Of a stretch of 64,000 nt of DNA, positions 1 to 64,000 are shown piece after piece. Each line of letters opens with the position of its first letter. Positions within the stretch are counted from its first letter, which is position 1. The position numbers and the translations under genes were made by a program. Source of the DNA: Actinomycetes bacterium (GTDB lineage: Bacteria > Actinomycetota > Acidimicrobiia > Acidimicrobiales > Microtrichaceae); contig JAAEPF010000021.1 of the NCBI GenBank assembly GCA_024222295.1, positions 1-64,000 of the forward strand, given 5' to 3'. The notes beneath the pieces are model-generated. The model was not told the origin of the DNA. It made no database searches and saw only the letters and a program-made list of their open reading frames with translations.

Positions 1-66
1 GTCGTCGACCGCGATGTGGCCGCAGACGATGAAGTCGTCGACCGCGATGTGGCCGCAGACGACGAG
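1..66 (+). repeat. In-frame 33-bp tandem repeat, two copies
   Basis: Two consecutive 33-base units (1-33 and 34-66) differ only at two third-codon positions and encode the acidic 11-mer VVDRDVAADDE twice. More copies may lie to the left of the window. Unit length is a multiple of three, so copy-number change would keep the frame. Confidence 0.85.
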
Positions 67-570
67 ATCGTCGATGAGCTGCCCGAGGACCTGAATCTGT
101 CCGAGTTCGTGGGTCCGTACACGTTCCCCAACAACAACCGGCGCCGGATTCCCGCGGCGATGTACATCGTGATCGGCCTCGGAGCGGTCTTGGCCTTCCT
201 GGCGCTCGAAGGGGAGTCTGCGCTGGTGAATGCGGGCCTCCTGGCCGCGGGGCTGTTGCTCTTGGCATTCGGTGTGTATGGGATGGTCGCAGGCTGGACG
301 CTGCGCGTCGATGAGACCGATGCGCTGGTGACGGCGTCGAAGCAGGTCGGCTTCGCGGTGGGCCATTCCTCGGCCCAGCAGGTGTGGCACGGGTGGCTGT
401 CGAGGCCGACGTGGCGGATCCTGCTCTACTCGGCCGAGAACCCGCCGCGGCGCCGCGGGATCGTGCTGATCGACGGTGTCAGCGGAGACGTGATCGAGTG
501 GTTCAGCGAGGACAACCCTGAGGACTGGGCCGATCTGGACCCCTCGCGCACATCGCTGTCAGGCGACTGA
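1..570 (+). CDS. Two-helix membrane protein of unknown function, 5' end outside window
   Basis: The reading frame is open from the first base, so the true start lies upstream; 189 residues are visible. The visible N-terminus is very acidic and begins with two copies of an 11-residue repeat (VVDRDVAADDE). It is followed by two hydrophobic segments, starting near MYIVIGLGAVLAF and VNAGLLAAGLLLLAFG, with only a few charged residues between them, which reads as a helical hairpin. The roughly 90-residue C-terminal part is soluble, with several Trp residues and the phrase GIVLIDGVSGDVIEW. I recognise no family. It lies upstream of the phosphatidylinositol phosphate synthase gene but is separated from it by 165 bases, so a shared operon is uncertain. 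A GTG at position 16 could also be a start but would cut the repeat in two. Confidence 0.7.
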   Translation, partial: VVDRDVAADDEVVDRDVAADDEIVDELPEDLNLSEFVGPYTFPNNNRRRIPAAMYIVIGLGAVLAFLALEGESALVNAGLLAAGLLLLAFGVYGMVAGWTLRVDETDALVTASKQVGFAVGHSSAQQVWHGWLSRPTWRILLYSAENPPRRRGIVLIDGVSGDVIEWFSEDNPEDWADLDPSRTSLSGD

Positions 571-735
571 AGCCGTGCCCGGGCGACTCGGCGTGGCCGG
601 GGCGCGTGACGGGTGCCACACTGGGTGCGACGTCCGCGGTGCTTCCATTCGGGGGCCTACCCGCGTAAAGTGCTAACTACTGCAAGCACTCTGGCCCGCG
701 GCGGGCTCGAGTCGGGCCCCGAGGAGGGCCAGCAC

Positions 736-1458
736 ATGTTCGACGGACAGTTCCGCACACAGGTAGACGCAGCCATGAAGCCGGTCGGCCGCGGCCTGGC
801 AAAGGCCGGCATCACGGCTGACGTGATAACGGCTGTTGGCCTTGCCATGTCCCTGGCCGCAGGGATCGCGATCGGAGCGGGGGCGTTGAGCCTCGGCCTG
901 CTGCTACTGATCCTCACCGGCATCCCGGACCTGCTCGACGGGGCCGTGGCCAAGGCCACGGGCAAGTCCAGCGTGCGCGGTGCGTTCTTCGACTCGATGG
1001 CAGACCGGATCACCGACGCCGTCCTGTTCGGAGCCCTTGCCTTCTACTTCGTGACAGAGGGCTCGAGTCCCTGGCTCGTGGTGCTGCCCGTCGCCGGGTA
1101 CGCCACGGCGTCATGGGTCTCCTACGTGCGGGCCAAGGCCGATGCACTCGGCTTCGATGCCCACGTCGGGTTCGTCGAGCGGGCGGAGCGCATCATCATC
1201 CTGGCCGTCGGGCTGTTGTTCGGCGGCACAGTGCTGGTGGTTGCACTCTGCTTGATAGTGGTCGCGAACCTCGTCACGTTCGGTCAGCGGTTCGTGGCCG
1301 TCTGGCGCCAGGCCACCGAGGCCACCCCCGCGCTCTCAGACGCGCTGTCCGACCGCAGGCGGCGCAGGGCCGCCCGATCCTCGAGCAGCGCGGCCGAACG
1401 CCGCGCAGCTCGTGCCGAACGCCGGCGCCGCCAGTCGGAGGCCCGGCGCAAGCGCTGA
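736..1458 (+). CDS. pgsA: CDP-alcohol phosphatidyltransferase, probable phosphatidylinositol phosphate synthase
   Basis: Predicted membrane enzyme of 240 residues that would transfer a phosphatidyl group from CDP-diacylglycerol to an inositol phosphate, the first step towards phosphatidylinositol and its mannosides. The CDP-alcohol signature is visible as D65-LL-D68-G69, A72-K73, G82, D86 and D90. The usual Arg of the DGxxAR block is Lys here. Several hydrophobic helices follow, and the protein ends in a very basic Arg-rich tail. I chose ATG at 736 because GAGGAGGG at 721-728 is a strong ribosome binding site and the family starts just before its first helix; an upstream in-frame start would add 41 unlikely residues. 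A possible -10 element TAAAGT lies at 666-671. The downstream patA and pimA genes support the phosphatidylinositol role over phosphatidylglycerol phosphate synthesis. Confidence 0.88.
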   Translation: MFDGQFRTQVDAAMKPVGRGLAKAGITADVITAVGLAMSLAAGIAIGAGALSLGLLLLILTGIPDLLDGAVAKATGKSSVRGAFFDSMADRITDAVLFGALAFYFVTEGSSPWLVVLPVAGYATASWVSYVRAKADALGFDAHVGFVERAERIIILAVGLLFGGTVLVVALCLIVVANLVTFGQRFVAVWRQATEATPALSDALSDRRRRRAARSSSSAAERRAARAERRRRQSEARRKR

Positions 1459-1502
1459 GCCCAACCGGCACAACGACGCCCACGCTGGGGTAGAACACGC
1501 CG

Positions 1503-2414
1503 ATGGACATCCCCGTATCGGCGCTGCGTGCCGCATCCGCCGCCATGGCGGTCACACCGGCGCCGTTGGCCAACGTGGCAGCACGCGGGATCGCAGCCGG
1601 GATCGCCGGGCTGTCCCCCGACGACCGCAAGATCGTCTCACGCAACCTGCAGCGCGCAGGGGTGCGCTTCAGCGGCCCGTTGGGCGAGGCCCGGGCCGTG
1701 CAGTCCGCGTTCGATTCCTACGCCCGGTACTGGGTTGACGTGCTGCGGCTCCCACACCTCTCGAAGCGTGCCGTCGACCACGGAATCACCCTCGATGGCT
1801 ACGGCATTGTCGAGGACGCGTTGGCCAGCGGCACGGCCCCCATCCTCGCTCTGCCCCACCTCGGGGGCTGGGAGTGGGCAGGCCACTGGTTGAGCACGGT
1901 CATGGGGCACAAGGTCGCGGCGGTTGTCGAGGAACTAGAGCCGAGGGAGCTCTACGACTGGTTCGTGGACCTGCGTGAAGGCCTGGGTCTCAACATCATC
2001 CCGCTGTCGGAGGGCTCCTCGGCGGTGGCGGCTGCCATCGCCGACGGCCAGATCATGTGCCTGCTGTGTGACCGGGACATCTCCGGCGGTGGCATCGAGG
2101 TCGAGTTCTTCGGAGAACGCACGACCCTGCCCGGAGGTCCGGCGCTGATGGCGTTGCGCAGCGGAGCGCCGCTACTGCCAGCCGCGGTGTACTTCCGGGG
2201 CAATGGCTGCCACGGCGTGGTGCAGGAGCCTCTCGACACAGAGCGCCGCGGCAAGTTGCGCGAAGACCTCACACGGGTCACCCAGGACCTGGCGCAGGCA
2301 ATGGAGGGTCTCATCCGGGCAGCGCCGAACCAGTGGCACCTGCTCCAGCCCAACTGGCCGAGCGACTACGAGGCCCTCGGCCGCCCCGTTCCCGGCGCGG
2401 ACCGGGGCCGGTAA
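1503..2414 (+). CDS. patA: Phosphatidylinositol mannoside acyltransferase (LpxL/HtrB family)
   Basis: A 303-residue acyltransferase of the lauroyl/myristoyl transferase family. The catalytic HX4E motif is visible as H119-LGGW-E124, and the block CDRDISGGGIEVEFFG followed by PGGPALMALRSGAPLLPA is typical of the family's acyl-acceptor region. In actinobacteria this protein acylates a mannose of phosphatidylinositol mannosides at the cytoplasmic face of the membrane. The assignment rests mainly on its position between pgsA and the mannosyltransferase pimA, the conserved actinobacterial order; the family alone would not distinguish it from lipid A acyltransferases. The ATG is preceded by TAGAAC at 1491-1496, a near match to the -10 hexamer seen at many genes in this window. 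Its TAA stop overlaps the likely -10 element of pimA. Confidence 0.88.
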   Translation: MDIPVSALRAASAAMAVTPAPLANVAARGIAAGIAGLSPDDRKIVSRNLQRAGVRFSGPLGEARAVQSAFDSYARYWVDVLRLPHLSKRAVDHGITLDGYGIVEDALASGTAPILALPHLGGWEWAGHWLSTVMGHKVAAVVEELEPRELYDWFVDLREGLGLNIIPLSEGSSAVAAAIADGQIMCLLCDRDISGGGIEVEFFGERTTLPGGPALMALRSGAPLLPAAVYFRGNGCHGVVQEPLDTERRGKLREDLTRVTQDLAQAMEGLIRAAPNQWHLLQPNWPSDYEALGRPVPGADRGR

Positions 2415-2417
2415 CCT
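2412..2417 (+). promoter_or_regulatory. -10 element (TAACCT) of leaderless pimA promoter
   Basis: TAACCT ends seven bases before the GTG of pimA, so transcription would start at or next to the start codon. Its first three bases are the stop codon of patA. Confidence 0.55.
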
Positions 2418-2424
2418 GCGCGCC

Positions 2425-3522
2425 GTGCGAATCGGCCTCGTCTGCCCATACAGCCTCACCATGCCCGGCGGCGTGCAGAACCAGGTGATGGCGCTCGCCC
2501 GCGCACTGCGCAGTCGCGGCCACGAGGCCAGGGTGCTCGCTCCGTGCGACGGCCCGCCGCCGGCCGCCTTCGTGGTGCCGCTGGGGGCCAGCGTGCGTCA
2601 GCCCAGCAACGGCTCCGTAGCTCCCATCGCACCCGATCCGGCTGCGCAGTTCCGCACCATCCAGGCGCTCTGGGCCGAGGACTTCGACGTGCTGCACCTG
2701 CACGAGCCGGGAGTGCCGGGCCCGGCTCTCACCTCGATGTTCGTGAAGCCGGCACCGATCGTCGGCACGTTCCACGCCGCCGGCTCCCAGCCGGCATACG
2801 ACGTCCTGGGGCCGGTTGCGCGGCGCGTGGGCGCGCGGATCGACTGCAAGGTGGCGGTGTCCCGGGACGCTCTGGAGCTGGCCGCCCCATCGGTCGGCGG
2901 CGATTGGGTGACCTTGTTCAATGGCATCGAGCTCGGTGGTCTGCAGAGCGCAACGCCCTGGCCGACCGCCGGTCCAACAGTCTTCTTCCTCGGGCGCCAC
3001 GAGCCGCGCAAGGGGCTTCCGGTGCTGCTCGACGCGCTCGGCGCCATGCGCGATGACGTCACCATCTGGGTGGCGGGCGAAGGAGACGAGACCGCCGAGT
3101 TGCGCCGCCGCCACACCGACAGCCGGATCGAATGGCTGGGTCGCATCGACGATGCCGAGCGGGATTCCCGCATGGTCAGCGCAGACGTCTTCTGTGCACC
3201 GTCGCTCGGGGGTGAGTCGTTCGGGATCATCCTGCTCGAGGCGATGGCCGCCGGCACCGCAGTGGTGGCCAGCGCTATTCCGGGATACACGAAGGTGGCC
3301 ACCGCCGAGGCTCCCGATGGCTCGCTGCCCGCGACGCCTGCGGCCGTGCTCGTGCCCCCGGGAGATGCCCAGGGGTTGGGCAAGGCGATCCAGGGTGTGC
3401 TCGACGACCCCGTGGGCACCAAGTCGCTGGTCGACAGTGGTCTGCGACGCGCCGCTGCTTTCGACATGGAACTGCTTGCAGACCGCTACGAGGCCCTATA
3501 CACGGGGCTCCTCTCCGGCTGA
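2425..3522 (+). CDS. pimA: GDP-mannose:phosphatidylinositol alpha-mannosyltransferase
   Basis: GT4-type, GT-B fold glycosyltransferase of 365 residues that would add the first mannose to phosphatidylinositol at the inner membrane surface. The start VRIGLVCPYSLTMPGGVQNQ matches the N-terminus of the PimA family, with the glycine-rich loop near residues 15-17. The C-terminal donor domain shows GGESFGIILLEAMAAG, containing the EX7E motif of GT4 enzymes. GTG at 2425 was chosen because homologues begin exactly there and because TAACCT ends seven bases upstream, pointing to a leaderless message. An in-frame start further upstream would overlap patA by more than 200 bases. Third gene of the pgsA-patA-pimA cluster. 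Confidence 0.92.
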   Translation: MRIGLVCPYSLTMPGGVQNQVMALARALRSRGHEARVLAPCDGPPPAAFVVPLGASVRQPSNGSVAPIAPDPAAQFRTIQALWAEDFDVLHLHEPGVPGPALTSMFVKPAPIVGTFHAAGSQPAYDVLGPVARRVGARIDCKVAVSRDALELAAPSVGGDWVTLFNGIELGGLQSATPWPTAGPTVFFLGRHEPRKGLPVLLDALGAMRDDVTIWVAGEGDETAELRRRHTDSRIEWLGRIDDAERDSRMVSADVFCAPSLGGESFGIILLEAMAAGTAVVASAIPGYTKVATAEAPDGSLPATPAAVLVPPGDAQGLGKAIQGVLDDPVGTKSLVDSGLRRAAAFDMELLADRYEALYTGLLSG

Positions 3523-3561
3523 TACGGCTCGACGGATTCCGGAGCCGGTCCGCCACTGCAG

Positions 3562-3567
3562 TAAATT
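3562..3567 (+). promoter_or_regulatory. -10 element (TAAATT) with TTCCGG upstream
   Basis: TAAATT ends seven bases before the ATG at 3575. TTCCGG at 3537-3542 lies 19 bases upstream of it. Suggests leaderless transcription of the M48-like gene. Confidence 0.55.
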
Positions 3568-3574
3568 GGCGCAG

Positions 3575-4363
3575 ATGGAGGCGCCTTCGCGATTCGACCA
3601 GGCCCTGGCGGCATCCCTGCGAAGGGCGACGGTGGTGGGTGCTGTGGCCGCGGTGGTTCTGGGCGCGCTGTTGGCAGTGTTCGTGCACATCGTCGTGGGT
3701 GTACTCGTGATGGTGGTCGCCGGTGCCGCGTGGGTGCTGTGGGTGCAGTCGGCCTTCGCCTCGGCAGCCAGCCGGGTCGTTTCCGACCTCGGTCGACCCG
3801 TCGGGCAACAGGACCTGCCTGGCTTCCACAACGCGCTGGAGGGGGTTGCGTTGCTCACGGGCGTCGCCGAGCCCGCAGTGCGCCTGATCGAGTCCCCCGC
3901 AGCCAACGCGATGGTGGTTGCCGACCGCGACTCGAGCACCGTGGTGGTCACCTCGGGACTGCTGGAGACCGACAGTGCCGTGCAGGTCGAAGTGCTGGCC
4001 GCCGAGCTGCTGTGCCGGGTGCGCGACGGCTCGGCCCGCTACGCCACGCTCGTCGCGGGCCTGCCTGCACCGCTCAAGGCCGCTGCCGGCCTCGGATCTG
4101 CGAGCCTGGCGGCCACTCTCGGCGAGCAGCGCGCGCTGGATGGCGACTTCGACGCGGTGGCGGTCACCCGGTACCCGCCGGGGCTGATCGCTGCGCTGGA
4201 GGAGATGACCGAACGAGGGACTGCGGTGCACGGTGCACAACCGCAGACAGCCCCGCTGTGGATTGCACCGGCCGTGGGTATCGACGACGGCGTCGATCCA
4301 GCCGTCGACCGCACGGCCAACCAGCCGATCGAGCACCGGATCGCAGTGTTGCGGGAACTCTGA
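3575..4363 (+). CDS. Membrane-anchored M48-like protein with lost zinc ligands
   Basis: A 262-residue protein with two adjacent hydrophobic helices (about residues 19-60) followed by a domain that reads like an M48 (HtpX/Ste24-type) metallopeptidase: a segment around residues 99-114 ending in SPAANAMVV, then VVVTSGLLE and a C-terminal TRYPPGLIAALEEM. At the place of the zinc-binding HExxH the sequence is A143-E-L-L-C147, so both histidines are gone while the Glu remains. The third ligand of the family (Glu of ExxAD) aligns with D189. I infer a non-catalytic relative that kept the fold, perhaps a binding or quality-control adaptor. The ATG at 3575 is supported by TAAATT seven bases upstream. 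Lies between pimA and a DUF3048 gene. Confidence 0.7.
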   Translation: MEAPSRFDQALAASLRRATVVGAVAAVVLGALLAVFVHIVVGVLVMVVAGAAWVLWVQSAFASAASRVVSDLGRPVGQQDLPGFHNALEGVALLTGVAEPAVRLIESPAANAMVVADRDSSTVVVTSGLLETDSAVQVEVLAAELLCRVRDGSARYATLVAGLPAPLKAAAGLGSASLAATLGEQRALDGDFDAVAVTRYPPGLIAALEEMTERGTAVHGAQPQTAPLWIAPAVGIDDGVDPAVDRTANQPIEHRIAVLREL

Positions 4364-4372
4364 GAGAAGACA

Positions 4373-5650
4373 ATGGGCGAAGAGACAAACGACGAGGCGG
4401 ACGCGGACGCGCGCGAGGCTGCCGATAACGCGGACTCGCACGAGGCTGCCGATAACGCGGACTCGCGCGAGGCTGCCGACGACGCGGACTCCCAGGAGTC
4501 CGGAAGCGACGGGGCCGAGGAGCCCGAGGCGATTCCCGTGGTGAGGCGCAACCGCCAGGAGTCGACCAACCAGCGGGGCCGGGTGTTCGGCCTCGTCGGC
4601 CTGGTGGCGTTACTCGTCGTCGGCCTGGTCGGATGGTGGAGCCCGTGGTCTTCCCAGGCGGCGGACCCGAGGCCCGTGTCGGCTACATCCACCACGAGTG
4701 CCGCTCCGATCCCGGAGGAGGTCGCGAGCGGGCCCGTTGCGCCCCTGACCGGGATCCCGGTCGCGGGTGAGGACGCTGCTCGGCTGATGAGGCCTGCGCT
4801 GGTTTCCAAGATCGATGGCGACCGCAAGGCGATGCCCCAGGAGGGGCTTGATTCCGCAGACCTGGTGATCGAGGTGCGGGTGGAAGGCATCAGTCGCTAC
4901 CTGTCCGTATGGCACAGCAGCGCGGTCGACACGGTCGGCCCCGTTCGCTCGGCGCGCACGACCGACCTCGACCTGTTGTCGATGTTCGCGAAGCCACTGT
5001 TCTCCTATTCCGGTGGCAACGCGGGCGTGCTCAGCTCACTGCGTCGGGCTGACTGGTTCGTGGATGTGTCCCACGACGCCGTGCCGCCGGCCTACAGCCG
5101 GGAGCAGGGCCGCGTTGCCCCGCACAACCTCATGGCCGACACGGGGATGCTCTGGGATCGAGCGCCTGACGTTCTCGCCGTGCCGCCGGCGCAGTTCGAG
5201 TACCTGGCGCCCGGTGAGGTCGCGCCCGGCGAGGCGGTGCCCGCCTTCGCCGTCTCGGTCGGGTCAGAGGCGCGCTTCGCGTGGGACCCGGAGTTGGGCG
5301 GCTGGCGCCGCTGGGCCTACGGCATCCGCCACGACAGCACATCGGGTGCGCCGCTGGCACCCAACAACGTTGTCGTCATTGCAGTCGACTACCGATCCTC
5401 AGCTGCGGACCGGGCATCTCCCGAAGCCGTGAGCGTGGGCAACGGCGCCGCATGGGTGTTCACCCAGGGCTCGATGCAGGAAGGCGTGTGGTACCGCGAC
5501 GACATGTTCTCCACCTGGGAGCTGACCGATGTGTCCGGTGAACCCATGAAGCTAACGCCCGGCACCACCTGGGTTGCGCTGGCGGACGCCGAGCCGCTCG
5601 GGCTCGGTGAGGCCGAGGCCGCTTCGCTGTTGGCACCGCCGCAGGGCTGA
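4373..5650 (+). CDS. DUF3048 (YerB-like) membrane-anchored extracellular protein
   Basis: A 425-residue protein with an acidic, repeat-containing cytoplasmic tail (about 1-60), one transmembrane helix (GLVGLVALLVVGLVGWW, near 68-84) and a large exported domain. The exported part carries the hallmarks of DUF3048/YerB: GIPV at its start, a segment resembling RPALVSKIDGDRKAMPQEGL, then GISRYLSVWHS, GPVRSARTTD and FSYSGGN. There is no lipobox, so it would be tethered by the helix, whereas Bacillus YerB is a lipoprotein. The biochemical function of the family is unknown to me. The ATG lies nine bases after the stop of the M48-like gene, with GAGAGAAG as a plausible ribosome binding site, so the two genes probably form an operon. 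Confidence 0.8.
   Translation: MGEETNDEADADAREAADNADSHEAADNADSREAADDADSQESGSDGAEEPEAIPVVRRNRQESTNQRGRVFGLVGLVALLVVGLVGWWSPWSSQAADPRPVSATSTTSAAPIPEEVASGPVAPLTGIPVAGEDAARLMRPALVSKIDGDRKAMPQEGLDSADLVIEVRVEGISRYLSVWHSSAVDTVGPVRSARTTDLDLLSMFAKPLFSYSGGNAGVLSSLRRADWFVDVSHDAVPPAYSREQGRVAPHNLMADTGMLWDRAPDVLAVPPAQFEYLAPGEVAPGEAVPAFAVSVGSEARFAWDPELGGWRRWAYGIRHDSTSGAPLAPNNVVVIAVDYRSSAADRASPEAVSVGNGAAWVFTQGSMQEGVWYRDDMFSTWELTDVSGEPMKLTPGTTWVALADAEPLGLGEAEAASLLAPPQG
4412..4492 (+). repeat. In-frame 27-bp tandem repeat, three copies
   Basis: Three units (4412-4438, 4439-4465, 4466-4492) encode REAADNADS-type nine-residue repeats in the acidic tail of the DUF3048 protein. The first two units differ at one base; the third has diverged slightly more. 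Confidence 0.85.
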
Positions 5651-5691
5651 CCACCCGGCGAACCCGCTTCAGGCCCGATGAGGGCGACCGT

Positions 5692-5697
5692 TACACT
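5692..5697 (+). promoter_or_regulatory. -10 element (TACACT) of leaderless pdxS promoter
   Basis: TACACT ends seven bases before the ATG at 5705. TTCAGG at 5668-5673 lies 18 bases upstream. Confidence 0.6.
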
Positions 5698-5704
5698 GCC
5701 CGTC

Positions 5705-6661
5705 ATGTCCGACAATCCCTCCTCGCCATCGTCTGCAAGCCCCAGCCCCGCCGGGGGTTCGGGCTCGGCGGATCCCGTCGCAGGTCGCGAGACCGGCACC
5801 CGACTCGTCAAACGGGGCCTGGCGGAGATGCTCAAGGGCGGAGTCATCATGGACGTCGTGACGCCCGAGCAGGCCAAGGTGGCCGAAGACGCGGGTGCTG
5901 TGGCCGTGATGGCCCTCGAGCGGGTACCGGCGGACATCCGCGTCGAAGGCGGCGTGTCGCGCATGAGCGACCCCGCAATGATCGAGGGCATCCAGTCGGC
6001 GGTGACCATTCCCGTGATGGCCAAGGCCCGCATCGGTCACTTCGTGGAGGCCCAGATCCTGCAATCCCTCGGCGTCGACTACGTGGACGAGTCAGAGGTT
6101 CTTTCCCCGGCCGACGAGGCCCACCACATCGACAAGTGGGCTTTCACGGTGCCGTTCGTGTGCGGCGCCACCAACCTCGGCGAGGCCCTCCGGCGGATCT
6201 CCGAAGGTGCGTGCATGATCCGCTCCAAGGGTGAGGCCGGTACCGGCAACGTGGTGGAGGCGGTACGCCACCTGCGCTCGATCCTCGGTGACATCCGACG
6301 GGTTGGACAGGCCGATTCCGCCGAGCTCTTCGACTGGGCCAAGCAGCTGCGCGCGCCGCTCCCGCTGGTGCAGGAGGTTGCAGAGACCGGTCGTCTGCCC
6401 GTGCCCATCTTCTGCGCAGGCGGCCTGGCGACACCCGCCGATGCCGCCATGGCGATGCAGCTCGGCGCCGAGGCCGTCTTCGTGGGATCAGGCATCTTCA
6501 AGTCCGCCGACCCGGCCCCGCGGGCCAAGGCGATCGTGGAGGCCACCACCCACTTCCAGGATGCCGACATCCTCGCCAAGGTGAGCCGCGGACTCGGGGC
6601 ACCGATGACCGGCATCGGCATGGACGAGCTCGACGTTCACCTGGCGGATCGCGGTTGGTGA
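5705..6661 (+). CDS. pdxS: Pyridoxal 5'-phosphate synthase subunit PdxS
   Basis: The synthase subunit (318 residues) of the deoxyxylulose-independent vitamin B6 pathway; it condenses ribose 5-phosphate, glyceraldehyde 3-phosphate and ammonia into PLP. Visible landmarks are [30 protein letters not shown], the catalytic lysine K107 in [11 protein letters not shown], and the second lysine K175 in [12 protein letters not shown]. The first 25 or so residues are Ser/Pro-rich and outside the conserved barrel. ATG at 5705 was preferred over the in-frame ATG at 5678 because the TACACT element ends seven bases before it and would itself be inside the longer version. PdxT, which supplies the ammonia, is encoded directly downstream. 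Confidence 0.96.
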
Positions 6662-6701
6662 GCGCGGTTCCGGCTGTGCGCAGACACCCTCGGAACCGAC
6701 C

Positions 6702-7316
6702 GTGAAGGTCGGCGTGCTGGCGCTGCAGGGCGCGTTCGCCGCCCACGTGTCGGCGCTCGAGGCAGTGGGCGTCGCGGCGTTCGAGGTGCGCAAGCCCTCA
6801 GAGCTCGACATGGCCGACCGTCTGGTCATCCCCGGCGGGGAGTCCACGACCATCTCGATGATGCTCGAGCGTTCCGGGCTCGAAAGGCCTGTGGCGCAGT
6901 GGGTTGCCGCCGGCCGGCCGGTGCTCGGCACCTGTGCCGGGGCGATCCTGCTCGCCCGTTCGGTGAGCGATGGGCGCGGCGACCAGCTGAACTTCGGCGC
7001 GCTCGACATGTCGGTTCGTCGCAACGCCTTCGGTCGCCAGCGCGAGTCGTTCGAGGCCGACCTCGAAGTGGCCGGAGTGCCGGGCGGGGCATTCCATGCC
7101 GTGTTCATCAGGGCGCCGCGCATCGAGTCGGTCGGAGAGTCGGTGGAGGTGCTGGCCACCATAAGCGGCTCGCCCGCACTGGTACGGTCCGGGCCCGTCA
7201 TGGCCTCCACGTTCCATCCCGAGTTGGCTGCTGACCCCAGGATCCACGAGTTGTTCTGCACTGCCCGCTATGAGGGCTCCACTCCCGACCGGGGCTCCGC
7301 GCCCGACCAGAACTGA
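6702..7316 (+). CDS. pdxT: Pyridoxal 5'-phosphate synthase glutaminase subunit PdxT
   Basis: Class I glutaminase of 204 residues that delivers ammonia to PdxS in the PLP synthase complex. The catalytic triad can be read as C78 in GTCAGAILLA and H172/E174 in STFHPEL, and the conserved GGESTTI block is at 46-52. It starts with GTG at 6702, 40 bases after pdxS; no strong ribosome binding site is visible, only GGAA shortly upstream. The order pdxS-pdxT-yebC is common in actinobacteria. It could be cotranscribed with the downstream yebC, whose start is 15 bases away. Confidence 0.95.
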   Translation: MKVGVLALQGAFAAHVSALEAVGVAAFEVRKPSELDMADRLVIPGGESTTISMMLERSGLERPVAQWVAAGRPVLGTCAGAILLARSVSDGRGDQLNFGALDMSVRRNAFGRQRESFEADLEVAGVPGGAFHAVFIRAPRIESVGESVEVLATISGSPALVRSGPVMASTFHPELAADPRIHELFCTARYEGSTPDRGSAPDQN

Positions 7317-7331
7317 GACACAGGTAGGAAC

Positions 7332-8081
7332 ATGTCCGGACATTCCAAGTGGGCAACCATCAAGCACAAGAAGGGTGCCGCTGACGCCAAGCGCGGAAAG
7401 CTCTTCGCCAAGCTGATCCGCCAGGTCGAGGTCGCGGCGCGCAACGGCGGCGGCGACCCGGACATGAACCCCACGTTGCGCACGATGTTCCAAAAGGCGC
7501 GCGATGCCTCGGTGCCGCTCGACACCATCGAGCGGGCGATCAAGCGCGGCACCGGTGAGCTCGAGGGCATCTCCTACGAGGAGGTGACCTACGAGGGCTA
7601 CGCACCAGGCGGCGTGGCAGTGATGGCCGAGGCGCTCACCGACAACCGCAACCGCACGGGTTCCGACGTGCGTTCCACCTTCACCAAGCTGGGCGGCTCG
7701 ATGGCCGAACCAGGGGCGGTCTCATGGCAGTTCGAGCGCAAGGGCATCGTGCTCGTGCCCGCCGGAGTCGACGAGGACGACGTGATGATGGCGGCACTCG
7801 AAGCGGGCGCGGAGGACGTCTCCGACGCGGGCGAGTTCTGGAGCGTCACCTGCGAGGCGACCGATACCAACTCGGTTCGCGAGGCACTCGAGGGGGCCGG
7901 GATCGAGGTCGAGTCATCGGACCTGTCGATGGTGCCGACCTCGCAGGTCGAGGTCGCCACGGCCGAGGAGGCCAAGCCCGTCCTGCGGCTGCTCGAGGCG
8001 CTCGACGACCTCGATGACGTGCAGGCGGTTCATGCCAATGCGGACATGTCCGACGAGGCCGCTGCGGCCCTGGAGGACTGA
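7332..8081 (+). CDS. yebC: YebC/TACO1-family protein
   Basis: A 249-residue protein of the YebC family. The family start is unmistakable (SGHSKWATIKHKKGA..DAKRGKLF), followed by the middle EGYAPGG and DNRNRT motifs and a C-terminal acidic stretch. Family members have been described both as DNA-binding transcriptional regulators and, more recently, as ribosome-associated factors that help translation through difficult stretches; the sequence does not tell which applies. ATG is preceded by AGGTAGGA, a good ribosome binding site. In many actinobacteria, as here, it lies close upstream of the ruv genes, although an ABC transporter and a peroxiredoxin gene intervene. Confidence 0.95.
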   Translation: MSGHSKWATIKHKKGAADAKRGKLFAKLIRQVEVAARNGGGDPDMNPTLRTMFQKARDASVPLDTIERAIKRGTGELEGISYEEVTYEGYAPGGVAVMAEALTDNRNRTGSDVRSTFTKLGGSMAEPGAVSWQFERKGIVLVPAGVDEDDVMMAALEAGAEDVSDAGEFWSVTCEATDTNSVREALEGAGIEVESSDLSMVPTSQVEVATAEEAKPVLRLLEALDDLDDVQAVHANADMSDEAAAALED

Positions 8082-8082
8082 C

Positions 8083-8556
8083 TTGGGAATCTCGGTCGGC
8101 GACGTCGCTCCTCTGTTCACGTTGCCGGCCGTGGATGGTCGCAGCGGAGTCGTGTCCGAGGTCTCGCTTGCGGACCACCTCGGCTCCCCGGTCGTGCTCG
8201 TGTTCTACCCGGCCGACGACTCACCGGTGTGCACGGCACAGCTCGCCGCCTACACCTCCGAAGTCGCCCGGTTCGAGGCCCTCGACGCCACGGTGCTCGC
8301 CATCAGCCCGCAGTCGGTCGAGTCCCACAGCGCATTCGCCGAGGCCAACGGAGGATTCGGCTTCGAGTTGCTCAGCGACGAGGACCGCTCGGTGGCGGCC
8401 TCCTACGGCGGAATCGGCCTGCTCGGGCTCTACCGACGCTGTGTCTACGTGATCGACCGCGAGGGCAAGGTCGGCTGGATCCACCGCTCCATCGGCCCAG
8501 GCCTGCGCTTCCGCTCCGCCGATGACCTCGTGTCCGCGGTCGAGTCAGCTCTCTGA
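8083..8556 (+). CDS. Peroxiredoxin (AhpC/TSA superfamily, Bcp-like)
   Basis: A 157-residue thioredoxin-fold peroxidase. The peroxidatic cysteine is C50 in FYPADDSPVCTAQ, matching the PxxxTxxC active site with Ser replacing Thr, as some family members do. The resolving cysteine found five residues later in typical Bcp proteins is absent (Leu-Ala-Ala instead), so the enzyme is probably of 1-Cys type or resolved by another thiol. The start is taken as TTG at 8083, one base after the yebC stop, because the family motif (isVGdvAPlFtLpavdG) begins immediately after it; the frame stays open further upstream inside yebC. Likely translated by coupling to yebC. It ends convergently with the ABC permease gene. 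Confidence 0.88.
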   Translation: MGISVGDVAPLFTLPAVDGRSGVVSEVSLADHLGSPVVLVFYPADDSPVCTAQLAAYTSEVARFEALDATVLAISPQSVESHSAFAEANGGFGFELLSDEDRSVAASYGGIGLLGLYRRCVYVIDREGKVGWIHRSIGPGLRFRSADDLVSAVESAL

Positions 8557-8566
8557 CCCGGCCGGC

Positions 8567-8583
8567 GGCCCACCTACTGGGCC
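8567..8583. terminator. Possible bidirectional hairpin between convergent genes
   Basis: GGCCCA and TGGGCC form a perfect six-base inverted repeat around a five-base loop, and the stop codon of the minus-strand permease gene lies in the loop. No T-run follows on either strand, so termination is only a guess. Confidence 0.3.
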
Positions 8584-9473
8584 ACGCCCAGTAGCCGGTT
8601 GCGGGTCACCGATCGGACGCCCCGGTGCAGGCTGAATATCGCCACCACCCAGGCCACACCTCCGAGAATCCACCCGGCGGCGCCACCGGTGCCCATTAGC
8701 GAGCCGGTCGACTGGCTGTAGGCGAGCCCGATGAGCGGCAGCGTGATCAGCCCCGAGGCCTGCTGGGCGGCCGCAGTCGACTTCACCCGTGCCGAGAGCC
8801 GGAGCACGAGCGAGAGCGTCAGCAAGAGGAACGGTGGAATGATCCAGAGCATCATCACCCACCACTCCTGGGTGGGGAAGAACCAACCCCCGACCTCAGG
8901 GCCGACGGTCATGTTGACGATCAGCGAGTAGGTGCCGAACCCGACGATCGTCGTGACGTAGCCGGGCACGACACTGGCGATGAGCTTGCCCATGTAGATC
9001 TCGCGGGTGGATGCGGGGGAGTGGGCGAGGAACTCGCCGGTGCCACGCTCGCGCTCACCCACGATCGTGGCCGCGCCCACGGCCGTGGAGATCGTGAGGG
9101 GCACGACGACTGCAACCGGGGCGAACAGGAACACCGCGAGCGCGTAGGCGGTCCGCCCACCCGGAGTACTGCCCTGTATCTGCTCCTGGGCGGCCGGAGG
9201 CAGGATCGACAGCGAGTCGCTGATCCGCACGGCCACGTTGGTGTTCTCCACGTTGGTCAGCGTGATCAACAGTACGAACGGCACCGCCACGAAGAACAGG
9301 AAGCCGAGCGCGAGCATCGGAAGCAGGTAGTCCTTGGACCGCAGGAGCTGGCGGAGGTCGGTACGGGCAACCACCCACATGCGATGCCACTCGAACGCCG
9401 CGGTCTCGACCCTTCCGCCGCGGGGTGAGCTGTCGGGGGTGACAGCCGGTTCGGGAGAGGTCGCCGCGGTCAT
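8574..9473 (-). CDS. ABC-2 type transporter permease
   Basis: Membrane subunit of an ABC exporter, 299 residues. After a soluble N-terminus of about 45 residues with LRQLLRSKDYLL, six hydrophobic segments follow, the first around MLALGFLFFVAVPFVLLITL and the last around WILGGVAWVVAIFSLHRGV. GERERGTGEFLAHSP just after the second hydrophobic segment is the typical ABC-2 loop (the ERE/GT motif). It overlaps the ATPase gene by four bases, so the two are translationally coupled and must form one complex. Substrate unknown; similar NatAB-like or drug/lipid exporters are common. Nothing in the neighbourhood indicates what is exported. Confidence 0.88.
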   Translation of the reverse strand: MTAATSPEPAVTPDSSPRGGRVETAAFEWHRMWVVARTDLRQLLRSKDYLLPMLALGFLFFVAVPFVLLITLTNVENTNVAVRISDSLSILPPAAQEQIQGSTPGGRTAYALAVFLFAPVAVVVPLTISTAVGAATIVGERERGTGEFLAHSPASTREIYMGKLIASVVPGYVTTIVGFGTYSLIVNMTVGPEVGGWFFPTQEWWVMMLWIIPPFLLLTLSLVLRLSARVKSTAAAQQASGLITLPLIGLAYSQSTGSLMGTGGAAGWILGGVAWVVAIFSLHRGVRSVTRNRLLGVAQ

Positions 9474-10681
9474 GATTCTTCCTCCGACGGCAGGGCCGTC
9501 TGGTCGGGTAGGGGCTGCTCGGACGCAGGCCGGCCGTATTCATCGATCGCGTTGGGCACCGTGATGGTCGGCATCCGGTCGGCGGTGGTCGATCCTGGGC
9601 CCATGCCGGCGCTGGGTGCCAGCACCCCGTTGGCGACCGGGTCGAGCACAGCTTCGACCTCGCGGCCCGAGGAGCGAGCGCCGGGCGACAGCTGGCGTCG
9701 GATGAGGAAGTAGAGGTCCTCGAGCGTCGGGCTGAACGGCTCGACCCTGCTGAGGCGGACTCCATCGGCCACGAGGGCCGACACGAGGTCTGGGATGCGA
9801 CCCAGGTCGTCGAGTTCGATCCGCGCACCGGTGGCGTCGCGCCGCATGCCGAGTACTCCTGGCCAGGTGCGCATCCGTTCCAGCAGCCTCGGGTCGTCGG
9901 TGTCGATCGCCACCGCCGGATGTGGCCAGAAGCTGCGGGTGAGGTCGGCGGGCGAGCCCGAGATCAGGTCGGTGCCGCCCTCCATGATCACTATGTGGTC
10001 GGCCAGTCCTTCGGCCTCCACCAGCAGGTGGGTGCACATCACCACGGTGCGTCCGCCCGAAGTCATCTCGCGGATCAGCTCCAGCACAGCCGTCGACGAC
10101 TCGGGGTCCAGCCCGGATGTGGGCTCGTCGAACAACAGCAGCTCGGGGTCGTGCAGCACCGAGCGGGCAAGCGCCAGGCGGGTCTTCATGCCGGTCGAGT
10201 AGCCACCGACCAGCGAGTCCAGTGCCGCTCCGATTCCGAACCGCTCGGCGGCCTCGTCAATGCGCCTGTCCTTGCCCGACCGCACGCCGTAGAGCTCGGC
10301 CGCGTAGTCGAGGTTGTCGCGTCCTGACAGCCGGTCATACAGCGCCGGCTTGGCTGACACGACACCGCATCGCGGCCGCACTCGGTGGCCGTCCGCATCC
10401 GGGTCGAGGCCGAAGGTGCGCACGATCCCGCTGTCGGGTCGCAGCGCCCCGGTGATCGCCCGCACCGCAGTGGTCTTGCCGGCCCCGTTGGGGCCGAGCA
10501 CGACGGTGATCTCGCCCTCGGGCACCGTCAGGTCGAGGTTCCGCAGCGCTTCATTGGCAGCGAAGCTGTGGCCCACGCCCGCCAGCTCCACGATCGGACG
10601 GTTGGGCGGCCCCGCCGGCGGTGAAGCGGTGGCTTCGGCTGGCGCCGCGGCAGGCTGGGGTGGCGTCTCATGGTTCGTCAT
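9470..10681 (-). CDS. ABC transporter ATP-binding protein
   Basis: The 403-residue ATPase partner of the ABC-2 permease. It has a Pro/Ala-rich N-terminus of about 30 residues, Walker [10 protein letters not shown], a Q-loop region, the ABC signature in [16 protein letters not shown], Walker B with [13 protein letters not shown], and the H-loop MCTHLL. The signature is STGMK rather than the classic LSGGQ, which is common among ABC-2 exporters of this type. The C-terminal 170 residues beyond the nucleotide-binding fold contain the usual regulatory segment and a poorly conserved Pro-rich tail ending in [12 protein letters not shown] at 10681 was chosen over an in-frame start 42 bases upstream because the extra residues look non-coding. 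It is divergent from ruvC. Confidence 0.9.
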
Positions 10682-10782
10682 CGCAATGTGCCCATCGGTC
10701 GATGCCCGCCGTTTCTCAAGCATTCACCGAAGGGACCCATGGCACACGCCGGGGGATCCACCGCCGTTTGGGTGTCGCTGTA

Positions 10783-10788
10783 TACGAT
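10783..10788 (+). promoter_or_regulatory. -10 element (TACGAT) of leaderless ruvC promoter
   Basis: TACGAT ends seven bases before the GTG at 10796. It lies in the 114-base region between divergent genes, where a promoter is expected. Confidence 0.6.
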
Positions 10789-10795
10789 CGAACCT

Positions 10796-11293
10796 GTGTT
10801 CGTCCTGGGTGTGGATCCCGGCCTCTCGCGGTGTGGCTACTGCGTGCTCGACGCGTCGACACGGCGCAATCGAGCCGTGGCGCTCGGGGTTCTGCGAACC
10901 GACCCGGCCGCGCCCACCCCGCAACGCCTCGCCGAGCTCGCCGACGACATGCGGGCCCTGCTCGGTGAATTCGGCCCGGAGGCACTCGCGATCGAGCGGG
11001 TGCTCTTCCAGGTCAACGCGAGCACGGCAATGGGCGTCGGCCAGGCTGCCGGCGTGATCATGGCCGAGTCGGCGGCGCGTGGCATGCAGGTCGCCGAGTA
11101 CTCACCCAACGAGGTCAAGGGGGCCGTCGCCGGGTTCGGTGGCGCCGACAAGGAACAGGTCTCGAAGATGGTCCAGATCCTGCTCGAGTTGCCACAGCCC
11201 CCGAGACCGTTCGACGCGGCCGACGCGGCCGCAGTGGCGCTGGCGCACGTCGCGATGACGAGCGGCCGTGCCTGCACGGGGTCGGTGCTGTGA
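10796..11293 (+). CDS. ruvC: Crossover junction endodeoxyribonuclease RuvC
   Basis: Holliday junction resolvase, 165 residues. The four acidic catalytic residues can be placed: D7 in GVDPGLSRCGY, E67 in ALAIERVLF, and D140/D143 in PFDAADAAAVALAH. The GTG start at 10796 is supported by family length and by TACGAT ending seven bases upstream. An alternative ATG at 10739 has AAGGGA just ahead of it and would add 19 residues of no family resemblance; it cannot be excluded. RuvC overlaps ruvA by four bases (GTGA), and ruvA overlaps ruvB, so the complete RuvABC branch-migration and resolution machinery is one operon. Confidence 0.95.
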   Translation: MFVLGVDPGLSRCGYCVLDASTRRNRAVALGVLRTDPAAPTPQRLAELADDMRALLGEFGPEALAIERVLFQVNASTAMGVGQAAGVIMAESAARGMQVAEYSPNEVKGAVAGFGGADKEQVSKMVQILLELPQPPRPFDAADAAAVALAHVAMTSGRACTGSVL

Positions 11294-11886
11294 TCGGCTC
11301 GCTGCGCGGCACGGTCATCGACCGCAGCGGCACCGAGCTGCTGGTGGAGGTGGCCGGCCTGGGATACAGGGTGCAGGTCACGCCTACCGCCGCCGCTGCG
11401 CTGCCCGTCAACGACGACGTGTTCCTGCATGTTCACCACCACAGCCGCGAAGACGCCGAGGTGCTCTACGGCTTCACCACCCTCGAGGAGCGCAAGGTGT
11501 TCGAGACCCTGATCGGCACCCACGGTGTGGGCCCCGCTCTCGGCCAGGCGATCCTCTCGGTGCACGATCCGGTTGCCCTGTCCGACGCTGTGGCCAACGA
11601 CGACAGCGCTGCGCTGTGCCTGGTGCCCGGAGTGGGTCGCAAGACCGCGGCCCGGCTGCTGGTCGAGCTCAAGTCGCGGTTGGTCGTGGCTGACATCGAC
11701 GTCTCCGACGGCGGCTCGCTCGACGCTGCGGGTGCCAACCAGTCGGTCCGCGGCGACGTGCGCGAGGCGCTCGTGGGGCTCGGCTATGGCGGCGAGGAGA
11801 TCGCTGGTGTCCTCTCGGACCTGCCGGAGGGAGCCGACTCGGGCGAGGCGTTGCGAGAGGCGCTCAAGCGGCTGGCGGTCGCCTGA
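11290..11886 (+). CDS. ruvA: Holliday junction branch migration protein RuvA
   Basis: Junction-binding subunit of 198 residues that recruits RuvB. The N-terminal OB fold starts with [10 protein letters not shown], followed by two helix-hairpin-helix motifs ([10 protein letters not shown] and [16 protein letters not shown]) and, after a variable linker with SLDAAG, the C-terminal RuvB-contacting domain ending in [10 protein letters not shown]. The GTG start overlaps the ruvC stop (GTGA) and the stop overlaps the ruvB start (TGATG), so expression of the three proteins is coupled. Length and domains are normal for the family. Confidence 0.96.
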
Positions 11887-12986
11887 TGGCCCGCGACGAG
11901 CTGCTCGACCCGACGGAACTGGCCGAGGACTCCGGCGCAGCGCCGCGGGCCGCTGACGAGGTCGACCTGCGCCACGGCGGCGTCGAAGCCGAAGCCGTGG
12001 CGTCGCTGCGCCCCCACCTGCTCGACGAATTCGTCGGGCAGACCGAGCTGAAGGCCCGCTTGCGGGTGATCCTGGAGGCTGCCCGTCGCCGCGAGCAGGC
12101 TTCTGACCACCTCCTGTTCGCCGGTCCACCCGGGCTCGGCAAGACGTCCCTCGCGGGCATCGTCGCCGCCGAGATGGGCGTGGAGCTCCAGGTCACATCC
12201 GGGCCTGCTCTGGAGCGTCCGGGCGACCTCGCCGCGATCCTCACCAAGCTCGAAGAGGGCGACGTGCTCTTCATCGACGAAATCCACCGGCTGTCACGCT
12301 CGGTCGAAGAGGTCCTCTATCCGGCGATGGAGGACTTCCAGCTAGACATCGTGCTGGGCAAGGGCCCGGCGGCGCGCTCGATCCGCCTCGAGATCCCGCG
12401 ATTCTGCCTTGTGGGGGCGACGACACGCACCGGACTCGTGACCGGTCCGCTTCGCGACCGGTTCGGACTGGTCGCCCGCCTCGACTACTACGACCCCGAG
12501 GACCTGGAAGCGATCGTCGTGCGAGCCGCGTCGATACTCGGCGCCACGATCGACGACGAGGGCGCCTGCGAGATCGCCGGGCGCAGCCGCGGCACGCCAC
12601 GCATCGCCAACCGGCTGCTGCGCAGGGTCCGTGACGTGGCCGAGGTCGAAGGCGATGGTTCCATCGACGGCGACATGGCCCGCGCCGGGCTCGAACTGTT
12701 CGGCATCGACGACAGGGGGCTCGACAAGGTCGACCGTGCCGTGTTGTCGAGCCTCTGTGAGCACTTCGGCGGTGGACCGGTCGGGTTGTCCACGCTCGCC
12801 ATCGCAGTCTCAGAGCCGGCGGAGACCGTCGACGAGGTCTACGAGCCCTACCTCATCCAGCAGGGTCTGCTGCTTCGCACGCCGAGGGGACGGGTCGCCA
12901 CGCCGGCGGCCTGGCGGCACCTCGGCCTGGTGCCGCCTGCATCGTCGTTCCCCACCGAGGATCCGTCACTGTTCGACAGCCAGTAG
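11886..12986 (+). CDS. ruvB: Holliday junction branch migration ATPase RuvB
   Basis: AAA+ motor of 366 residues driving branch migration together with RuvA. Visible are the N-terminal [18 protein letters not shown], Walker [10 protein letters not shown], Walker [12 protein letters not shown], sensor 1 GATTRTG, the arginine-finger region PLRDRFG, and the C-terminal winged helix with [31 protein letters not shown]. The first 40 residues are an acidic extension outside the conserved core. The gene is the last of ruvCAB. Between its stop and the next promoter lie short self-complementary GC-rich stretches but no clear terminator. Confidence 0.97.
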
Positions 12987-13030
12987 GCGGCCGGCGCCGG
13001 GCCCGGTTTCACCGCTTCGTTACCCGTCGG

Positions 13031-13036
13031 TAACAT
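13031..13036 (+). promoter_or_regulatory. -10 element (TAACAT) of leaderless acyl-CoA dehydrogenase promoter
   Basis: TAACAT ends seven bases before the ATG at 13044. TTCACC at 13008-13013, 17 bases further upstream, is a fair -35 candidate. Confidence 0.6.
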
Positions 13037-13043
13037 AGCGGCC

Positions 13044-14192
13044 ATGGAGCGCGACATATACACCGAGGAACACGAGCTGTTCCGCGAGGCCTACCGGACC
13101 TTCGTGGAGCGCGAACTGGTGCCCAACCGCGACAAGTGGCACGCGGCGGGCATCACCGACCGCGAGATCTTCGTCAAGGCGGGCGAGAGCGGCTTCCTCG
13201 CCATGGACGTGCCCGAGGAGTTCGGCGGGGCCGGGGTGAAGGACCTCCGCTACAACAACATCATCGCCCAGGAGATCTGCATGGCCGATGTGTACCCGCA
13301 CGGCATGGGCATGACCCTGCACTCCGACGTGTGCCTGCCCTACTTCACCGAGTGGACCACCGACGAGCAGAAGAAGCGCTGGTTGCCGGGCATCGCGAGC
13401 GGCGAGCAGATCACTGCGGTCGCCATGACGGAGCCCGGCATCGGGTCGGACCTCGCGTCCATGGGCACAACCGCCATCCGTGACGGCGACGAGTACGTGC
13501 TCAACGGGTCGAAGACCTTCATCACCAACGGCATCAACGCGGACCTCGTGATCGTGGCGGCCAAGACCGACCCGAGCGAGCGCCACAAGGGGATGTCGCT
13601 GCTGATCGTCGAGGCAGCGAGTGAGGGCTTCGAGCGTGGTCGCAACCTGGAGAAGATCGGGTTCCATGCCCAGGACACCGCCGAGCTGTTCTTCAACGAC
13701 GTGCGGGTCCCGGCGGAGAACCTGCTGGGCAACGAGGGCGAGGGCTTCCTGCTGCTGGTCAAGAACCTGCCCCAGGAACGGCTCTCGATCGCCATGGCGG
13801 CGGTCGCGCACGCCAGGGCAATGCTCACGTGGACCATCGAGTACGCGAAGGAGCGCCAAGCCTTCGGCCAGCCCATCGGCAACTTCCAGAACAGCCGCTT
13901 CAAGCTCGCCGAGATGCAGACCGAGATCACCATCGCCGAGGCCTTCATCGACAAGTGCATCATGGCGCTCAACGTGGGCGAACTCACCGCCGAGGAGGCG
14001 TCCATGGCCAAGTGGTGGACGACCGAACTGCAGAAGCGCACCGCGGACACCTGCGTGCAGCTCCATGGTGGGTACGGCTACATGGAGGAGTACGCGATCG
14101 CGCGTGCCTACACCGACGCCCGGGTGCCGACCATCTACGGCGGCACTACCGAGATCATGAAGGAGATCATCGGCCGCTCCATGGGCTTCTAG
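13044..14192 (+). CDS. Acyl-CoA dehydrogenase
   Basis: FAD-dependent enzyme of 382 residues that introduces the alpha-beta double bond in an acyl-CoA, passing electrons to ETF. Domains are in the usual order: N-terminal helices, the middle beta domain with AMTEPGIGSDLASM and NGSKTFITNG, and C-terminal helices with EYAKERQAFGQPI and the final IYGGTTEIMKEIIGR. The Glu that follows the Tyr in MCAD-type enzymes (YEGT) is Gly here, so the catalytic base is probably the Glu of PQERLSIA in the helix used by long-chain and isovaleryl-CoA dehydrogenases; that is inference. Substrate unknown. It starts a unit that continues into queA 13 bases later, an unusual partnership. An enoyl-CoA hydratase lies 9.5 kb downstream. 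Confidence 0.92.
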   Translation: MERDIYTEEHELFREAYRTFVERELVPNRDKWHAAGITDREIFVKAGESGFLAMDVPEEFGGAGVKDLRYNNIIAQEICMADVYPHGMGMTLHSDVCLPYFTEWTTDEQKKRWLPGIASGEQITAVAMTEPGIGSDLASMGTTAIRDGDEYVLNGSKTFITNGINADLVIVAAKTDPSERHKGMSLLIVEAASEGFERGRNLEKIGFHAQDTAELFFNDVRVPAENLLGNEGEGFLLLVKNLPQERLSIAMAAVAHARAMLTWTIEYAKERQAFGQPIGNFQNSRFKLAEMQTEITIAEAFIDKCIMALNVGELTAEEASMAKWWTTELQKRTADTCVQLHGGYGYMEEYAIARAYTDARVPTIYGGTTEIMKEIIGRSMGF

Positions 14193-14205
14193 TTCGGCAG
14201 CCGGG

Positions 14206-15279
14206 GTGCGCACCGACGACCTCGACTACGAACTGCCCGGGGAGCGGATCGCGCAGGTCCCGGTAGAGCCGCGCGACTCGGCGCGCCTCCTGGTCGATGT
14301 CGGCCCCGGCACCGAGCCCGCCGACGCCACCGTCGCGGACCTTCCTCGCCGGCTCGACCGCGGTGACCTCGTGGTGCTCAACGACACCCGCGTGCTGCCG
14401 GCCCGCGTCGCCGTGCGTCGCAGCACAGGTGGTGCAGGCGAGGTGCTGTTGCTGGAGGAGCGGGCTGACGGGCGGTGGGAGGCACTCTGCCGTCCCTCGC
14501 GCAAGATGGCCCCTGGTGATGTGGTCACCTCCGGTGGAGGTCGGATCGACTTCGAGGTGGGAGACGACCTGGGCGGCGGCCGCCGTCTCGTGCGCCCGGT
14601 GGTGAAGGGGGGTCCGTTCGTTGGCAACGACCAGGCGCCGCTGCTCGGTGCGCTCGAGGCCGAGGGCGAGCTGCCACTGCCGCCTTACATCACCGAGGCT
14701 CTCGGAGATCCAGAGCGCTACCAGACGACCTTCGCAAGACGGCCCGCCTCTGCCGCCGCGCCGACGGCAGGCCTGCACGTCACCCAGGGCTTGCTCGCCG
14801 CCCTCGCCGAACGGGGGGTGAAGGTGGCCACGGTGGAGTTGGTGGTGGGGCTCGACACGTTCCGGCCGGTCACCAGCGAGCATGTTGAGGACCATCCGAT
14901 CCACACCGAGCACTACCGCGTGCCCGAGCGCACCTGGCACGAGGTCAAGGCCACCGAGTTGGAGGGCGGAAGCGTCGTGGCGGTGGGCACCACAACGGTG
15001 AGGGCCCTGGAGTCAGTCGCCCACACGGGCAACCTGGCCGGCCGCACCGACCTGTTCATCACGCCGGGCTTCGACTTCCGGGTGGTGGACCGCATGGTCA
15101 CCAACTTCCACCTGCCCCGCTCGTCGCTGCTGGCGATGGTGCAGGCGTTCGTGGGGTCGCGCTGGCGGGAGCTTTACGCCGAAGCGATCCGGCGGGGGTA
15201 CCGGTTCCTCAGCTTCGGCGATGCCATGCTGCTGACCTGCACTGCGAGTTCACCGTCCGGCGCGACGCCGCAGGGGTGA
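14206..15279 (+). CDS. queA: S-adenosylmethionine:tRNA ribosyltransferase-isomerase QueA
   Basis: Transfers and isomerises the ribose of S-adenosylmethionine onto 7-aminomethyl-7-deazaguanine in tRNA, making epoxyqueuosine; 357 residues. Family landmarks are DYELPGERIAQVPVEPRDSARLL at the N-terminus, LVVLNDTRVLPARV, PLPPYI, TAGLHVT, VGLDTFRPV and TNFHLPRSSLLAMVQAF near the C-terminus. The GTG start is taken because the family begins with the FDYELP motif a few residues in. The gene lies directly upstream of tgt, so two consecutive modules of queuosine insertion are together. Synthesis genes for the preQ1 base are not in the window. Confidence 0.96.
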   Translation: MRTDDLDYELPGERIAQVPVEPRDSARLLVDVGPGTEPADATVADLPRRLDRGDLVVLNDTRVLPARVAVRRSTGGAGEVLLLEERADGRWEALCRPSRKMAPGDVVTSGGGRIDFEVGDDLGGGRRLVRPVVKGGPFVGNDQAPLLGALEAEGELPLPPYITEALGDPERYQTTFARRPASAAAPTAGLHVTQGLLAALAERGVKVATVELVVGLDTFRPVTSEHVEDHPIHTEHYRVPERTWHEVKATELEGGSVVAVGTTTVRALESVAHTGNLAGRTDLFITPGFDFRVVDRMVTNFHLPRSSLLAMVQAFVGSRWRELYAEAIRRGYRFLSFGDAMLLTCTASSPSGATPQG

Positions 15280-15311
15280 GTGAGGTGTGATGAGGCAATG
15301 ATGGGTGCAGC

Positions 15312-16478
15312 ATGAGGCTCGAGGTCGACGTCCAGGCGAGTGATGGTGCTGCGCGCAGGGGCACGGTGGTGACAGCCCGCGGCAGCTTCGAGGTGCCGGC
15401 GTTCATGCCGGTCGGCACCCGCGGCACGATCCGTGCGCTGAGCACCCACGAGCTGGCCTCCTTGCGCAGCTCTGAGGACGAGGCTGTTGATGTGATGCTG
15501 GCCAACACCTACCACCTCATGCTGCGTCCCGGCGCCGAGGTGGTCGCACGGCTGGGTGGCCTGCACGCGTTCAGCGGATGGGGCGGGCACATGCTCACCG
15601 ACTCCGGTGGCTACCAGGTGTTCTCGCTCGATCCACGCGTGACCGAGGAGGGGGCGGAGTTCCGGTCCGCCTACGACGGGTCCACGCACATGCTCACGCC
15701 GGAGGGTGCCGTTCACACCCAGGAGCTGCTCGGCGCCGACATCCAGATGGTGCTCGATGTTTGCGCGCCCCTTCCCTCGGACCGGCGAACGCTCGGCGCG
15801 GCCGTGGATCGCACGCTGCGGTGGGCCGAGCGTGCCCGGGGGTCCCACCGGCGCACCGGGGACCAGGCGCTCTTCGGCATCGTGCAGGGCGGGGCCGATC
15901 CCGAGCTGCGGGCGGACGCAGCCACCCGCACGGTGGCACTCGACTTCGACGGGTATGCAGTCGGTGGCCTGTCGGTGGGGGAGACCCGCGAGGACATGCT
16001 GCCGGCACTCGAAGCGGCCGTGGCCCACCTGCCGGCCGACCAGCCCCGCTACCTGATGGGAGTGGGAGATCCGGTGTCGATCGTGGAGGCCGTGGCCCGC
16101 GGGGTCGACATGTTCGACTGCGTGCTGCCCACCAGGCTGGCCAGGCACGGCACCTTGCTCACCGACGGCGGCCGGCTCAACATCAAACGTGCCGAGTTCG
16201 CGGACAGCGACCTCCCCGTCAGCGGCGAATGCCGGTGCCCCACCTGCACCGGCTACCCCAGGGGTTACCTGCGACACCTGATGGCCGTGGGGGAACCGGC
16301 CGCAAAGACGTTGTGCACCATCCACAACCTGACCTGGATGCTGGACCTCGTGTCGTCGATACGCAGTGCCATCACCGCCGGCACCCTCGCAGAGCTGCGC
16401 TCCCGCCTCGCCGCAGCGCATGGCGACATGGCCCCGGGCACAGCAGAGGATTCGGGGCGGGGCGGGCGAAGGTCCTAG
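15312..16478 (+). CDS. tgt: tRNA-guanine transglycosylase
   Basis: Exchanges guanine 34 of GUN-anticodon tRNAs for preQ1; 388 residues. The catalytic residues are visible in TDSGGYQVFSL (general acid/base Asp) and GVDMFDCVLPTRLARHG (nucleophile Asp), and zinc is held by the Cys cluster CRCPTC and the His of TIHNL further on. The substrate pocket motif GGLSVGE is present. The C-terminal 20 residues are Gly/Arg-rich and not conserved. ATG at 15312 was chosen; the short gap after queA has no convincing ribosome binding site. Its TAG stop is the beginning of the probable -10 element of yajC. Confidence 0.96.
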   Translation: MRLEVDVQASDGAARRGTVVTARGSFEVPAFMPVGTRGTIRALSTHELASLRSSEDEAVDVMLANTYHLMLRPGAEVVARLGGLHAFSGWGGHMLTDSGGYQVFSLDPRVTEEGAEFRSAYDGSTHMLTPEGAVHTQELLGADIQMVLDVCAPLPSDRRTLGAAVDRTLRWAERARGSHRRTGDQALFGIVQGGADPELRADAATRTVALDFDGYAVGGLSVGETREDMLPALEAAVAHLPADQPRYLMGVGDPVSIVEAVARGVDMFDCVLPTRLARHGTLLTDGGRLNIKRAEFADSDLPVSGECRCPTCTGYPRGYLRHLMAVGEPAAKTLCTIHNLTWMLDLVSSIRSAITAGTLAELRSRLAAAHGDMAPGTAEDSGRGGRRS

Positions 16479-16481
16479 CAT
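16476..16481 (+). promoter_or_regulatory. -10 element (TAGCAT) upstream of yajC
   Basis: TAGCAT ends nine bases before the GTG of yajC, allowing a zero to two base leader. TTCGGG at 16451-16456 lies 19 bases upstream. The TAG of tgt forms its first three bases. Confidence 0.45.
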
Positions 16482-16490
16482 CCAATCCCT

Positions 16491-16943
16491 GTGACACTCG
16501 AACTTCTCGCAAGTGGTGGTGACACGGGAGGCAGCCCCCTGGGCCTGCTCATCCTGTTGTTGCCGATTGCCGCAATCATCTTCCTGACAGTCGTGCCCCA
16601 GCGGCGTCAGCGCGCCAAGCAGGCCGCGCTGATGTCGAACCTCGAGGTGGGCGACGAAGTCGTCACCATCGGTGGCATTCACGGCGTCATCAACCACATC
16701 GAGGATGACGTCGTACACCTCGAGGTCGACGACGACGTGGTCATGAAGATCGGGCTCGGAGCAGTCAGCCGCAAGGCCGCGGAGCCGGATCCGAACTCGC
16801 CCGCATCCCGACAGCGCGGGGGCATCATGGGCGCCCTGATGGGTGGAGGTGCAGCCGATTCCGCTGCGTCCTCCGACCCGGACGGTGACTCCGAGGGCCA
16901 GTCCGAGGGTGATGCCGCCGGAGACGGCGACCAGGACGACTGA
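16491..16943 (+). CDS. yajC: Preprotein translocase accessory subunit YajC
   Basis: Small single-helix membrane protein (150 residues) that associates with SecDF at the translocon. A helix (LGLLILLLPIAAIIFLTVV, about 18-36) is followed by QRRQRAKQAALMSNLEVGDEVVTIGGIHGVI, the family core with its small beta-rich domain. The C-terminal 50 residues are an acidic, Ser/Asp/Gly-rich tail that is longer than in E. coli YajC and ends in GDGDQDD. The GTG start sits next to a likely promoter. secD follows after five bases and secF overlaps secD, so the three form an operon. Confidence 0.93.
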   Translation: MTLELLASGGDTGGSPLGLLILLLPIAAIIFLTVVPQRRQRAKQAALMSNLEVGDEVVTIGGIHGVINHIEDDVVHLEVDDDVVMKIGLGAVSRKAAEPDPNSPASRQRGGIMGALMGGGAADSAASSDPDGDSEGQSEGDAAGDGDQDD

Positions 16944-16948
16944 ACCTG

Positions 16949-18631
16949 ATGCGACAACACCCGCTGCGCAACATGCTGATCGTGATGGGGCTGGCCGTGG
17001 GTCTGCTGATACTCACGATCGTGCTCGGGCGGTCTCCCACACTCGGCCTCGACCTGCAGGGCGGTGTCTCGGTCAACCTGCAACCGGTCGACGAGAGCGG
17101 TGCGGTGGTGGACGACATCCCCGACGAGCAGCTCGACGAGGCGATCGGCATCATCCGCAACCGTGTGGACGCGGTCGGCGTGACCGAGCCCGAGGTGAGC
17201 CGGCAGGGCAACACGATCACCGTGCAGCTGCCCGGTGCCTCCAACCAGCAGGACGTGATCGACCTCGTCGGCACCACCGCCCGGCTGCGATTCCGGCCGG
17301 TGCTCCAGGTGCTCGGCCCCGAGCTCGACGAGGAGCAGCGCTCCGAGGTCGAGGCCGAGGTGGAGCGCCTGCGCGGCGAGGCCGGCATGCCCGAGGGGGT
17401 AACGACCCGCCAAGTGGTCGAAGAGGAAGTGGCCGCGGCTACTGCGGCAGCCGAAGCGGATCCCGAGGCTGCTCCGCCCGAGGGTCCCCAGAACCAGTGG
17501 GGCGTTGACGTCAACAGCGAGAGCTTCCAGGGGCTCGTGCAGGCCGAGACGCTCCTCGAGTCGCAGGTGACGCCGCGCGAGGAGATCGAGCGGGACCAGG
17601 AGGTGACGCTGGCCGATGGCGAGGGCAACCTCTACCGCCTGGGTCCAACCTACAGCTCCGGTGACAACTGGCTGGAGGGCGAGGCCGTGGAGGACGCGAC
17701 CAGCGGACTCGACCCGCAGGGCCAATGGACTGTCACGCCCACCTTCCGGGAAGGCCCGGAAGGCATTGACCTGTTCAACCAGATCGCTGCGCTCTGCAAC
17801 GCCGGCGACCCCAGCACCTGCCCGGCCCAGCCGGGTGGCCTCGGACAGCTGGCGATCGTGCTTGATGGCGAGGTCCTCACTGCGCCGTCGATCCAGCAGC
17901 CATCGTTCTCGCGGGACCAGATCCAGATTTCCGGTGCATTCACCCAGGACAGTGCCCGTGATGTGGCCGTGGCGCTGCGCTACGGCTCCCTGCCACTCGA
18001 ACTCGTGCCCCAGCAGGCGGAGACGGTTTCGGCCACCCTCGGCGAGGGTGCACTCCGTGCCGGGATCATCTCGGGCCTGATCGGGCTCCTGGCGGTCTTC
18101 GTCTACCTCTTCGCCTACTACCGCATGCTGGCGCTCATCACCCTGGCGAGCCTCTCCACCTCGGCGATGCTTCTGTGGTCCGCGATGTCGTGGCTCGGTG
18201 CCACCGTCACCCTCGCGGGCGTGGTCGGACTCGTGGTGTCAATCGGTGTGGCAATCGACTCGAGCGTCGTGAGCTTCGAGGGCATCAAGGAAGACGTGCG
18301 CAAGGGCGCCACCGTGAGGTCCGTGGCGGAACGCTCCATGACCCGGTCGTACTCCACCATCGTGAAGGCCGACACCTCCTCGCTGATCGGCGCCGCCGTG
18401 CTGTACTGGCTGTCGATAGGCCCGGTGAGGGGCTTCGCCTTCTACCTCGGCGCCGCGACCCTGCTCGATCTCTTCTCGGCCTTCTTCGTCCTGCGACCCG
18501 GAGTGATGTCCCTGTCCCGCTCGGGTGCGGGCAAGGCCCCCGGTCGTCTGGGAGTCCCGATCGATGACCTGCCCGAAGAGACGCGCACCAAGGTTACCGG
18601 CGGTGCCGCAGCAGCGGAGGTGGGTGCGTGA
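16949..18631 (+). CDS. secD: Protein translocase subunit SecD
   Basis: Proton-driven partner of the Sec translocon that pulls exported proteins out on the outer face; 560 residues. An N-terminal helix is followed by TLGLDLQGGVSVNLQ, the large P1 domain (with IIRNRVDAVGVTEPEV), and five further helices with VGLVVSIGVAIDSSVVSFEGIKED and a C-terminal LRPGVMSL. Within the P1 domain (about residues 128-220) is an extra charged segment rich in Glu and Ala (EVEAEVERLRGEAG and following), absent from E. coli SecD; insertions here are common in actinobacteria. It overlaps secF by four bases, and the two proteins work as a heterodimer. Confidence 0.95.
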   Translation: MRQHPLRNMLIVMGLAVGLLILTIVLGRSPTLGLDLQGGVSVNLQPVDESGAVVDDIPDEQLDEAIGIIRNRVDAVGVTEPEVSRQGNTITVQLPGASNQQDVIDLVGTTARLRFRPVLQVLGPELDEEQRSEVEAEVERLRGEAGMPEGVTTRQVVEEEVAAATAAAEADPEAAPPEGPQNQWGVDVNSESFQGLVQAETLLESQVTPREEIERDQEVTLADGEGNLYRLGPTYSSGDNWLEGEAVEDATSGLDPQGQWTVTPTFREGPEGIDLFNQIAALCNAGDPSTCPAQPGGLGQLAIVLDGEVLTAPSIQQPSFSRDQIQISGAFTQDSARDVAVALRYGSLPLELVPQQAETVSATLGEGALRAGIISGLIGLLAVFVYLFAYYRMLALITLASLSTSAMLLWSAMSWLGATVTLAGVVGLVVSIGVAIDSSVVSFEGIKEDVRKGATVRSVAERSMTRSYSTIVKADTSSLIGAAVLYWLSIGPVRGFAFYLGAATLLDLFSAFFVLRPGVMSLSRSGAGKAPGRLGVPIDDLPEETRTKVTGGAAAAEVGA

Positions 18632-19842
18632 TGGGTGTCCTGAAGCGCATGTACCGCGGCAACAACGACTTCGACTTCCCGAAGTGGTTCCCCCGCGCGG
18701 GGCTCCTGTCAGCCCTGCTGTGCGTCGGGTCGATCATCACGATTGCGGTCCAGTGGGTCCCGCTGTCCATCGACTTCGAAGGCGGGTCGGTCTGGGAGGT
18801 GTCCTCGGACAGTTTCACCGCGGAGCAGGCGGAAGCGGTGATCACGGAAGCCGGCGGGGTCGAGGGCCGTACCGTCACCGTGGACAAGGTCCAGGCGGCC
18901 GAGACGGTCGACGGGGAGCGGACGCTGCGGATCTCGGGACGGGTCGAGATCGACCAGCCCGAGGAATCCGACGCAGAGGAGGTCGCCTCGGAACGTCGTG
19001 AGACCACCGTGGAGGTGGGTGCCGAGATCGCGGACTCGCTCGCTGAGGCGGCCGGTGTCGACGCCGAGGATGTGAGCGTCAACACGGTCGGCAAGACCTG
19101 GGGTGACGACATCACCCGTCAGGCGCTCGTGTCGCTGATCGTGTTCATGGTGTTGGTGACGCTCTACATCAGTTGGCGCCTCGAGTTCCGCATGGCCATC
19201 GCCGCTCTGGCCGCCGTGGTGCACGACATCCTGATCACCGTCGGTGTCTATTCACTGTTCCAGATCACCGTTACGCCGGCGACGGTGATCTCCTTCCTGA
19301 CGATCCTGGGCTTCTCGCTGTACGACACGATCGTGGTGTACGACCGGGTGCAGGACAATGCCGACCGGCTCGGGCGCACGGGGCGCTACACCTACACGGC
19401 GGTGATGCGGCGCTCGCTCAACCAGGTGCTGATGCGATCGATCAACACTTCGATCACGACCTTGTTGCCGATCATCTCCATGCTCGTCGTGGGCAACTTC
19501 ATGCTCGGCCAGAGCACGATCGGTGACTTCTCGCTGGCGTTGCTGATCGGTCTCATGCTCGGCACCTACTCGTCGCTGTTCGTGGCGTCGCCGATCACGG
19601 TGCTTCTCAAGGAGCGCGAGGGCCGCTGGCGGGAGATACGCACCCGGATCGAGAACCGGGGCCAGGACCCCTCCGACACCGCCTGGTACGGCCTCGGCAC
19701 CGAGCAGCGCGCGGCCTCCACGGCTGCGGTCACCGGTGCACCGAGCTCACCGCCGGCCGAGTCAGCGAAGCCGGCCACCGGCACCGGACTCACTCCGGGC
19801 GGCCATCCGCCCCGGCCGCGCAAGAAGAAGCGCCGCCGCTGA
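18628..19842 (+). CDS. secF: Protein translocase subunit SecF
   Basis: Second half of SecDF, 404 residues. Helix 1 is preceded by FDFPKWFPRAG and followed by the SIDFEGGSVWEV motif that corresponds to the SecD/SecF DxxGG motif; the periplasmic P4 domain is followed by five helices including RLEFRMAIAALAAVVHDILITVGVYSLFQ and GFSLYDTIVVYDRVQDN, the conserved proton-relay region. The C-terminal 75 residues are cytoplasmic, Pro/Ala-rich, ending in a strongly basic KKKRRR tail. Start is GTG at 18628 or ATG at 18631; both overlap the secD stop. Last gene of yajC-secD-secF. Confidence 0.94.
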   Translation: MMGVLKRMYRGNNDFDFPKWFPRAGLLSALLCVGSIITIAVQWVPLSIDFEGGSVWEVSSDSFTAEQAEAVITEAGGVEGRTVTVDKVQAAETVDGERTLRISGRVEIDQPEESDAEEVASERRETTVEVGAEIADSLAEAAGVDAEDVSVNTVGKTWGDDITRQALVSLIVFMVLVTLYISWRLEFRMAIAALAAVVHDILITVGVYSLFQITVTPATVISFLTILGFSLYDTIVVYDRVQDNADRLGRTGRYTYTAVMRRSLNQVLMRSINTSITTLLPIISMLVVGNFMLGQSTIGDFSLALLIGLMLGTYSSLFVASPITVLLKEREGRWREIRTRIENRGQDPSDTAWYGLGTEQRAASTAAVTGAPSSPPAESAKPATGTGLTPGGHPPRPRKKKRRR

Positions 19843-19890
19843 GCGCGCCGCTCGCGACCCGGTCGCTGCGGGGTGCTTGACGACCGCCGG

Positions 19891-19896
19891 TAGATT
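19891..19896 (+). promoter_or_regulatory. -10 element (TAGATT) upstream of the rel leader ORF
   Basis: TAGATT ends six bases before the ATG at 19903, which opens a 15-codon reading frame. No clear -35 box is visible at standard spacing. Confidence 0.5.
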
Positions 19897-19902
19897 GGTG
19901 GG

Positions 19903-19950
19903 ATGACGACCGGAGTTGCGACACAGCGGGGGCCACGTTGCCCACGATGA
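19903..19950 (+). CDS. Possible leaderless 15-residue leader peptide coupled to rel
   Basis: ATG at 19903 sits six bases after TAGATT, the spacing of a leaderless start in this window. The frame encodes MTTGVATQRGPRCPR and ends with a TGA that overlaps the ATG of rel (ATGA at 19947-19950). Translation of the peptide would deliver ribosomes to the rel start, so it could serve as a sensor or simply a launching platform. There is no protein-level evidence; an alternative is that the leader is untranslated and rel starts on its own. Confidence 0.4.
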   Translation: MTTGVATQRGPRCPR

Positions 19951-22151
19951 CGCGCGTGTTGCCGTGGCGGCGCCACACGGTTCCCCAGGCCATGGAGGTC
20001 AAGGGAATCGTCGAGGAGTACCGCAACCTGCACCCCAAGAAGCCCACCGAAGCGATCACTGCGGCCCACGAGCTCGCCGCCCGCTGGCACGAGGGGCAGT
20101 TGCGCCGCAGCGGCGAGCCGTATATCACCCACCCTCTCGCGGTGGCAGCGATCGTCGCCCGCTACGGGATGGACGACACCACCATTGCGGCGGCCCTGCT
20201 GCACGACGCCGTCGAGGACACCGGTCTCACCCTGCTGGAGGTCGAGGCACAGTTCGGTGTCGAGGTCGCCGAGATCGTCGACGGTGTCACGAAGCTCGAG
20301 CGGTTCGAGTTCGACTCCAAGGAAGCCCAGCAGGCGGCCACGATGCGCAAGATGCTCGTGGCGATGGCCAAGGACATCCGCGTCCTGGTGATCAAGCTCG
20401 CGGACCGGCTGCACAACATGCGCACGATCGCAGCGATGCCGACCGCCAAACAGACCCGCACGGCGCGCGAGACACTTGATGTGTACGCGCCCCTGGCGCA
20501 TCGGCTCGGCATGGCCGAGATGAAGCAGCAACTCGAAGACCTCTGCTTCGCTGCACTCAACCCACCGATGTTCGCCGAGATCGACCAGATGGTCGCCGAG
20601 CGCACACCGCAGCGCGAGGCGTTCATCGAGGAGGTGCTCGACGAGGTCCGCGACCGCCTCAAGCAGATGGGCATCAAGGCCGAGGTGACCGGTCGCCCGA
20701 AGCACCTCTGGTCCATCTACGAGAAGATGGTGCTCAAGGGGCGGGAGTTCGACGAGATCTTCGACCTCGTCGGCGTGCGCGTGGTCGTGGAGTCCACCAA
20801 GGACTGCTACGCGGCCCTGGGCACGATCCATTCGCTGTGGGCGCCCGTGGCCGGACGGTTCAAGGACTACATAGCGATGCCCAAGTTCAACCTCTACCAG
20901 TCGCTGCACACGACGGTGGTGGGGGTGAGTGGGCAGGTACTCGAGGTGCAGATCCGCACCCAGGAGATGCACAACCGCGCCGAGTGGGGGGTGGCGGCGC
21001 ACTTCTCCTACAAGGAAGGCCCTTCCGAGGACGTCGCCTGGCTCAACCGGATAGTCGACTGGCAACAGGAGATGACCGATCCGGGCGAGTTCATGGCCAA
21101 CCTGAAGATCGACCTCGAACAGGACGAGGTGTTCGTCTTCACCCCCAAGGGAGACGTGGTCACGCTCCCGGCGGGTGGCACGCCCGTCGACTTCGCCTAC
21201 GCAATCCACACCGAGGTCGGCCACCGTTGCATCGGTGCCCGCGTGGGCGGTCGCCTGGTGCCCCTCGACGAGAAGCTCCAGGTCGGCGACACCGTGGAGA
21301 TCTTCACATCGAAGGTGGCCGGTGCAGGTCCGAGCCAGGACTGGCTGACCTTCGTTGCCAGCCGGTCGGCCGCGGCGAAGATCCGCCAGTGGTTCAGTCG
21401 GGAGCGTCGCGAGGATGCTCTGGAGTCGGGCCGCGAGGAGTTGCTAAAGGAGCTGCGCAAGGCTGCGTTGCCGAGCCAGAAGATCATGTCGGGCGAACTG
21501 CTCGACGAAGTATCAGGCCAGCTCAAGTACACCGACGCCGACGCGATGCTCACAGCGATCGGCGAGGGTCATGTCTCGGCCGCCTCTGTTGCCCAGCGAG
21601 TGGCAAACCTGCTGCGCACCGCCGAGGACGACCGAGAGGACGTGGTGGCCAACCCGGTCATGTCACCGGGGCGGCGTCGCGGTCGCAAGGTCGGCGTGCA
21701 CGTGGAGGGCTTCGACGACATGCTCGTGCGCATCGCCCGCTGCTGCACCCCCGTACCCGGCGACGAGATCGTCGGCTTCATCACCCGTGGCAGGGGAGTG
21801 TCGGTGCACCGCACCGACTGCGCGAACGCCGTCTCGCTGAAGGAGGGCCAGGGCGAGCGGATGCTCAACGTCGACTGGGACTCCGACAGCACCGGCGACT
21901 TCCTGGCCCTGGTCGAGGTGCGTGCCCTCGACCGGCCGCGCCTGTTGCAGGAAGTCATCAGCGTGCTATCCGAACACCGGGTCAACATCGTGTCGAGCAC
22001 CAGCCACGCCGGCGGCGACCGGGTCGCCACCATGCGCTTCGAGTTCGAGCTCGGCGACTCGTCACACCTGGACACCCTGCTCAACACGCTTCGCACGATC
22101 GACAGCGTCTACGACGCCTACCGGGTGTTGCCCGGAGCCGCCAGCAGCTGA
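19947..22151 (+). CDS. rel: Bifunctional (p)ppGpp synthetase/hydrolase Rel
   Basis: Stringent-response enzyme of 734 residues. Domains in order: HD hydrolase with the catalytic HDAVED (about 86-91), synthetase with KHLWSIYEKM and RFKD at 304-307 followed by YIAMPKFNLYQSLHTTV, TGS with VFVFTPKGDVVTLPAG, and C-terminal zinc-finger and ACT domains (CCTPVPGDEIVGF, then LLQEVISVLSEHRVNIVSS). The RxKD form of the loop is the type found in bifunctional Rel enzymes rather than monofunctional RelA (ExDD). An intact HD motif supports hydrolase activity. I chose ATG at 19947, which overlaps the stop of a 15-codon upstream frame; TTG at 19938 would add three residues. It lies downstream of secF, as in mycobacteria. 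Confidence 0.95.
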   Translation: MTRVLPWRRHTVPQAMEVKGIVEEYRNLHPKKPTEAITAAHELAARWHEGQLRRSGEPYITHPLAVAAIVARYGMDDTTIAAALLHDAVEDTGLTLLEVEAQFGVEVAEIVDGVTKLERFEFDSKEAQQAATMRKMLVAMAKDIRVLVIKLADRLHNMRTIAAMPTAKQTRTARETLDVYAPLAHRLGMAEMKQQLEDLCFAALNPPMFAEIDQMVAERTPQREAFIEEVLDEVRDRLKQMGIKAEVTGRPKHLWSIYEKMVLKGREFDEIFDLVGVRVVVESTKDCYAALGTIHSLWAPVAGRFKDYIAMPKFNLYQSLHTTVVGVSGQVLEVQIRTQEMHNRAEWGVAAHFSYKEGPSEDVAWLNRIVDWQQEMTDPGEFMANLKIDLEQDEVFVFTPKGDVVTLPAGGTPVDFAYAIHTEVGHRCIGARVGGRLVPLDEKLQVGDTVEIFTSKVAGAGPSQDWLTFVASRSAAAKIRQWFSRERREDALESGREELLKELRKAALPSQKIMSGELLDEVSGQLKYTDADAMLTAIGEGHVSAASVAQRVANLLRTAEDDREDVVANPVMSPGRRRGRKVGVHVEGFDDMLVRIARCCTPVPGDEIVGFITRGRGVSVHRTDCANAVSLKEGQGERMLNVDWDSDSTGDFLALVEVRALDRPRLLQEVISVLSEHRVNIVSSTSHAGGDRVATMRFEFELGDSSHLDTLLNTLRTIDSVYDAYRVLPGAASS

Positions 22152-22154
22152 GCC

Positions 22155-23264
22155 TCAGGTTCGGGTGGCGACCTGACCGGTGTAGGTGAACCTGCTCTTG
22201 AGTCGTAGCCAGCGCGACTCCCACAGCCGCCAACTGATGGCGGCCAGCACGTAGGACAGTCCCAGCGTCACCGTGATGGCAAACGTTGCGTCGACGATTG
22301 GGATCCCAGTCGGCGTCATGTCCTTGACGGGCTGGGCGATCGGCATCGAGAACACGTAGATCGCATAGCAGTAGGCACCCAGTTTCAGCATGAACCTGCT
22401 GCCCAGCCACCGGGTGGGTCGCGCGGGTAGTGCGCCGGTGTAAGCGGCCACGACCCATGCGACGTAGCCAAGCTCGAGGGCCACGAGCGACCCGTACATG
22501 CCGTACGGGTACAGCGGCACGATCAGCAGCAACGGCACGGCCCACCAAAGCTTGGCTCCCCAGCGCATCAGACCGGCGGCCTTCTCGCGCAACTCAGGGT
22601 TGAGCAGCACGATTGCCGCCGCGGCGCCCAGCGCGAGGCCGTCCAGGCGGTTGAATGTGAAGTAGTACGCCATGTTCTTGCCCCACACCGTGTAGGAGAA
22701 CCCGCGCAACACGATGGAGAAGGCAGCGACGCCGAGCGCCACCGCCAGCATCCGCTCCGGACGCACACGGCGCACGATCACGGGCCAGCCCAGGTAGAAC
22801 TGCTCCTCGATGGACAGCGACCACAGGTGCGTGAGACCGGCGAAGGCGATGGTGCCCTCGAATGCCAGAAGGTTGTTGACCTGGTACAGCCAGCCCCACA
22901 GCTGGTTGTCCAGCAGGTTCTGCGCCTCGGGATACCCGACGGCCTCGTGGACGTCGAAGTGGATCGCCAACCAGGCGAAGAGCAGCGAGATCGCGAGGAA
23001 CGCGTAGTAGAGCGGGAAGATCCGCAATGACCGGCGGGCGTAGAACAGCCGGAAGTAGTCGGATCGCTTGCGCGTGCGCATCAGGATCGTCGTGATCAGG
23101 AAGCCCGAGAGCACGAAGAACAGGTCCACGCCGGTCTGGAGCATCAGGCCACCCGTGAACGCGGGAGCAGCGTGGTGCATCAGCACCATCAACACGGCCA
23201 CCCCGCGCAGCCCGTCGAGCAACTCGACCCGCGAGATGACGCCCCCATCGCCCCCAGACGCCAT
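22155..23264 (-). CDS. Acyltransferase 3 family membrane protein
   Basis: Integral membrane O-acyltransferase (OafA/YrhL type), 369 residues with about ten hydrophobic segments. The family opening is seen in ISRVELLDGLRGVAVLMVLMHHA, and further on TGVDLFFVLSGFLITTILM, FYARRSLRIFPLYY and HLWSLSIEEQFYLGWPVI are characteristic. Such proteins acylate cell-envelope polysaccharides or lipids; the substrate cannot be told from sequence, and there is no attached SGNH domain. ATG at 23264 was chosen because the family begins just after it and the longer frame is low-quality. The gene converges with rel, the two stops being three bases apart inside the palindrome CTGAGCCTCAG, and is divergent from the cupin gene. 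Confidence 0.88.
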   Translation of the reverse strand: MASGGDGGVISRVELLDGLRGVAVLMVLMHHAAPAFTGGLMLQTGVDLFFVLSGFLITTILMRTRKRSDYFRLFYARRSLRIFPLYYAFLAISLLFAWLAIHFDVHEAVGYPEAQNLLDNQLWGWLYQVNNLLAFEGTIAFAGLTHLWSLSIEEQFYLGWPVIVRRVRPERMLAVALGVAAFSIVLRGFSYTVWGKNMAYYFTFNRLDGLALGAAAAIVLLNPELREKAAGLMRWGAKLWWAVPLLLIVPLYPYGMYGSLVALELGYVAWVVAAYTGALPARPTRWLGSRFMLKLGAYCYAIYVFSMPIAQPVKDMTPTGIPIVDATFAITVTLGLSYVLAAISWRLWESRWLRLKSRFTYTGQVATRT

Positions 23265-23327
23265 ACACAGAGTCTGCGCCAGCCGCGGTGGGTGGTCAAA
23301 CCCCGGCCGTTCCTGCGCCGGTGCGGC

Positions 23328-23333
23328 TAGGTT
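23328..23333 (+). promoter_or_regulatory. -10 element (TAGGTT) of leaderless cupin promoter
   Basis: TAGGTT ends six bases before the ATG at 23340, in the 75-base gap between divergent genes. Confidence 0.55.
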
Positions 23334-23339
23334 CGGACA

Positions 23340-23720
23340 ATGGTTCTCGAGCCTGGCCCTCTCAGGGTGATCCGCAACGCCTTCAGCACGAAGGGCGAAG
23401 TCCTCGACGACATCCGCCGGCTGGACCTGTGGCCGACCACCTATGTGTCGGACCGCATGGAGGAGTTGCCCCTTCACTGGCACGGCTTCGACAACTGTGG
23501 CTACGTGCTCGAAGGGAGCAGCTACATCCTCGACGAGTCCGGTGAGCGTGTCCCGCTCGGTCCCGGCGACAAGCTGGAGATTCCCGCCGGTGCGGTGCAC
23601 GCCGAGGGGGAGGTGACCGAGCGAATGGTCTACCTGGTGGGTCTCCCGATGGCGGCCAACCTGTTCGACGTGCTCATAGAGCTCAATCCGCCGGAGACGA
23701 GCCCACTCGCCGGAACCTGA
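23340..23720 (+). CDS. Cupin domain protein
   Basis: Small single-domain protein of 126 residues with the two cupin motifs: PLHWHGFDNCGYVLEGSSYIL and GDKLEIPAGAVHAEGE. The first has H-W-H and the second the conserved His after PAG, so a metal site is plausible, though the motif-1 Glu is not at the standard spacing. No enzymatic role can be assigned; such proteins range from dioxygenases and isomerases to sensors. It is a single-gene unit between minus-strand genes on both sides. A short inverted repeat GGCCG/CGGCC at 23727-23741 follows the stop and spans the end of the converging enoyl-CoA hydratase gene. Confidence 0.8.
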   Translation: MVLEPGPLRVIRNAFSTKGEVLDDIRRLDLWPTTYVSDRMEELPLHWHGFDNCGYVLEGSSYILDESGERVPLGPGDKLEIPAGAVHAEGEVTERMVYLVGLPMAANLFDVLIELNPPETSPLAGT

Positions 23721-23732
23721 CGCCGGGGCCGT

Positions 23733-24527
23733 TCACCGGCCGCGGAACACAGGCTTGCGCTTCTGCATGAATGCCTGCATGCCTTCGATCAGGTCCTCGG
23801 TGCCGTTGCAGGCATTTACGGCCTCGCGCTCGATGTCGAGGGCCTCCTCCAGTGGAGCGTCACCCGCTCCGACGACGCAGCGCAGCACCCCGGCGACAGC
23901 GACCGGTGGGAGCGCCGCCAGTTCCTCGGCCAGGGCCCTGGCAGCGGACTTCAGTTCGTCCATTGGATGCACCTCGTGCACGAGGCCGATGTCGAGTGCC
24001 TGCATCCCGTCGATCTTGCGCACCCGCAGCATCATGTCGAGGGCGTTGGCGCGGCCCACGGTGCGCGTGAGGCGCGCGGTGCCGCCCCATGCGGGCACGG
24101 TGCCGAGGTCGAGCTCCGGCAGGCCGATGCGCGCTCCGTGATCAGCTGCGAGGCGGAAGTGGCAGGCAAGCGGCAGCTCGAGCCCGCCGCCCAGGCAGTA
24201 GCCGAAGAGCGTGGCGATGGAGGGCTTCTCCATCGACTCGATCATGCCGAGGACCCTTCGGCGTTGGTCGAGGATCTCGTCGAACGCGCCGTGCTCGTTG
24301 CCGGCGCTCACGAGCTGCTTGAGGTCCATGCCCACCGAGAAGTGCTCGTCGCCGGCAGCGGTGAACACGATCGCGCGCACCGATGGGTCGGTGGCGGCGC
24401 GGTTGACGGCCTCTTCGAGCGCGTTCATATAGGCGAACGTCATCCGGTTGCGCGGAGGATCGACGTTGGTGAGGGTCAGGACCCCACCGTCCTGTTCGAC
24501 CAGGAGAGCGTCATCATCTGAACTCAT
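23733..24527 (-). CDS. Enoyl-CoA hydratase/isomerase family protein
   Basis: Crotonase-fold enzyme, 264 residues. The oxyanion-hole region and both catalytic glutamates of the hydratases can be placed: Glu in YCLGGGLELPLACHFRLAADH and Glu in GLPELDLGTVPAWGGTARL. That supports true hydratase chemistry (water addition to enoyl-CoA) rather than only crotonase-like function. The C-terminus is the usual amphipathic helix with MQKRKPVFRGR, typical of the family (FxEKRxPxFxGR). Substrate unknown. The ATG at 24527 has TAGCTT ending six bases upstream, again a leaderless arrangement. It may serve in fatty-acid or amino-acid catabolism with the acyl-CoA dehydrogenase encoded at 13044. Confidence 0.9.
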   Translation of the reverse strand: MSSDDDALLVEQDGGVLTLTNVDPPRNRMTFAYMNALEEAVNRAATDPSVRAIVFTAAGDEHFSVGMDLKQLVSAGNEHGAFDEILDQRRRVLGMIESMEKPSIATLFGYCLGGGLELPLACHFRLAADHGARIGLPELDLGTVPAWGGTARLTRTVGRANALDMMLRVRKIDGMQALDIGLVHEVHPMDELKSAARALAEELAALPPVAVAGVLRCVVGAGDAPLEEALDIEREAVNACNGTEDLIEGMQAFMQKRKPVFRGR

Positions 24528-24533
24528 CCGCCG

Positions 24534-24539
24534 AAGCTA
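24534..24539 (-). promoter_or_regulatory. -10 element (TAGCTT, minus strand) of leaderless enoyl-CoA hydratase promoter
   Basis: On the minus strand TAGCTT ends six bases before the ATG at 24527. Confidence 0.55.
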
Positions 24540-24603
24540 CAACGCGGTCGCGCGTATTCGCGGTGCGCTCGAGTCGCCGTGCGCTGGAGCAGCCGCAGCG
24601 TGC

Positions 24604-25233
24604 TCAGCCAGCCGCGAGTCTCGTCAGTACGAAGGCAACCTCGTCCTCATAGCCATCGCGCGGGTGCACCACGGCGCTGGTGGAGTTGCCGAACTCGCTG
24701 TACCGAAGTGTCATCTCCTGACCCGAAACCTCTGCCGGGTCCGTGCGGTGCCATGGCAGGCTCAACGTGTCTAGCTCCGACCTCGTCGAACCCCAGCCCA
24801 CGAGGATGATCCTGTGTGTGGTTGCCACGACATAGCGGGGCCACCGGTTCCTCCCGCCCTCGACGACGCAGTCGACCTCTTCGCCCTCACAGAGCAGCGG
24901 CTGGATGCGGCGCCGTAGCCGCAACGGCAGCGCCGAGAACCCGCGCAAGGATCCTGGTGGCGCAATCATCGGCCCGGAGACCGCGGCCTCGACTTCGGAG
25001 GGGTCGACGGGCTCGCGGGGAGTTGCGTCGTGGTGGACGTCTTCGCCGAGGTCAGCAGTCGCTCCGAGCTCCGGCAACTCGCGTTCGTGCGGGCCGGTGT
25101 CGATGAGGCGCGTGGACGCGAGTGCGGCCGGGCTGGCCTGTTCGTCGGCCGGCGGGCGCTCGTTGAGAGCGCTCGCAAGGAACTCGAGCGCCCCTTCACC
25201 ATCGCTGGTGAGATCGATGATCTCGTCCTCCAT
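24604..25233 (-). CDS. Uncharacterised protein with a possible PH-like C-terminal domain
   Basis: A soluble protein of 209 residues. The N-terminal 100 residues are acidic and Pro/Ala-rich with no recognised motif. The C-terminal part (about 105-209) reads like a bacterial pleckstrin-homology-type fold: RRRIQPLLCEGEEVDCVVEG, then WPRYVVATTHRIILVGWGSTRSELDTLSLPW and a final amphipathic helix. I chose ATG at 25233; the frame stays open to an ATG at 25326, but the extra codons have a clearly lower G+C at third positions, and GACAAT, a near -10 element, ends seven bases before 25233. The gene is divergent from the large lipoprotein gene. Function unknown. Confidence 0.6.
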   Translation of the reverse strand: MEDEIIDLTSDGEGALEFLASALNERPPADEQASPAALASTRLIDTGPHERELPELGATADLGEDVHHDATPREPVDPSEVEAAVSGPMIAPPGSLRGFSALPLRLRRRIQPLLCEGEEVDCVVEGGRNRWPRYVVATTHRIILVGWGSTRSELDTLSLPWHRTDPAEVSGQEMTLRYSEFGNSTSAVVHPRDGYEDEVAFVLTRLAAG

Positions 25234-25354
25234 CGGGTCGATTGTCCGCTGCGTCACGGCCAACAGCCATGGGTAAATCACCCGACCCAAGGCCGCGATT
25301 CGAAGCGGATCCCTTGCGTGGGGCATTTTCGTCAACTACAAAGGTGCGATTGGC

Positions 25355-25371
25355 ACCCCTAGGCGAGGGGT
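25355..25371. promoter_or_regulatory. Inverted repeat upstream of the lipoprotein gene
   Basis: ACCCCT and AGGGGT flank five bases (AGGCG), extendable by three more base pairs including one G-U. It lies between two divergent genes and 23 bases before the ATG at 25394, so it may be a regulator binding site or a leader hairpin. Confidence 0.4.
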
Positions 25372-25393
25372 GTCCAACGAGGGGGATTAAGCG

Positions 25394-28300
25394 ATGCGTA
25401 GCAAGTTCCTTGTACTCACGTGCCTGTTGTCGGCCGTCGTGCTGGTCTCTGCGGCCTGCACGACTCCATCCAACAACGTCAACACGCCGCCCACGGCCGT
25501 GCTGACTGCGTCACCCGATTCGGGAGGGCCCCCTCTCGAGGTGTTCTTCTCGGGGCTGCTCAGCAGCGACCCCGGCGGCACCATCACCGACTACCACTGG
25601 GACTTCGGTGACGGCAACGTCTCCACCGACCCTGAGCCCTCCAACACCTACACAGCCGACGGCGTCTACACGGTCACCCTCACGGTGACCGATGACAAGG
25701 GTGCAACCGGCGTCGACACCACAGACATCACGGTGGTCACGCCCAACGCCCCGCCGACCACGACCGCCGGCGCCGACGTCACCTCGGGCGTCGAGCCGCT
25801 CACGGTCAACTTCACCTCGTCTCCGGCTGACTCCGACGGCACTGTCCTCTCGGTCGAGTGGGACTTCGGTGACGGCAACACCTCGACCGACACCGACCCG
25901 AGCCACACCTACGCGACCGCCGGGTTGTACAGCGCCGTGGTGACGGTGACCGACGACGATGGAGCCATCGCATCGGACTCCATCGACATCACGGTCAACG
26001 CCAACCAGGCCCCCACCGCTGTTGCCACCTCGGACGTGACCTCGGGCAAGACCCCGCTCGCAGTCACCTTCGACGGCTCCGGCTCGAGTGACCCCGATAA
26101 CGCGATCGTCAGCTACGCATGGGACTTCGGTGACGGCAACTCCGACACCGGCGCAACCCCGGCAGCGCACACCTACACCGCAGCCGGCAACTACACGGCG
26201 AGCCTCACGGTCACCGACACGCTCGGGGGGTTCAACACCGACACCGTCAACGTCACGGTCTCGGACAACGTGGCTCCACTGGCCGACGCCCAGGCGACGC
26301 CTACCTCGGGTGAGTTCCCGCTGGCCGTCACTTTCGACGGCTCCGGCTCGTCTGACTCCGACGGCTCCATCCTGAGCTACAGCTGGGACTTCGGCGACGG
26401 CAACTCCGCCACCGGCGCAACTCCGGCCGCTCACACGTACACCGCTGCGGGCAGCTACGACGCTGTTCTCACCGTGACCGACGACAACAGCGCCATCGGC
26501 ACCGACACAGTCACGATCTCGGTGGACGCGCCCAACGTGGCCCCGACGGCCGCCATCAGCTCGGACACCACCTCTGGTCCGGAGGACCTCGAGGTGAACT
26601 TCGACGGCACGGGCTCGACCGATTCCGACGGAACCATCGTCAGCTACGCGTGGGACTTCGGTGACGGAGGCTCCTCCAACGCCGCTGCCCCGACCTACAC
26701 GTACTTGACGCCGGGCACCTACACGGCGTCTCTCACCGTCACCGACGATGACAGCGCAACCGACTCCAAATCGGTGTCGATCACCGTCCTTGCCAACCAG
26801 GCCCCGAACGCGGCGGCGAGCGCCAACCCGCTCACCGGCAAGGAGGACCTGGAGGTCGACTTCGACGGCACGGGCTCGACCGATCCCGACGGAACCATCG
26901 TCAGCTACGCATGGGACTTCGGTGACGGCAACAACGGCACCGGTGCCACGCCGACGCACACCTACGTCGACGACGGCACCTACACGGCCACTCTGACGGT
27001 CACCGACGAGGACGCAGCGACCGACGATGCCTCGGTGACGATCACGGTCAACCCCAACACGCCGCCCACTGCGGCAATCTCGGCGAACCCCACGAGCGGC
27101 GCACGCCCGCTGGTGGTCAACTTCGACTCGTCTGCCTCATCGGATCCCGACGGCACGATCGTGTCGACCGAATGGGACTTCGGTGATGGCAACACGTCGA
27201 CCGCCGCAGCTCCCAGCCACACGTACTCGGAGGGCAACTACACAGCGACGCTGACCGTCCACGACGACAGCGGGGACAGCGCCTCCAAGACAGTGGGCAT
27301 CTCCGTGGTCATCGACGACGACGGCGACGGCGTGTCGCCTCCCACGGACTGTGACGACAACGCCTCGGGCACCTACCCGGGTGCTGCCGACCCGCTGGAT
27401 GCCGGCGGTGTCGACAGCAACTGTGACGGTGCCGACGGTGACGCCTCGGACACGCTGTTCGTGAGCACCACTGGCACCGACTCGGGTTCCTGTGGTGCCA
27501 TCGGCTCTCCCTGCGCAACGATCGGCCAGGGCGTCACCAACGCAAGCGGCATCGGCAAGGGCGTTGTGCAGGTGTCCAACGGTGCGTTCGGCGGCTTCAC
27601 CCTCACGGGTGACCTGGTCGTCCGCGGCGGCTACGAGACCGACTTCGACGGCCGGACCGGCACGACCACGGTGACTGGCAGCGGGACGGGCGTGCTCGCC
27701 AGTGGCACCAGCACCGGTGCCACCCTCCAGGACCTCGCGGTCGACTCGGGAACCCCAACCGGTGCGGGAGCGAGCGCCTACGGCGTGCTTGCGACCGGAT
27801 CCACCCTGTTGATCGTGGACTCCACGGTTACCGCGGCGGCCGGCAACGCCGGCAACTCGGGCGGCTCGAAGCCGTCTACGCCGGGCAACGCCTGCAACGG
27901 TGGCAACGGCGCCAACGCCAGCGGCCCGGGCTCGCCCGGCAACGGAGGCTCCGGCTGCTCCGGAACCTCGCCGAGCAACTCCGGTGGCGGCGGCCGCGGT
28001 GGTGACTACAGCGGCTCCGGCAACGGCGGTGGCTCCGGTGGCGGTGGCGCCGGTGGCGGCAACGGCGGCTGCGGCAGCCTCTTCGGTTGCGGTACCAACG
28101 CCGGTGGCGGTGGCGGCGGCGCCGGTGGTGGCGCAGGATCGGCCGGTTCCGCAGGCTCGAACAGCGTCTCCGGCTCCGGTGCGACCTACGTCGGCCAGAA
28201 CGGCACCGGCGGTGGTGGCGGCGCCCGCGGCGCCGGCGCCGGCGGCGGTGGTGGCGGCAAGTCCGCCTCGGCCTCCGGTGGTGGCGGTGGTGGCGGTGGT

Positions 28301-28840
28301 GCCGGTGGCACCGGCGGTACCGCTGGCTCCGGCGGTGGCAGCTACGGCGGTGGCTCCTTCGGTGTCTACTCCCACGACTCCAACGTGACCCTCACCAACA
28401 GCACGGTTACCGCCGGCAATGGTGGCAACGGTGGCGCCGGCCAGGCCGGTGGCAACGGCGGCCGCGGCGGCAACGGCGGCAACGGCGGTACCAGGTCCTG
28501 CTGCCTCGCAGGCGGCGGTGGCGGTGGCGGTGCCGGCGGTGGTGGTGGCGCCGGTAGTGGCGCCGGTGGTGGCGCCGGTGGCCCGTCGATCGCCGTGTTC
28601 AACATCGGCACGGGCACCCTTGCCGAGTCTGGCAACACCCTCGCACCAGGCACGAGCTCCGGTTCCGGAGGCTCGGGCGGATCCGGAGGCTCCGGTGGCT
28701 CGGCGGGCTCGACCGGGTCCGGCACCCAGGGTGCCGGCGGTGGAGGCACTGGCAACGGTGGCTCCACCGGCAACGGCGCAGCTTCAGGTGCCAACGGACT
28801 GAAGCTGTCGATCTGGGACAACGGCACCACCACTGCCTGA
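25394..28840 (+). CDS. Giant secreted lipoprotein with seven PKD domains, a MopE-like motif and a glycine-rich tail
   Basis: A 1148-residue exported protein. The N-terminal signal peptide ends in VSAAC, a loose lipobox, so a lipid anchor is likely. Seven PKD domains follow (about residues 35-640), each with a WDFGDG core and an LTVTDD-like or LTVHDD strand. Then comes an Asp-rich DDDGDGVSPPTDCDDN segment with NCDGADGD, resembling the metal-binding motif of MopE-type proteins, then a beta-helix-like stretch (about 690-815) starting LFVSTTGTDSGSCG. The last 310 residues are dominated by GG-x-GG and GSGG repeats like those of mycobacterial PGRS proteins. GAGGGGG lies ahead of the ATG. The message ends in a strong hairpin terminator. 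A surface-adhesive or matrix role is inference; no enzymatic signature is present. Confidence 0.85.
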   Translation: MRSKFLVLTCLLSAVVLVSAACTTPSNNVNTPPTAVLTASPDSGGPPLEVFFSGLLSSDPGGTITDYHWDFGDGNVSTDPEPSNTYTADGVYTVTLTVTDDKGATGVDTTDITVVTPNAPPTTTAGADVTSGVEPLTVNFTSSPADSDGTVLSVEWDFGDGNTSTDTDPSHTYATAGLYSAVVTVTDDDGAIASDSIDITVNANQAPTAVATSDVTSGKTPLAVTFDGSGSSDPDNAIVSYAWDFGDGNSDTGATPAAHTYTAAGNYTASLTVTDTLGGFNTDTVNVTVSDNVAPLADAQATPTSGEFPLAVTFDGSGSSDSDGSILSYSWDFGDGNSATGATPAAHTYTAAGSYDAVLTVTDDNSAIGTDTVTISVDAPNVAPTAAISSDTTSGPEDLEVNFDGTGSTDSDGTIVSYAWDFGDGGSSNAAAPTYTYLTPGTYTASLTVTDDDSATDSKSVSITVLANQAPNAAASANPLTGKEDLEVDFDGTGSTDPDGTIVSYAWDFGDGNNGTGATPTHTYVDDGTYTATLTVTDEDAATDDASVTITVNPNTPPTAAISANPTSGARPLVVNFDSSASSDPDGTIVSTEWDFGDGNTSTAAAPSHTYSEGNYTATLTVHDDSGDSASKTVGISVVIDDDGDGVSPPTDCDDNASGTYPGAADPLDAGGVDSNCDGADGDASDTLFVSTTGTDSGSCGAIGSPCATIGQGVTNASGIGKGVVQVSNGAFGGFTLTGDLVVRGGYETDFDGRTGTTTVTGSGTGVLASGTSTGATLQDLAVDSGTPTGAGASAYGVLATGSTLLIVDSTVTAAAGNAGNSGGSKPSTPGNACNGGNGANASGPGSPGNGGSGCSGTSPSNSGGGGRGGDYSGSGNGGGSGGGGAGGGNGGCGSLFGCGTNAGGGGGGAGGGAGSAGSAGSNSVSGSGATYVGQNGTGGGGGARGAGAGGGGGGKSASASGGGGGGGGAGGTGGTAGSGGGSYGGGSFGVYSHDSNVTLTNSTVTAGNGGNGGAGQAGGNGGRGGNGGNGGTRSCCLAGGGGGGGAGGGGGAGSGAGGGAGGPSIAVFNIGTGTLAESGNTLAPGTSSGSGGSGGSGGSGGSAGSTGSGTQGAGGGGTGNGGSTGNGAASGANGLKLSIWDNGTTTA
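27840..28800 (+). repeat. Low-complexity GGC/GGT-rich tract encoding Gly-rich repeats
   Basis: Degenerate trinucleotide-type repetition encodes long runs of Gly with interspersed Ala, Ser and Asn in the lipoprotein C-terminus. The underlying DNA is built of GGCGGTGGC-like units without a fixed period, a likely hotspot for slippage and assembly error. Confidence 0.8.
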
Positions 28841-28858
28841 TCAGAACCAGAGAACCGC

Positions 28859-28891
28859 AGGAAGGCCCCCGGCTCAGCCGGGGGCCTTCCT
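28859..28891 (+). terminator. Strong hairpin terminator after the lipoprotein gene
   Basis: A perfect 15-bp stem (AGGAAGGCCCCCGGC at 28859-28873 pairing with 28877-28891) has a three-base TCA loop. It starts 19 bases after the stop codon. The T-rich tail is poor (CGTTCTCC), as is usual in high-G+C genomes, but the stem is the strongest in the window. Confidence 0.85.
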
Positions 28892-28950
28892 CGTTCTCCG
28901 GGGGGTCGTCGGCGCTGTGGAGTCCTTCAGTGCCGAACCGCCGCCTTCGG

Positions 28951-28956
28951 TAACCT
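28951..28956 (+). promoter_or_regulatory. -10 element (TAACCT) for the HX4D protein gene
   Basis: TAACCT lies 19 bases downstream of TTCAGT (28926-28931), one mismatch from the TTCNGG seen at other promoters here. Transcription would start near 28963, giving a leader of about 20 bases before the GTG at 28985. Confidence 0.45.
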
Positions 28957-28984
28957 GAGTGCAGCAGCGACAGTCAGAGACCAC

Positions 28985-30193
28985 GTGCCTTCACGATCCG
29001 CGAACGACGACAACGACGACAAGCGACCGGAGCTCCATGTCGTGGGTGACCCCGAGTCGGCTGCGCAGACGGGGGCCGACAGCCCAGCGGAGCGCGAGGC
29101 GCCCAAGGAGCAAGCGGCTTCCGATGTGACGCCGCGGGAACAAACGCAGGACCCGGTCGAGAAGGCCGAGGCGCTCCTCGCCGAAGCTGACCCCGAGGCG
29201 GTCTACAAGTCGATGCTGGGCCTCACCCGAACCGGCCACTCGGACCTGCTGCAGACCCTTCCGTACACAAAGGCGCTCGAGTTCCACGACCCCACGTGTG
29301 TGAAGGTCGATCCCGACCCGCAGGGCCTGGACGCCGTGGACCTCTACGCCCACGCAGCGTTTCCCGAGTTCGACCGGGTTCTGCTGGAGCCGTTCCAGGA
29401 TCCTCGTAACGACCATCTGTTCAACCACCTGCGCAGCCTCATGTTCCTCGAGAACCAGAACGTGGCGCTGGTCACCAACCACGGCCAGATCATCGACATT
29501 GCCCTGGTGCTGGGAGCATTCCTCACCGCCATGTGCAACTCCGAACGCACATTCGGCGTGCTCGGCAAGCGGGTGGAGCTCGACGACCTGGCGGCGCGGA
29601 CCAACGTGCTGGTCTCGCGGATGGTCGCCACCCAGGCGGCACTCGGCGTGCCGGCCATGCAGGTACTGCAGATCGGAGCTCGCACCTTCCTGTCGATTCC
29701 GCAAACGGCCAGTCGTCGCAGGGCGAAGCTCGACTCCGAGCTGGTGCGCGCCAACAACGTCGTGATGCGTCATGAGCTCGAACAGCAGATGGCCCAGGGT
29801 GGCCAATTGCTGGCCATGGCCGCCAGCGGCTCACAGGACCTGTCTGTGACCGCCGGGCTGATCAAGAAGGCTCGTGACGGCTGGCTCAAGCGGCGCGGTG
29901 AGGAGCCGCCCGAGCGTGCCACCCTGCACCTCCAGCCGCTCTACGACGGCACCATCAAGCTGATGGAGGCGTGTGACTACGTGCTTCCGGTCGCGATCTC
30001 GCTCGACCCGGAGACTCCCTGTTGCGTGTTGGGGGAGATGACTCGGCTCACGGAGCGCGACGACTGCCACCGCGTCATGGACTGGATCGCCCACGCCCAC
30101 CAGGAAGCCACCGGCGTGCCCACGGTGTACCACTGGGACGAGGACGACCTGCTGACCCAGGTGCGTTCCCTGGGCGACTCGCTGCGGCGCTGA
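28985..30193 (+). CDS. Uncharacterised protein with an acyltransferase-like HX4D motif
   Basis: A 402-residue protein with an acidic, charged N-terminal 65 residues. In the central part, LVTNHGQIIDIALVLGAFL contains H166-GQII-D171, the HX4D spacing of the PlsC/GPAT glycerolipid acyltransferases, at a place where those enzymes read NHxSxxD. Downstream, VLPVAISLDPETPC could be the later acyltransferase strand, but the other conserved blocks (FPEGTRS-like) are not clear. There is no transmembrane helix. I regard acyltransferase function as a possibility, not an assignment. The gene is alone between the terminator of the giant lipoprotein and the hisS promoter. Confidence 0.6.
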   Translation: MPSRSANDDNDDKRPELHVVGDPESAAQTGADSPAEREAPKEQAASDVTPREQTQDPVEKAEALLAEADPEAVYKSMLGLTRTGHSDLLQTLPYTKALEFHDPTCVKVDPDPQGLDAVDLYAHAAFPEFDRVLLEPFQDPRNDHLFNHLRSLMFLENQNVALVTNHGQIIDIALVLGAFLTAMCNSERTFGVLGKRVELDDLAARTNVLVSRMVATQAALGVPAMQVLQIGARTFLSIPQTASRRRAKLDSELVRANNVVMRHELEQQMAQGGQLLAMAASGSQDLSVTAGLIKKARDGWLKRRGEEPPERATLHLQPLYDGTIKLMEACDYVLPVAISLDPETPCCVLGEMTRLTERDDCHRVMDWIAHAHQEATGVPTVYHWDEDDLLTQVRSLGDSLRR

Positions 30194-30272
30194 GGCGGCC
30201 CATTCGCCGATTCGGCGGAATCGGCATCGGGAGCCATGTGCAACCGGTTCCGGGCCGGGGCGCATGCTCCGG

Positions 30273-30278
30273 TAGCTT
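30273..30278 (+). promoter_or_regulatory. -10 element (TAGCTT) of leaderless hisS promoter
   Basis: TAGCTT ends eight bases before the GTG at 30287. TTCCGG at 30248-30253 lies 19 bases upstream. Confidence 0.55.
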
Positions 30279-30286
30279 GGGCCGTC

Positions 30287-31609
30287 GTGAGTGCCGATCG
30301 CCCCGAGAAGTTCCAGTCCCTCACGGGCATGCGCGACATGCTCTGGCCCGACTCCGCGCGTCGGCGCGAACTCGTGGACCTCTTCGTGGCGGCGGCCCAA
30401 CGCGCCGGTTACCGCGAGTTGGTACCGCCGCTGCTCGAGGATCTCGGAGTATTCCTGCGCGTCGGCGAGGAGACCGACGTCGTCACCAAGGAGATGTACG
30501 ACTTCACCGACCGCGACGGCCGGCGCATAGCACTGCGACCGGAGATGACCGCCGGGGCAGTACGGGCATTCGTGCAGCACAAGCCGTTGTTGCCATGGAA
30601 GGTGTTCTACGCGGGCTCCAACTTCCGCCACGAGCGCCCACAGAAAGGCCGCTATCGCTCGTTCGACCAGGTGGGGGTCGAAGCGCTGGGCAGCGATGAT
30701 GCCGACCTCGATGTCGAGGTGATCGCCCTCGCTTGGCGTTTCTTCGAGGACCTGGGGCTCCGGCAGGTCACGCTGTTGCTCAACACCCTCGGCGAGCACG
30801 ACGACCGCGCCCGCTACACAGAGGCAGTGCGCGGTCATCTCGAGTCCCACGCCGCAGACCTGTCGAGCGAGGCGCTTGAGACGCTCGGTCGCAATCCGCT
30901 GCGGGTACTCGATTCGAAGCGCTCCGAAGACCGCGGTGTCGTGGCCAACGCGCCGACCATCGCCGAGTTCCTCTCTGCCGGGTCCGCCGAGCACTTCTCG
31001 CGGGTCAAGGACGGCCTGGAGGCACTCGGCATACCGTTCCGGGTGGAGGAGCGCCTGGTGCGCGGCCTCGACTACTACCGGCGCACCACGTTCGAGTTCG
31101 CCGCCGATGCCCTGGATGCGGCGCAGAACGCAATCGGCGGAGGCGGCCGCTACGACGGGCTCGCAGAGGACCTCGGCGGCCCGGCAACCGACGGGATCGG
31201 CTTCGCCCTCGGCGTCGACCGGATCCTGCTGGCAGCCGACGCCGAAGGGGTGTTCCCGTCGCCGGAACCGCTCCTGGACGCCTTCGTGGTCGACATGACC
31301 GGCGGGGCCGTCGCCCGCGACCTGACCCATGAGCTGCGAGCCGCCGGTCTCAGCGCCGACCGGCGCTTCGGTGGTGGCAGCATGAAGGCCCAGATGAAAG
31401 CCGCGGACCGCAGCGGTGCGGCGGTGGCACTGATCGTGGGTGAGGACGAATTGGCGGCCGGAGAGGTGACCCTGCGCACACTTCGACACCACAGTGACAC
31501 CGCAGGCGACTCCGTGCAGCAACGAGTGCCGTTGGGAGATGCGGTCACCCGGGTGCGCGCCGCGGTCGCAGGTGCATCCGACAAGGGAAGCGACAGAGGA
31601 AAGCCATGA
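30287..31609 (+). CDS. hisS: Histidyl-tRNA synthetase
   Basis: Class II synthetase of 440 residues charging tRNA-His. Class II motifs are visible: motif 1 region with LVDLFVAAAQRAGYRELVPP, motif 2 with FYAGSNFRHERPQKGRYRSFDQ, the histidine-specific RLVRGLDYYRRTTFEF, and motif 3 GIGFALGVDRI. The C-terminal anticodon-binding domain contains RRFGGGSMKAQMKAADRSGA. GTG at 30287 was preferred to the in-frame ATG at 30236 because TAGCTT would lie within the longer version and ends eight bases before this start, and because the family begins close to the FQSLTGMRDML motif. It overlaps aspS by four bases. Confidence 0.95.
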   Translation: MSADRPEKFQSLTGMRDMLWPDSARRRELVDLFVAAAQRAGYRELVPPLLEDLGVFLRVGEETDVVTKEMYDFTDRDGRRIALRPEMTAGAVRAFVQHKPLLPWKVFYAGSNFRHERPQKGRYRSFDQVGVEALGSDDADLDVEVIALAWRFFEDLGLRQVTLLLNTLGEHDDRARYTEAVRGHLESHAADLSSEALETLGRNPLRVLDSKRSEDRGVVANAPTIAEFLSAGSAEHFSRVKDGLEALGIPFRVEERLVRGLDYYRRTTFEFAADALDAAQNAIGGGGRYDGLAEDLGGPATDGIGFALGVDRILLAADAEGVFPSPEPLLDAFVVDMTGGAVARDLTHELRAAGLSADRRFGGGSMKAQMKAADRSGAAVALIVGEDELAAGEVTLRTLRHHSDTAGDSVQQRVPLGDAVTRVRAAVAGASDKGSDRGKP

Positions 31610-33393
31610 CCGAGCCAAGCCAGAGCGCGCCGGGAGGCGCCACGTCGATGCGTACCCACATGTGTGGCGAGCCCCGGCGTGAGGACATCGGCTCCACCAT
31701 CACCGTGTGCGGCTGGGTTGGCCGCCGGCGCGAGCATGGCGAGCACCTCGCCTTCGTCGACCTGCGTGACCACACGGGCGTGCTGCAATGCGTGGTCGAC
31801 GGCTCGGTGGATGTGCGCAGCGAGTACGTGTTGCGCGTCACCGGCACCCTGCGGGAGCGTCCCGACGGCACCATCAACGAAAAGCTGCCCACGGGCGAGT
31901 TCGAGCTTGCCGACTGCGAGGTGGAGGTCCTCTCGGCGGCCGAGCCGCCGCCGTTCCCCCTCGACGACCGCGCTTCGGAGGTCGACGAGACGATCAGGTT
32001 GCGGCACCGCTACCTGGACCTGCGCCGCGAGCGCATGCAGGACAACCTGCGCAAGCGTGCGGTGATCAACTCGGCGATCCGGGCGGCGATGGACGCACAG
32101 GGTTTCGTGGAGGTGGAGACGCCCATGCTGATCGCGTCCACCCCCGAAGGCGCGCGCGACTTCGTCGTGCCGTCGCGGCTTCACCCCGGCAACTTCTACG
32201 CGCTGCCGCAGAGCCCCCAGCTGTTCAAGCAACTCTGCATGGTGGGAGGGGTCGATCGGTATTACCAGATCGCCCGTTGCATGCGTGACGAGGACCTGCG
32301 CGCCGACCGCCAGTTCGAGTTCAGCCAGCTCGACGCGGAGATGAGCTTTGCCGGCCAGGAGGACGTGCTGGCTGCCATCACAGCTGCCGTGTCCGCAGCG
32401 GCGGAGTCCGTCACGGGTGAGCCCATCGGCGAAGTCCCGCGCATGACGTGGCACGACGCCATGGACCGCTTCGGCTCAGACAAGCCCGACGTGCGTTTCG
32501 GTATGGAACTGACGGAGCTCACCGACGTGTTCGCGGACACGGAATTCAACGCCTTCAGGGCGACTTCGATCAAGGGCCTGTGCCACAAGGGTGCCAGCGA
32601 CGACACCAGCCGCAACCGGCTCGATGACCTGACGGAGTCGGCAAAGCGGTGGGGAGCCAAGGGCCTCGTGTGGATGAGGGTCGAAGAAGTTGACGGTGCC
32701 CCCACGCTCACCTCGCCGATAGCCAAGTTCCTCTCCCACCAGGAGCTGGCAGGCATCGTGGAGCGCCTCGGAGCCGAGCCGGGTGACGTCTGCTACCTGG
32801 TGGCCGACGAGTGGCTGCGGACTTGCCATGTGCTGGGGCTCCTGCGGCTCGAACTCGGCCGCCCGCCGGTACACGAGGGCGGTCTGCAGTTCCTGTGGGT
32901 GGTCGACTTCCCGCTGTTCGAGTCGGTCGACGAGGCAACGGGGAAGCCGGTGCCGGCTCACCACCCGTTCACGATGCCGCATGCCGACGACCTCGACCTC
33001 CTCGACGGCGAGGTGGAGGACCTGCTCAAGGTCCGTTCCCAGGCATACGACCTGGTGCTCAACGGGTGGGAGCTGGGCTCTGGAAGCGTCCGAATCCACC
33101 GAGGGGACGTCCAGCAGAGGATCTTCGATCTGCTCGGGATCTCTCCCGAAGAAGCGGCCGCGAAGTTCGGCTTCCTGCTCGAGGCGTTCCGCTACGGCGC
33201 GCCGCCCCACGCCGGCTTCGCGTTCGGTCTCGACCGGCTCGTGGCGTTGCTGCTGGGCGAGGACAACATCCGAGAGGTGATCGCGTACCCGAAGACACAG
33301 TCGGGCGGTGATCCGCTCACCAAGGCGCCCACCGCGGTTGACGACGCCCACCTCGAGGAACTCGGGCTGCGACTGCTGCCACCGAGCACCTGA
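31606..33393 (+). CDS. aspS: Aspartyl-tRNA synthetase
   Basis: Class IIb synthetase of 595 residues, the long bacterial type. Order of domains: N-terminal OB fold for the anticodon (MRTHMCGEPRREDIGSTITVCGWVGRRREHG), catalytic core with DFVVPSRLHPGNFYALPQSPQ and ARCMRDEDLRADRQFEFSQLDAEMSF, the bacterial GAD insertion (about 285-415), and motif 3 with GFAFGLDRLVALLLGEDNIREVIAYPK. Whether it is discriminating or also charges tRNA-Asn cannot be decided here. The ATG overlaps the hisS stop (ATGA). A GC hairpin follows the stop at 33399-33422. Confidence 0.96.
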   Translation: MTEPSQSAPGGATSMRTHMCGEPRREDIGSTITVCGWVGRRREHGEHLAFVDLRDHTGVLQCVVDGSVDVRSEYVLRVTGTLRERPDGTINEKLPTGEFELADCEVEVLSAAEPPPFPLDDRASEVDETIRLRHRYLDLRRERMQDNLRKRAVINSAIRAAMDAQGFVEVETPMLIASTPEGARDFVVPSRLHPGNFYALPQSPQLFKQLCMVGGVDRYYQIARCMRDEDLRADRQFEFSQLDAEMSFAGQEDVLAAITAAVSAAAESVTGEPIGEVPRMTWHDAMDRFGSDKPDVRFGMELTELTDVFADTEFNAFRATSIKGLCHKGASDDTSRNRLDDLTESAKRWGAKGLVWMRVEEVDGAPTLTSPIAKFLSHQELAGIVERLGAEPGDVCYLVADEWLRTCHVLGLLRLELGRPPVHEGGLQFLWVVDFPLFESVDEATGKPVPAHHPFTMPHADDLDLLDGEVEDLLKVRSQAYDLVLNGWELGSGSVRIHRGDVQQRIFDLLGISPEEAAAKFGFLLEAFRYGAPPHAGFAFGLDRLVALLLGEDNIREVIAYPKTQSGGDPLTKAPTAVDDAHLEELGLRLLPPST

Positions 33394-33398
33394 GTCGG

Positions 33399-33422
33399 CT
33401 GCGCCGCAACGGCGTGGCGCAG
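33399..33422 (+). terminator. Possible hairpin terminator after aspS
   Basis: CTGCGCC pairs with GGCGCAG around a ten-base loop that can itself pair in part. It starts six bases after the aspS stop and precedes the rarA promoter. No T-run follows. Confidence 0.35.
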
Positions 33423-33443
33423 TGGCGGCGGCCGGACGGGCGG

Positions 33444-33449
33444 TAGCGT
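33444..33449 (+). promoter_or_regulatory. -10 element (TAGCGT) of leaderless rarA promoter
   Basis: TAGCGT ends six bases before the ATG at 33456. Confidence 0.5.
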
Positions 33450-33455
33450 GCGGCC

Positions 33456-34793
33456 ATGGACGACCTGTTCACTGCGGCTGCGGCCGAACGACTGGCAGCA
33501 CGTGGCCCGCTGGCGGACCGCCTTCGACCGCAGACGCTCGACCAAGTGGTCGGCCAGGATCACCTACTCGGGGCAGGTGCGCCGCTTCGTGCCCTGGTCG
33601 ACACCGACCGGCTCTCATCGGTCATCCTCTGGGGGCCACCGGGCACCGGCAAGACGACTCTGGCGCGGCTGCTCGCCGAGGCGTCAGCCAAGGCGTTCGT
33701 GCCCATGTCGGCCGTCACTGCTTCGGTCAAGGACATCCGGGCGGTCTCAGCGGAGGCAGAGACCCGGCTGGGCGCGCACTCACGGGGCACGATCCTGTTC
33801 CTCGACGAGATCCACAGGTTCAACAAGGCACAGCAGGACGCCCTCCTCCCGTCGGTGGAGACCGGCCTGATCGTGCTGATCGGGGCCACCACCGAAAACC
33901 CCACGTTCGAGGTCAATCCGCCTCTCATGAGCCGGTCGACGCTCTTCCGCCTCGAGCCACTCGACGAGGCCGCTCTGCGAGAACTGGCCGCGCGTGGCCT
34001 CGAGGCCGAAGCGGCCGACGCCGAACCCGCGGCAGTGGACCACCTCGTCGACTCTGCAGGGGGCGATGGGCGGCACCTGCTCACGAGCCTCGAGGTCTCG
34101 ATCGCGCTGGCGAGTTCGCGGCTGGAACGCGAGGGCGGAACCGGAGCGGTCGAGGTGGTCCTCGATGACGCACAGGCCGCGCTCGGCGTGGCCTCGGTGC
34201 GCTACGGCCGCGACGACCACTACGACGTGATCTCGGCGTTCATCAAGTCCATCCGGGGTTCGGACCCGGACGCGGCACTGCACTGGCTGGCCCGGATGCT
34301 CGAGGCGGGCGAGGACGCGAGGTTCATCGCCCGGCGGTTGGTCATCGCAGCGTCGGAGGACGTCGGGCTCGCCGACCCGACCGCGCTGATGGTGGCGGAA
34401 GCGGCTGCCAGGGCCGTGGAGTACGTCGGCCTTCCAGAGGCGCGGATCAACCTGGCCCATGCCACCGTGCACCTGGCACTGGCCCCCAAGTCGAACACCG
34501 CCTACGCGGCGCTGGGGCGTGCCGTGGCCGACATACGTTCCGCTCCGGTGGGGGAGGTGCCGATGCACCTGCGCGACGCGTCCTACCGGTCGGCCCGGGG
34601 CCTGGGACACGGTGTGGGCTACGAGTACCCCCACGACGACGAAGGCGGCTGGGTCGACCAGGAATACCTGCCCGCCGAACTCGCCGACGCGCACTACTAC
34701 CGTCCGTCTCGCCACGGGCGCGAGGCTGCGGCGGTCGAGGGTTGGTTGGCCCGTCGCGGCAGTGGTGGTTCCACGGGCAGCGGTGCCGGCTGA
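33456..34793 (+). CDS. rarA: Replication-associated recombination ATPase RarA (MgsA)
   Basis: AAA+ ATPase of the clamp-loader superfamily, 445 residues, acting at stalled replication forks. Visible: RPQTLDQVVGQDHLLG, Walker A GPPGTGKTTLARLLA, Walker B ILFLDEIHRFNKAQQDALL, sensor 1 GATTENPTFEVN and the arginine finger SRSTLFRLEPL. The C-terminal half has the RarA tetramerisation domain with SAFIKSIRGSDPDAALHWLARML and YEYPHDDEGGWVDQEYLP, the family's signature end. It often lies upstream of alaS in actinobacteria, separated by a DUF948 gene as here. Confidence 0.95.
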   Translation: MDDLFTAAAAERLAARGPLADRLRPQTLDQVVGQDHLLGAGAPLRALVDTDRLSSVILWGPPGTGKTTLARLLAEASAKAFVPMSAVTASVKDIRAVSAEAETRLGAHSRGTILFLDEIHRFNKAQQDALLPSVETGLIVLIGATTENPTFEVNPPLMSRSTLFRLEPLDEAALRELAARGLEAEAADAEPAAVDHLVDSAGGDGRHLLTSLEVSIALASSRLEREGGTGAVEVVLDDAQAALGVASVRYGRDDHYDVISAFIKSIRGSDPDAALHWLARMLEAGEDARFIARRLVIAASEDVGLADPTALMVAEAAARAVEYVGLPEARINLAHATVHLALAPKSNTAYAALGRAVADIRSAPVGEVPMHLRDASYRSARGLGHGVGYEYPHDDEGGWVDQEYLPAELADAHYYRPSRHGREAAAVEGWLARRGSGGSTGSGAG

Positions 34794-34908
34794 CCCCCTG
34801 GGTGTTCCCGACGTGGCCATGTCGTGCAGCGCGTCGGTGTGCTCCCCGGCGGAGACAGGACGTGCCCATTGCCCCGGCGAGACCGAAGCGGTCTGCGAAG
34901 ATGGCCCC

Positions 34909-35283
34909 ATGAGTGCAGTCGACCTGCTGGCAGTCACAGCCGCCGTCCTCGGTGCCCTCGCACTGGTGGCGGTGTGCATCGCATTCTTCGCCGCCGCTCG
35001 CCGCCTGGGCGCCGCCGCGGATGCCCTTGCGGTCGCCACGGAGGAGTTCAGCGATGCGGCCCGACCACTGGTCGCCGACCTTGCAGGATCAGCAGATCGC
35101 GCCGCGTCCGAAGTGGACCGTGTGGAGCACCTCCTCGACCTCTCGACCGGCATCGCGGAGCGCGTCGACGGCACTACCGGCGCCACGTACCGCGCCATCA
35201 CCTCGCCGGTCATAAAGGGAGCGGCCCTGGCCGAAGGTACCCGCCGGGCGGCCCGGCGCCTGGGCGGCAGACGCAGCGCCTGA
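34909..35283 (+). CDS. DUF948-like membrane protein
   Basis: A 124-residue protein with one N-terminal helix (LLAVTAAVLGALALVAVCIAFFAAA) and a soluble amphipathic stretch (RRLGAAADALAVATEEFSDAARPLVADL and following) that suggests a coiled coil, ending in a basic tail. This layout and the position between rarA and alaS are typical of the actinobacterial DUF948 proteins, whose function is unknown. The ATG at 34909 is chosen because the helix begins right after it; the frame is open far upstream inside rarA. I see no clear promoter. It ends convergently with the minus-strand metallopeptidase-like gene. Confidence 0.7.
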   Translation: MSAVDLLAVTAAVLGALALVAVCIAFFAAARRLGAAADALAVATEEFSDAARPLVADLAGSADRAASEVDRVEHLLDLSTGIAERVDGTTGATYRAITSPVIKGAALAEGTRRAARRLGGRRSA

Positions 35284-35295
35284 GCTGCCCGGCGT

Positions 35296-35727
35296 TCAGC
35301 TGTCAGCTCCTGTGGCCTCGAGGTGCGCGTTCAGCACGCTCCACGCCTCGACGCCCGCTTCGTGGCGCCACAAGAGGCGAAGGGCGCGTCGGAACGCCGG
35401 CCCGTGGGCCGCTTCGTGCCCGGCTGCAAGGTGTGCCAATTCGTGCAGCACCGTTTCGAGGCCCCAGCCATGCCCGTCGACTATCGCCATGATCCCGACC
35501 TCGTCGGCCGTCGTGCAAGCCGCAGACCAGGTGGCGTTGCGAGAGCGCCTCTGCAGCTCCAGCTCGACCGGTGCAGCGGGAAACGTCTCATCCCACCAAT
35601 CGCCGACAACCACCGACTCGACGTATGCCTCCAGCTCGCTGAAGCGGCCGAAGCGTCGCAGCGGTAGGTCGCGGATCGCTGCGGCCTCGGCCGCGTAGAC
35701 CGCCCGCGCATCGCCATCAGCGCCCAA
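35296..35727 (-). CDS. Putative zinc metallopeptidase (TIGR04338-like)
   Basis: A 143-residue protein whose C-terminal half carries a zinc-binding motif H-E-L-A-H in ETVLHELAHLAAGHEAAHGPAF, with two further His residues within ten positions that could give the third ligand. No signal peptide or helix is evident. It is the second gene after a DUF2786 protein on the same strand, an association known in actinobacteria for proteins of the TIGR04338 putative metallohydrolase family. The start is TTG at 35727; no in-frame ATG is available nearby. The gap from the DUF2786 gene is 11 bases, so one transcript is likely. Substrate unknown. Confidence 0.7.
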   Translation of the reverse strand: MGADGDARAVYAAEAAAIRDLPLRRFGRFSELEAYVESVVVGDWWDETFPAAPVELELQRRSRNATWSAACTTADEVGIMAIVDGHGWGLETVLHELAHLAAGHEAAHGPAFRRALRLLWRHEAGVEAWSVLNAHLEATGADS

Positions 35728-35738
35728 GCCGGACAGCC

Positions 35739-36503
35739 TCAGGCCGTGAGGGCCCTGGCGCCGCGCAGGGCCGCCTCGCCGAGCCCCGCCCTGCTACCCG
35801 CGTCGCGGCCAGCGCTGTGCCCGCTGCGTGAGGACCCCGCATCCATGCGACGGCTGCGCAGGTAGGGGTAGCGGCGACTCACCTCGGCGTCCACGGCCTC
35901 CTCGCGTGCCACCAGCACCAGTGCCAACGACTGATCCGGCGCCTCCGCCGGCCCGGAGCGGCGCTGGTCGGCGACATGTGCCGCCTCAGTACGCCGTGCG
36001 TCGGCCAGGCGCTCGGCCACTCGGGCTGTGAACCCCGAGATGAAGCTCCGTCGCCATGCGGCCGTGGCGCCCGGCGAGCCGCGTCGGGCCCCCCGGCGCG
36101 GGCCGCCCGCCAGCATCGAGCGTGTGAGCTGCACGAGCAGCGACGTGACCAGCACCTCCATGCGGTCGAGGTCACCGGGAAACCCCACTGCGGCGACCCT
36201 GCGGACCCCGTCGGGTTCGGAACCGACGTCGATCACTGTGCAGCCAGCGTGCTCGCCGACCGCCCCGAACAGCGAGACCTTTCGGGCCGCGTAAGGAGAC
36301 GGAACCACGAGCAGGCGCTCGGTGGGTTGTTCGGTGCCGGCCTCCTGTTCGCCGGCGGCAGCCCACACGAGGGCCTCCTCGATCGAGTGCCGAGCCATCA
36401 ACTCGGCGACCTTGGCCAGGCACGACTCGCGTTCCGACTCGAAGTCGGTGGCCTCCGCACGGCTGAGCAGCTTCTGTATGACCCTGAGTGTGGCGTCGCT
36501 CAT
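35739..36503 (-). CDS. DUF2786 domain protein
   Basis: A 254-residue protein. The first 45 residues form the DUF2786 domain (RVIQKLLSRAEATDFESERESCLAKVAELMARHSIEEALV), followed by a longer alpha/beta region with LLVVPSPYAARKVSLFGAVGEHAGC and a Ser/Arg/Gly-rich C-terminal tail. The family has no known function but is often found next to a small metallopeptidase, as here. ATG at 36503 is supported by TAGGTT seven bases upstream, a leaderless arrangement. Two direct copies of a palindromic sequence lie just upstream and overlap the expected -35 position, suggesting regulated expression. Confidence 0.72.
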   Translation of the reverse strand: MSDATLRVIQKLLSRAEATDFESERESCLAKVAELMARHSIEEALVWAAAGEQEAGTEQPTERLLVVPSPYAARKVSLFGAVGEHAGCTVIDVGSEPDGVRRVAAVGFPGDLDRMEVLVTSLLVQLTRSMLAGGPRRGARRGSPGATAAWRRSFISGFTARVAERLADARRTEAAHVADQRRSGPAEAPDQSLALVLVAREEAVDAEVSRRYPYLRSRRMDAGSSRSGHSAGRDAGSRAGLGEAALRGARALTA

Positions 36504-36510
36504 GTTCGAC

Positions 36511-36516
36511 AACCTA
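36511..36516 (-). promoter_or_regulatory. -10 element (TAGGTT, minus strand) of leaderless DUF2786 promoter
   Basis: On the minus strand TAGGTT ends seven bases before the ATG at 36503. Confidence 0.55.
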
Positions 36517-36526
36517 CGGCTCCGGT

Positions 36527-36569
36527 GTGACACGCAGTGTCGTTGCTGCTGCCGTGACACGCAGTGTCG
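36527..36569. promoter_or_regulatory. Two identical palindromic direct repeats, candidate operators
   Basis: GTGACACGCAGTGTCG occurs exactly at 36527-36542 and 36554-36569. Each contains the inverted repeat GACAC-GCA-GTGTC, and the copies are 27 bp apart centre to centre. The first overlaps the expected -35 position of the DUF2786 promoter. They also follow directly after the mscS stop codon, so a role as small hairpins ending mscS is the alternative. Confidence 0.6.
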
Positions 36570-36572
36570 CCA

Positions 36573-37661
36573 TCATGTGTCGGCTTCGCCGCCGTCGTTT
36601 CGCACCCAGACGGTGCGTTGCGGGAACGGGATCTCTATGCCCGCCTCGTCGAGGGCGAGCTTGAAGCGCCGGTTGAGCTCACGCTGCACGTCGAACTGGC
36701 GAGCCGGGCGGGTGCGCACCGAGATGCGGATCGTGACTGCATCAGCCGCCAAGTCCTCGACGCCGCGCACCTCCGGCTCATCGAGGAAGGAGTCCTCCCA
36801 CTCGGGGTCATGGGCCAATTCGTGCGCAGTGTCCAGCAGCACGCCGGATGCCAGGTCGGTGTCGGTGCCGTATGCCACTCCGACGTCGAGCAATGCCTTC
36901 GACCAGTTCTGGCTCTTGTTGCCGACCCTTTCGATCGCACCGTTGGGGACGTGCCAGAGGGTGCCGTAGATGTCGCGCACGACGGTGGTGCGCAGAGTGA
37001 TGCGCTCGACGGTGCCGCTGTCCTCGCCCAGGTCGATCACGTCGCCAACGCCGAACTGGTCCTCGCTGATCATGAAGATGCCCGACAGGAAGTCGCCGAC
37101 CACCTTCTGGGCACCGAAACCGAGCGCCACTCCGAGGATTCCGGCTCCGGCCACCAATGGCGCCAGGTTGATGCCGATCTCGCCGAGCACGAGGATCACC
37201 GCGATCGTCCAGACCCCGAACCGGGTCATCGCGTAGATGACGTGAGCGAGCGTCTCGGTGCGCTGGTGGACGCGAAGGTTCTCCTGTTCGAGCTCGGTCC
37301 TGATGCGCTCGGGTACGTCGTCATCCTCGGCCTGCTGGTTCTTGATCTTCACCGCGCTCTGCGCGACACGGTCCATTCCCCGGTAGATGGCCCGTTTGAG
37401 AACGAAGAGCATCACGAACGCGACGGCCAATATCACGAGGATCTGCACGACGTTGTTCGAGAAGAACTCGGTCGCGTCAGCCAGGCCCTCGCTCTTGGTG
37501 CGGTCATACACCCAGCGGCAGATGCCCTCGCCTTCGAGGTCGCAGCCACCGACGCCCTCGAAGGCCTCGGCGACAGTGTCGGTCTGGTCGTCGGAATCGG
37601 CGTTGTCGCCCTGCAATCGTCCGAGCAAGAGGCCGATCCGACCAAACAGTGCTGCCGTCAT
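36573..37661 (-). CDS. MscS-type mechanosensitive channel
   Basis: Membrane protein of 362 residues. An N-terminal 60-residue soluble segment with two Cys (GGCDLEGEGICRW) precedes three helices: one around QILVILAVAFVMLFVLKRAIY, one around FGVWTIAVILVLGEIGI, and the pore helix LVAGAGILGVALGFGAQKVVGDFLSGIFM with the Gly/Ala packing pattern of MscS. The beta domain follows with EDQFGVGDVIDLGEDSGTVERITLRTTVVRD and PNGAIERVGNKSQNWS. It is predicted to open under membrane tension to release solutes. ATG at 37661 has GGAGGTGG as ribosome binding site and is preferred to a much longer in-frame start upstream. The N-terminal Cys-containing extension is unusual for the family. Confidence 0.9.
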   Translation of the reverse strand: MTAALFGRIGLLLGRLQGDNADSDDQTDTVAEAFEGVGGCDLEGEGICRWVYDRTKSEGLADATEFFSNNVVQILVILAVAFVMLFVLKRAIYRGMDRVAQSAVKIKNQQAEDDDVPERIRTELEQENLRVHQRTETLAHVIYAMTRFGVWTIAVILVLGEIGINLAPLVAGAGILGVALGFGAQKVVGDFLSGIFMISEDQFGVGDVIDLGEDSGTVERITLRTTVVRDIYGTLWHVPNGAIERVGNKSQNWSKALLDVGVAYGTDTDLASGVLLDTAHELAHDPEWEDSFLDEPEVRGVEDLAADAVTIRISVRTRPARQFDVQRELNRRFKLALDEAGIEIPFPQRTVWVRNDGGEADT

Positions 37662-37785
37662 CTGGCCACCTCCTGCGGCTCTGACACGAGCGCGTGGCTG
37701 CACGCGACCCCGGACGCTACTGCCAGCCCGTCCGGGCGCGAGGCATTGTTCTGCCGGGCGGGCCCGATTGCGCCATGATGGAGCC

Positions 37786-38118
37786 ATGAAGCGACTGTTC
37801 TGGATGGGCGTCGGAGCCGCAGCGGGTGCGTCCGGGACCGTCTGGGCGCAGCGGAAGGTGCGCTCCAGTATCGACGAGCTGGGCGCGGAGCAGGTCGTCG
37901 CAGCCGCCGGCCGCGGGGCCCGTGCCATGGGCCGCAGTGTGCGGGCAGCCGTGAGCGAGGGCCGTGCAGGCATGGTCGAGCGCGAGATCGAGCTCAAAGG
38001 GAGGCTGTTCGGCACCGAGGCCTCCCTCGACCTGCGCCGCGACCCGGGCGCCGGTGACCCACCACTGCGGGTGCTGCGCGGATCAAACGCTTCTGGTGTG
38101 CGCCGGTCCGCTCGGTAA
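37786..38118 (+). CDS. Small protein resembling DUF6167
   Basis: A 110-residue protein with an N-terminal hydrophobic stretch (RLFWMGVGAAAGASGTVWA) followed by a charged helical region (VRSSIDELGAEQVVAAAGRGARAMGRSVRAAVSEGRAGMVEREIEL). The short FWxxxGAAAG opening and the downstream REIEL ending recall the DUF6167 proteins that precede alaS in actinobacteria. Function unknown. The frame is open upstream, but the hydrophobic start after ATG at 37786 fits the family. Its TAA stop forms the start of the probable -10 element of alaS. Confidence 0.65.
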   Translation: MKRLFWMGVGAAAGASGTVWAQRKVRSSIDELGAEQVVAAAGRGARAMGRSVRAAVSEGRAGMVEREIELKGRLFGTEASLDLRRDPGAGDPPLRVLRGSNASGVRRSAR

Positions 38119-38121
38119 CCT
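38116..38121 (+). promoter_or_regulatory. -10 element (TAACCT) upstream of alaS
   Basis: TAACCT lies 19 bases downstream of TTCTGG (38091-38096) and ends ten bases before the ATG at 38132, so a leader of about three bases is expected. Its first bases are the stop codon of the preceding gene. Confidence 0.45.
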
Positions 38122-38131
38122 CGCGTCACCG

Positions 38132-40735
38132 ATGTCAGCCAGCACGCCTACCCCGATGACCGCGGACGCGCTCCGCGCCGCCTGGAACGACTTCTTCGCG
38201 GAGCGCGCCCACACACTGGTTCCCTCGGCCAGCCTCATTCCCACGCATCCCTCGGCGCCGATGTTCACCAACTCGGGGATGATGCCGTTCGTCTCGTACT
38301 TCCTGGGCGAGGAACCGGTGCCCTATGACCCGCCCAGGGCGGCCTCGGTCCAGAAGTGCGTGCGTGCGGGTGGCAAGCACAACGACCTCGATGCCATAGG
38401 TCGTTCGCCCAGGCACCTCTCCTTTTTCGAGATGATGGGCAACTTCAGCTTCGGCGACTACTTCAAGGCCGAGGCGATCCCCTGGGCCTGGGAGTTCCTC
38501 ACCGAGGTGCTCGGACTCGACGGGGACCGAATGTGGGTCACCGTGCACACCTCGGACGACGAGGCCGAGGAGATCTGGGCCGACGCCGTGGGCTTTCCCC
38601 GCGAGCGCATCCAGCGGCTCGACAAAGACAACTTCTGGGAGATGGGCGAGACCGGGCCCTGTGGTCCGTCCTCCGAGGTGTTCTGGGACTTCGGCGCCGA
38701 GGTCGGGCCGGCTGGTGGCCCCGCCAACCCCGCAGCCGAGCACCGATACGTCGAGATCTGGAACCTCGTCTTCCCGCAGTACTTCCGTGGGGGAAGCGGT
38801 GAGTTGTCGGACCTGCCGTCAAAGAACATTGATACCGGCGCCGGGCTGGAGCGCCTGCTGGCCGTCATGGCCGGGAGCCCGTCGCTGTACGCGGCAGACG
38901 TGCTGGTGGCCTTGCTCGAGGAGGCGCAGTCGGTCACTGGCGCCAAGCTGGGCTCGGGAGAACTGAGCGACATCGGTCTGCGCCTGCTGGCGGACCACAC
39001 ACGCACCGCCACCTTCTTGGTGTCAGACGGCGTGATCCCATCCAACGAAGACCGCGGCTATGTGCTTCGCCGGATCATCCGACGCGCCGTGAGGTTCGCG
39101 TACATGCTCGACGTGCATGAGCTGGTCCTGCCCCGCATGGTCAAGGCATGCGTGGACCTGATGGGCAACGCATATCCCGACCTCCGCGCCCAGGAGGATC
39201 ACGTGGTCGAGCTGATCTGGCGGGAGGAAGAAGGGTTCCGCCAGACGCTGGAGCGCGGCTCGACGCTGCTCGATGCGGAGCTCGATGCAGTCGGTGAGGG
39301 CGGAGAGCTCTCCGGTGACGTCGCCTTCGTGCTTCACGACACCTACGGATTCCCCCTCGAGGTCACAACCGAGATGGCGGATCTACGCGGCTCCGCGGTC
39401 GACATGGCCGGCTTCGAGGACGCCATGCGCGAGCAGCGGGAGCGCTCCAGGGCAGCAGGCCGCAAGACGGGTGTGGAGGCCGGCGAAGACGCAGAGCTGG
39501 CCCGCTCGGTGCTGGCGCAGTCGGGGCCCACCCGCTTCACCGGCCGCGAAGAGTCGTCCACCGAGGCGACCGTGCTGGCGATCGGCAACGGTTCGCTCTA
39601 CCTCGATGCCACGCCGTTCTACGCCGAGGCGGGCGGACAGGTCGGCGACACCGGCACCATCACCACCGAGACCGGCTCGGTACAGGTGCTCGACACCCTC
39701 AACTCGCTACCCGGGCTCCACCAGCACCGCATCGGGGACGTCGAGGGCACCGTGGAGCCGGGCCAGTCGGCAGTTGCGTCCATCGACGCGCCGCGCCGTT
39801 CGGCGATCGCCCGGAACCACACGGCCACCCATGTGTTGCACTGGGCCCTGCGCGAGGTGCTGGGCGACCACGTCAAGCAGCAAGGCTCGTTGGTGGCCGA
39901 TGACCGCCTGCGGTTCGACTTCTCGCACCACAGCGCCGTCACCCCCGACGAGATTGCCCGCATCGAAGACCTCGCCAACGCCGAGATCCTCTCCAATGCA
40001 GCAGTGCGGCACTTCGAGACCTCGATGGACGAAGCCCGCGAGATGGGGGCGATCGCCTTCTTCGGCGACAAGTACGGAGAGGTCGTGCGCGTGCTCGAGG
40101 CAGGCCCGCACAGCACCGAGCTGTGCGGCGGCACCCACGTCGGTGCGCTCGGCGACATCGGCATCATCAGGATCGTGTCCGAGGGTTCGATCGGCTCCAA
40201 CGTGCGCCGTGTCGAGGCCGTCACAGGCGCCGCCGTGGTCGACCTGTTGCGCGAGCGCGAGGCCACGATCGACTCGGTCGCAGACACACTCGGCGTGCCG
40301 GTGGAGGATCTGGGTGAAGGCCTGGCCAAGCGGCTGGCGGAACTCAAGGAGCTGCGCGGTGACGTGGCCGAGTTGCGCCGGCAACTGGCCGGTAGTCAGT
40401 CGGATGACCTGGCCGGGTCGGCAGTGAACGGTGTTGTGGTGGCGCGCGTCGACTCCGATCGCCGCGAGGACGTACGGGACCTGGCGGTGGCGCTACGTGA
40501 CAAGCCGGACGTGAAGGCCGTGGTGCTCGGCTCATCGCCCGGCGGCAAGGGCGTGGCCCTGGTAGCGGCTGTCACGGCCGACAGTGGCCTCAACGCCTCG
40601 GAATTGATCGCTGAAGCAGCCAGGCTGGTCGGAGGAGGCGGCGGCAAGGCCGCGGACCTGGCCATGGCCGGCGGCAAGCTGCCCGAGAAGCTGGACGAAG
40701 CGCTCGACAGCGTGCGGGCACTGCTCAGCGCCTGA
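38132..40735 (+). CDS. alaS: Alanyl-tRNA synthetase
   Basis: Full-length class II synthetase of 867 residues. The catalytic domain shows HTLVPSASLIPTHPSAPMFTNSGM, KCVRAGGKHNDLDAIGRSPRHLSFFEMMGNFSFGDYFK and DTGAGLERL. The editing domain carries the zinc ligands HxxxH in RNHTATHVLHWAL and the Cys/His pair of ELCGGTHV, and the C-terminal DHHA1 domain includes VGGGGGKAADLAMAGG. All key editing residues are present, so mischarged Ser/Gly-tRNA-Ala should be cleared. ATG at 38132 is followed by MTADALRAAWNDFF, the family start. ruvX begins five bases after the stop, opening the alaS-ruvX-mltG-aroE run. Confidence 0.97.
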   Translation: MSASTPTPMTADALRAAWNDFFAERAHTLVPSASLIPTHPSAPMFTNSGMMPFVSYFLGEEPVPYDPPRAASVQKCVRAGGKHNDLDAIGRSPRHLSFFEMMGNFSFGDYFKAEAIPWAWEFLTEVLGLDGDRMWVTVHTSDDEAEEIWADAVGFPRERIQRLDKDNFWEMGETGPCGPSSEVFWDFGAEVGPAGGPANPAAEHRYVEIWNLVFPQYFRGGSGELSDLPSKNIDTGAGLERLLAVMAGSPSLYAADVLVALLEEAQSVTGAKLGSGELSDIGLRLLADHTRTATFLVSDGVIPSNEDRGYVLRRIIRRAVRFAYMLDVHELVLPRMVKACVDLMGNAYPDLRAQEDHVVELIWREEEGFRQTLERGSTLLDAELDAVGEGGELSGDVAFVLHDTYGFPLEVTTEMADLRGSAVDMAGFEDAMREQRERSRAAGRKTGVEAGEDAELARSVLAQSGPTRFTGREESSTEATVLAIGNGSLYLDATPFYAEAGGQVGDTGTITTETGSVQVLDTLNSLPGLHQHRIGDVEGTVEPGQSAVASIDAPRRSAIARNHTATHVLHWALREVLGDHVKQQGSLVADDRLRFDFSHHSAVTPDEIARIEDLANAEILSNAAVRHFETSMDEAREMGAIAFFGDKYGEVVRVLEAGPHSTELCGGTHVGALGDIGIIRIVSEGSIGSNVRRVEAVTGAAVVDLLREREATIDSVADTLGVPVEDLGEGLAKRLAELKELRGDVAELRRQLAGSQSDDLAGSAVNGVVVARVDSDRREDVRDLAVALRDKPDVKAVVLGSSPGGKGVALVAAVTADSGLNASELIAEAARLVGGGGGKAADLAMAGGKLPEKLDEALDSVRALLSA

Positions 40736-40740
40736 CCCCG

Positions 40741-41202
40741 ATGCGAGCCATGGGCATCGACCTTGGATCGAAGAGGATCGGCCTCGCCATCTCGGACTCG
40801 GCCGGCCGCACGGCGGTACCCATGGAGGTGATCCACCGGGGTCGCGACTGGGCTGAGGACCACCGCCGGATAGCCGAACTGGTGCAGGAGGCGGAGGCCG
40901 AAGTGGTCGTTGTGGGGCTGCCGCTGAGCCTGGATGGCGGCGACGGTCCCGCGGCGCGGCGTGCCCGCAAGGAGATGAAGGCTCTCAGTAGGTCTGTGCC
41001 GGTACCCGTGGAGCCCTACGATGAGCGACTGAGCACCACGGAGGCAGAGCAGTCGCTGAGGGCCGCCGAACTCGACTCGAGGCGAATGCGCTCCGTGATC
41101 GATGCCGCTGCGGCCTCGGTGATCCTGCAGGGATGGCTGGACGCACGCCGTGGCGGCACTACGCCCCCAGAGACGCAATCCGAACCCCGGGAACCGAGTT
41201 GA
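40741..41202 (+). CDS. ruvX: RuvX/YqgF-family putative Holliday junction resolvase
   Basis: RNase H-fold nuclease of 153 residues. The start MRAMGIDLGSKRIGLAISD carries the first catalytic Asp, VVVGLPLSLDG the second conserved block, and YDERLSTTEAEQSL and DAAAASVILQGWLD the rest. Family members resolve Holliday junctions or trim pre-16S rRNA; the essential one in E. coli acts in rRNA processing, so the gene product's main role is open. The C-terminal extension is short and Pro-rich. It overlaps mltG by four bases (TTGA). Confidence 0.93.
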   Translation: MRAMGIDLGSKRIGLAISDSAGRTAVPMEVIHRGRDWAEDHRRIAELVQEAEAEVVVVGLPLSLDGGDGPAARRARKEMKALSRSVPVPVEPYDERLSTTEAEQSLRAAELDSRRMRSVIDAAAASVILQGWLDARRGGTTPPETQSEPREPS

Positions 41203-42332
41203 CCAGGACCAGCGAGCACGACACCGACCAGGGCGATGGGGCACCCGACCCCCTCACCGACGATGACTGGGTTCCGCTGCCCAACGACGCCGACGGTGGC
41301 CGTCGCGTGCTGGCCCTCGTGGTCGGAGCCGTCCTGGTGCTCGCCATCACGATCGGCGGGCTGGTGTTCTGGGTGTCGCGCAAGATCGACCCGCCCGGCG
41401 AACCCGGTGCTGTGGTCGCCAGCATCGAGATCCCCACGGGCTCATCCAACGACTCGATCGGGGAGATCCTGGCTGACGCCGGCGTCGTCAGCGACGGCGG
41501 ACTGTTCGCCCGCTACACGGGCCTGAAGGGCGAGGGCCCCTGGGAGGCCGGCGAGTACGTCGAGTTCCGGGAGAACTCCAGCTTCGACGAGGCGGTCTCG
41601 GTACTCGACGCCGGCCCCTTGCCGGTCGGCGCGTCCAAGGTGCGCGTCACCGAGGGCAAGCGCCTCACGGATGCGCTCGACCAGATAGCCGAACAGCACC
41701 CCAACGTCACGGTGGAGGACCTTCTCCTCGCGCTCGGGTCAGGCGAGGTCACCTCCAAATACCTGCCAGAGGGGTCCACCAGCTGGGAGGGCCTGCTCTT
41801 CCCCGACACCTATGAGTTCTCCGACGACGCCACGGCGACGCAGATCCTGCAGACCCTGGCCGACCAGATGGTGTCGGTGATGGATGAGCTGGGCTACGAG
41901 CGTGCCGAGGCGCTCCGGGGCCTGGGCGCCTACGAGCTGGTGACCGTCGCGTCCATGGCGGAGCGGGAGACGGGGAGTCCCGAGGAGGAGCGCGGCCAGA
42001 TTGCGCGGGTGATCTACAACCGCCTCGACGACGGCGAACCACTCGGCATCGACGCCACGATCCTCTACGGACTGGGCCGCAACTCCGGTGAGCTCACCAA
42101 GTCCGAACTCGAGGCGGACTCGCCGTACAACTCGCGGCTCAACGCGGGCCTGCCGCCGACCCCGATCGGACTGCCCGGCAGGGCCTCGCTGCAGGCCGCC
42201 ATCGACCCACCCACGGGCGACTGGAGGTTCTACGTGTTGGTCTCCAACGACCCGCCCTCGCACCTGTTCACGGAGTCGTACTCGGAGTTCCAGCAGGCCA
42301 AGGCCGAGGCGCAGGCCGACGGGGTGTTCTGA
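41199..42332 (+). CDS. mltG: Endolytic murein transglycosylase MltG
   Basis: Single-pass membrane enzyme of 377 residues thought to cut nascent glycan strands. An acidic N-terminus of 39 residues is followed by a helix (LALVVGAVLVLAITIGGLVFWV), a LysM-like segment, and the YceG domain. The catalytic Glu is in ASMAERETGSPEERG, followed by IARVIYNRL, YNSRLNAGLPPTPIGLPGRASLQAAIDP and a C-terminal LFTESYSEFQQAKAEAQ. The TTG start at 41199 overlaps the ruvX stop; a longer frame upstream lies wholly inside ruvX. The order alaS-ruvX-mltG-aroE is standard in actinobacteria. Confidence 0.92.
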   Translation: MTRTSEHDTDQGDGAPDPLTDDDWVPLPNDADGGRRVLALVVGAVLVLAITIGGLVFWVSRKIDPPGEPGAVVASIEIPTGSSNDSIGEILADAGVVSDGGLFARYTGLKGEGPWEAGEYVEFRENSSFDEAVSVLDAGPLPVGASKVRVTEGKRLTDALDQIAEQHPNVTVEDLLLALGSGEVTSKYLPEGSTSWEGLLFPDTYEFSDDATATQILQTLADQMVSVMDELGYERAEALRGLGAYELVTVASMAERETGSPEEERGQIARVIYNRLDDGEPLGIDATILYGLGRNSGELTKSELEADSPYNSRLNAGLPPTPIGLPGRASLQAAIDPPTGDWRFYVLVSNDPPSHLFTESYSEFQQAKAEAQADGVF

Positions 42333-42335
42333 GAC

Positions 42336-43184
42336 GTGTTGCCCTCCGGTGCCCCCGGTGGCTCCACCACGGTCGCGGCCGTCATCGGGGATCCGGTGCG
42401 CCACAGCCGCTCGCCGGCCATCCTCAACGCCGCGTTCGCTGCAGCCGGACTGGACTGGACCTTCGCGGCCTTCGAGGTGCCGCGCGGCCGCGGGGCCGAG
42501 GCTGCGGCCGCAGTGCGCTCGCTGGGCCTCGGCGGCTTGTCGGTGACCATGCCCCACAAGCAGGAGGTGATCGCTTCGCTCGACCGGCTCACCGGCGATG
42601 CCGAGGCGTTGGGAGCAGTCAACTGCATCGAGCGTGACGGCGAGACCCTGGTGGGCCACAACACCGATGGTGCCGGATTCCTCGCCGGACTCGCCGCAGA
42701 GGAATTCGATCCGTCCGGTGCACGATGTGTCGTTCTGGGCGCCGGCGGAGCTTCGCGTGCGGTCGTGCTGGCGCTGGCCGGTGCGGGCGCCGCCGAAGTC
42801 GTCGTGGTCAACCGCACTCCGGACAAGGCGCTGGTTGCGGCAGCCCTGGCCGGCCGGGCTGGTCGGACCGCCGGACCCGAGTCGTTGGGCGACGCGCTCG
42901 CATCCGCGGACCTGCTCGTGAACGCGACCCCTGTCGGCATGGCCGACGGGGACCAGTCGCCCGTGGACCCGTCGCTCATTCGCCCGGCGCTGGTGGTGAG
43001 CGATCTGGTCTACCACCCTGCGGACACGCCCCTGATGGAGTCTGCACGGCAGGCCGGTGCGAAGGCCCACAACGGCCTGGGGATGCTCGTCGGCCAGGCA
43101 GCGGTGGCGTTCGGTATCTGGACAGGCGGGCAGGCCCCCGTCGCCGAGATGGCCCGGGCAGCGGTCGAACCACCTGAAAACTGA
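42336..43184 (+). CDS. aroE: Shikimate dehydrogenase
   Basis: NADP-dependent reductase of 282 residues converting dehydroshikimate to shikimate. The substrate domain begins with AVIGDPVRHSRSPAILNAAFAAAGLDW and the catalytic Lys is in LSVTMPHKQEVIASL; the cofactor domain has VLGAGGASRAVVLALAGAG and NRTPDKA, and the C-terminal LVYHPADTPLMESARQAGAKAHNGLGMLVGQA. The GTG at 42336 follows the mltG stop by three bases. The other shikimate genes, aroK, aroB and aroQ, lie 2.5 kb downstream behind two uncharacterised genes. Confidence 0.95.
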   Translation: MLPSGAPGGSTTVAAVIGDPVRHSRSPAILNAAFAAAGLDWTFAAFEVPRGRGAEAAAAVRSLGLGGLSVTMPHKQEVIASLDRLTGDAEALGAVNCIERDGETLVGHNTDGAGFLAGLAAEEFDPSGARCVVLGAGGASRAVVLALAGAGAAEVVVVNRTPDKALVAAALAGRAGRTAGPESLGDALASADLLVNATPVGMADGDQSPVDPSLIRPALVVSDLVYHPADTPLMESARQAGAKAHNGLGMLVGQAAVAFGIWTGGQAPVAEMARAAVEPPEN

Positions 43185-43239
43185 ACCAGCCGGCCAAACG
43201 TGCCGATGAGGTGTCGTTCCCGCGCAAGGAGAAACGGAA

Positions 43240-44532
43240 GTGGCCCTCCAAGGCACCATCGACTCGTTCCCACTCGTAGACGTCCTGCAGTTGCTCACGA
43301 CGTCCAACAAGACCGGCCGGCTGGACCTCGTCGGCGACCGCGGGCGCGGCGCCCTGTGGGTGGACGAAGGCCGCCTCATCGCCGGCAACCTGCAGGGACG
43401 CGATCTCGACGAGGCAGCTGATGCCGTCTGGGAGCTCCTGAGGTTCAACGACGGCTCCTTCGAGTTCAGCACCGGCGAGGAGCCTCTCGAGGCTCGCTTC
43501 TCCACCGACGTGGGAGAGGCGATGGCGGCGGCCTCCGAGATGCTCGAGCAATGGGAGCGCATCCTGGAGCGGGTGCCGGACCTGGCCCACCACGTACAGC
43601 TGAGCACCGAGCTTCCGGGCGCCGACATCCGCCTCAGCGCCGATGACTGGTCCGCTGTCGTGGCGATCGGTCCCGGCCCGAGGGTGCAGGACGTGCTGGT
43701 GTCGCTCGGCGCCAGCGAGTTCGCCGGATGCGCCCGCCTTGCCGAACTGGTGGACCGCGGCCTGATCGAGGTGACCGAGCCGGCAGCCGGGGTGGCTGCG
43801 CACCCCGCCGTGGCCCCGGTGGAGGTTGAGCCGGCAGCCCCGCTGCCCGATCCCGCCGAGCCGGTCGCGGTCGAGCCTGTGGCCGAGGAACCAGTCCCCG
43901 TTCAGTCCGAGTTCCGCGAGCCAGCGGCTGCAGAGCCCGTGGCCGACGCGCCGGACGCCCCCGCACCGCTCGCGACCGAGCCCGTTGCAGCCGAACCGGC
44001 CGATGCGGCGGTGCCACAGGCTGCACCCCAGTGGGACGCCCCGGAGGACGTCCCGCTCTCGGAGCAATTCCCCGAACAGTCCGTTGCCCAGGCGGAGGTG
44101 CCGGCCGCCGCGTCAGTGGCGCCGCCACAGCCCGCTCCCGAGCCCATGGCCCCGGGTGTCGCAGAGCCGTTGTTGGAGGCCCGGGTGGTGTCAGAGCAGG
44201 AACCGGCGCCCGGTGAACACCTCGCGCAGGCCGAGGCGGTGGTCGCCCAGGGCTTGCCGACCCAACCCCAATACGAGGCCGAGCCGGTCGCCGGGGCTGC
44301 GGGCGAGTTCCCCGAGCACTTCCCGATCGACGACCTCGTGGGTGGCGAGCAGAACCCCGCCTGGGATCCTGCCCAACAGGCAGCCGACCAGCCCGCCGCG
44401 ACCGGTGGCCACAACGGAGCCGATCCCCAGGCTGACGCTGCATCGGGCGATGTGCTGTCGCAGATCAGCCGTCTCAGCCCCAAGGCCGCAGAGGCGATCG
44501 CGGCCGCGCTCGGCGACGGCGAAGCTCAGTAG
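43240..44532 (+). CDS. DUF4388 domain protein with long Pro/Ala-rich region
   Basis: A 430-residue protein. The first 85 residues form a DUF4388 domain (ALQGTIDSFPLVDVLQLLTTSNKTGRL, then GRLIAGNL, and FNDGSFEF), a fold related to PATAN-type receiver-associated domains seen in bacterial signalling. Residues 190-390 are rich in Pro, Ala, Glu and Val (EPVAxEP-like) and look disordered. A short conserved end, SQISRLSPKAAEAIAAALG, could be a helix for binding a partner. AAGGAG eight bases before GTG at 43240 is a clear ribosome binding site. No membrane helix is present. Function unknown; a DUF4388 next to aro genes suggests no obvious metabolic role. Confidence 0.72.
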   Translation: MALQGTIDSFPLVDVLQLLTTSNKTGRLDLVGDRGRGALWVDEGRLIAGNLQGRDLDEAADAVWELLRFNDGSFEFSTGEEPLEARFSTDVGEAMAAASEMLEQWERILERVPDLAHHVQLSTELPGADIRLSADDWSAVVAIGPGPRVQDVLVSLGASEFAGCARLAELVDRGLIEVTEPAAGVAAHPAVAPVEVEPAAPLPDPAEPVAVEPVAEEPVPVQSEFREPAAAEPVADAPDAPAPLATEPVAAEPADAAVPQAAPQWDAPEDVPLSEQFPEQSVAQAEVPAAASVAPPQPAPEPMAPGVAEPLLEARVVSEQEPAPGEHLAQAEAVVAQGLPTQPQYEAEPVAGAAGEFPEHFPIDDLVGGEQNPAWDPAQQAADQPAATGGHNGADPQADAASGDVLSQISRLSPKAAEAIAAALGDGEAQ

Positions 44533-44590
44533 CGCCAGCCGATGGGAGCTCGAAGCGGTGGGGGTGCGGGGGCCCAGAGCGCAGGTCCAG

Positions 44591-44596
44591 TAGCAT
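44591..44596 (+). promoter_or_regulatory. -10 element (TAGCAT) of leaderless promoter
   Basis: TAGCAT ends eight bases before the GTG at 44605. Confidence 0.5.
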
Positions 44597-44604
44597 GTTC
44601 CGAC

Positions 44605-45735
44605 GTGTCGGTGTTCAGTTCACGTTCAGCAGACAATGGCCGGCGAGCGGCGCCGGATGCGGTGGGTCGCGGCGTGCTTGGTCACGACCCTGACGGCACC
44701 CCGACGCTGTTCGTGCTGGCCGGCAACTCGCTCGGCACCACGCCGGTCGGGGTGGAGGGCGCACCGCAGTGGTTCGACCTGCGGCGCCTCGTGAACCTCG
44801 ATGCAGTTGGTGACCCGGTGGGGGCCAGGCTGCCCGTCGAGGCCTCCTTCGACGGCGGGTCCACGCTCATCGCGATGTGGCCCGAGCCGTTCGTGGACCA
44901 GGTGGTAGGCCGGCTGCAGGAACTGCTCTCGGCCGGCGACATGGTCCCACAGGGTGCCGAAGCCGCGGGTCCGGGGGGCGACGCAGCCCCTCCGGTGGCC
45001 GAGCAGCGATTCGACGCCGGCCCCATCGAGGCCACTGCAGCAGAGGCCCAGCCGGCTCTGGAGCCCCCAGCGGCCTTTGCCCCGCCTGTGGCAGAGCCCA
45101 TGGCGCCGCCGCCGGAGGCCCCACCTGCAGCGGTGCCGCCTGTCGCGCCTGTGGCCGAGCCCATGGCGCAACCACCCGAAGCACAGCCGTTGGCGGATCC
45201 GCCGATGCCCGGAGGCCAGCCGCTTCCCCCATCCGATGCGCCTGCGGGCCCAGCCGGAGCGGCTCCGCTGCCCGGTGCCGTGCCGGTCAACAACCCCCAG
45301 GGGGCCGAGGCGCCCATGTGGGCAGCCGGTGACGACCGCCCACTGCCGGGCGATGGTCCACCTCTCGCGCAGCAAGGCGGTTCGGCCGGCGGACAGCTGA
45401 CCCTGGAAGACGTCGTCTACCACGGTGGCTACCCGGGCCAGACCAAGAAGCGCAAGAAGTGCGTGGCAGTGCTCGACGGCACCGGTGTCACCGTGAACGG
45501 ACCCAGTGGTCCCGACTTCCGGCTCGGCTGGGAGGTCATTCGATCTGTGGAGGCCCAGAACGCAGATGAGGCCAAGTTCCGTCTCGGGGTGAAGGCCAAG
45601 CGCAACTCCACGGTCATCGTCCTCGACTGCGACCAGGGCGTCACCATCGTGATCGAGGCGCTGGACGTGCCGACCATGCCCCTGAAGGGCGCGCTGCAGG
45701 AGCTGCTCGGCGGTGGTCCGGTCACCGTGACGTGA
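44605..45735 (+). CDS. Uncharacterised Pro/Ala-rich protein with a PH-like C-terminal domain
   Basis: A 376-residue protein. The N-terminal 110 residues are globular, with SLGTTPVGVEGAPQWFDLRRLVNLDAVGDPVGARL; a Pro/Ala-rich stretch (about 115-260) follows. The last 110 residues, VVYHGGYPGQTKKRKKCVAVLDGTGVTVNG and GWEVIRSVEAQNADEAKFRLGVKAKRN, resemble a PH-like or bacterial PH domain built of antiparallel strands. The overall layout (globular, Pro-rich, small domain) parallels the preceding DUF4388 protein, and both genes sit between aroE and aroK. GTG at 44605 is supported by the TAGCAT element. The stop overlaps the aroK start (GTGA). Confidence 0.65.
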   Translation: MSVFSSRSADNGRRAAPDAVGRGVLGHDPDGTPTLFVLAGNSLGTTPVGVEGAPQWFDLRRLVNLDAVGDPVGARLPVEASFDGGSTLIAMWPEPFVDQVVGRLQELLSAGDMVPQGAEAAGPGGDAAPPVAEQRFDAGPIEATAAEAQPALEPPAAFAPPVAEPMAPPPEAPPAAVPPVAPVAEPMAQPPEAQPLADPPMPGGQPLPPSDAPAGPAGAAPLPGAVPVNNPQGAEAPMWAAGDDRPLPGDGPPLAQQGGSAGGQLTLEDVVYHGGYPGQTKKRKKCVAVLDGTGVTVNGPSGPDFRLGWEVIRSVEAQNADEAKFRLGVKAKRNSTVIVLDCDQGVTIVIEALDVPTMPLKGALQELLGGGPVTVT

Positions 45736-46253
45736 GGGGTGCCGCCCACGTGTCGCTGGTGGGCCTTTCCGGCACCGGCAAGTCAAGTGTCGCTCCGCTG
45801 GTGGCGCGGCGCACCGGCCGGGTCGCGGTTGACCTGGACGACTTGGTGCAGCAACAGGTCGGGTCCACCATCGCGGAGCTGTTCGAGGTCGAAGGTGAAC
45901 AGGCATTCCGCCGTCGTGAGCTCGAGGCGCTCGAGTCGACCCTCGAAGGCCCTGCTGCGGTGGTGGCCACCGGGGGTGGAGTGGTGACGACACCGCAGGC
46001 AGCCGGGTTGCTCTCGTCGCGTACCACGGTTGTGTGGCTGGACGCATCGCCCGCTCAGTTGGCGCCGCGGCTCTCGGCCGACGAAGAGGCCAGGCCCCTG
46101 CTGGCCGGCAATGCGCTGGAACGGCTCGAGCAGATGCATGCCGAACGCGGCCCGCTCTACGAGTCGCTGGCCGATGTGGTCATCGACGTGTCTGCCGGCA
46201 CTCCCGAGGCCATCGCCGATGCAGTCACCGCCAGCATCGGGTTGCAGCCATGA
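45732..46253 (+). CDS. aroK: Shikimate kinase
   Basis: P-loop kinase of 173 residues phosphorylating the 3-OH of shikimate. Visible are the Walker A VGLSGTGKSSVAPLVA, the shikimate-binding DLDDLV, FRRRELEALE with its conserved Arg, VVATGGGVV and RPLLAG of the lid. Lengths and order fit the family. The GTG start overlaps the previous stop (GTGA). Downstream, its stop overlaps the ATG of a 14-codon frame that in turn overlaps aroB, so aroK-aroB coupling is by relay. Confidence 0.94.
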   Translation: MRGAAHVSLVGLSGTGKSSVAPLVARRTGRVAVDLDDLVQQQVGSTIAELFEVEGEQAFRRRELEALESTLEGPAAVVATGGGVVTTPQAAGLLSSRTTVVWLDASPAQLAPRLSADEEARPLLAGNALERLEQMHAERGPLYESLADVVIDVSAGTPEAIADAVTASIGLQP

Positions 46254-46294
46254 CGGAAGCGATTGCAGCAGCACTGACGGGAGTGTGGTTGTGA
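46250..46294 (+). CDS. Possible 14-residue relay ORF between aroK and aroB
   Basis: ATG at 46250 overlaps the aroK stop (ATGA at 46250-46253) and the frame MTEAIAAALTGVWL ends in TGA at 46292-46294, overlapping the GTG of aroB (GTGA at 46291-46294). Ribosomes finishing aroK could thus be handed to aroB by translation of a tiny frame. No protein evidence; the peptide may simply be a coupling device without a role of its own. Confidence 0.4.
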   Translation: MTEAIAAALTGVWL

Positions 46295-47307
46295 GCGACA
46301 CACTGCAGGTCGATCTCGTGCTGGCCGATGGGCGGCGCTGCCCGGTGCTGGTCGGCGAGGGCGTCCGCGGCGAGCTGGCGGCAGCGGTGCCCGAGAGCGC
46401 CTCGAAGGTGGCGGTCGTGACCCAGGCGGCGGTCGGTGTCGATGTCGACCCCGGGGTGGATCACCGGGTGTTCACGATCGGCGAGGGTGAGTGGCACAAG
46501 AGGCTCGGCACCATCGAACAGCTGTGTTCGGAGTGGGCCGAGTGGGGCCTGAGCCGCGCCGACTGCGTGGTGGGTGTCGGTGGCGGGCTGGTCACCGACG
46601 TGGCGGGATTCGCCGCGTCGGTGTACCACCGTGGCCTGCCCGTCATCCACGTTGCCACCACGTTGCTGGCCCAGATCGACGCCGCCATCGGCGGCAAGAC
46701 AGGCGTGAACCTGCCGGAGGGCAAGAACCTCGTCGGCAGCTTCTGGCAGCCGACGGCCGTGTTCTGCGACACCGAGACCCTGCAGACACTGCCACCTGCG
46801 GAATGGCGGTGCGGCCTCGGCGAAATGGCGAAGTACAACTGGCTGGGCGGAGACCGCCTCGACACGCTGCCGCTGGTCGAACGGGTAGCCCGGTGCGTGC
46901 AGATCAAGGCCGACGTGGTGGCCTCGGACGAGCGCGAAGGTGGCAGGCGGGCCCTGCTCAACTACGGCCACACCCTGGCCCACGCGCTCGAGACCGGCGG
47001 CGGCCACGAACTGCGCCACGGGGAGGCGGTTGCGATCGGCCTCGTCTATGCCGCAGAACTCGCCCGGATGCTCGGGCGCATCGGCGATGATGCCGTGGCC
47101 GAGCACCGTAGGGTCGTGGCCGGCTACGACCTGCCCACGGAATTACCCGCTGGCACGGATCCCGCGAGGCTGGTGCACTTGATGGGGCGCGACAAGAAGT
47201 CCCTCGGCACCGGCCTCACGTTCGTGCTGCTCGGCGAAGGGGGAGTCGAGGTGGTCAAGGGCGTTGACCCCGAGACCGCGGAGGCAGCGTTGCAGGAGAT
47301 GACATGA
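46291..47307 (+). CDS. aroB: 3-dehydroquinate synthase
   Basis: Zinc- and NAD-dependent enzyme of 338 residues that cyclises DAHP. Family marks are VGVGGGLVTDVAGFAASVYHRG, IHVATTLLAQIDAAIGGKTGVNLPEGKNLVGSFWQP, GLGEMAKYNW, the metal ligand region LLNYGHTLAHALE and HGEAVAIGLVYA, and MGRDKKSLGTGLTFVLL near the C-terminus. It is slightly shorter than the common 360 residues. GTG at 46291 overlaps the small relay frame. The stop overlaps the aroQ start (ATGA). Confidence 0.95.
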   Translation: MSDTLQVDLVLADGRRCPVLVGEGVRGELAAAVPESASKVAVVTQAAVGVDVDPGVDHRVFTIGEGEWHKRLGTIEQLCSEWAEWGLSRADCVVGVGGGLVTDVAGFAASVYHRGLPVIHVATTLLAQIDAAIGGKTGVNLPEGKNLVGSFWQPTAVFCDTETLQTLPPAEWRCGLGEMAKYNWLGGDRLDTLPLVERVARCVQIKADVVASDEREGGRRALLNYGHTLAHALETGGGHELRHGEAVAIGLVYAAELARMLGRIGDDAVAEHRRVVAGYDLPTELPAGTDPARLVHLMGRDKKSLGTGLTFVLLGEGGVEVVKGVDPETAEAALQEMT

Positions 47308-47756
47308 GCCAGCCAGCAGTCCTGTTGTTGTCGGGACCCAACCTCGACCTTCTCGGCGAGCGCGAGCCCGATGTGTACGGCACCGCCACCCTTGCCGACC
47401 ACGTCGATGCCGCCGCTTGCGAGGCCGAGCAGTGCGGGCTCGCGGTCACCCACCTGCAGTCCGAAAGCGAGGCCGACCTGGTGAGGGCGGTGCACACTGC
47501 CCGCGCCGAGTCAGCGGGCATCATCATCAACGGAGGGGCCTTCACCCACTACAGCTGGGCGTTGCACGACGCACTGGCGGCATTCGAGGGGCCCGTGGTC
47601 GAGCTACACCTGTCCAACCCGGGTGCGCGCGAGGACTTCCGTCACCAGTCCGTGCTCACACCGGTCAGCACCGCTGTCATCGCCGGGCTCGGTGGCGAGG
47701 GCTATCCGCTGGCCGTCAGGGCGATGGCCGGGCTGCTGGGTACCCTCTCGGCATGA
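47304..47756 (+). CDS. aroQ: 3-dehydroquinate dehydratase, type II
   Basis: Dodecameric dehydratase of 150 residues. The catalytic loop is GPNLDLLGEREPDVYG with Arg and Tyr in place; the remaining active-site residues are the His of ELHLSN and the Arg of AREDFRH. Two departures from the consensus are Asp for Asn in GPNLN and Gly for Pro in the IINPGA block (IINGGAFTHYSWALHDAL), both near the active site but not at catalytic positions. Overlaps aroB upstream and pepQ downstream. Confidence 0.93.
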   Translation: MSQPAVLLLSGPNLDLLGEREPDVYGTATLADHVDAAACEAEQCGLAVTHLQSESEADLVRAVHTARAESAGIIINGGAFTHYSWALHDALAAFEGPVVELHLSNPGAREDFRHQSVLTPVSTAVIAGLGGEGYPLAVRAMAGLLGTLSA

Positions 47757-48886
47757 CCGTCACCGAAGGCGTCACACCGACACACAGCCCCGAGGACCTA
47801 CCGCCGATGGATGTGGCCGCTCGGATCGAGCGCCTCCGCGGTGCACTCGACGACGCCGGGGTCGACGCGGTGGTGGTTAGCGAGCTCACCAATGTGCGGT
47901 ACCTCACCGGCTTCACAGGGTCTTCCGCGATGGTGCTGGTGGCTCCCGACCGGGTGCTGTTCGTGACCGACGGCCGCTACACGACCCAGAGCGAACAGCA
48001 GCTCTCCGATTCAGGTGTGGTTGCCGAGATCGAGATCTCCACCGCTGCCCCCGAGCTCACGATTGCCGGCGCCGCTTCGGGCATCGACCGGCTGGGCCTC
48101 GAGGCCGACTCGATCTCGTGGTCCGCGCAGCGACGCTGGGCAGACGAGCTCTTCGACGGCGACCTCGTGCCCACGGTCGGGCTGGTCGAGGATCTGCGTC
48201 TCGTGAAGGACCCCGGCGAGGCCGCCAGGATCCGGGCCGCCTGCGCGATAGCCGATGAGGCACTGGGCTCGGTGCGTGACCGCCTGGCCGACCGCCCCAC
48301 CGAGCGCGACTTCGCGCTCGAGTTGGAGGCCGCCATGATGCGCCTCGGTGCCGATGACCTGAGCTTCGAGACGATCGTGGCGGCCGGTCCCAACGGTGCG
48401 AGACCGCATCATTCCCCGTCGGGACGGCAGGTGGCCGAGGGTGACCTGGTGGTCATCGATTTCGGGGCCCTCCTCGACGGCTACCACTCCGACATGACCC
48501 GCGCCGTGGCAGTGGGTGACGTGGGCGACGAGCGGCGCCGGATGCTTGACGTGGTGGCCGAGAGCCAACGTGCAGGCGTGGAGGCCGTTGCGGCAGGCGT
48601 GGAGGCCGTGGAGGTCGACCGGGTCTGCCGCGATGTGATCGAGGATGCGGGCTGGGGCGACGCATTCCTGCACGGCACCGGTCACGGAGTCGGTCTCGAC
48701 ATCCACGAGGAGCCACGTGTTTCCTCCCGCTCCACTGCCACCCTGGAGGTCGGCCATGTGGTCACGGTGGAGCCCGGCGTGTACCTTCCCGATCTCGGTG
48801 GGGTCCGCATCGAGGACACCGTTCTGGTGACCGAAGGCGGCTGTGAACGCCTGACGCTGGCCCCCAAGGACCCACAGCTGGGCTGA
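47753..48886 (+). CDS. pepQ: M24-family Xaa-Pro aminopeptidase
   Basis: Metallopeptidase of 377 residues of the creatinase/aminopeptidase P type. An N-terminal domain with TNVRYLTGFTGSSAMVLV is followed by the pita-bread domain carrying the five metal ligands: two Asp in VVIDFGALLDGYHSDMTR, His in HGTGHGVGLDIHEEPRV, and two Glu in TVEPGVYLPDLGGVRIEDTVLVT. It would remove an N-terminal residue before Pro. Often the neighbour of efp and aroQ in actinobacteria; a link with Pro-Pro translation via EF-P has been suggested but is not shown here. It overlaps aroQ (ATGA). A weak ACGGC/GCCGT hairpin overlaps the stop. Confidence 0.9.
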   Translation: MTVTEGVTPTHSPEDLPPMDVAARIERLRGALDDAGVDAVVVSELTNVRYLTGFTGSSAMVLVAPDRVLFVTDGRYTTQSEQQLSDSGVVAEIEISTAAPELTIAGAASGIDRLGLEADSISWSAQRRWADELFDGDLVPTVGLVEDLRLVKDPGEAARIRAACAIADEALGSVRDRLADRPTERDFALELEAAMMRLGADDLSFETIVAAGPNGARPHHSPSGRQVAEGDLVVIDFGALLDGYHSDMTRAVAVGDVGDERRRMLDVVAESQRAGVEAVAAGVEAVEVDRVCRDVIEDAGWGDAFLHGTGHGVGLDIHEEPRVSSRSTATLEVGHVVTVEPGVYLPDLGGVRIEDTVLVTEGGCERLTLAPKDPQLG

Positions 48887-48955
48887 CGGCCAGCGCCGTG
48901 GCCCAACCGATCCGGCGCTCTCGCGACCGGTGCACGACAACAACGAGGCCCAGAC

Positions 48956-49519
48956 ATGCCCCAGATCTCAACCGCAGACTTCAAGACCGGAATGACCGTC
49001 GACCTTGACGACGGCCTCTACACGTTGTCGGACTTCCAGCACGTGAAGCCCGGCAAGGGCGGGGCGTTCGTGCGCACCACCCTCAAGAACGTGCGCACGG
49101 GGGCGGTCGTGGACCGCACATTCCGCGCCGGCGAGAAGATGGAGCGCGCGATCGTCGACAAGCGCGAGATGCAGCTGCTGTACCGCGACGGCACGGACTT
49201 CGTTTTCATGGACAACTCGACCTACGACCAGATGAACGTGCCGCAGGCCACCATCGGTGAAGCCGCCAGCTTCCTGATCGACACCGCCAACGCACAGATC
49301 ATCTTCTACGGCGAGGAGATCATCGGCGTGGAGCTCCCGGCCTCGGTGGAGCTGGGCGTCGCCGAGACGGAGCCAGGGGTGCAGGGTGACCGTGTCTCCG
49401 GCGCGAAGAAGCCCGCCACCCTCGAGACCGGCCACGTCGTGCAGGTGCCGCTGTTCATCGAGCCCGGGGAGCGCCTCAAGGTCGACACGCGCACCGGGGA
49501 GTTCATCTCCCGCGCATGA
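48956..49519 (+). CDS. efp: Translation elongation factor P
   Basis: Three-domain factor of 187 residues relieving ribosome stalling at polyproline stretches. The N-terminal KOW-like domain contains LSDFQHVKPGKGGAFVRTTLKNVRTG, with the usual Lys at the tip of the loop (PGKGG), and the second and third OB domains have RDGTDFVFMDNSTYDQ and VPLFIEPGERLKVDTRTGEF. No lysine-modifying gene (EpmA-like) is in the window. ACGAGG upstream of the ATG is a weak ribosome binding site. The stop overlaps the nusB start (ATGA). Confidence 0.96.
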   Translation: MPQISTADFKTGMTVDLDDGLYTLSDFQHVKPGKGGAFVRTTLKNVRTGAVVDRTFRAGEKMERAIVDKREMQLLYRDGTDFVFMDNSTYDQMNVPQATIGEAASFLIDTANAQIIFYGEEIIGVELPASVELGVAETEPGVQGDRVSGAKKPATLETGHVVQVPLFIEPGERLKVDTRTGEFISRA

Positions 49520-50076
49520 CCGGTCCCGACGAGTCCGGCTCCGAGCAGGGTGGCGCCCAGCAGTCAGGCGACGGCGAACCCGGGCAGGCCGCGCCACGGA
49601 TCCGACCCGTCGAGGGTGGCCGCAGCGCGGCCCGGGAGCGCGCGGTTCACCTGCTCTACGAGGCTGCGATGACCGGCCGAACCGGCCGCAGCGTGCTCGC
49701 CGCCCAGGTCGTTGCCCCGGACCGGTACGCAGAAACCCTCGTGGCGGGGGTCGACGACGACCTCGGCGAGTTGGATGGGCTGCTCACCGAACTCGCGCCA
49801 GACGGTTGGACCACCGAGCGGATGGCGACACTCGACCGAAGCATGCTGCGAGTGGCCATCTGGGAACTCGGCCACTGCGCCGACGTGCCCACGGGCGTGG
49901 TGTTGTCAGAAGCCGTCGCGCTGGCCGAGACCTACGGCACCGACGACTCGCCCCGGTTCGTCAACGGGCTGCTGGCAGCGGCGGCCCGCCGGCTGCGGCC
50001 AGATGAACCGAGTGCGACGCCAGGCGAGCCCAGTGAAATGTCGCACGAGTCCGGCGCCACGCCCGACGACACCTGA
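49516..50076 (+). CDS. nusB: Transcription antitermination factor NusB
   Basis: All-helical protein of 186 residues forming part of the rRNA antitermination complex. The family core is [23 protein letters not shown], then [68 protein letters not shown]- and C-terminal extensions of about 35 and 20 residues are Gly/Glu/Pro-rich. The ATG overlaps the efp stop, so efp and nusB are translationally coupled. It lies upstream of the pyr cluster, a usual order in actinobacteria. Confidence 0.92.
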
Positions 50077-50136
50077 GCGGGGCTGCCTGCCCGGGCGTCC
50101 GCCAGGGGGCGCCTCGCACGATCGCCCGGTCGCGGC

Positions 50137-50142
50137 TATGGT
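50137..50142 (+). promoter_or_regulatory. Probable -10 element (TATGGT) for the pyr operon
   Basis: TATGGT lies 20 bases upstream of the PyrR-binding RNA motif and would place the transcript start near 50149. No convincing -35 sequence is seen. Confidence 0.5.
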
Positions 50143-50162
50143 CGCGTTCTGACCGTGAAGGG

Positions 50163-50194
50163 AGTCCAGCGAGGCTCCTACGGCCAGGAGGACT
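50163..50194 (+). promoter_or_regulatory. PyrR-binding RNA hairpin overlapping the pyrR ribosome binding site
   Basis: AGTCCAGCGAGGCT at 50163-50176 fits the PyrR-binding consensus ARUCCNGNGAGGYU at every position. AGTCC (50163-50167) can pair with GGACT (50190-50194), and GGCT (50173-50176) with GGCC (50182-50185), giving a stem with a purine-rich internal loop as in Bacillus and mycobacterial sites. AGGAGG (50186-50191), seven bases before the pyrR ATG, is in the 3' arm. PyrR bound with UMP would therefore block translation initiation rather than cause transcription attenuation; no terminator is visible in the leader. Confidence 0.8.
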
Positions 50195-50198
50195 GCTG

Positions 50199-50858
50199 AT
50201 GGCAGAACGCGAGCGACGGATGACGCGCCCCTACGGGGGCGTTTTCGTTGCCCGGGCAGAGGTGATGTCGGCCGACGAGATCGGTCGGGCCCTGCGCCGG
50301 ATGGCCCACGAGATCATCGAACGAAACAAGGGCCTCGACAACGTCGTGCTGGTCGGCCTGCAGACCGGCGGCGTCACGGTGGCCCGTGCCCTTGCCTCAG
50401 TGTTGGCCGACATCGAGGGGGTCGAGCCCTGGGACGGCAGCGACCCGGCGGTGGCCGGCGAGACCGACGGCGAGGATCCGGCACCCGGCGCCGAGAGCGA
50501 CGAGGTGGTGCACGGTCCGGTGGTGGGCACGCTGGATGTCGCCCTGTACCGCGACGACATAGGGATCAGGCCCGTGCTGCCCGAGGAGGTCACCGACATC
50601 CCGGTCGACCTCGACGGCCGCGACGTGGTGCTCGTCGATGACGTGCTGTTCACCGGCCGCACGATCCGTGCTGCGTTGGACGCGTTGGTCGACTTCGGCC
50701 GGGCGCGCACGATCCAGCTGGCGGTGATGGTCGACCGGGGCCACCGCGAGCTGCCGATCCGCCCCGACTACACGGGCAAGAACCTGCCGACACGACGTGA
50801 CGAGCTGGTCGACGTGTCGCTCACGGCTGTTCGCATCGGCGAGATGGCCAAGCCGTGA
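50199..50858 (+). CDS. pyrR: Pyrimidine operon regulator PyrR / uracil phosphoribosyltransferase homologue
   Basis: RNA-binding regulator of 219 residues with a PRTase fold. The core is visible in [37 protein letters not shown], the PRPP loop [21 protein letters not shown], and [25 protein letters not shown]. An insertion of about 31 residues (about 76-106), rich in Asp, Glu, Gly and Pro, interrupts the fold between IEGVEP and [14 protein letters not shown] know of no such insert in well-studied PyrR proteins. Its own leader has a PyrR-binding site, so autoregulation by UMP or UTP is expected. GTGA overlap with pyrB couples their translation. Confidence 0.93.
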
Positions 50859-51820
50859 GCGAGGACCTGCTCACGATCTCCGAGCTCGGGCGCGACGAGA
50901 TTCACGAGATCCTCGACGTCGCGGACAGCATGGCCGAGGTTCTCGCACGCCGGATCCCGCGGGTACCCGCGCTGCGCGGGCGCACGGTCGTGTCATTGTT
51001 CTACGAGGACTCCACACGTACGCGACTGAGCTTCGAGACCGCCGCCAAGCGCCTGTCGGCCGATGTGATGGGGTTCTCGGTTTCGACGTCCTCGGCAAGC
51101 AAGGGCGAGTCGGTGCGCGACACGATCGAGACGATCGAGGCGATGGGAGTCGACGGCATCGTCATCCGTCACGGATCTTCGGGTGTGCCCGCCCAGGCCG
51201 CCCGTTGGGCCGCCTCGTCGGTGATCAACGCCGGCGACGGATGGCATGCCCATCCCACCCAGGCGCTCCTCGACGCCTACACGATCCGGTCGCGTCGGGG
51301 GTCCCTGGAAGGGCTGAGGGTGGCGATCGTGGGTGACGTCCAGCACTCGAGAGTGGCCCGCTCGTGCATGGAGGCGTTCACGAATCTCGGCGCCGAAGTC
51401 ACCCTCGTGGCTCCGCCCACCCTGCTGCCCTCGACCACGAGCTCGTGGCCGGTCAAGGTCTGCCACTCCTTCGATGACGTGCTCGGCGAGATCGACGTCT
51501 GTTACCTGCTGCGCATGCAGCGCGAGCGGATGACAGAGGCACTGGTGCCGACCCTGCGCGAATACACGGCGCTGTACGGACTCACCACCCGTCGGGCCGA
51601 TGCGCTCGGCTCGGACACGCTGGTGATGCACCCGGGCCCGATGAACCGCGGAGTGGAGATCGCCGGGGAGGTTGCCGACAGGCCCAACGCCGTCGTCACC
51701 GACCAGGTCGCAAATGGAGTCGCCGTGCGCATGGCCGTGCTGTATCTGTTGCTCGGCTCCGGGCGCGAGGCTCTCGGAAGCCTCGCGGACCAGGTCGCCG
51801 CGGCCGGTGAGGAGAACTGA
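50855..51820 (+). CDS. pyrB: Aspartate carbamoyltransferase catalytic subunit
   Basis: First committed enzyme of pyrimidine synthesis, 321 residues. The carbamoyl phosphate site is [23 protein letters not shown] (STRTR), and HP(T)Q is seen as [33 protein letters not shown] marks the aspartate-domain hinge. No regulatory PyrI subunit gene is near, as usual for the actinobacterial enzyme, which pairs with dihydroorotase. The start overlaps the pyrR stop and the stop overlaps the pyrC start (TGATG). Confidence 0.96.
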
Positions 51821-53139
51821 TGACCGACAACGCTCGACAGGCCCCGCAAGGGACATACCCGCCCACGGTGATCAAGGGCGGGCGAATCATCGATGCAAGC
51901 GGCGAGCGCACGGGCGACGTGCTGGTCGTCGACGGCATGATCGCGGGGGTCGGCCCCGACCTGTCCGCCGACGTGGTGCTGGATGCCGGCTCCGCGATCG
52001 TGGCGCCGGGCCTGGTCGACCTGCACACACACCTGCGCCAACCGGGCCGCGAGGAAGCGGAGACGATCGCCACCGGCGGTCGTGCTGCGGCGCTTGGCGG
52101 CTACACGGCTGTGCTGGCGATGCCCAACACGACCCCCGCCATCGACGACGCTTCGGTGGTGCGCGAGGTTCTCGAGCTCGGCCGGGCCTCGGTCGTCGAC
52201 GTGCACAGCTCCGGGGCGATCACCGTCGGTCGTGCCGGAGAGCAGCTAGCACCTATGGCCGAGATGGCTGCTCTGGGCGTGCGGGTGTTCACCGACGACG
52301 GCGACGGCGTGCAGGACGATCGGCTCATGCGTCGTGCCCTCGAATACGCAGCCGGGCTCGGGGTGACGCTGGCCCAGCACTGCGAGGTGTCGGCTCTGTC
52401 GGAGGGCACGTGCATGAACGAAGGTGAGGTCTCCGCAAGGCTCGGCCTACCCGGCCAGCCCGCCGAGGCCGAGGAACTGATGGTGATGCGCGACATCGCC
52501 CTGGCCCGGCTAACCGGTGCCCGGATGCACTTCCTGCACCTTTCGACCGCCGGGTCGGTAGCCATGGTGTCCGCGGCACGCGCCGGAGGTCTGCCGATCA
52601 CCGCTGAGGCCGCGCCGCACCACTTCACACTCACCGACGAGTGTTGCGTCGACTACGACGCAACCTTCAAGGTCCACCCCCCGCTGCGCACCGCCGACGA
52701 CGTGGCAGCGGTGAAGGAAGGGCTGGCGAGTGGTTCGGTCGACGCCATCGCAACCGATCACGCCCCGCACACACCCGAGAGCAAGGAGCTGCCCTTCGAC
52801 AAGGCACCTCCGGGAATGCTCGGGCTCGAGTACGCACTGGCCCTGGCGTTCACCGAACTGGTCGACGGCGGCTCGATGACCGAGGCCGACGTGCTGGCGA
52901 GCCTCTCCTGGCGTCCGGCCGCCATCGCAGGAATGGCCGCACACGGCCGACCCGTCGCCGAAGGCGAACCCGCCAACCTGTGCGTCATAGATCCGGAGCA
53001 TCGTTGGACGATCGACGACACGGGCGGTGCGTCGCGGTCCCGCAACGTGCCATATGTCGGAAGGGAAGTGCGCGGAAAGGTCCGTCACACGGTCTGTGCC
53101 GGCGAGGTCGTGGTCCGTGACGGCGAGGTGCTGCGGTGA
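51820..53139 (+). CDS. pyrC: Dihydroorotase
   Basis: Amidohydrolase of 439 residues cyclising carbamoyl aspartate. Type I features: metal-binding DLHTHLRQPGREEAE, the carboxylated-Lys region replaced by Asp-rich FTDDGDGVQDD typical of this class, QHCEVSALSE, HFLHLSTAGS and AIATDHAPHTPESKELPF. The first 20 residues are a non-conserved extension. The ATG is one base into the pyrB stop region; the stop overlaps the carA start (GTGA). One unbroken pyrR-pyrB-pyrC-carA unit. Confidence 0.95.
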   Translation: MTDNARQAPQGTYPPTVIKGGRIIDASGERTGDVLVVDGMIAGVGPDLSADVVLDAGSAIVAPGLVDLHTHLRQPGREEAETIATGGRAAALGGYTAVLAMPNTTPAIDDASVVREVLELGRASVVDVHSSGAITVGRAGEQLAPMAEMAALGVRVFTDDGDGVQDDRLMRRALEYAAGLGVTLAQHCEVSALSEGTCMNEGEVSARLGLPGQPAEAEELMVMRDIALARLTGARMHFLHLSTAGSVAMVSAARAGGLPITAEAAPHHFTLTDECCVDYDATFKVHPPLRTADDVAAVKEGLASGSVDAIATDHAPHTPESKELPFDKAPPGMLGLEYALALAFTELVDGGSMTEADVLASLSWRPAAIAGMAAHGRPVAEGEPANLCVIDPEHRWTIDDTGGASRSRNVPYVGREVRGKVRHTVCAGEVVVRDGEVLR

Positions 53140-54233
53140 GCGCCCCGGTCGAGGCCGCCATAGTCCTGGCCGACGGCACCCTGTTCGAAGGTGAAGCCAT
53201 GGGCGCCAGCAACCCGGGTGAGGTCAACCGCGGGGAGTTCGTATTCAACACCGTGCTCTCCGGCTACCAGGAGGTCATCTCGGATCCGTCCTATGCGGGG
53301 CAGGTGATCACGTTCACCTACCCCCACATCGGCAACTACGGGGTCAACTCGGCCGACAACGAGTCCACCTACCCGCGATGCAGCGGCGTCGTGGTCCGTG
53401 AGCTGGCGCGTCGCGATTCCAACCACCGCTCCGAGGGCAGCCTCGACGCGTGGCTGCGCTCCCACGGCGTGGCCGGCATAGCGGGCGTCGACACGCGCCG
53501 TCTCACCCGCCACCTGCGCGACCACGGGGCGCTGCCCGGGGTGTTCGGCGCCGCGGCCGAGTCAGACCTGCGCAGCGCCGCCGGCACGGCAGCCGGCACC
53601 GACGGGCTCGACCTGGTGAGCGAGGTCACAGAGCCCGCTGGTCGCAGCGTGGCGTCCAGCACCGGCGCTACTCGGCGCATCGTGGCACTGGACCTCGGCA
53701 TCAAATCCACCATCGTCGACAACCTCGCCCGCATCGGTTCGGTCGAGGTGGTGCCGGCCGCCACGTCGGCCGACGAGATCCTCGGGCGCGGACCCGATGG
53801 GGTGTTCCTGTCCAACGGCCCGGGCGACCCCTCCGCGGTGCGGGGCGTACCCGACACGGTCAAGGCGTTGCTCGGCGAGGTGCCGGTGTTCGGCATCTGC
53901 ATGGGCCACCAGATGCTGGCCACGGCGCTCGGCGCCAGAACCTACAAGCTGCCCTTCGGACACCACGGTGGCAATCATCCCGTCAAGGACCTGGCGACCG
54001 GCCACATCGAGATCACGAGCCAGAACCACAACTACTGCGTGGACGCCGACACCCTCGAGTCGGCCGAGGTCACCCACGTGAACCTGAACGACGGCACACT
54101 GGAAGGCTTCCGGTGCACCGATGTGGCTGCGTTCGGGATCCAGTACCACCCCGAGGCAGGCCCCGGCCCGCACGACAGCCGGTACCTGTTCGACCGATTC
54201 GCGGACCTGATCGACGGGAGCGCCACGAAGTGA
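53136..54233 (+). CDS. carA: Carbamoyl phosphate synthase small (glutaminase) subunit
   Basis: Class I amidotransferase of 365 residues feeding ammonia to CarB. The N-terminal domain has VNRGEFVFNTVLSGYQEVISDPSYAGQVITFTYPHIGNYG; the glutaminase domain has VFLSNGPGDPS, the nucleophile in FGICMGHQML and the catalytic His/Glu in GIQYHPEAGPGPHDS. All three catalytic residues are intact. It ends the first part of the pyr operon; carB lies 570 bases further on beyond an antisense gene instead of directly adjoining. Confidence 0.95.
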   Translation: MSAPVEAAIVLADGTLFEGEAMGASNPGEVNRGEFVFNTVLSGYQEVISDPSYAGQVITFTYPHIGNYGVNSADNESTYPRCSGVVVRELARRDSNHRSEGSLDAWLRSHGVAGIAGVDTRRLTRHLRDHGALPGVFGAAAESDLRSAAGTAAGTDGLDLVSEVTEPAGRSVASSTGATRRIVALDLGIKSTIVDNLARIGSVEVVPAATSADEILGRGPDGVFLSNGPGDPSAVRGVPDTVKALLGEVPVFGICMGHQMLATALGARTYKLPFGHHGGNHPVKDLATGHIEITSQNHNYCVDADTLESAEVTHVNLNDGTLEGFRCTDVAAFGIQYHPEAGPGPHDSRYLFDRFADLIDGSATK

Positions 54234-54244
54234 CGCCGTGCCGG

Positions 54245-54733
54245 TCAGGCCTCCAGCGTGCCCGCCACGACGTCGGCTTCCTCGGTGAGGTGGTCGCCCA
54301 CTCCGTCGACCACGGCGTGCTCCACCCGGCTGCCGAGCAGCGGGATGCGCACGTGCAGCTCGCCGGTCACCCTGCGGATCGCCTCGTCGCCCTCGGCGCG
54401 CACCGCCACCTCGGCCGACGCCTTCATGAGCGATGCCCCCTGGGCCGGAACGAAGGCAACCGTTGCCGTGGCCCGTTCGACGTCCCACGTGGTCTCCTCG
54501 ACCCATGCCACATTGTCGGGGTCGATGAACCGCGAAGCCTGGCTCGGCAGGTCGACGTTGAGCTTCCAGCGCAACCTGGTGAGTGCCGTGGCCCCGTTGC
54601 GGGTGACTTCGAGCACCTCGGGCGGGTTGGTCTTCGTGAAGCCGCTGACAGACGACCAGAACGACTCATCGGTGTAGAGGTCCACGACGTCCCCAACCGT
54701 CGCGGTCCAACGCTGCTCGAATCCGAACTTCAT
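54245..54733 (-). CDS. DUF2505 (SRPBCC/START-like) family protein
   Basis: A 162-residue protein predicted to have the helix-grip fold: an N-terminal strand-helix [28 protein letters not shown], alternating strands such as [11 protein letters not shown] and [19 protein letters not shown], and a C-terminal amphipathic helix [24 protein letters not shown]. These features match DUF2505 family proteins, which may bind a hydrophobic ligand. Function unknown. It lies on the strand opposite to carA and carB, exactly between them. ATG at 54733 was chosen because the family begins there; no -10 element of the type common in this window is visible. Confidence 0.75.
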
Positions 54734-54803
54734 ACGCCAAGCGTGGCACACCGCACCGGTGCATTCCGCGGTGCCGCCGCCATGGCCCGACAGGAAGCGC
54801 CAA

Positions 54804-58208
<3,405 letters not shown>

Positions 58209-58212
58209 GGCG

Positions 58213-59163
58213 ATGAGGCGCAAGCGGCTGCCAGCGCCGGTCGACCCGTCGGTGACCGTGGGTTCCACGCGCCTGCGGGCCGGCGTGATGACGGCCTCGG
58301 GCACCGCCGGCCACGGCGACGAACTCGGCGCCCACATGGACCTGTCGGACCTCGGTGCCGTGGTCGTGAAGTCGATGATGGCCGGGCCATGGGAGGGGAA
58401 TCCGGGGCCGCGTGTGCACCCGACGCCGTCGGGGATGATCAACAGCGTCGGGCTCCAGGGTGCCGGCATCGAGCACTGGCGCCGCGAGGAACTGCCCGCC
58501 CTGGAGGACACCGGGGCGACGGTCGTCGTGAGCATCTGGGGTCGTCACCTGGCGGACTACGAGCGCGCCGCAGAGGCGCTCGCCGACCTCGGCGACACGG
58601 TGGCCGCGGTCGAGGTCAACCTGTCCTGTCCGAACCTGGACGGCGGCTCGCACCTGTTCGCACACGATCCAGACGTTGCTGCAGGGGTGATCGAGGCCAC
58701 CGCAGCGGCCGCCCGGCCGCGATGGGCGAAGTTGTCCGCGAACACCGACCGCGTGGTCGAGGTGGCGGCTGCCGTCGCGGAGGCCGGCGCCGATGCGGTG
58801 ACGCTCATCAACACGCTGAAGGCAATGGTCATCGACATCGACGAGGCTCGGCCCGTGCTCGGCGCCCGGGCGGCCGGCGGCGGACTGTCCGGCGCCGCAA
58901 TCGGGCCGGTGGCGCTGCGCACGGTGTTCGACGTGCATGCGGCGCTGCCGGAACTGGCCATCGTCGGCGTGGGTGGGGTGACCGATGGGCGAGACGCCGT
59001 CGCGATGATGATGGCGGGCGCCTCTGCGGTGCAGGTGGGCACCGCGACGTTCGCCGACCCGCGGAGTGCTGACACGGTGCGCCGGGGTCTGGAACACTGG
59101 TGCGCGACCCACGGCATCGACGCCGTGGCAGACCTGAAGGGAATGGCACATGGGCGAGACTGA
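58213..59163 (+). CDS. pyrD: Dihydroorotate dehydrogenase, class 1B-type catalytic subunit
   Basis: FMN enzyme of 316 residues. Class 1 features are the Cys-based catalytic loop NLSCPNLDGG, KLSANTDRVVEVA, LINTLKAM, GGLSGAAIGPVALR and VGVGGVTDGRDAVAMMMAGASAVQVGTA; the sequence reads like the 1B (PyrDB) branch. That branch normally works with PyrK, an FAD/iron-sulfur subunit encoded next door, but no pyrK is present in the window. Whether it uses another electron acceptor or a distant PyrK is open. ATG at 58213 lies right after the carB stop. It overlaps pyrF by 14 bases. Confidence 0.9.
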   Translation: MRRKRLPAPVDPSVTVGSTRLRAGVMTASGTAGHGDELGAHMDLSDLGAVVVKSMMAGPWEGNPGPRVHPTPSGMINSVGLQGAGIEHWRREELPALEDTGATVVVSIWGRHLADYERAAEALADLGDTVAAVEVNLSCPNLDGGSHLFAHDPDVAAGVIEATAAAARPRWAKLSANTDRVVEVAAAVAEAGADAVTLINTLKAMVIDIDEARPVLGARAAGGGLSGAAIGPVALRTVFDVHAALPELAIVGVGGVTDGRDAVAMMMAGASAVQVGTATFADPRSADTVRRGLEHWCATHGIDAVADLKGMAHGRD

Positions 59164-59866
59164 GGCATCGGCGGTGGGGGAGGCTGCTCCCGACGCAGTG
59201 CGAAACAGGCTTGCCCTGGCGCTCGACCTCGACGACCTGGTGGAGGCCCACAGGATCGCCAGCGAACTGCGCCCCTGGTTCGGAGTCACGAAGATCGGCC
59301 TCGAGCTGTTCAGCGCCGCGGGCCCTGATGCCATCGGGGCGATGAGGGACCTCGGCTACGGCGTGTTCCTCGACCTCAAGCTGTTCGACATCCCCACCAC
59401 GGTGCACAAGTCGGCGCGCGTGCTCGGCGCGCTGGGTGTCGACTACCTGACCCTGCACGCCCGCGGCGGCGTGGACATGCTCGAGGCCGGCGTCGAGGGC
59501 CTGCTCGAGGGTGCCAGCGGAGCCGGCCTCCCGCAGCCCACGGCCCTCGCCGTGACCGTGCTGACCAGCGACGACGACGCCCCCGCCCACATCGTGCCCA
59601 ACCGCGTACGAGACGCCGTGGAGGGTGGATGTGCGGGCCTGGTGCTCGCGGCCGAGGACCTCCAGACCGCACGCGAGCTCGCCCCGCGGCTCAAGCGGGT
59701 GGTGCCGGGGATCCGCTTGCCGGGCGACCAGCGTCACGACCAGTCCCGGGCAGCCTCACCGCAGGATGCCGCAGCCAACGGAGCCGACCTGCTCGTTGTG
59801 GGCCGAACGGTCACCTCGGCACAGGACCCACCGGCAGCGGCGGCAGCGGTCGCGTCGGCCATCTGA
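59150..59866 (+). CDS. pyrF: Orotidine 5'-phosphate decarboxylase
   Basis: TIM-barrel decarboxylase of 238 residues making UMP. Catalytic DxKxxD is in FLDLKLFDIPTTVHK, with the first residues LALALDLDDL at the N-terminus and LPGDQRHDQSRAASPQDAAANGADLLVVGRTVT at the phosphate-binding end. It is of the common short type rather than the longer type 2 seen in mycobacteria. The ATG is inside pyrD (14 bases overlap). The orotate phosphoribosyltransferase (pyrE) is not in the window. Confidence 0.93.
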   Translation: MGETEASAVGEAAPDAVRNRLALALDLDDLVEAHRIASELRPWFGVTKIGLELFSAAGPDAIGAMRDLGYGVFLDLKLFDIPTTVHKSARVLGALGVDYLTLHARGGVDMLEAGVEGLLEGASGAGLPQPTALAVTVLTSDDDAPAHIVPNRVRDAVEGGCAGLVLAAEDLQTARELAPRLKRVVPGIRLPGDQRHDQSRAASPQDAAANGADLLVVGRTVTSAQDPPAAAAAVASAI

Positions 59867-59881
59867 ACGCCGGGCGTTGGC

Positions 59882-60193
59882 GTGGATCCGGCGAGGGAAG
59901 CTGCACTGCGCTGGGCGGCGCACGTGCGCGAGGTGCGCAACAGCGTGTGCGGTGCACTGGGTTCGGGCGAGCTGGGCCTGGCGGAGTGCCTGGCGATGGC
60001 CGATGACCCCGCCGCGGCCGAGATCCAGCTCGGCGTACTGCTCGACTCCCTGCCAAGGGTTCGCAAGGTGGACGCCCGCCGTGCGCTCGCTGCCCGGGGG
60101 ATCGAGGGGCGCAGGGCCATCGGCAGACTCGACGATGACACGGTCACACAGGTGCTCGAGCTGGCAGCCGAGCTGTCGGGGCAGGTCTCATGA
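59882..60193 (+). CDS. mihF: Actinobacterial integration host factor MihF
   Basis: A 103-residue DNA-binding, nucleoid-associated protein. The sequence MDPAREAALRWAAHVREVRNSV, followed by LDSLPRVRKVDARRALAARGIEGRRAIGRL, matches the mIHF family, in which a helix-two-turn-helix binds DNA. Unlike IHF of proteobacteria it is monomeric and unrelated in fold. The position just before gmk is the hallmark in actinobacteria and helps identify the phylum. The GTG start is at 59882 and the stop overlaps the gmk ATG. Confidence 0.92.
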   Translation: MDPAREAALRWAAHVREVRNSVCGALGSGELGLAECLAMADDPAAAEIQLGVLLDSLPRVRKVDARRALAARGIEGRRAIGRLDDDTVTQVLELAAELSGQVS

Positions 60194-60741
60194 CCGAGCC
60201 GCTCGTGGTCGTGATCTCCGGGCCCGGTGGTGTCGGCAAGGGCACCCTCGTCGCCCGGCTGCTGGCGCACGACCCGGCCCTCTACGTGAACCGCTCGTGG
60301 ACCACGAGGGCCCGAAGGCCCGGCGAGTCCGCTGACGCCTACCACTTCGCCACCCCGGAGGAGTTCGAGCAGCGGATCGCCGCCGGCGGATTCCTCGAGT
60401 GGGTCGACTTCCTGGACTACAAGCAGGGCAGCCCGCGTCCGGAGCCGCCGGAGGGATGCGATGTGGTCTTCGAGATCGACGTGGCGGGTGGGCGGCGCAT
60501 CCATGAGCTGTATCCGCATGCCCTGCTGGTGTTCGTGGACGCACCCAGCCGCGACGAACAGCGTGCCCGCATGGTCGGGCGCGGCGATGACCCCGAGAGG
60601 ATCGCCCAGCGGCTGGCCAAGGCCGACGAGGAGGTCACCCTGGCGGCTGATCTGCCCTACACCATGGTCCTCAACGACGACCTGGACCGTGCCGTGGCCG
60701 AGGTGGAGGCGCTGGTCGCCCGAGCTCGCGCATCGCGATGA
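60190..60741 (+). CDS. gmk: Guanylate kinase
   Basis: Phosphorylates GMP to GDP; 183 residues. P-loop SGPGGVGKGTLVARLL is at the N-terminus (Gly for the usual Ser), followed by the GMP-binding SWTTRARRPGESADAYHFATPEEFEQ and FLEWVDF. The rest, including DVVFEIDVAGGRRIHELYPHALLVFVDAPS and RMVGRGDDPERIAQRL, is standard. The ATG overlaps the mihF stop (ATGA). Confidence 0.95.
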   Translation: MTEPLVVVISGPGGVGKGTLVARLLAHDPALYVNRSWTTRARRPGESADAYHFATPEEFEQRIAAGGFLEWVDFLDYKQGSPRPEPPEGCDVVFEIDVAGGRRIHELYPHALLVFVDAPSRDEQRARMVGRGDDPERIAQRLAKADEEVTLAADLPYTMVLNDDLDRAVAEVEALVARARASR

Positions 60742-60764
60742 GGCGCCGCAGGCGGACCGCCCGG

Positions 60765-60770
60765 TATGAT
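60765..60770 (+). promoter_or_regulatory. -10 element (TATGAT) of the rpoZ promoter
   Basis: TATGAT is close to the consensus TATAAT. It gives a leader of about 58 bases before the ATG at 60836. No strong -35 box is visible. Confidence 0.55.
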
Positions 60771-60835
60771 GGAGGACCGACTGCGACCGGACCATCGCAG
60801 TGAAACCCCCCATTCCTGCAAGGATCACGCGCACC

Positions 60836-61186
60836 ATGGCTGACACCACCGACACGATGATGAACCCAGGCGTCGAGGAGCTCCTCGACCGCACCGGATC
60901 CAAGTTCGCCCTCGTGGCCGTGGCGGCGCGACGCGCTCGGGGCATCAACACCTACTACGCCCAGCTCGGAGCGGCGATGGCCCACGGAGTCGTGCCGCCT
61001 CAGGTCACCTCGACCGCCCACAAGCCGCTCTCGATAGCATTCGAGGAGATCGCCGACGACAAGATCGAGGGCGTCGGCGGTGCGACCGGCAAGCCGATCC
61101 CCGAGGCGCTGCTTCCCAAGGAAGACCCCGAAGACGGCGAATCGGCAGTCGGCGAGGCTGAGTCCTCCGACGACGCCGGGTCCTGA
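60836..61186 (+). CDS. rpoZ: RNA polymerase omega subunit
   Basis: A 116-residue subunit that stabilises the beta-prime chain. The conserved core is VEELLDRTGSKFALVAVAARRARGINTYYAQLGAAM, then KPLSIAFEEIADDKIEG near the C-terminus, with an acidic tail rich in Glu/Ser/Asp as in actinobacteria. ATG at 60836 is preferred to an in-frame GTG at 60800 because homologues begin close to the conserved core and AAGGA precedes it, though a little far. Confidence 0.92.
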   Translation: MADTTDTMMNPGVEELLDRTGSKFALVAVAARRARGINTYYAQLGAAMAHGVVPPQVTSTAHKPLSIAFEEIADDKIEGVGGATGKPIPEALLPKEDPEDGESAVGEAESSDDAGS

Positions 61187-61212
61187 CCGGCTGGCATACC
61201 AGGGGGCCACGC

Positions 61213-62442
61213 TTGTCGCCGCTCGCAGGTAGTCGAGTAGTCCTGGGTGTGTGCGGCGGGATCGCGGCCTACAAGGCGGTCGACGTGTGCCGACGCATGG
61301 TCGATGCGGGCGCGCACGTGTCAGTGGTGATGACCGAGGGCGCCACCAGGTTCGTGGGGGAGACCACGTTCAGCGCGCTCGGGTCCGAACCGGCGCGAAC
61401 CTCGCTGTTCTCCGACTCGGCCACCCCGATTCCGCACACGAGCCTGGGCCAGCAAGCCGACCTGGTGGTCGTTGCCCCCGCCACAGCCCGCCTGCTCTCG
61501 GCCTATGCGAGCGGCTACTCGCACGACCTGCTCACCAACGTCCTGATCGCAACGCGGGCGCCGGTACTGGTGTGCCCGGCGATGCACACCGAGATGTGGG
61601 AGCACCCGGCCGTTCAGGACAACATGGCCACACTCCGCGCCCGCGGCGTCGGCGTGCAGGGTCCGGGAGTCGGCCGCCTGGCCGGTGGCGACGTCGGAGC
61701 AGGCCGTCTGTCCGAGCCGAGCGACATCGTGACGGCCGCCGAACGCCTGTTGGAGACCGGCTCTGCCGCACCGGTGCGGGACCTCGAGGGTACTTCGGTG
61801 CTCGTGACCGCCGGTGGCACCCGCGAGGCGATCGACCCGGTGCGCTTCATCGGCAACCGGTCCTCGGGCAAGCAGGGACACGCGGTGGCAGAGGTGGCAC
61901 GGGACCGTGGGGCCAAGGTGGTCCTGGTGACCTCGGCGGGCCTGGGGGCCACGGAGGGCATCGAAGTGGTCGAGGTGGAGTCCGCCGCAGACATGCATGA
62001 GGCGGTGATGGCCCGATCCGCCGCCATGGACGTGGTTGTCATGGCCGCTGCGGTGGCGGACTTCACACCTGTCGACGTGGCCGGCGACAAGATCAAGAAG
62101 CGCGATGGGGTGCCCGTGGTCGAGCTCCGCCCCACCGTCGACATACTGGCGGCCCTCGGGGCGGACAGGGCCCCGGGACAGGTGCTGGTTGGCTTCGCTG
62201 CGGAAACCACCGAGGTCGCGGCCCATGCCCGCGCAAAGCTCGAGTCCAAGGGGGCGGACCTCCTGGTCGCCAACGACGTCGCCGCCGAGGGTGTCGGGTT
62301 TGAACACGACACCAATGAGGTGCTGATCTTGTCTGCCGGTGGGGATCGACATGTGCCACTCACCGACAAGCGGTCGGTGGCCGAGGCGATCCTCGATTCG
62401 GTGGTCGAGATGCGCCGCAACGGTGGAACTGGCCGCCGGTAA
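61213..62442 (+). CDS. coaBC: Bifunctional phosphopantothenoylcysteine decarboxylase / phosphopantothenate-cysteine ligase
   Basis: A two-domain coenzyme A biosynthesis enzyme of 409 residues. The CoaC half (flavoprotein, about 1-185) shows VCGGIAAYKAVDVCRRM, the catalytic His in PHTSLGQQADLVVVAPATA, and PAMHTEMWEHPA. The CoaB half has VTAGGTREAIDPVRFIGNRSSGKQG, AAAVADFTP and FAAET. Both active sites look intact. The TTG start at 61213 is 26 bases after rpoZ with CAGGGGG upstream. metK follows after 18 bases, so rpoZ-coaBC-metK may be one transcript. Confidence 0.95.
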   Translation: MSPLAGSRVVLGVCGGIAAYKAVDVCRRMVDAGAHVSVVMTEGATRFVGETTFSALGSEPARTSLFSDSATPIPHTSLGQQADLVVVAPATARLLSAYASGYSHDLLTNVLIATRAPVLVCPAMHTEMWEHPAVQDNMATLRARGVGVQGPGVGRLAGGDVGAGRLSEPSDIVTAAERLLETGSAAPVRDLEGTSVLVTAGGTREAIDPVRFIGNRSSGKQGHAVAEVARDRGAKVVLVTSAGLGATEGIEVVEVESAADMHEAVMARSAAMDVVVMAAAVADFTPVDVAGDKIKKRDGVPVVELRPTVDILAALGADRAPGQVLVGFAAETTEVAAHARAKLESKGADLLVANDVAAEGVGFEHDTNEVLILSAGGDRHVPLTDKRSVAEAILDSVVEMRRNGGTGRR

Positions 62443-62460
62443 CGAACGGAGCGAGTGCAG

Positions 62461-63663
62461 ATGAGCAAGTGGACCTTTACATCGGAGTCCGTGACGGAGG
62501 GCCATCCCGACAAGATGGCTGACCGGATCTCCGACTCGATCCTCGATGCGCTGCTGACAGGCGATCCACGGTCGCGGGTGGCCTGCGAGACACTGGTCAC
62601 CACCGGAATGGCTGTGATCGCAGGTGAGATCACCACGTCCGGTTACGTCGAGATCCCCAAGATCGCACGCGAGGCCATCTGTGAGATCGGCTATGACCGT
62701 GAGGCCTTCGGCTATGACGGCAACACCTGCGGCGTGCTGGTGTCGCTCGACGAACAGTCGGCCGACATCGCGCAGGGTGTCGACGACTCAGAAGAGGTCC
62801 GCTCCGGCTCTGCCGGCGAGGACGACGAGATCGACAAACAGGGAGCCGGCGACCAGGGAATGATGTTCGGCTACGCCTGCGAGGAGACCGACGTCCTCAT
62901 GCCTGCGCCGATCAACCTCGCGCACCGCATGGCCGAGCGACTGGCCGAGGTCCGCAAGGCCGGCACGGTTCCCTACCTGCGGCCCGACGGCAAGACACAG
63001 GTCACCTTCGAGTACCAGGACGGCAAGCCCGTCGCGCTCAAGGCCGTGCTCATCTCGACCCAGCACAACGACGGCGTCGACCGTGACACCGAGATCCGCC
63101 CCGACCTGATCGAGAACGTGATCCGGCCGGTCGTGCCCGAGCAGTTCGCGGACGACGACTACGAGGTGTTCATCAATCCCACCGGCCGCTTCGTGATCGG
63201 TGGCCCGGTGGGCGACGCCGGCCTCACCGGCCGCAAGATCATCGTCGACACGTACGGGGGCGCCGCCCGCCACGGTGGCGGAGCGTTCTCCGGCAAGGAC
63301 CCGTCGAAGGTCGACCGCTCGGCCGCCTACGCAACCCGCTGGGTGGCCAAGAACGTCGTGGCGTCAGGCGCTGCAGAGCGTTGCGAGGTCCAGGTCGCCT
63401 ACGCGATCGGCATGGCACACCCCGTGTCGATCCTCGTGGAGACGTTCGGCACAGAGCGGGTCGATCCCGCGAAGCTCGACGCCGCCGTGCGCGACATCTT
63501 CGACCTGCGCCCCGGAGCGATCGTGCGCGACCTCGAGCTGCTCCAGCCGATGTACAAGCAGACCTCGGCCTACGGACACTTCGGGCGTGACTCCTCCGAC
63601 GGTGGATTCACCTGGGAGCGCACGGACCGCGTGGACGCCCTCAAGGGCGCCCTCGGTCTCTGA
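62461..63663 (+). CDS. metK: S-adenosylmethionine synthetase
   Basis: Makes S-adenosylmethionine from ATP and methionine; 400 residues. All signature blocks are there: [87 protein letters not shown], and the C-terminal [16 protein letters not shown] at 62461 with GGAGCGAG upstream was chosen over a GTG six bases earlier. The short gap to coaBC leaves no room for a SAM riboswitch. QueA in this window consumes its product. Confidence 0.96.
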
Positions 63664-63735
63664 TCCGACGACCTCGAAGCCTTCTGGCCGGCTGATTGGG
63701 CCGCGGCCGGGTGCCCGGCGCGCGATCCTGCACCG

Positions 63736-64000
63736 GTGACCCTGTTCGACGACGACGTCGGGCGCCTCGGCGAGCCGCCCGAACCTGCGCCCGGCCCGGA
63801 CGCGCCCGAGCCGCTCGCGTCCGGATCGAGGATCGTGCGTGTCGTGCCGGATGTTCCGGCGATGGGTCGCGAACTCGACTACGTCGTGCCACCACGACTC
63901 GCAGGCGAGGTAACGGTGGGTGCGGTCGTGCGGATCCCGCTGCAGGGCCGCCGCGTGCGGGGCTGGGTGGTGGCGGCCGACGTGGAGCCGCAGACATCGG
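63736..64000 (+). CDS. priA: Primosomal protein N' (PriA), 5' part, cut by window end
   Basis: An open frame starting with GTG at 63736 runs off the right edge; 88 codons are visible. After an acidic, Pro-rich 30-residue extension, the phrases RIVRVVPDVPAMGRELDYVVPPRLAGEV, VGAVVRIPLQGRRVRGWVV match the N-terminal DNA-binding (3'-end-binding) domain of PriA-type helicases. The position after metK is the usual one in actinobacteria. Actinobacterial PriA often lacks helicase motifs, but that part is outside the window, so activity cannot be judged. Confidence 0.8.
   Translation, partial: MTLFDDDVGRLGEPPEPAPGPDAPEPLASGSRIVRVVPDVPAMGRELDYVVPPRLAGEVTVGAVVRIPLQGRRVRGWVVAADVEPQTS

Follow-up and report, generated by a model that had tools for sequence, protein, structure and literature searches.

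The MscS–DUF2786 locus and its twin palindromes

The window analysed here is a stretch of 64,000 nucleotides from a genome of 3.76 Mb in 115 contigs (G000). On the minus strand it carries, in this order, a gene for an MscS-type channel, a 69-bp gap, a DUF2786 gene and a HExxH metallohydrolase-like gene (Table 1). The gap runs from the MscS stop codon to the DUF2786 ATG (36503–36501), and within it lie two copies of the 16-base sequence GTGACACGCAGTGTCG. The earlier note described these as two exact palindromic copies 27 bp apart, which was borne out: the copies are identical at 16/16 positions, with a start-to-start distance of 27 bp. Elsewhere in the window, positions 27979–28572 hold a long imperfect GGC/GGT-rich repeat array resembling a glycine-rich protein.

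Table 1. Positions of genes and sequence elements at the locus, numbered along the window
Feature	Position	Strand	Remarks
HExxH metallohydrolase-like gene	35296..35727	-	TIGR04338, 45.2 bits, under the cut-off of 90
DUF2786 gene	35739..36503	-	PF10979, E 1.2e-10
-10-like hexamer TAGGTT	36511..36516	-	7 nt before the DUF2786 ATG; putative leaderless promoter
MscS-end remnant VTPEP*, out of frame	36514..36531	-	in-frame MscS end in the three nearest relatives
TGTC box	36529..36532	-	16 nt upstream of the -10-like hexamer; conserved in the family's DUF2786 promoters
Gene-proximal 16-mer copy, GACAC-GCA-GTGTC	36527..36542	.	-24 to -39 from the DUF2786 ATG
Distal 16-mer copy, identical	36554..36569	.	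-51 to -66 from the DUF2786 ATG
MscS-type channel gene	36573..37820	-	stop certain (36573–36575); span is the stretch scanned, true start may differ

The palindrome by itself is ordinary and no more than chance would give. When the window is cut into 927 consecutive 69-mers, 111 of them contain one of this shape (5-bp arms, 3-base loop), as do 7% of shuffles of the 69-bp gap. When loops of 0–8 bases are allowed the gap holds two palindromes, and at least two are found in 15.5% of its shuffles. Matches to the pattern GACACNNNGTGTC with up to two mismatches are not in excess in the window either, with 36 found against a mean of 56 expected. The unusual part is the local exact repeat: exact repeats of at least 16 bases at 17–60 bp occur at five places in the 64-kb window, the twin being one of them. 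Given a first copy, copying it supplies the second palindrome as well.

The two copies also agree in the non-self-complementary centre GCA and in flanking letters. A palindromic operator would not require an identical centre and flanks, whereas a copied patch would share them. Outside the 16 bases the 27-bp units match at only 3/11 positions and the spacer is unrelated, so simple decay of a 27-bp tandem duplication does not account for the arrangement. The step from 16/16 inside to 3/11 outside implies either that a 16-base patch was copied or that selection keeps 16 bases; judged by the letters of the two copies, it cuts both ways between duplication and operator.

A TGTC box in the DUF2786 promoter

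Of 61 genomes searched, 41 gave a DUF2786 homologue, the own genome among them. Upstream DNA was read for 30 of these 41, again with the own genome, and thus for 29 of 40 relatives. Five named loci encoding relatives of the window's DUF2786 protein (L035–L039), all from Microthrixaceae MAGs, were left out of the promoter-box counts because the same contigs had already been counted.

When the loci were aligned by start codon, 18 of 30 had a hexamer of the type TAGGTT, TAGGCT, GAGGCT, GAGGAT or AAGGCT 6–7 nt before the start codon, the other 12 having no hexamer at the required distance. A -10-like hexamer this near the start codon suggests a leaderless transcript. The tetramer TGTC lies exactly 16 nt upstream of the hexamer in 10 of the 18, and GTC in 13; the own genome is counted among both the 18 and the 10. 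The TGTC-bearing loci come from five of the seven genera represented among the 18 hexamer-bearing homologues. With one representative drawn per genus, TGTC was present in 3, 4 or 5 of the 7 (mean 3.9, 3000 draws), as against shuffled sequences in which the best tetramer at any offset reached 3 in 93 of 3000 trials and never reached 4. The box had already been spotted when this test was made.

That TGTC might mark promoters in general was rejected: among 18 -10-like contexts (80 sources, 367,811 bases, a small sample with crude gene calling), TGTC at this offset was seen only in the DUF2786 promoter itself. The constant spacing of TGTC and a -10-like hexamer in DUF2786 promoters, seen in several genera of this family, is a small, testable lead.

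One arm of the gene-proximal palindrome coincides with the TGTC box. In this respect the overlap with the promoter that the earlier note had proposed stands, the arm lying on a conserved element. The '-35 position' named there is only approximate, since a scan for sigma70-type consensus promoters over 36200–36800 found none. The position of TGTC within the proximal arm would explain constraint on part of the site, and the palindrome is not needed for this.

Searches in relatives and in the own genome

Conservation upstream of DUF2786 homologues, which had been proposed as a check on the site, was not found. Within 220 bp upstream of the DUF2786 match, GACACNNNGTGTC occurred in 0 of the 29 relatives read (for L021, 33 bp only), including all three with the MscS–DUF2786 order. 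One locus (L013) comes close, with GACAC-N4-GTGTC some 160 bp upstream. In another (L010, genome G004), the 220 bases upstream of the DUF2786 homologue contain an intergenic run of GGGGTCAGA-like motif variants on the opposite strand.

A search of the own genome for like sites, also proposed earlier, gave no excess over the control: GACACNNNGTGTC is found at four places, compared with three for the reversed control pattern. Long reading frames contain both of the sites outside the twin (L040, position 2279 in ORF 1435–2562; L041, position 2354 in ORF 20–3844), and none was found at other promoters of this genome. With up to three mismatches, the 16-mer matches 26 times forward and 16 times in reverse, the control 24 and 21 times, and at up to one mismatch no further repeats of it were found in the genome. 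For the exact GACACNNNGTGTC motif, the own genome gives no indication of a regulon. An absence of the sites elsewhere had been named as an outcome that would speak against regulation; the promoters of the own genome show just this, and for the family it holds only in part, since one genome (G001) has a twin before acs.

A hypervariable MscS tail at the position of the twin

In the three nearest relatives (G001, G016 and G024) the MscS frame reaches a TAG 9–10 nt before the DUF2786 ATG. The MscS tail after the residues WVR is 10 residues long in G001, 16 in G016 and 54 in G024, ending in VTPDS*, DVTAPE* and DVTEGP*, respectively, so that the stretch occupied by the twin in the window corresponds to a hypervariable MscS C-terminal tail in these genomes. 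The window's MscS stops earlier, and at the equivalent place VTPEP* is encoded out of frame with MscS. The VTPEP* frame translates the twin as ATLRVTAAA-TTLRVTPEP*, the 27 bp corresponding to nine codons. Given the tail variation and the out-of-frame VTPEP*, the stretch therefore looks like a degenerated, hypervariable MscS end. The frame at the MscS end may be affected by an assembly error.

A probable lineage-specific local duplication

We favour, with modest confidence, a lineage-specific local duplication over the DUF2786 promoter region. A 16-bp stretch that by chance held a short palindrome would have been copied locally in one lineage, within a hypervariable MscS end that is also, presumably, the DUF2786 promoter region. 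The TGTC box, together with the AGGTT/AGGCT hexamer 6–7 nt before the start codon, would form the working and probably leaderless DUF2786 promoter, and the palindrome around the TGTC box and its second copy would have no conserved regulatory role. The copies are exact, neighbouring and missing from the corresponding position of the relatives that were read, as a local duplication predicts. Short duplications in variable gene tails are comparable in having exact adjacent copies that are absent in relatives, here in a tail of 10–54 residues; the window differs from them in that the exact part covers only 16 of the 27 bases and the spacer is unrelated.

Several points weigh against a duplication, the acs twin of G001 described below among them. 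To go by the sequence, the 3/11 agreement outside the 16 bases would also be expected from selection on both copies, and the constrained TGTC box could be half of a regulator's site. The feature is real and most likely has an ordinary explanation; the regulatory claim, though possible, gains no support from conservation or from a regulon. The result mostly counsels caution: however striking the twin palindrome at this promoter, it fails comparative tests.

A possible twin operator and the acs twin of G001

In place of a local duplication, a dimeric regulator might bind both palindromes, the proximal one covering the DUF2786 core promoter and so blocking or helping RNA polymerase. We regard this as rather unlikely, but it has several observations on its side. 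Two exact palindromes with inverted-repeat half-sites are located at a promoter, one arm lies on the conserved TGTC box, and the two units agree in the 16 bases but not in the spacer. The earlier note took the identical tandem sites as strongly indicating a dimeric repressor or activator, a claim that we could not uphold: they are absent upstream of DUF2786 in 29/29 relatives read, the own genome offers no further promoter sites, and the copies share non-palindromic letters. The search for a candidate regulator covered WhiA.

The main result against a duplication is another twin, likewise spaced at 27 bp, upstream of acs in G001, a member of the same family, and it is because of this twin that we do not rate the operator lower. 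Among 395 genomes of the class searched for two GACACNNNGTGTC sites 10–24 bases apart, 2 had such a pair, the own genome and G001, and in each the gap is exactly 14. The same two genomes were the only ones, of 33 in the family, with two sites at gaps of 8–30. The 395 genomes were drawn from the larger class and include 11 of the 33 family genomes, while the family search took all 33; the reversed control pattern occurred as a twin in none of the genomes of either search. As a yardstick, one composition-matched control palindrome, ACGACNNNGTCGT, was searched as a twin in the class and gave twins in 6/395 genomes against 2/395 for the GACAC twin, which tells against the operator; ACGACNNNGTCGT is probably commoner because it contains more CG than the real palindrome.

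The G001 twin, GACACGCGGTGTC, resembles that of the window in its palindrome, with one centre A changed to G, and in its spacing. Unlike the window twin it is a plain tandem duplication, exact over the full 27 bp, and it follows a -10-like hexamer, GATACTCT, and precedes a different gene. Nor is it conserved before acs. Among 30 acs loci fetched (33 genomes searched), paired arms at 27-bp spacing were seen only in G001, and a conserved acs operator was rejected on this count. In this survey one locus (L147) was misread because the match starts inside the gene, and three (L134, L130 and L135) had only about 24–110 upstream bases. The twin is missing from acs in the congeneric G016 and in the own genome, and G024 has a single GACAC half near its place. 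The G001 and window twins are likely a coincidence of recent duplications.

In a more doubtful variant of regulation, the DUF2786 genes of the family would share the TGTC element as the site of one regulator; the element would have been expanded to two palindromic operators in the own genome, and acs of G001 would have recruited that regulator. If the twin were an operator, it would be a first handle on the control of this uncharacterised DUF2786 gene; a literature search for DUF2786 gave five papers, with a single mention in each.

Hairpins and WhiA

It is very improbable that the copies act as RNA hairpins or as the MscS terminator, or belong to an interspersed (REP-like) palindrome family. 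The last of these could be suggested by two other genomes, G009 and G041, in which GACACNNNGTGTC in many instances forms the tip of a longer hairpin, but the window copies have no longer arms and, as shown above, the 16-mer is not repeated elsewhere in its genome. Folding of either strand equals that of shuffles (z −0.01 and 0.24), and no terminator-like site, with a hairpin followed by a T run, was found. These possibilities are refuted as far as the folding, terminator and repeat tests reach.

Least probable of all is a cluster of WhiA sites, in which WhiA would bind the GACAC half-sites; this is close to refuted, and a highly diverged WhiA would be needed. The window's 5-base half-site is the WhiA motif of Streptomyces venezuelae as given in PMC3781837, but the same paper describes WhiA as a monomer binding an asymmetric site. 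In the own genome the HTH_WhiA domain (PF02650) was not found, with controls positive, and LAGLIDADG_WhiA (PF14527) was found in 0 of 21 genomes including the own, with positive controls such as Corynebacterium glutamicum. A literature search for the literal motif string found no paper. It is a separate observation that neither domain was found in the own genome, nor PF14527 in 20 relatives, despite the description of WhiA in PMC3781837 as widespread in Gram-positive bacteria.

Related palindromes in viral contigs and other genomes

GACAC-N3-GTGTC twins were found in 18 viral stretches. The gap is 21 in six contigs, with a TTTAATTACATTTTAC-like spacer (L155, 7494–7540; L164, 7790–7836; L158, L159, L162 and L169), and of other lengths elsewhere. 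The window's gap of 14 was seen in none of the 18, and a phage origin of the window twin was rejected. In L155 and L164 the twin lies upstream of a gene for a 110-aa protein that resembles, by eye, an HTH repressor, and the gap-21 twin is possibly the operator of an autoregulated repressor. These viral twins share with the window two close palindromes upstream of a small gene, and differ in gap length and in being AT-rich. They indicate that the shape can occur at operator-like places, which counts to that extent for a twin operator, and show nothing about the window itself.

The palindrome also recurs within longer structures in two genomes. In G009, GACACNNNGTGTC occurs 11 times among the matches listed (control, 1), and at six of eight sites viewed by eye it tips a near-perfect hairpin that is long and has GCGAACTTTGTGCGGAAAG-like arms (L063, L110, L116, L118, L120 and L122); these hairpins look like an interspersed palindrome family. 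In G041 it occurs 18 times among the matches listed (control, 1), and at six of eight sites viewed by eye (L109, L111, L113, L115, L117 and L121) arms resembling TTCTTTTCC and GGGAAAAGAA stand on either side of it, and these are perfect in some of the sites only.
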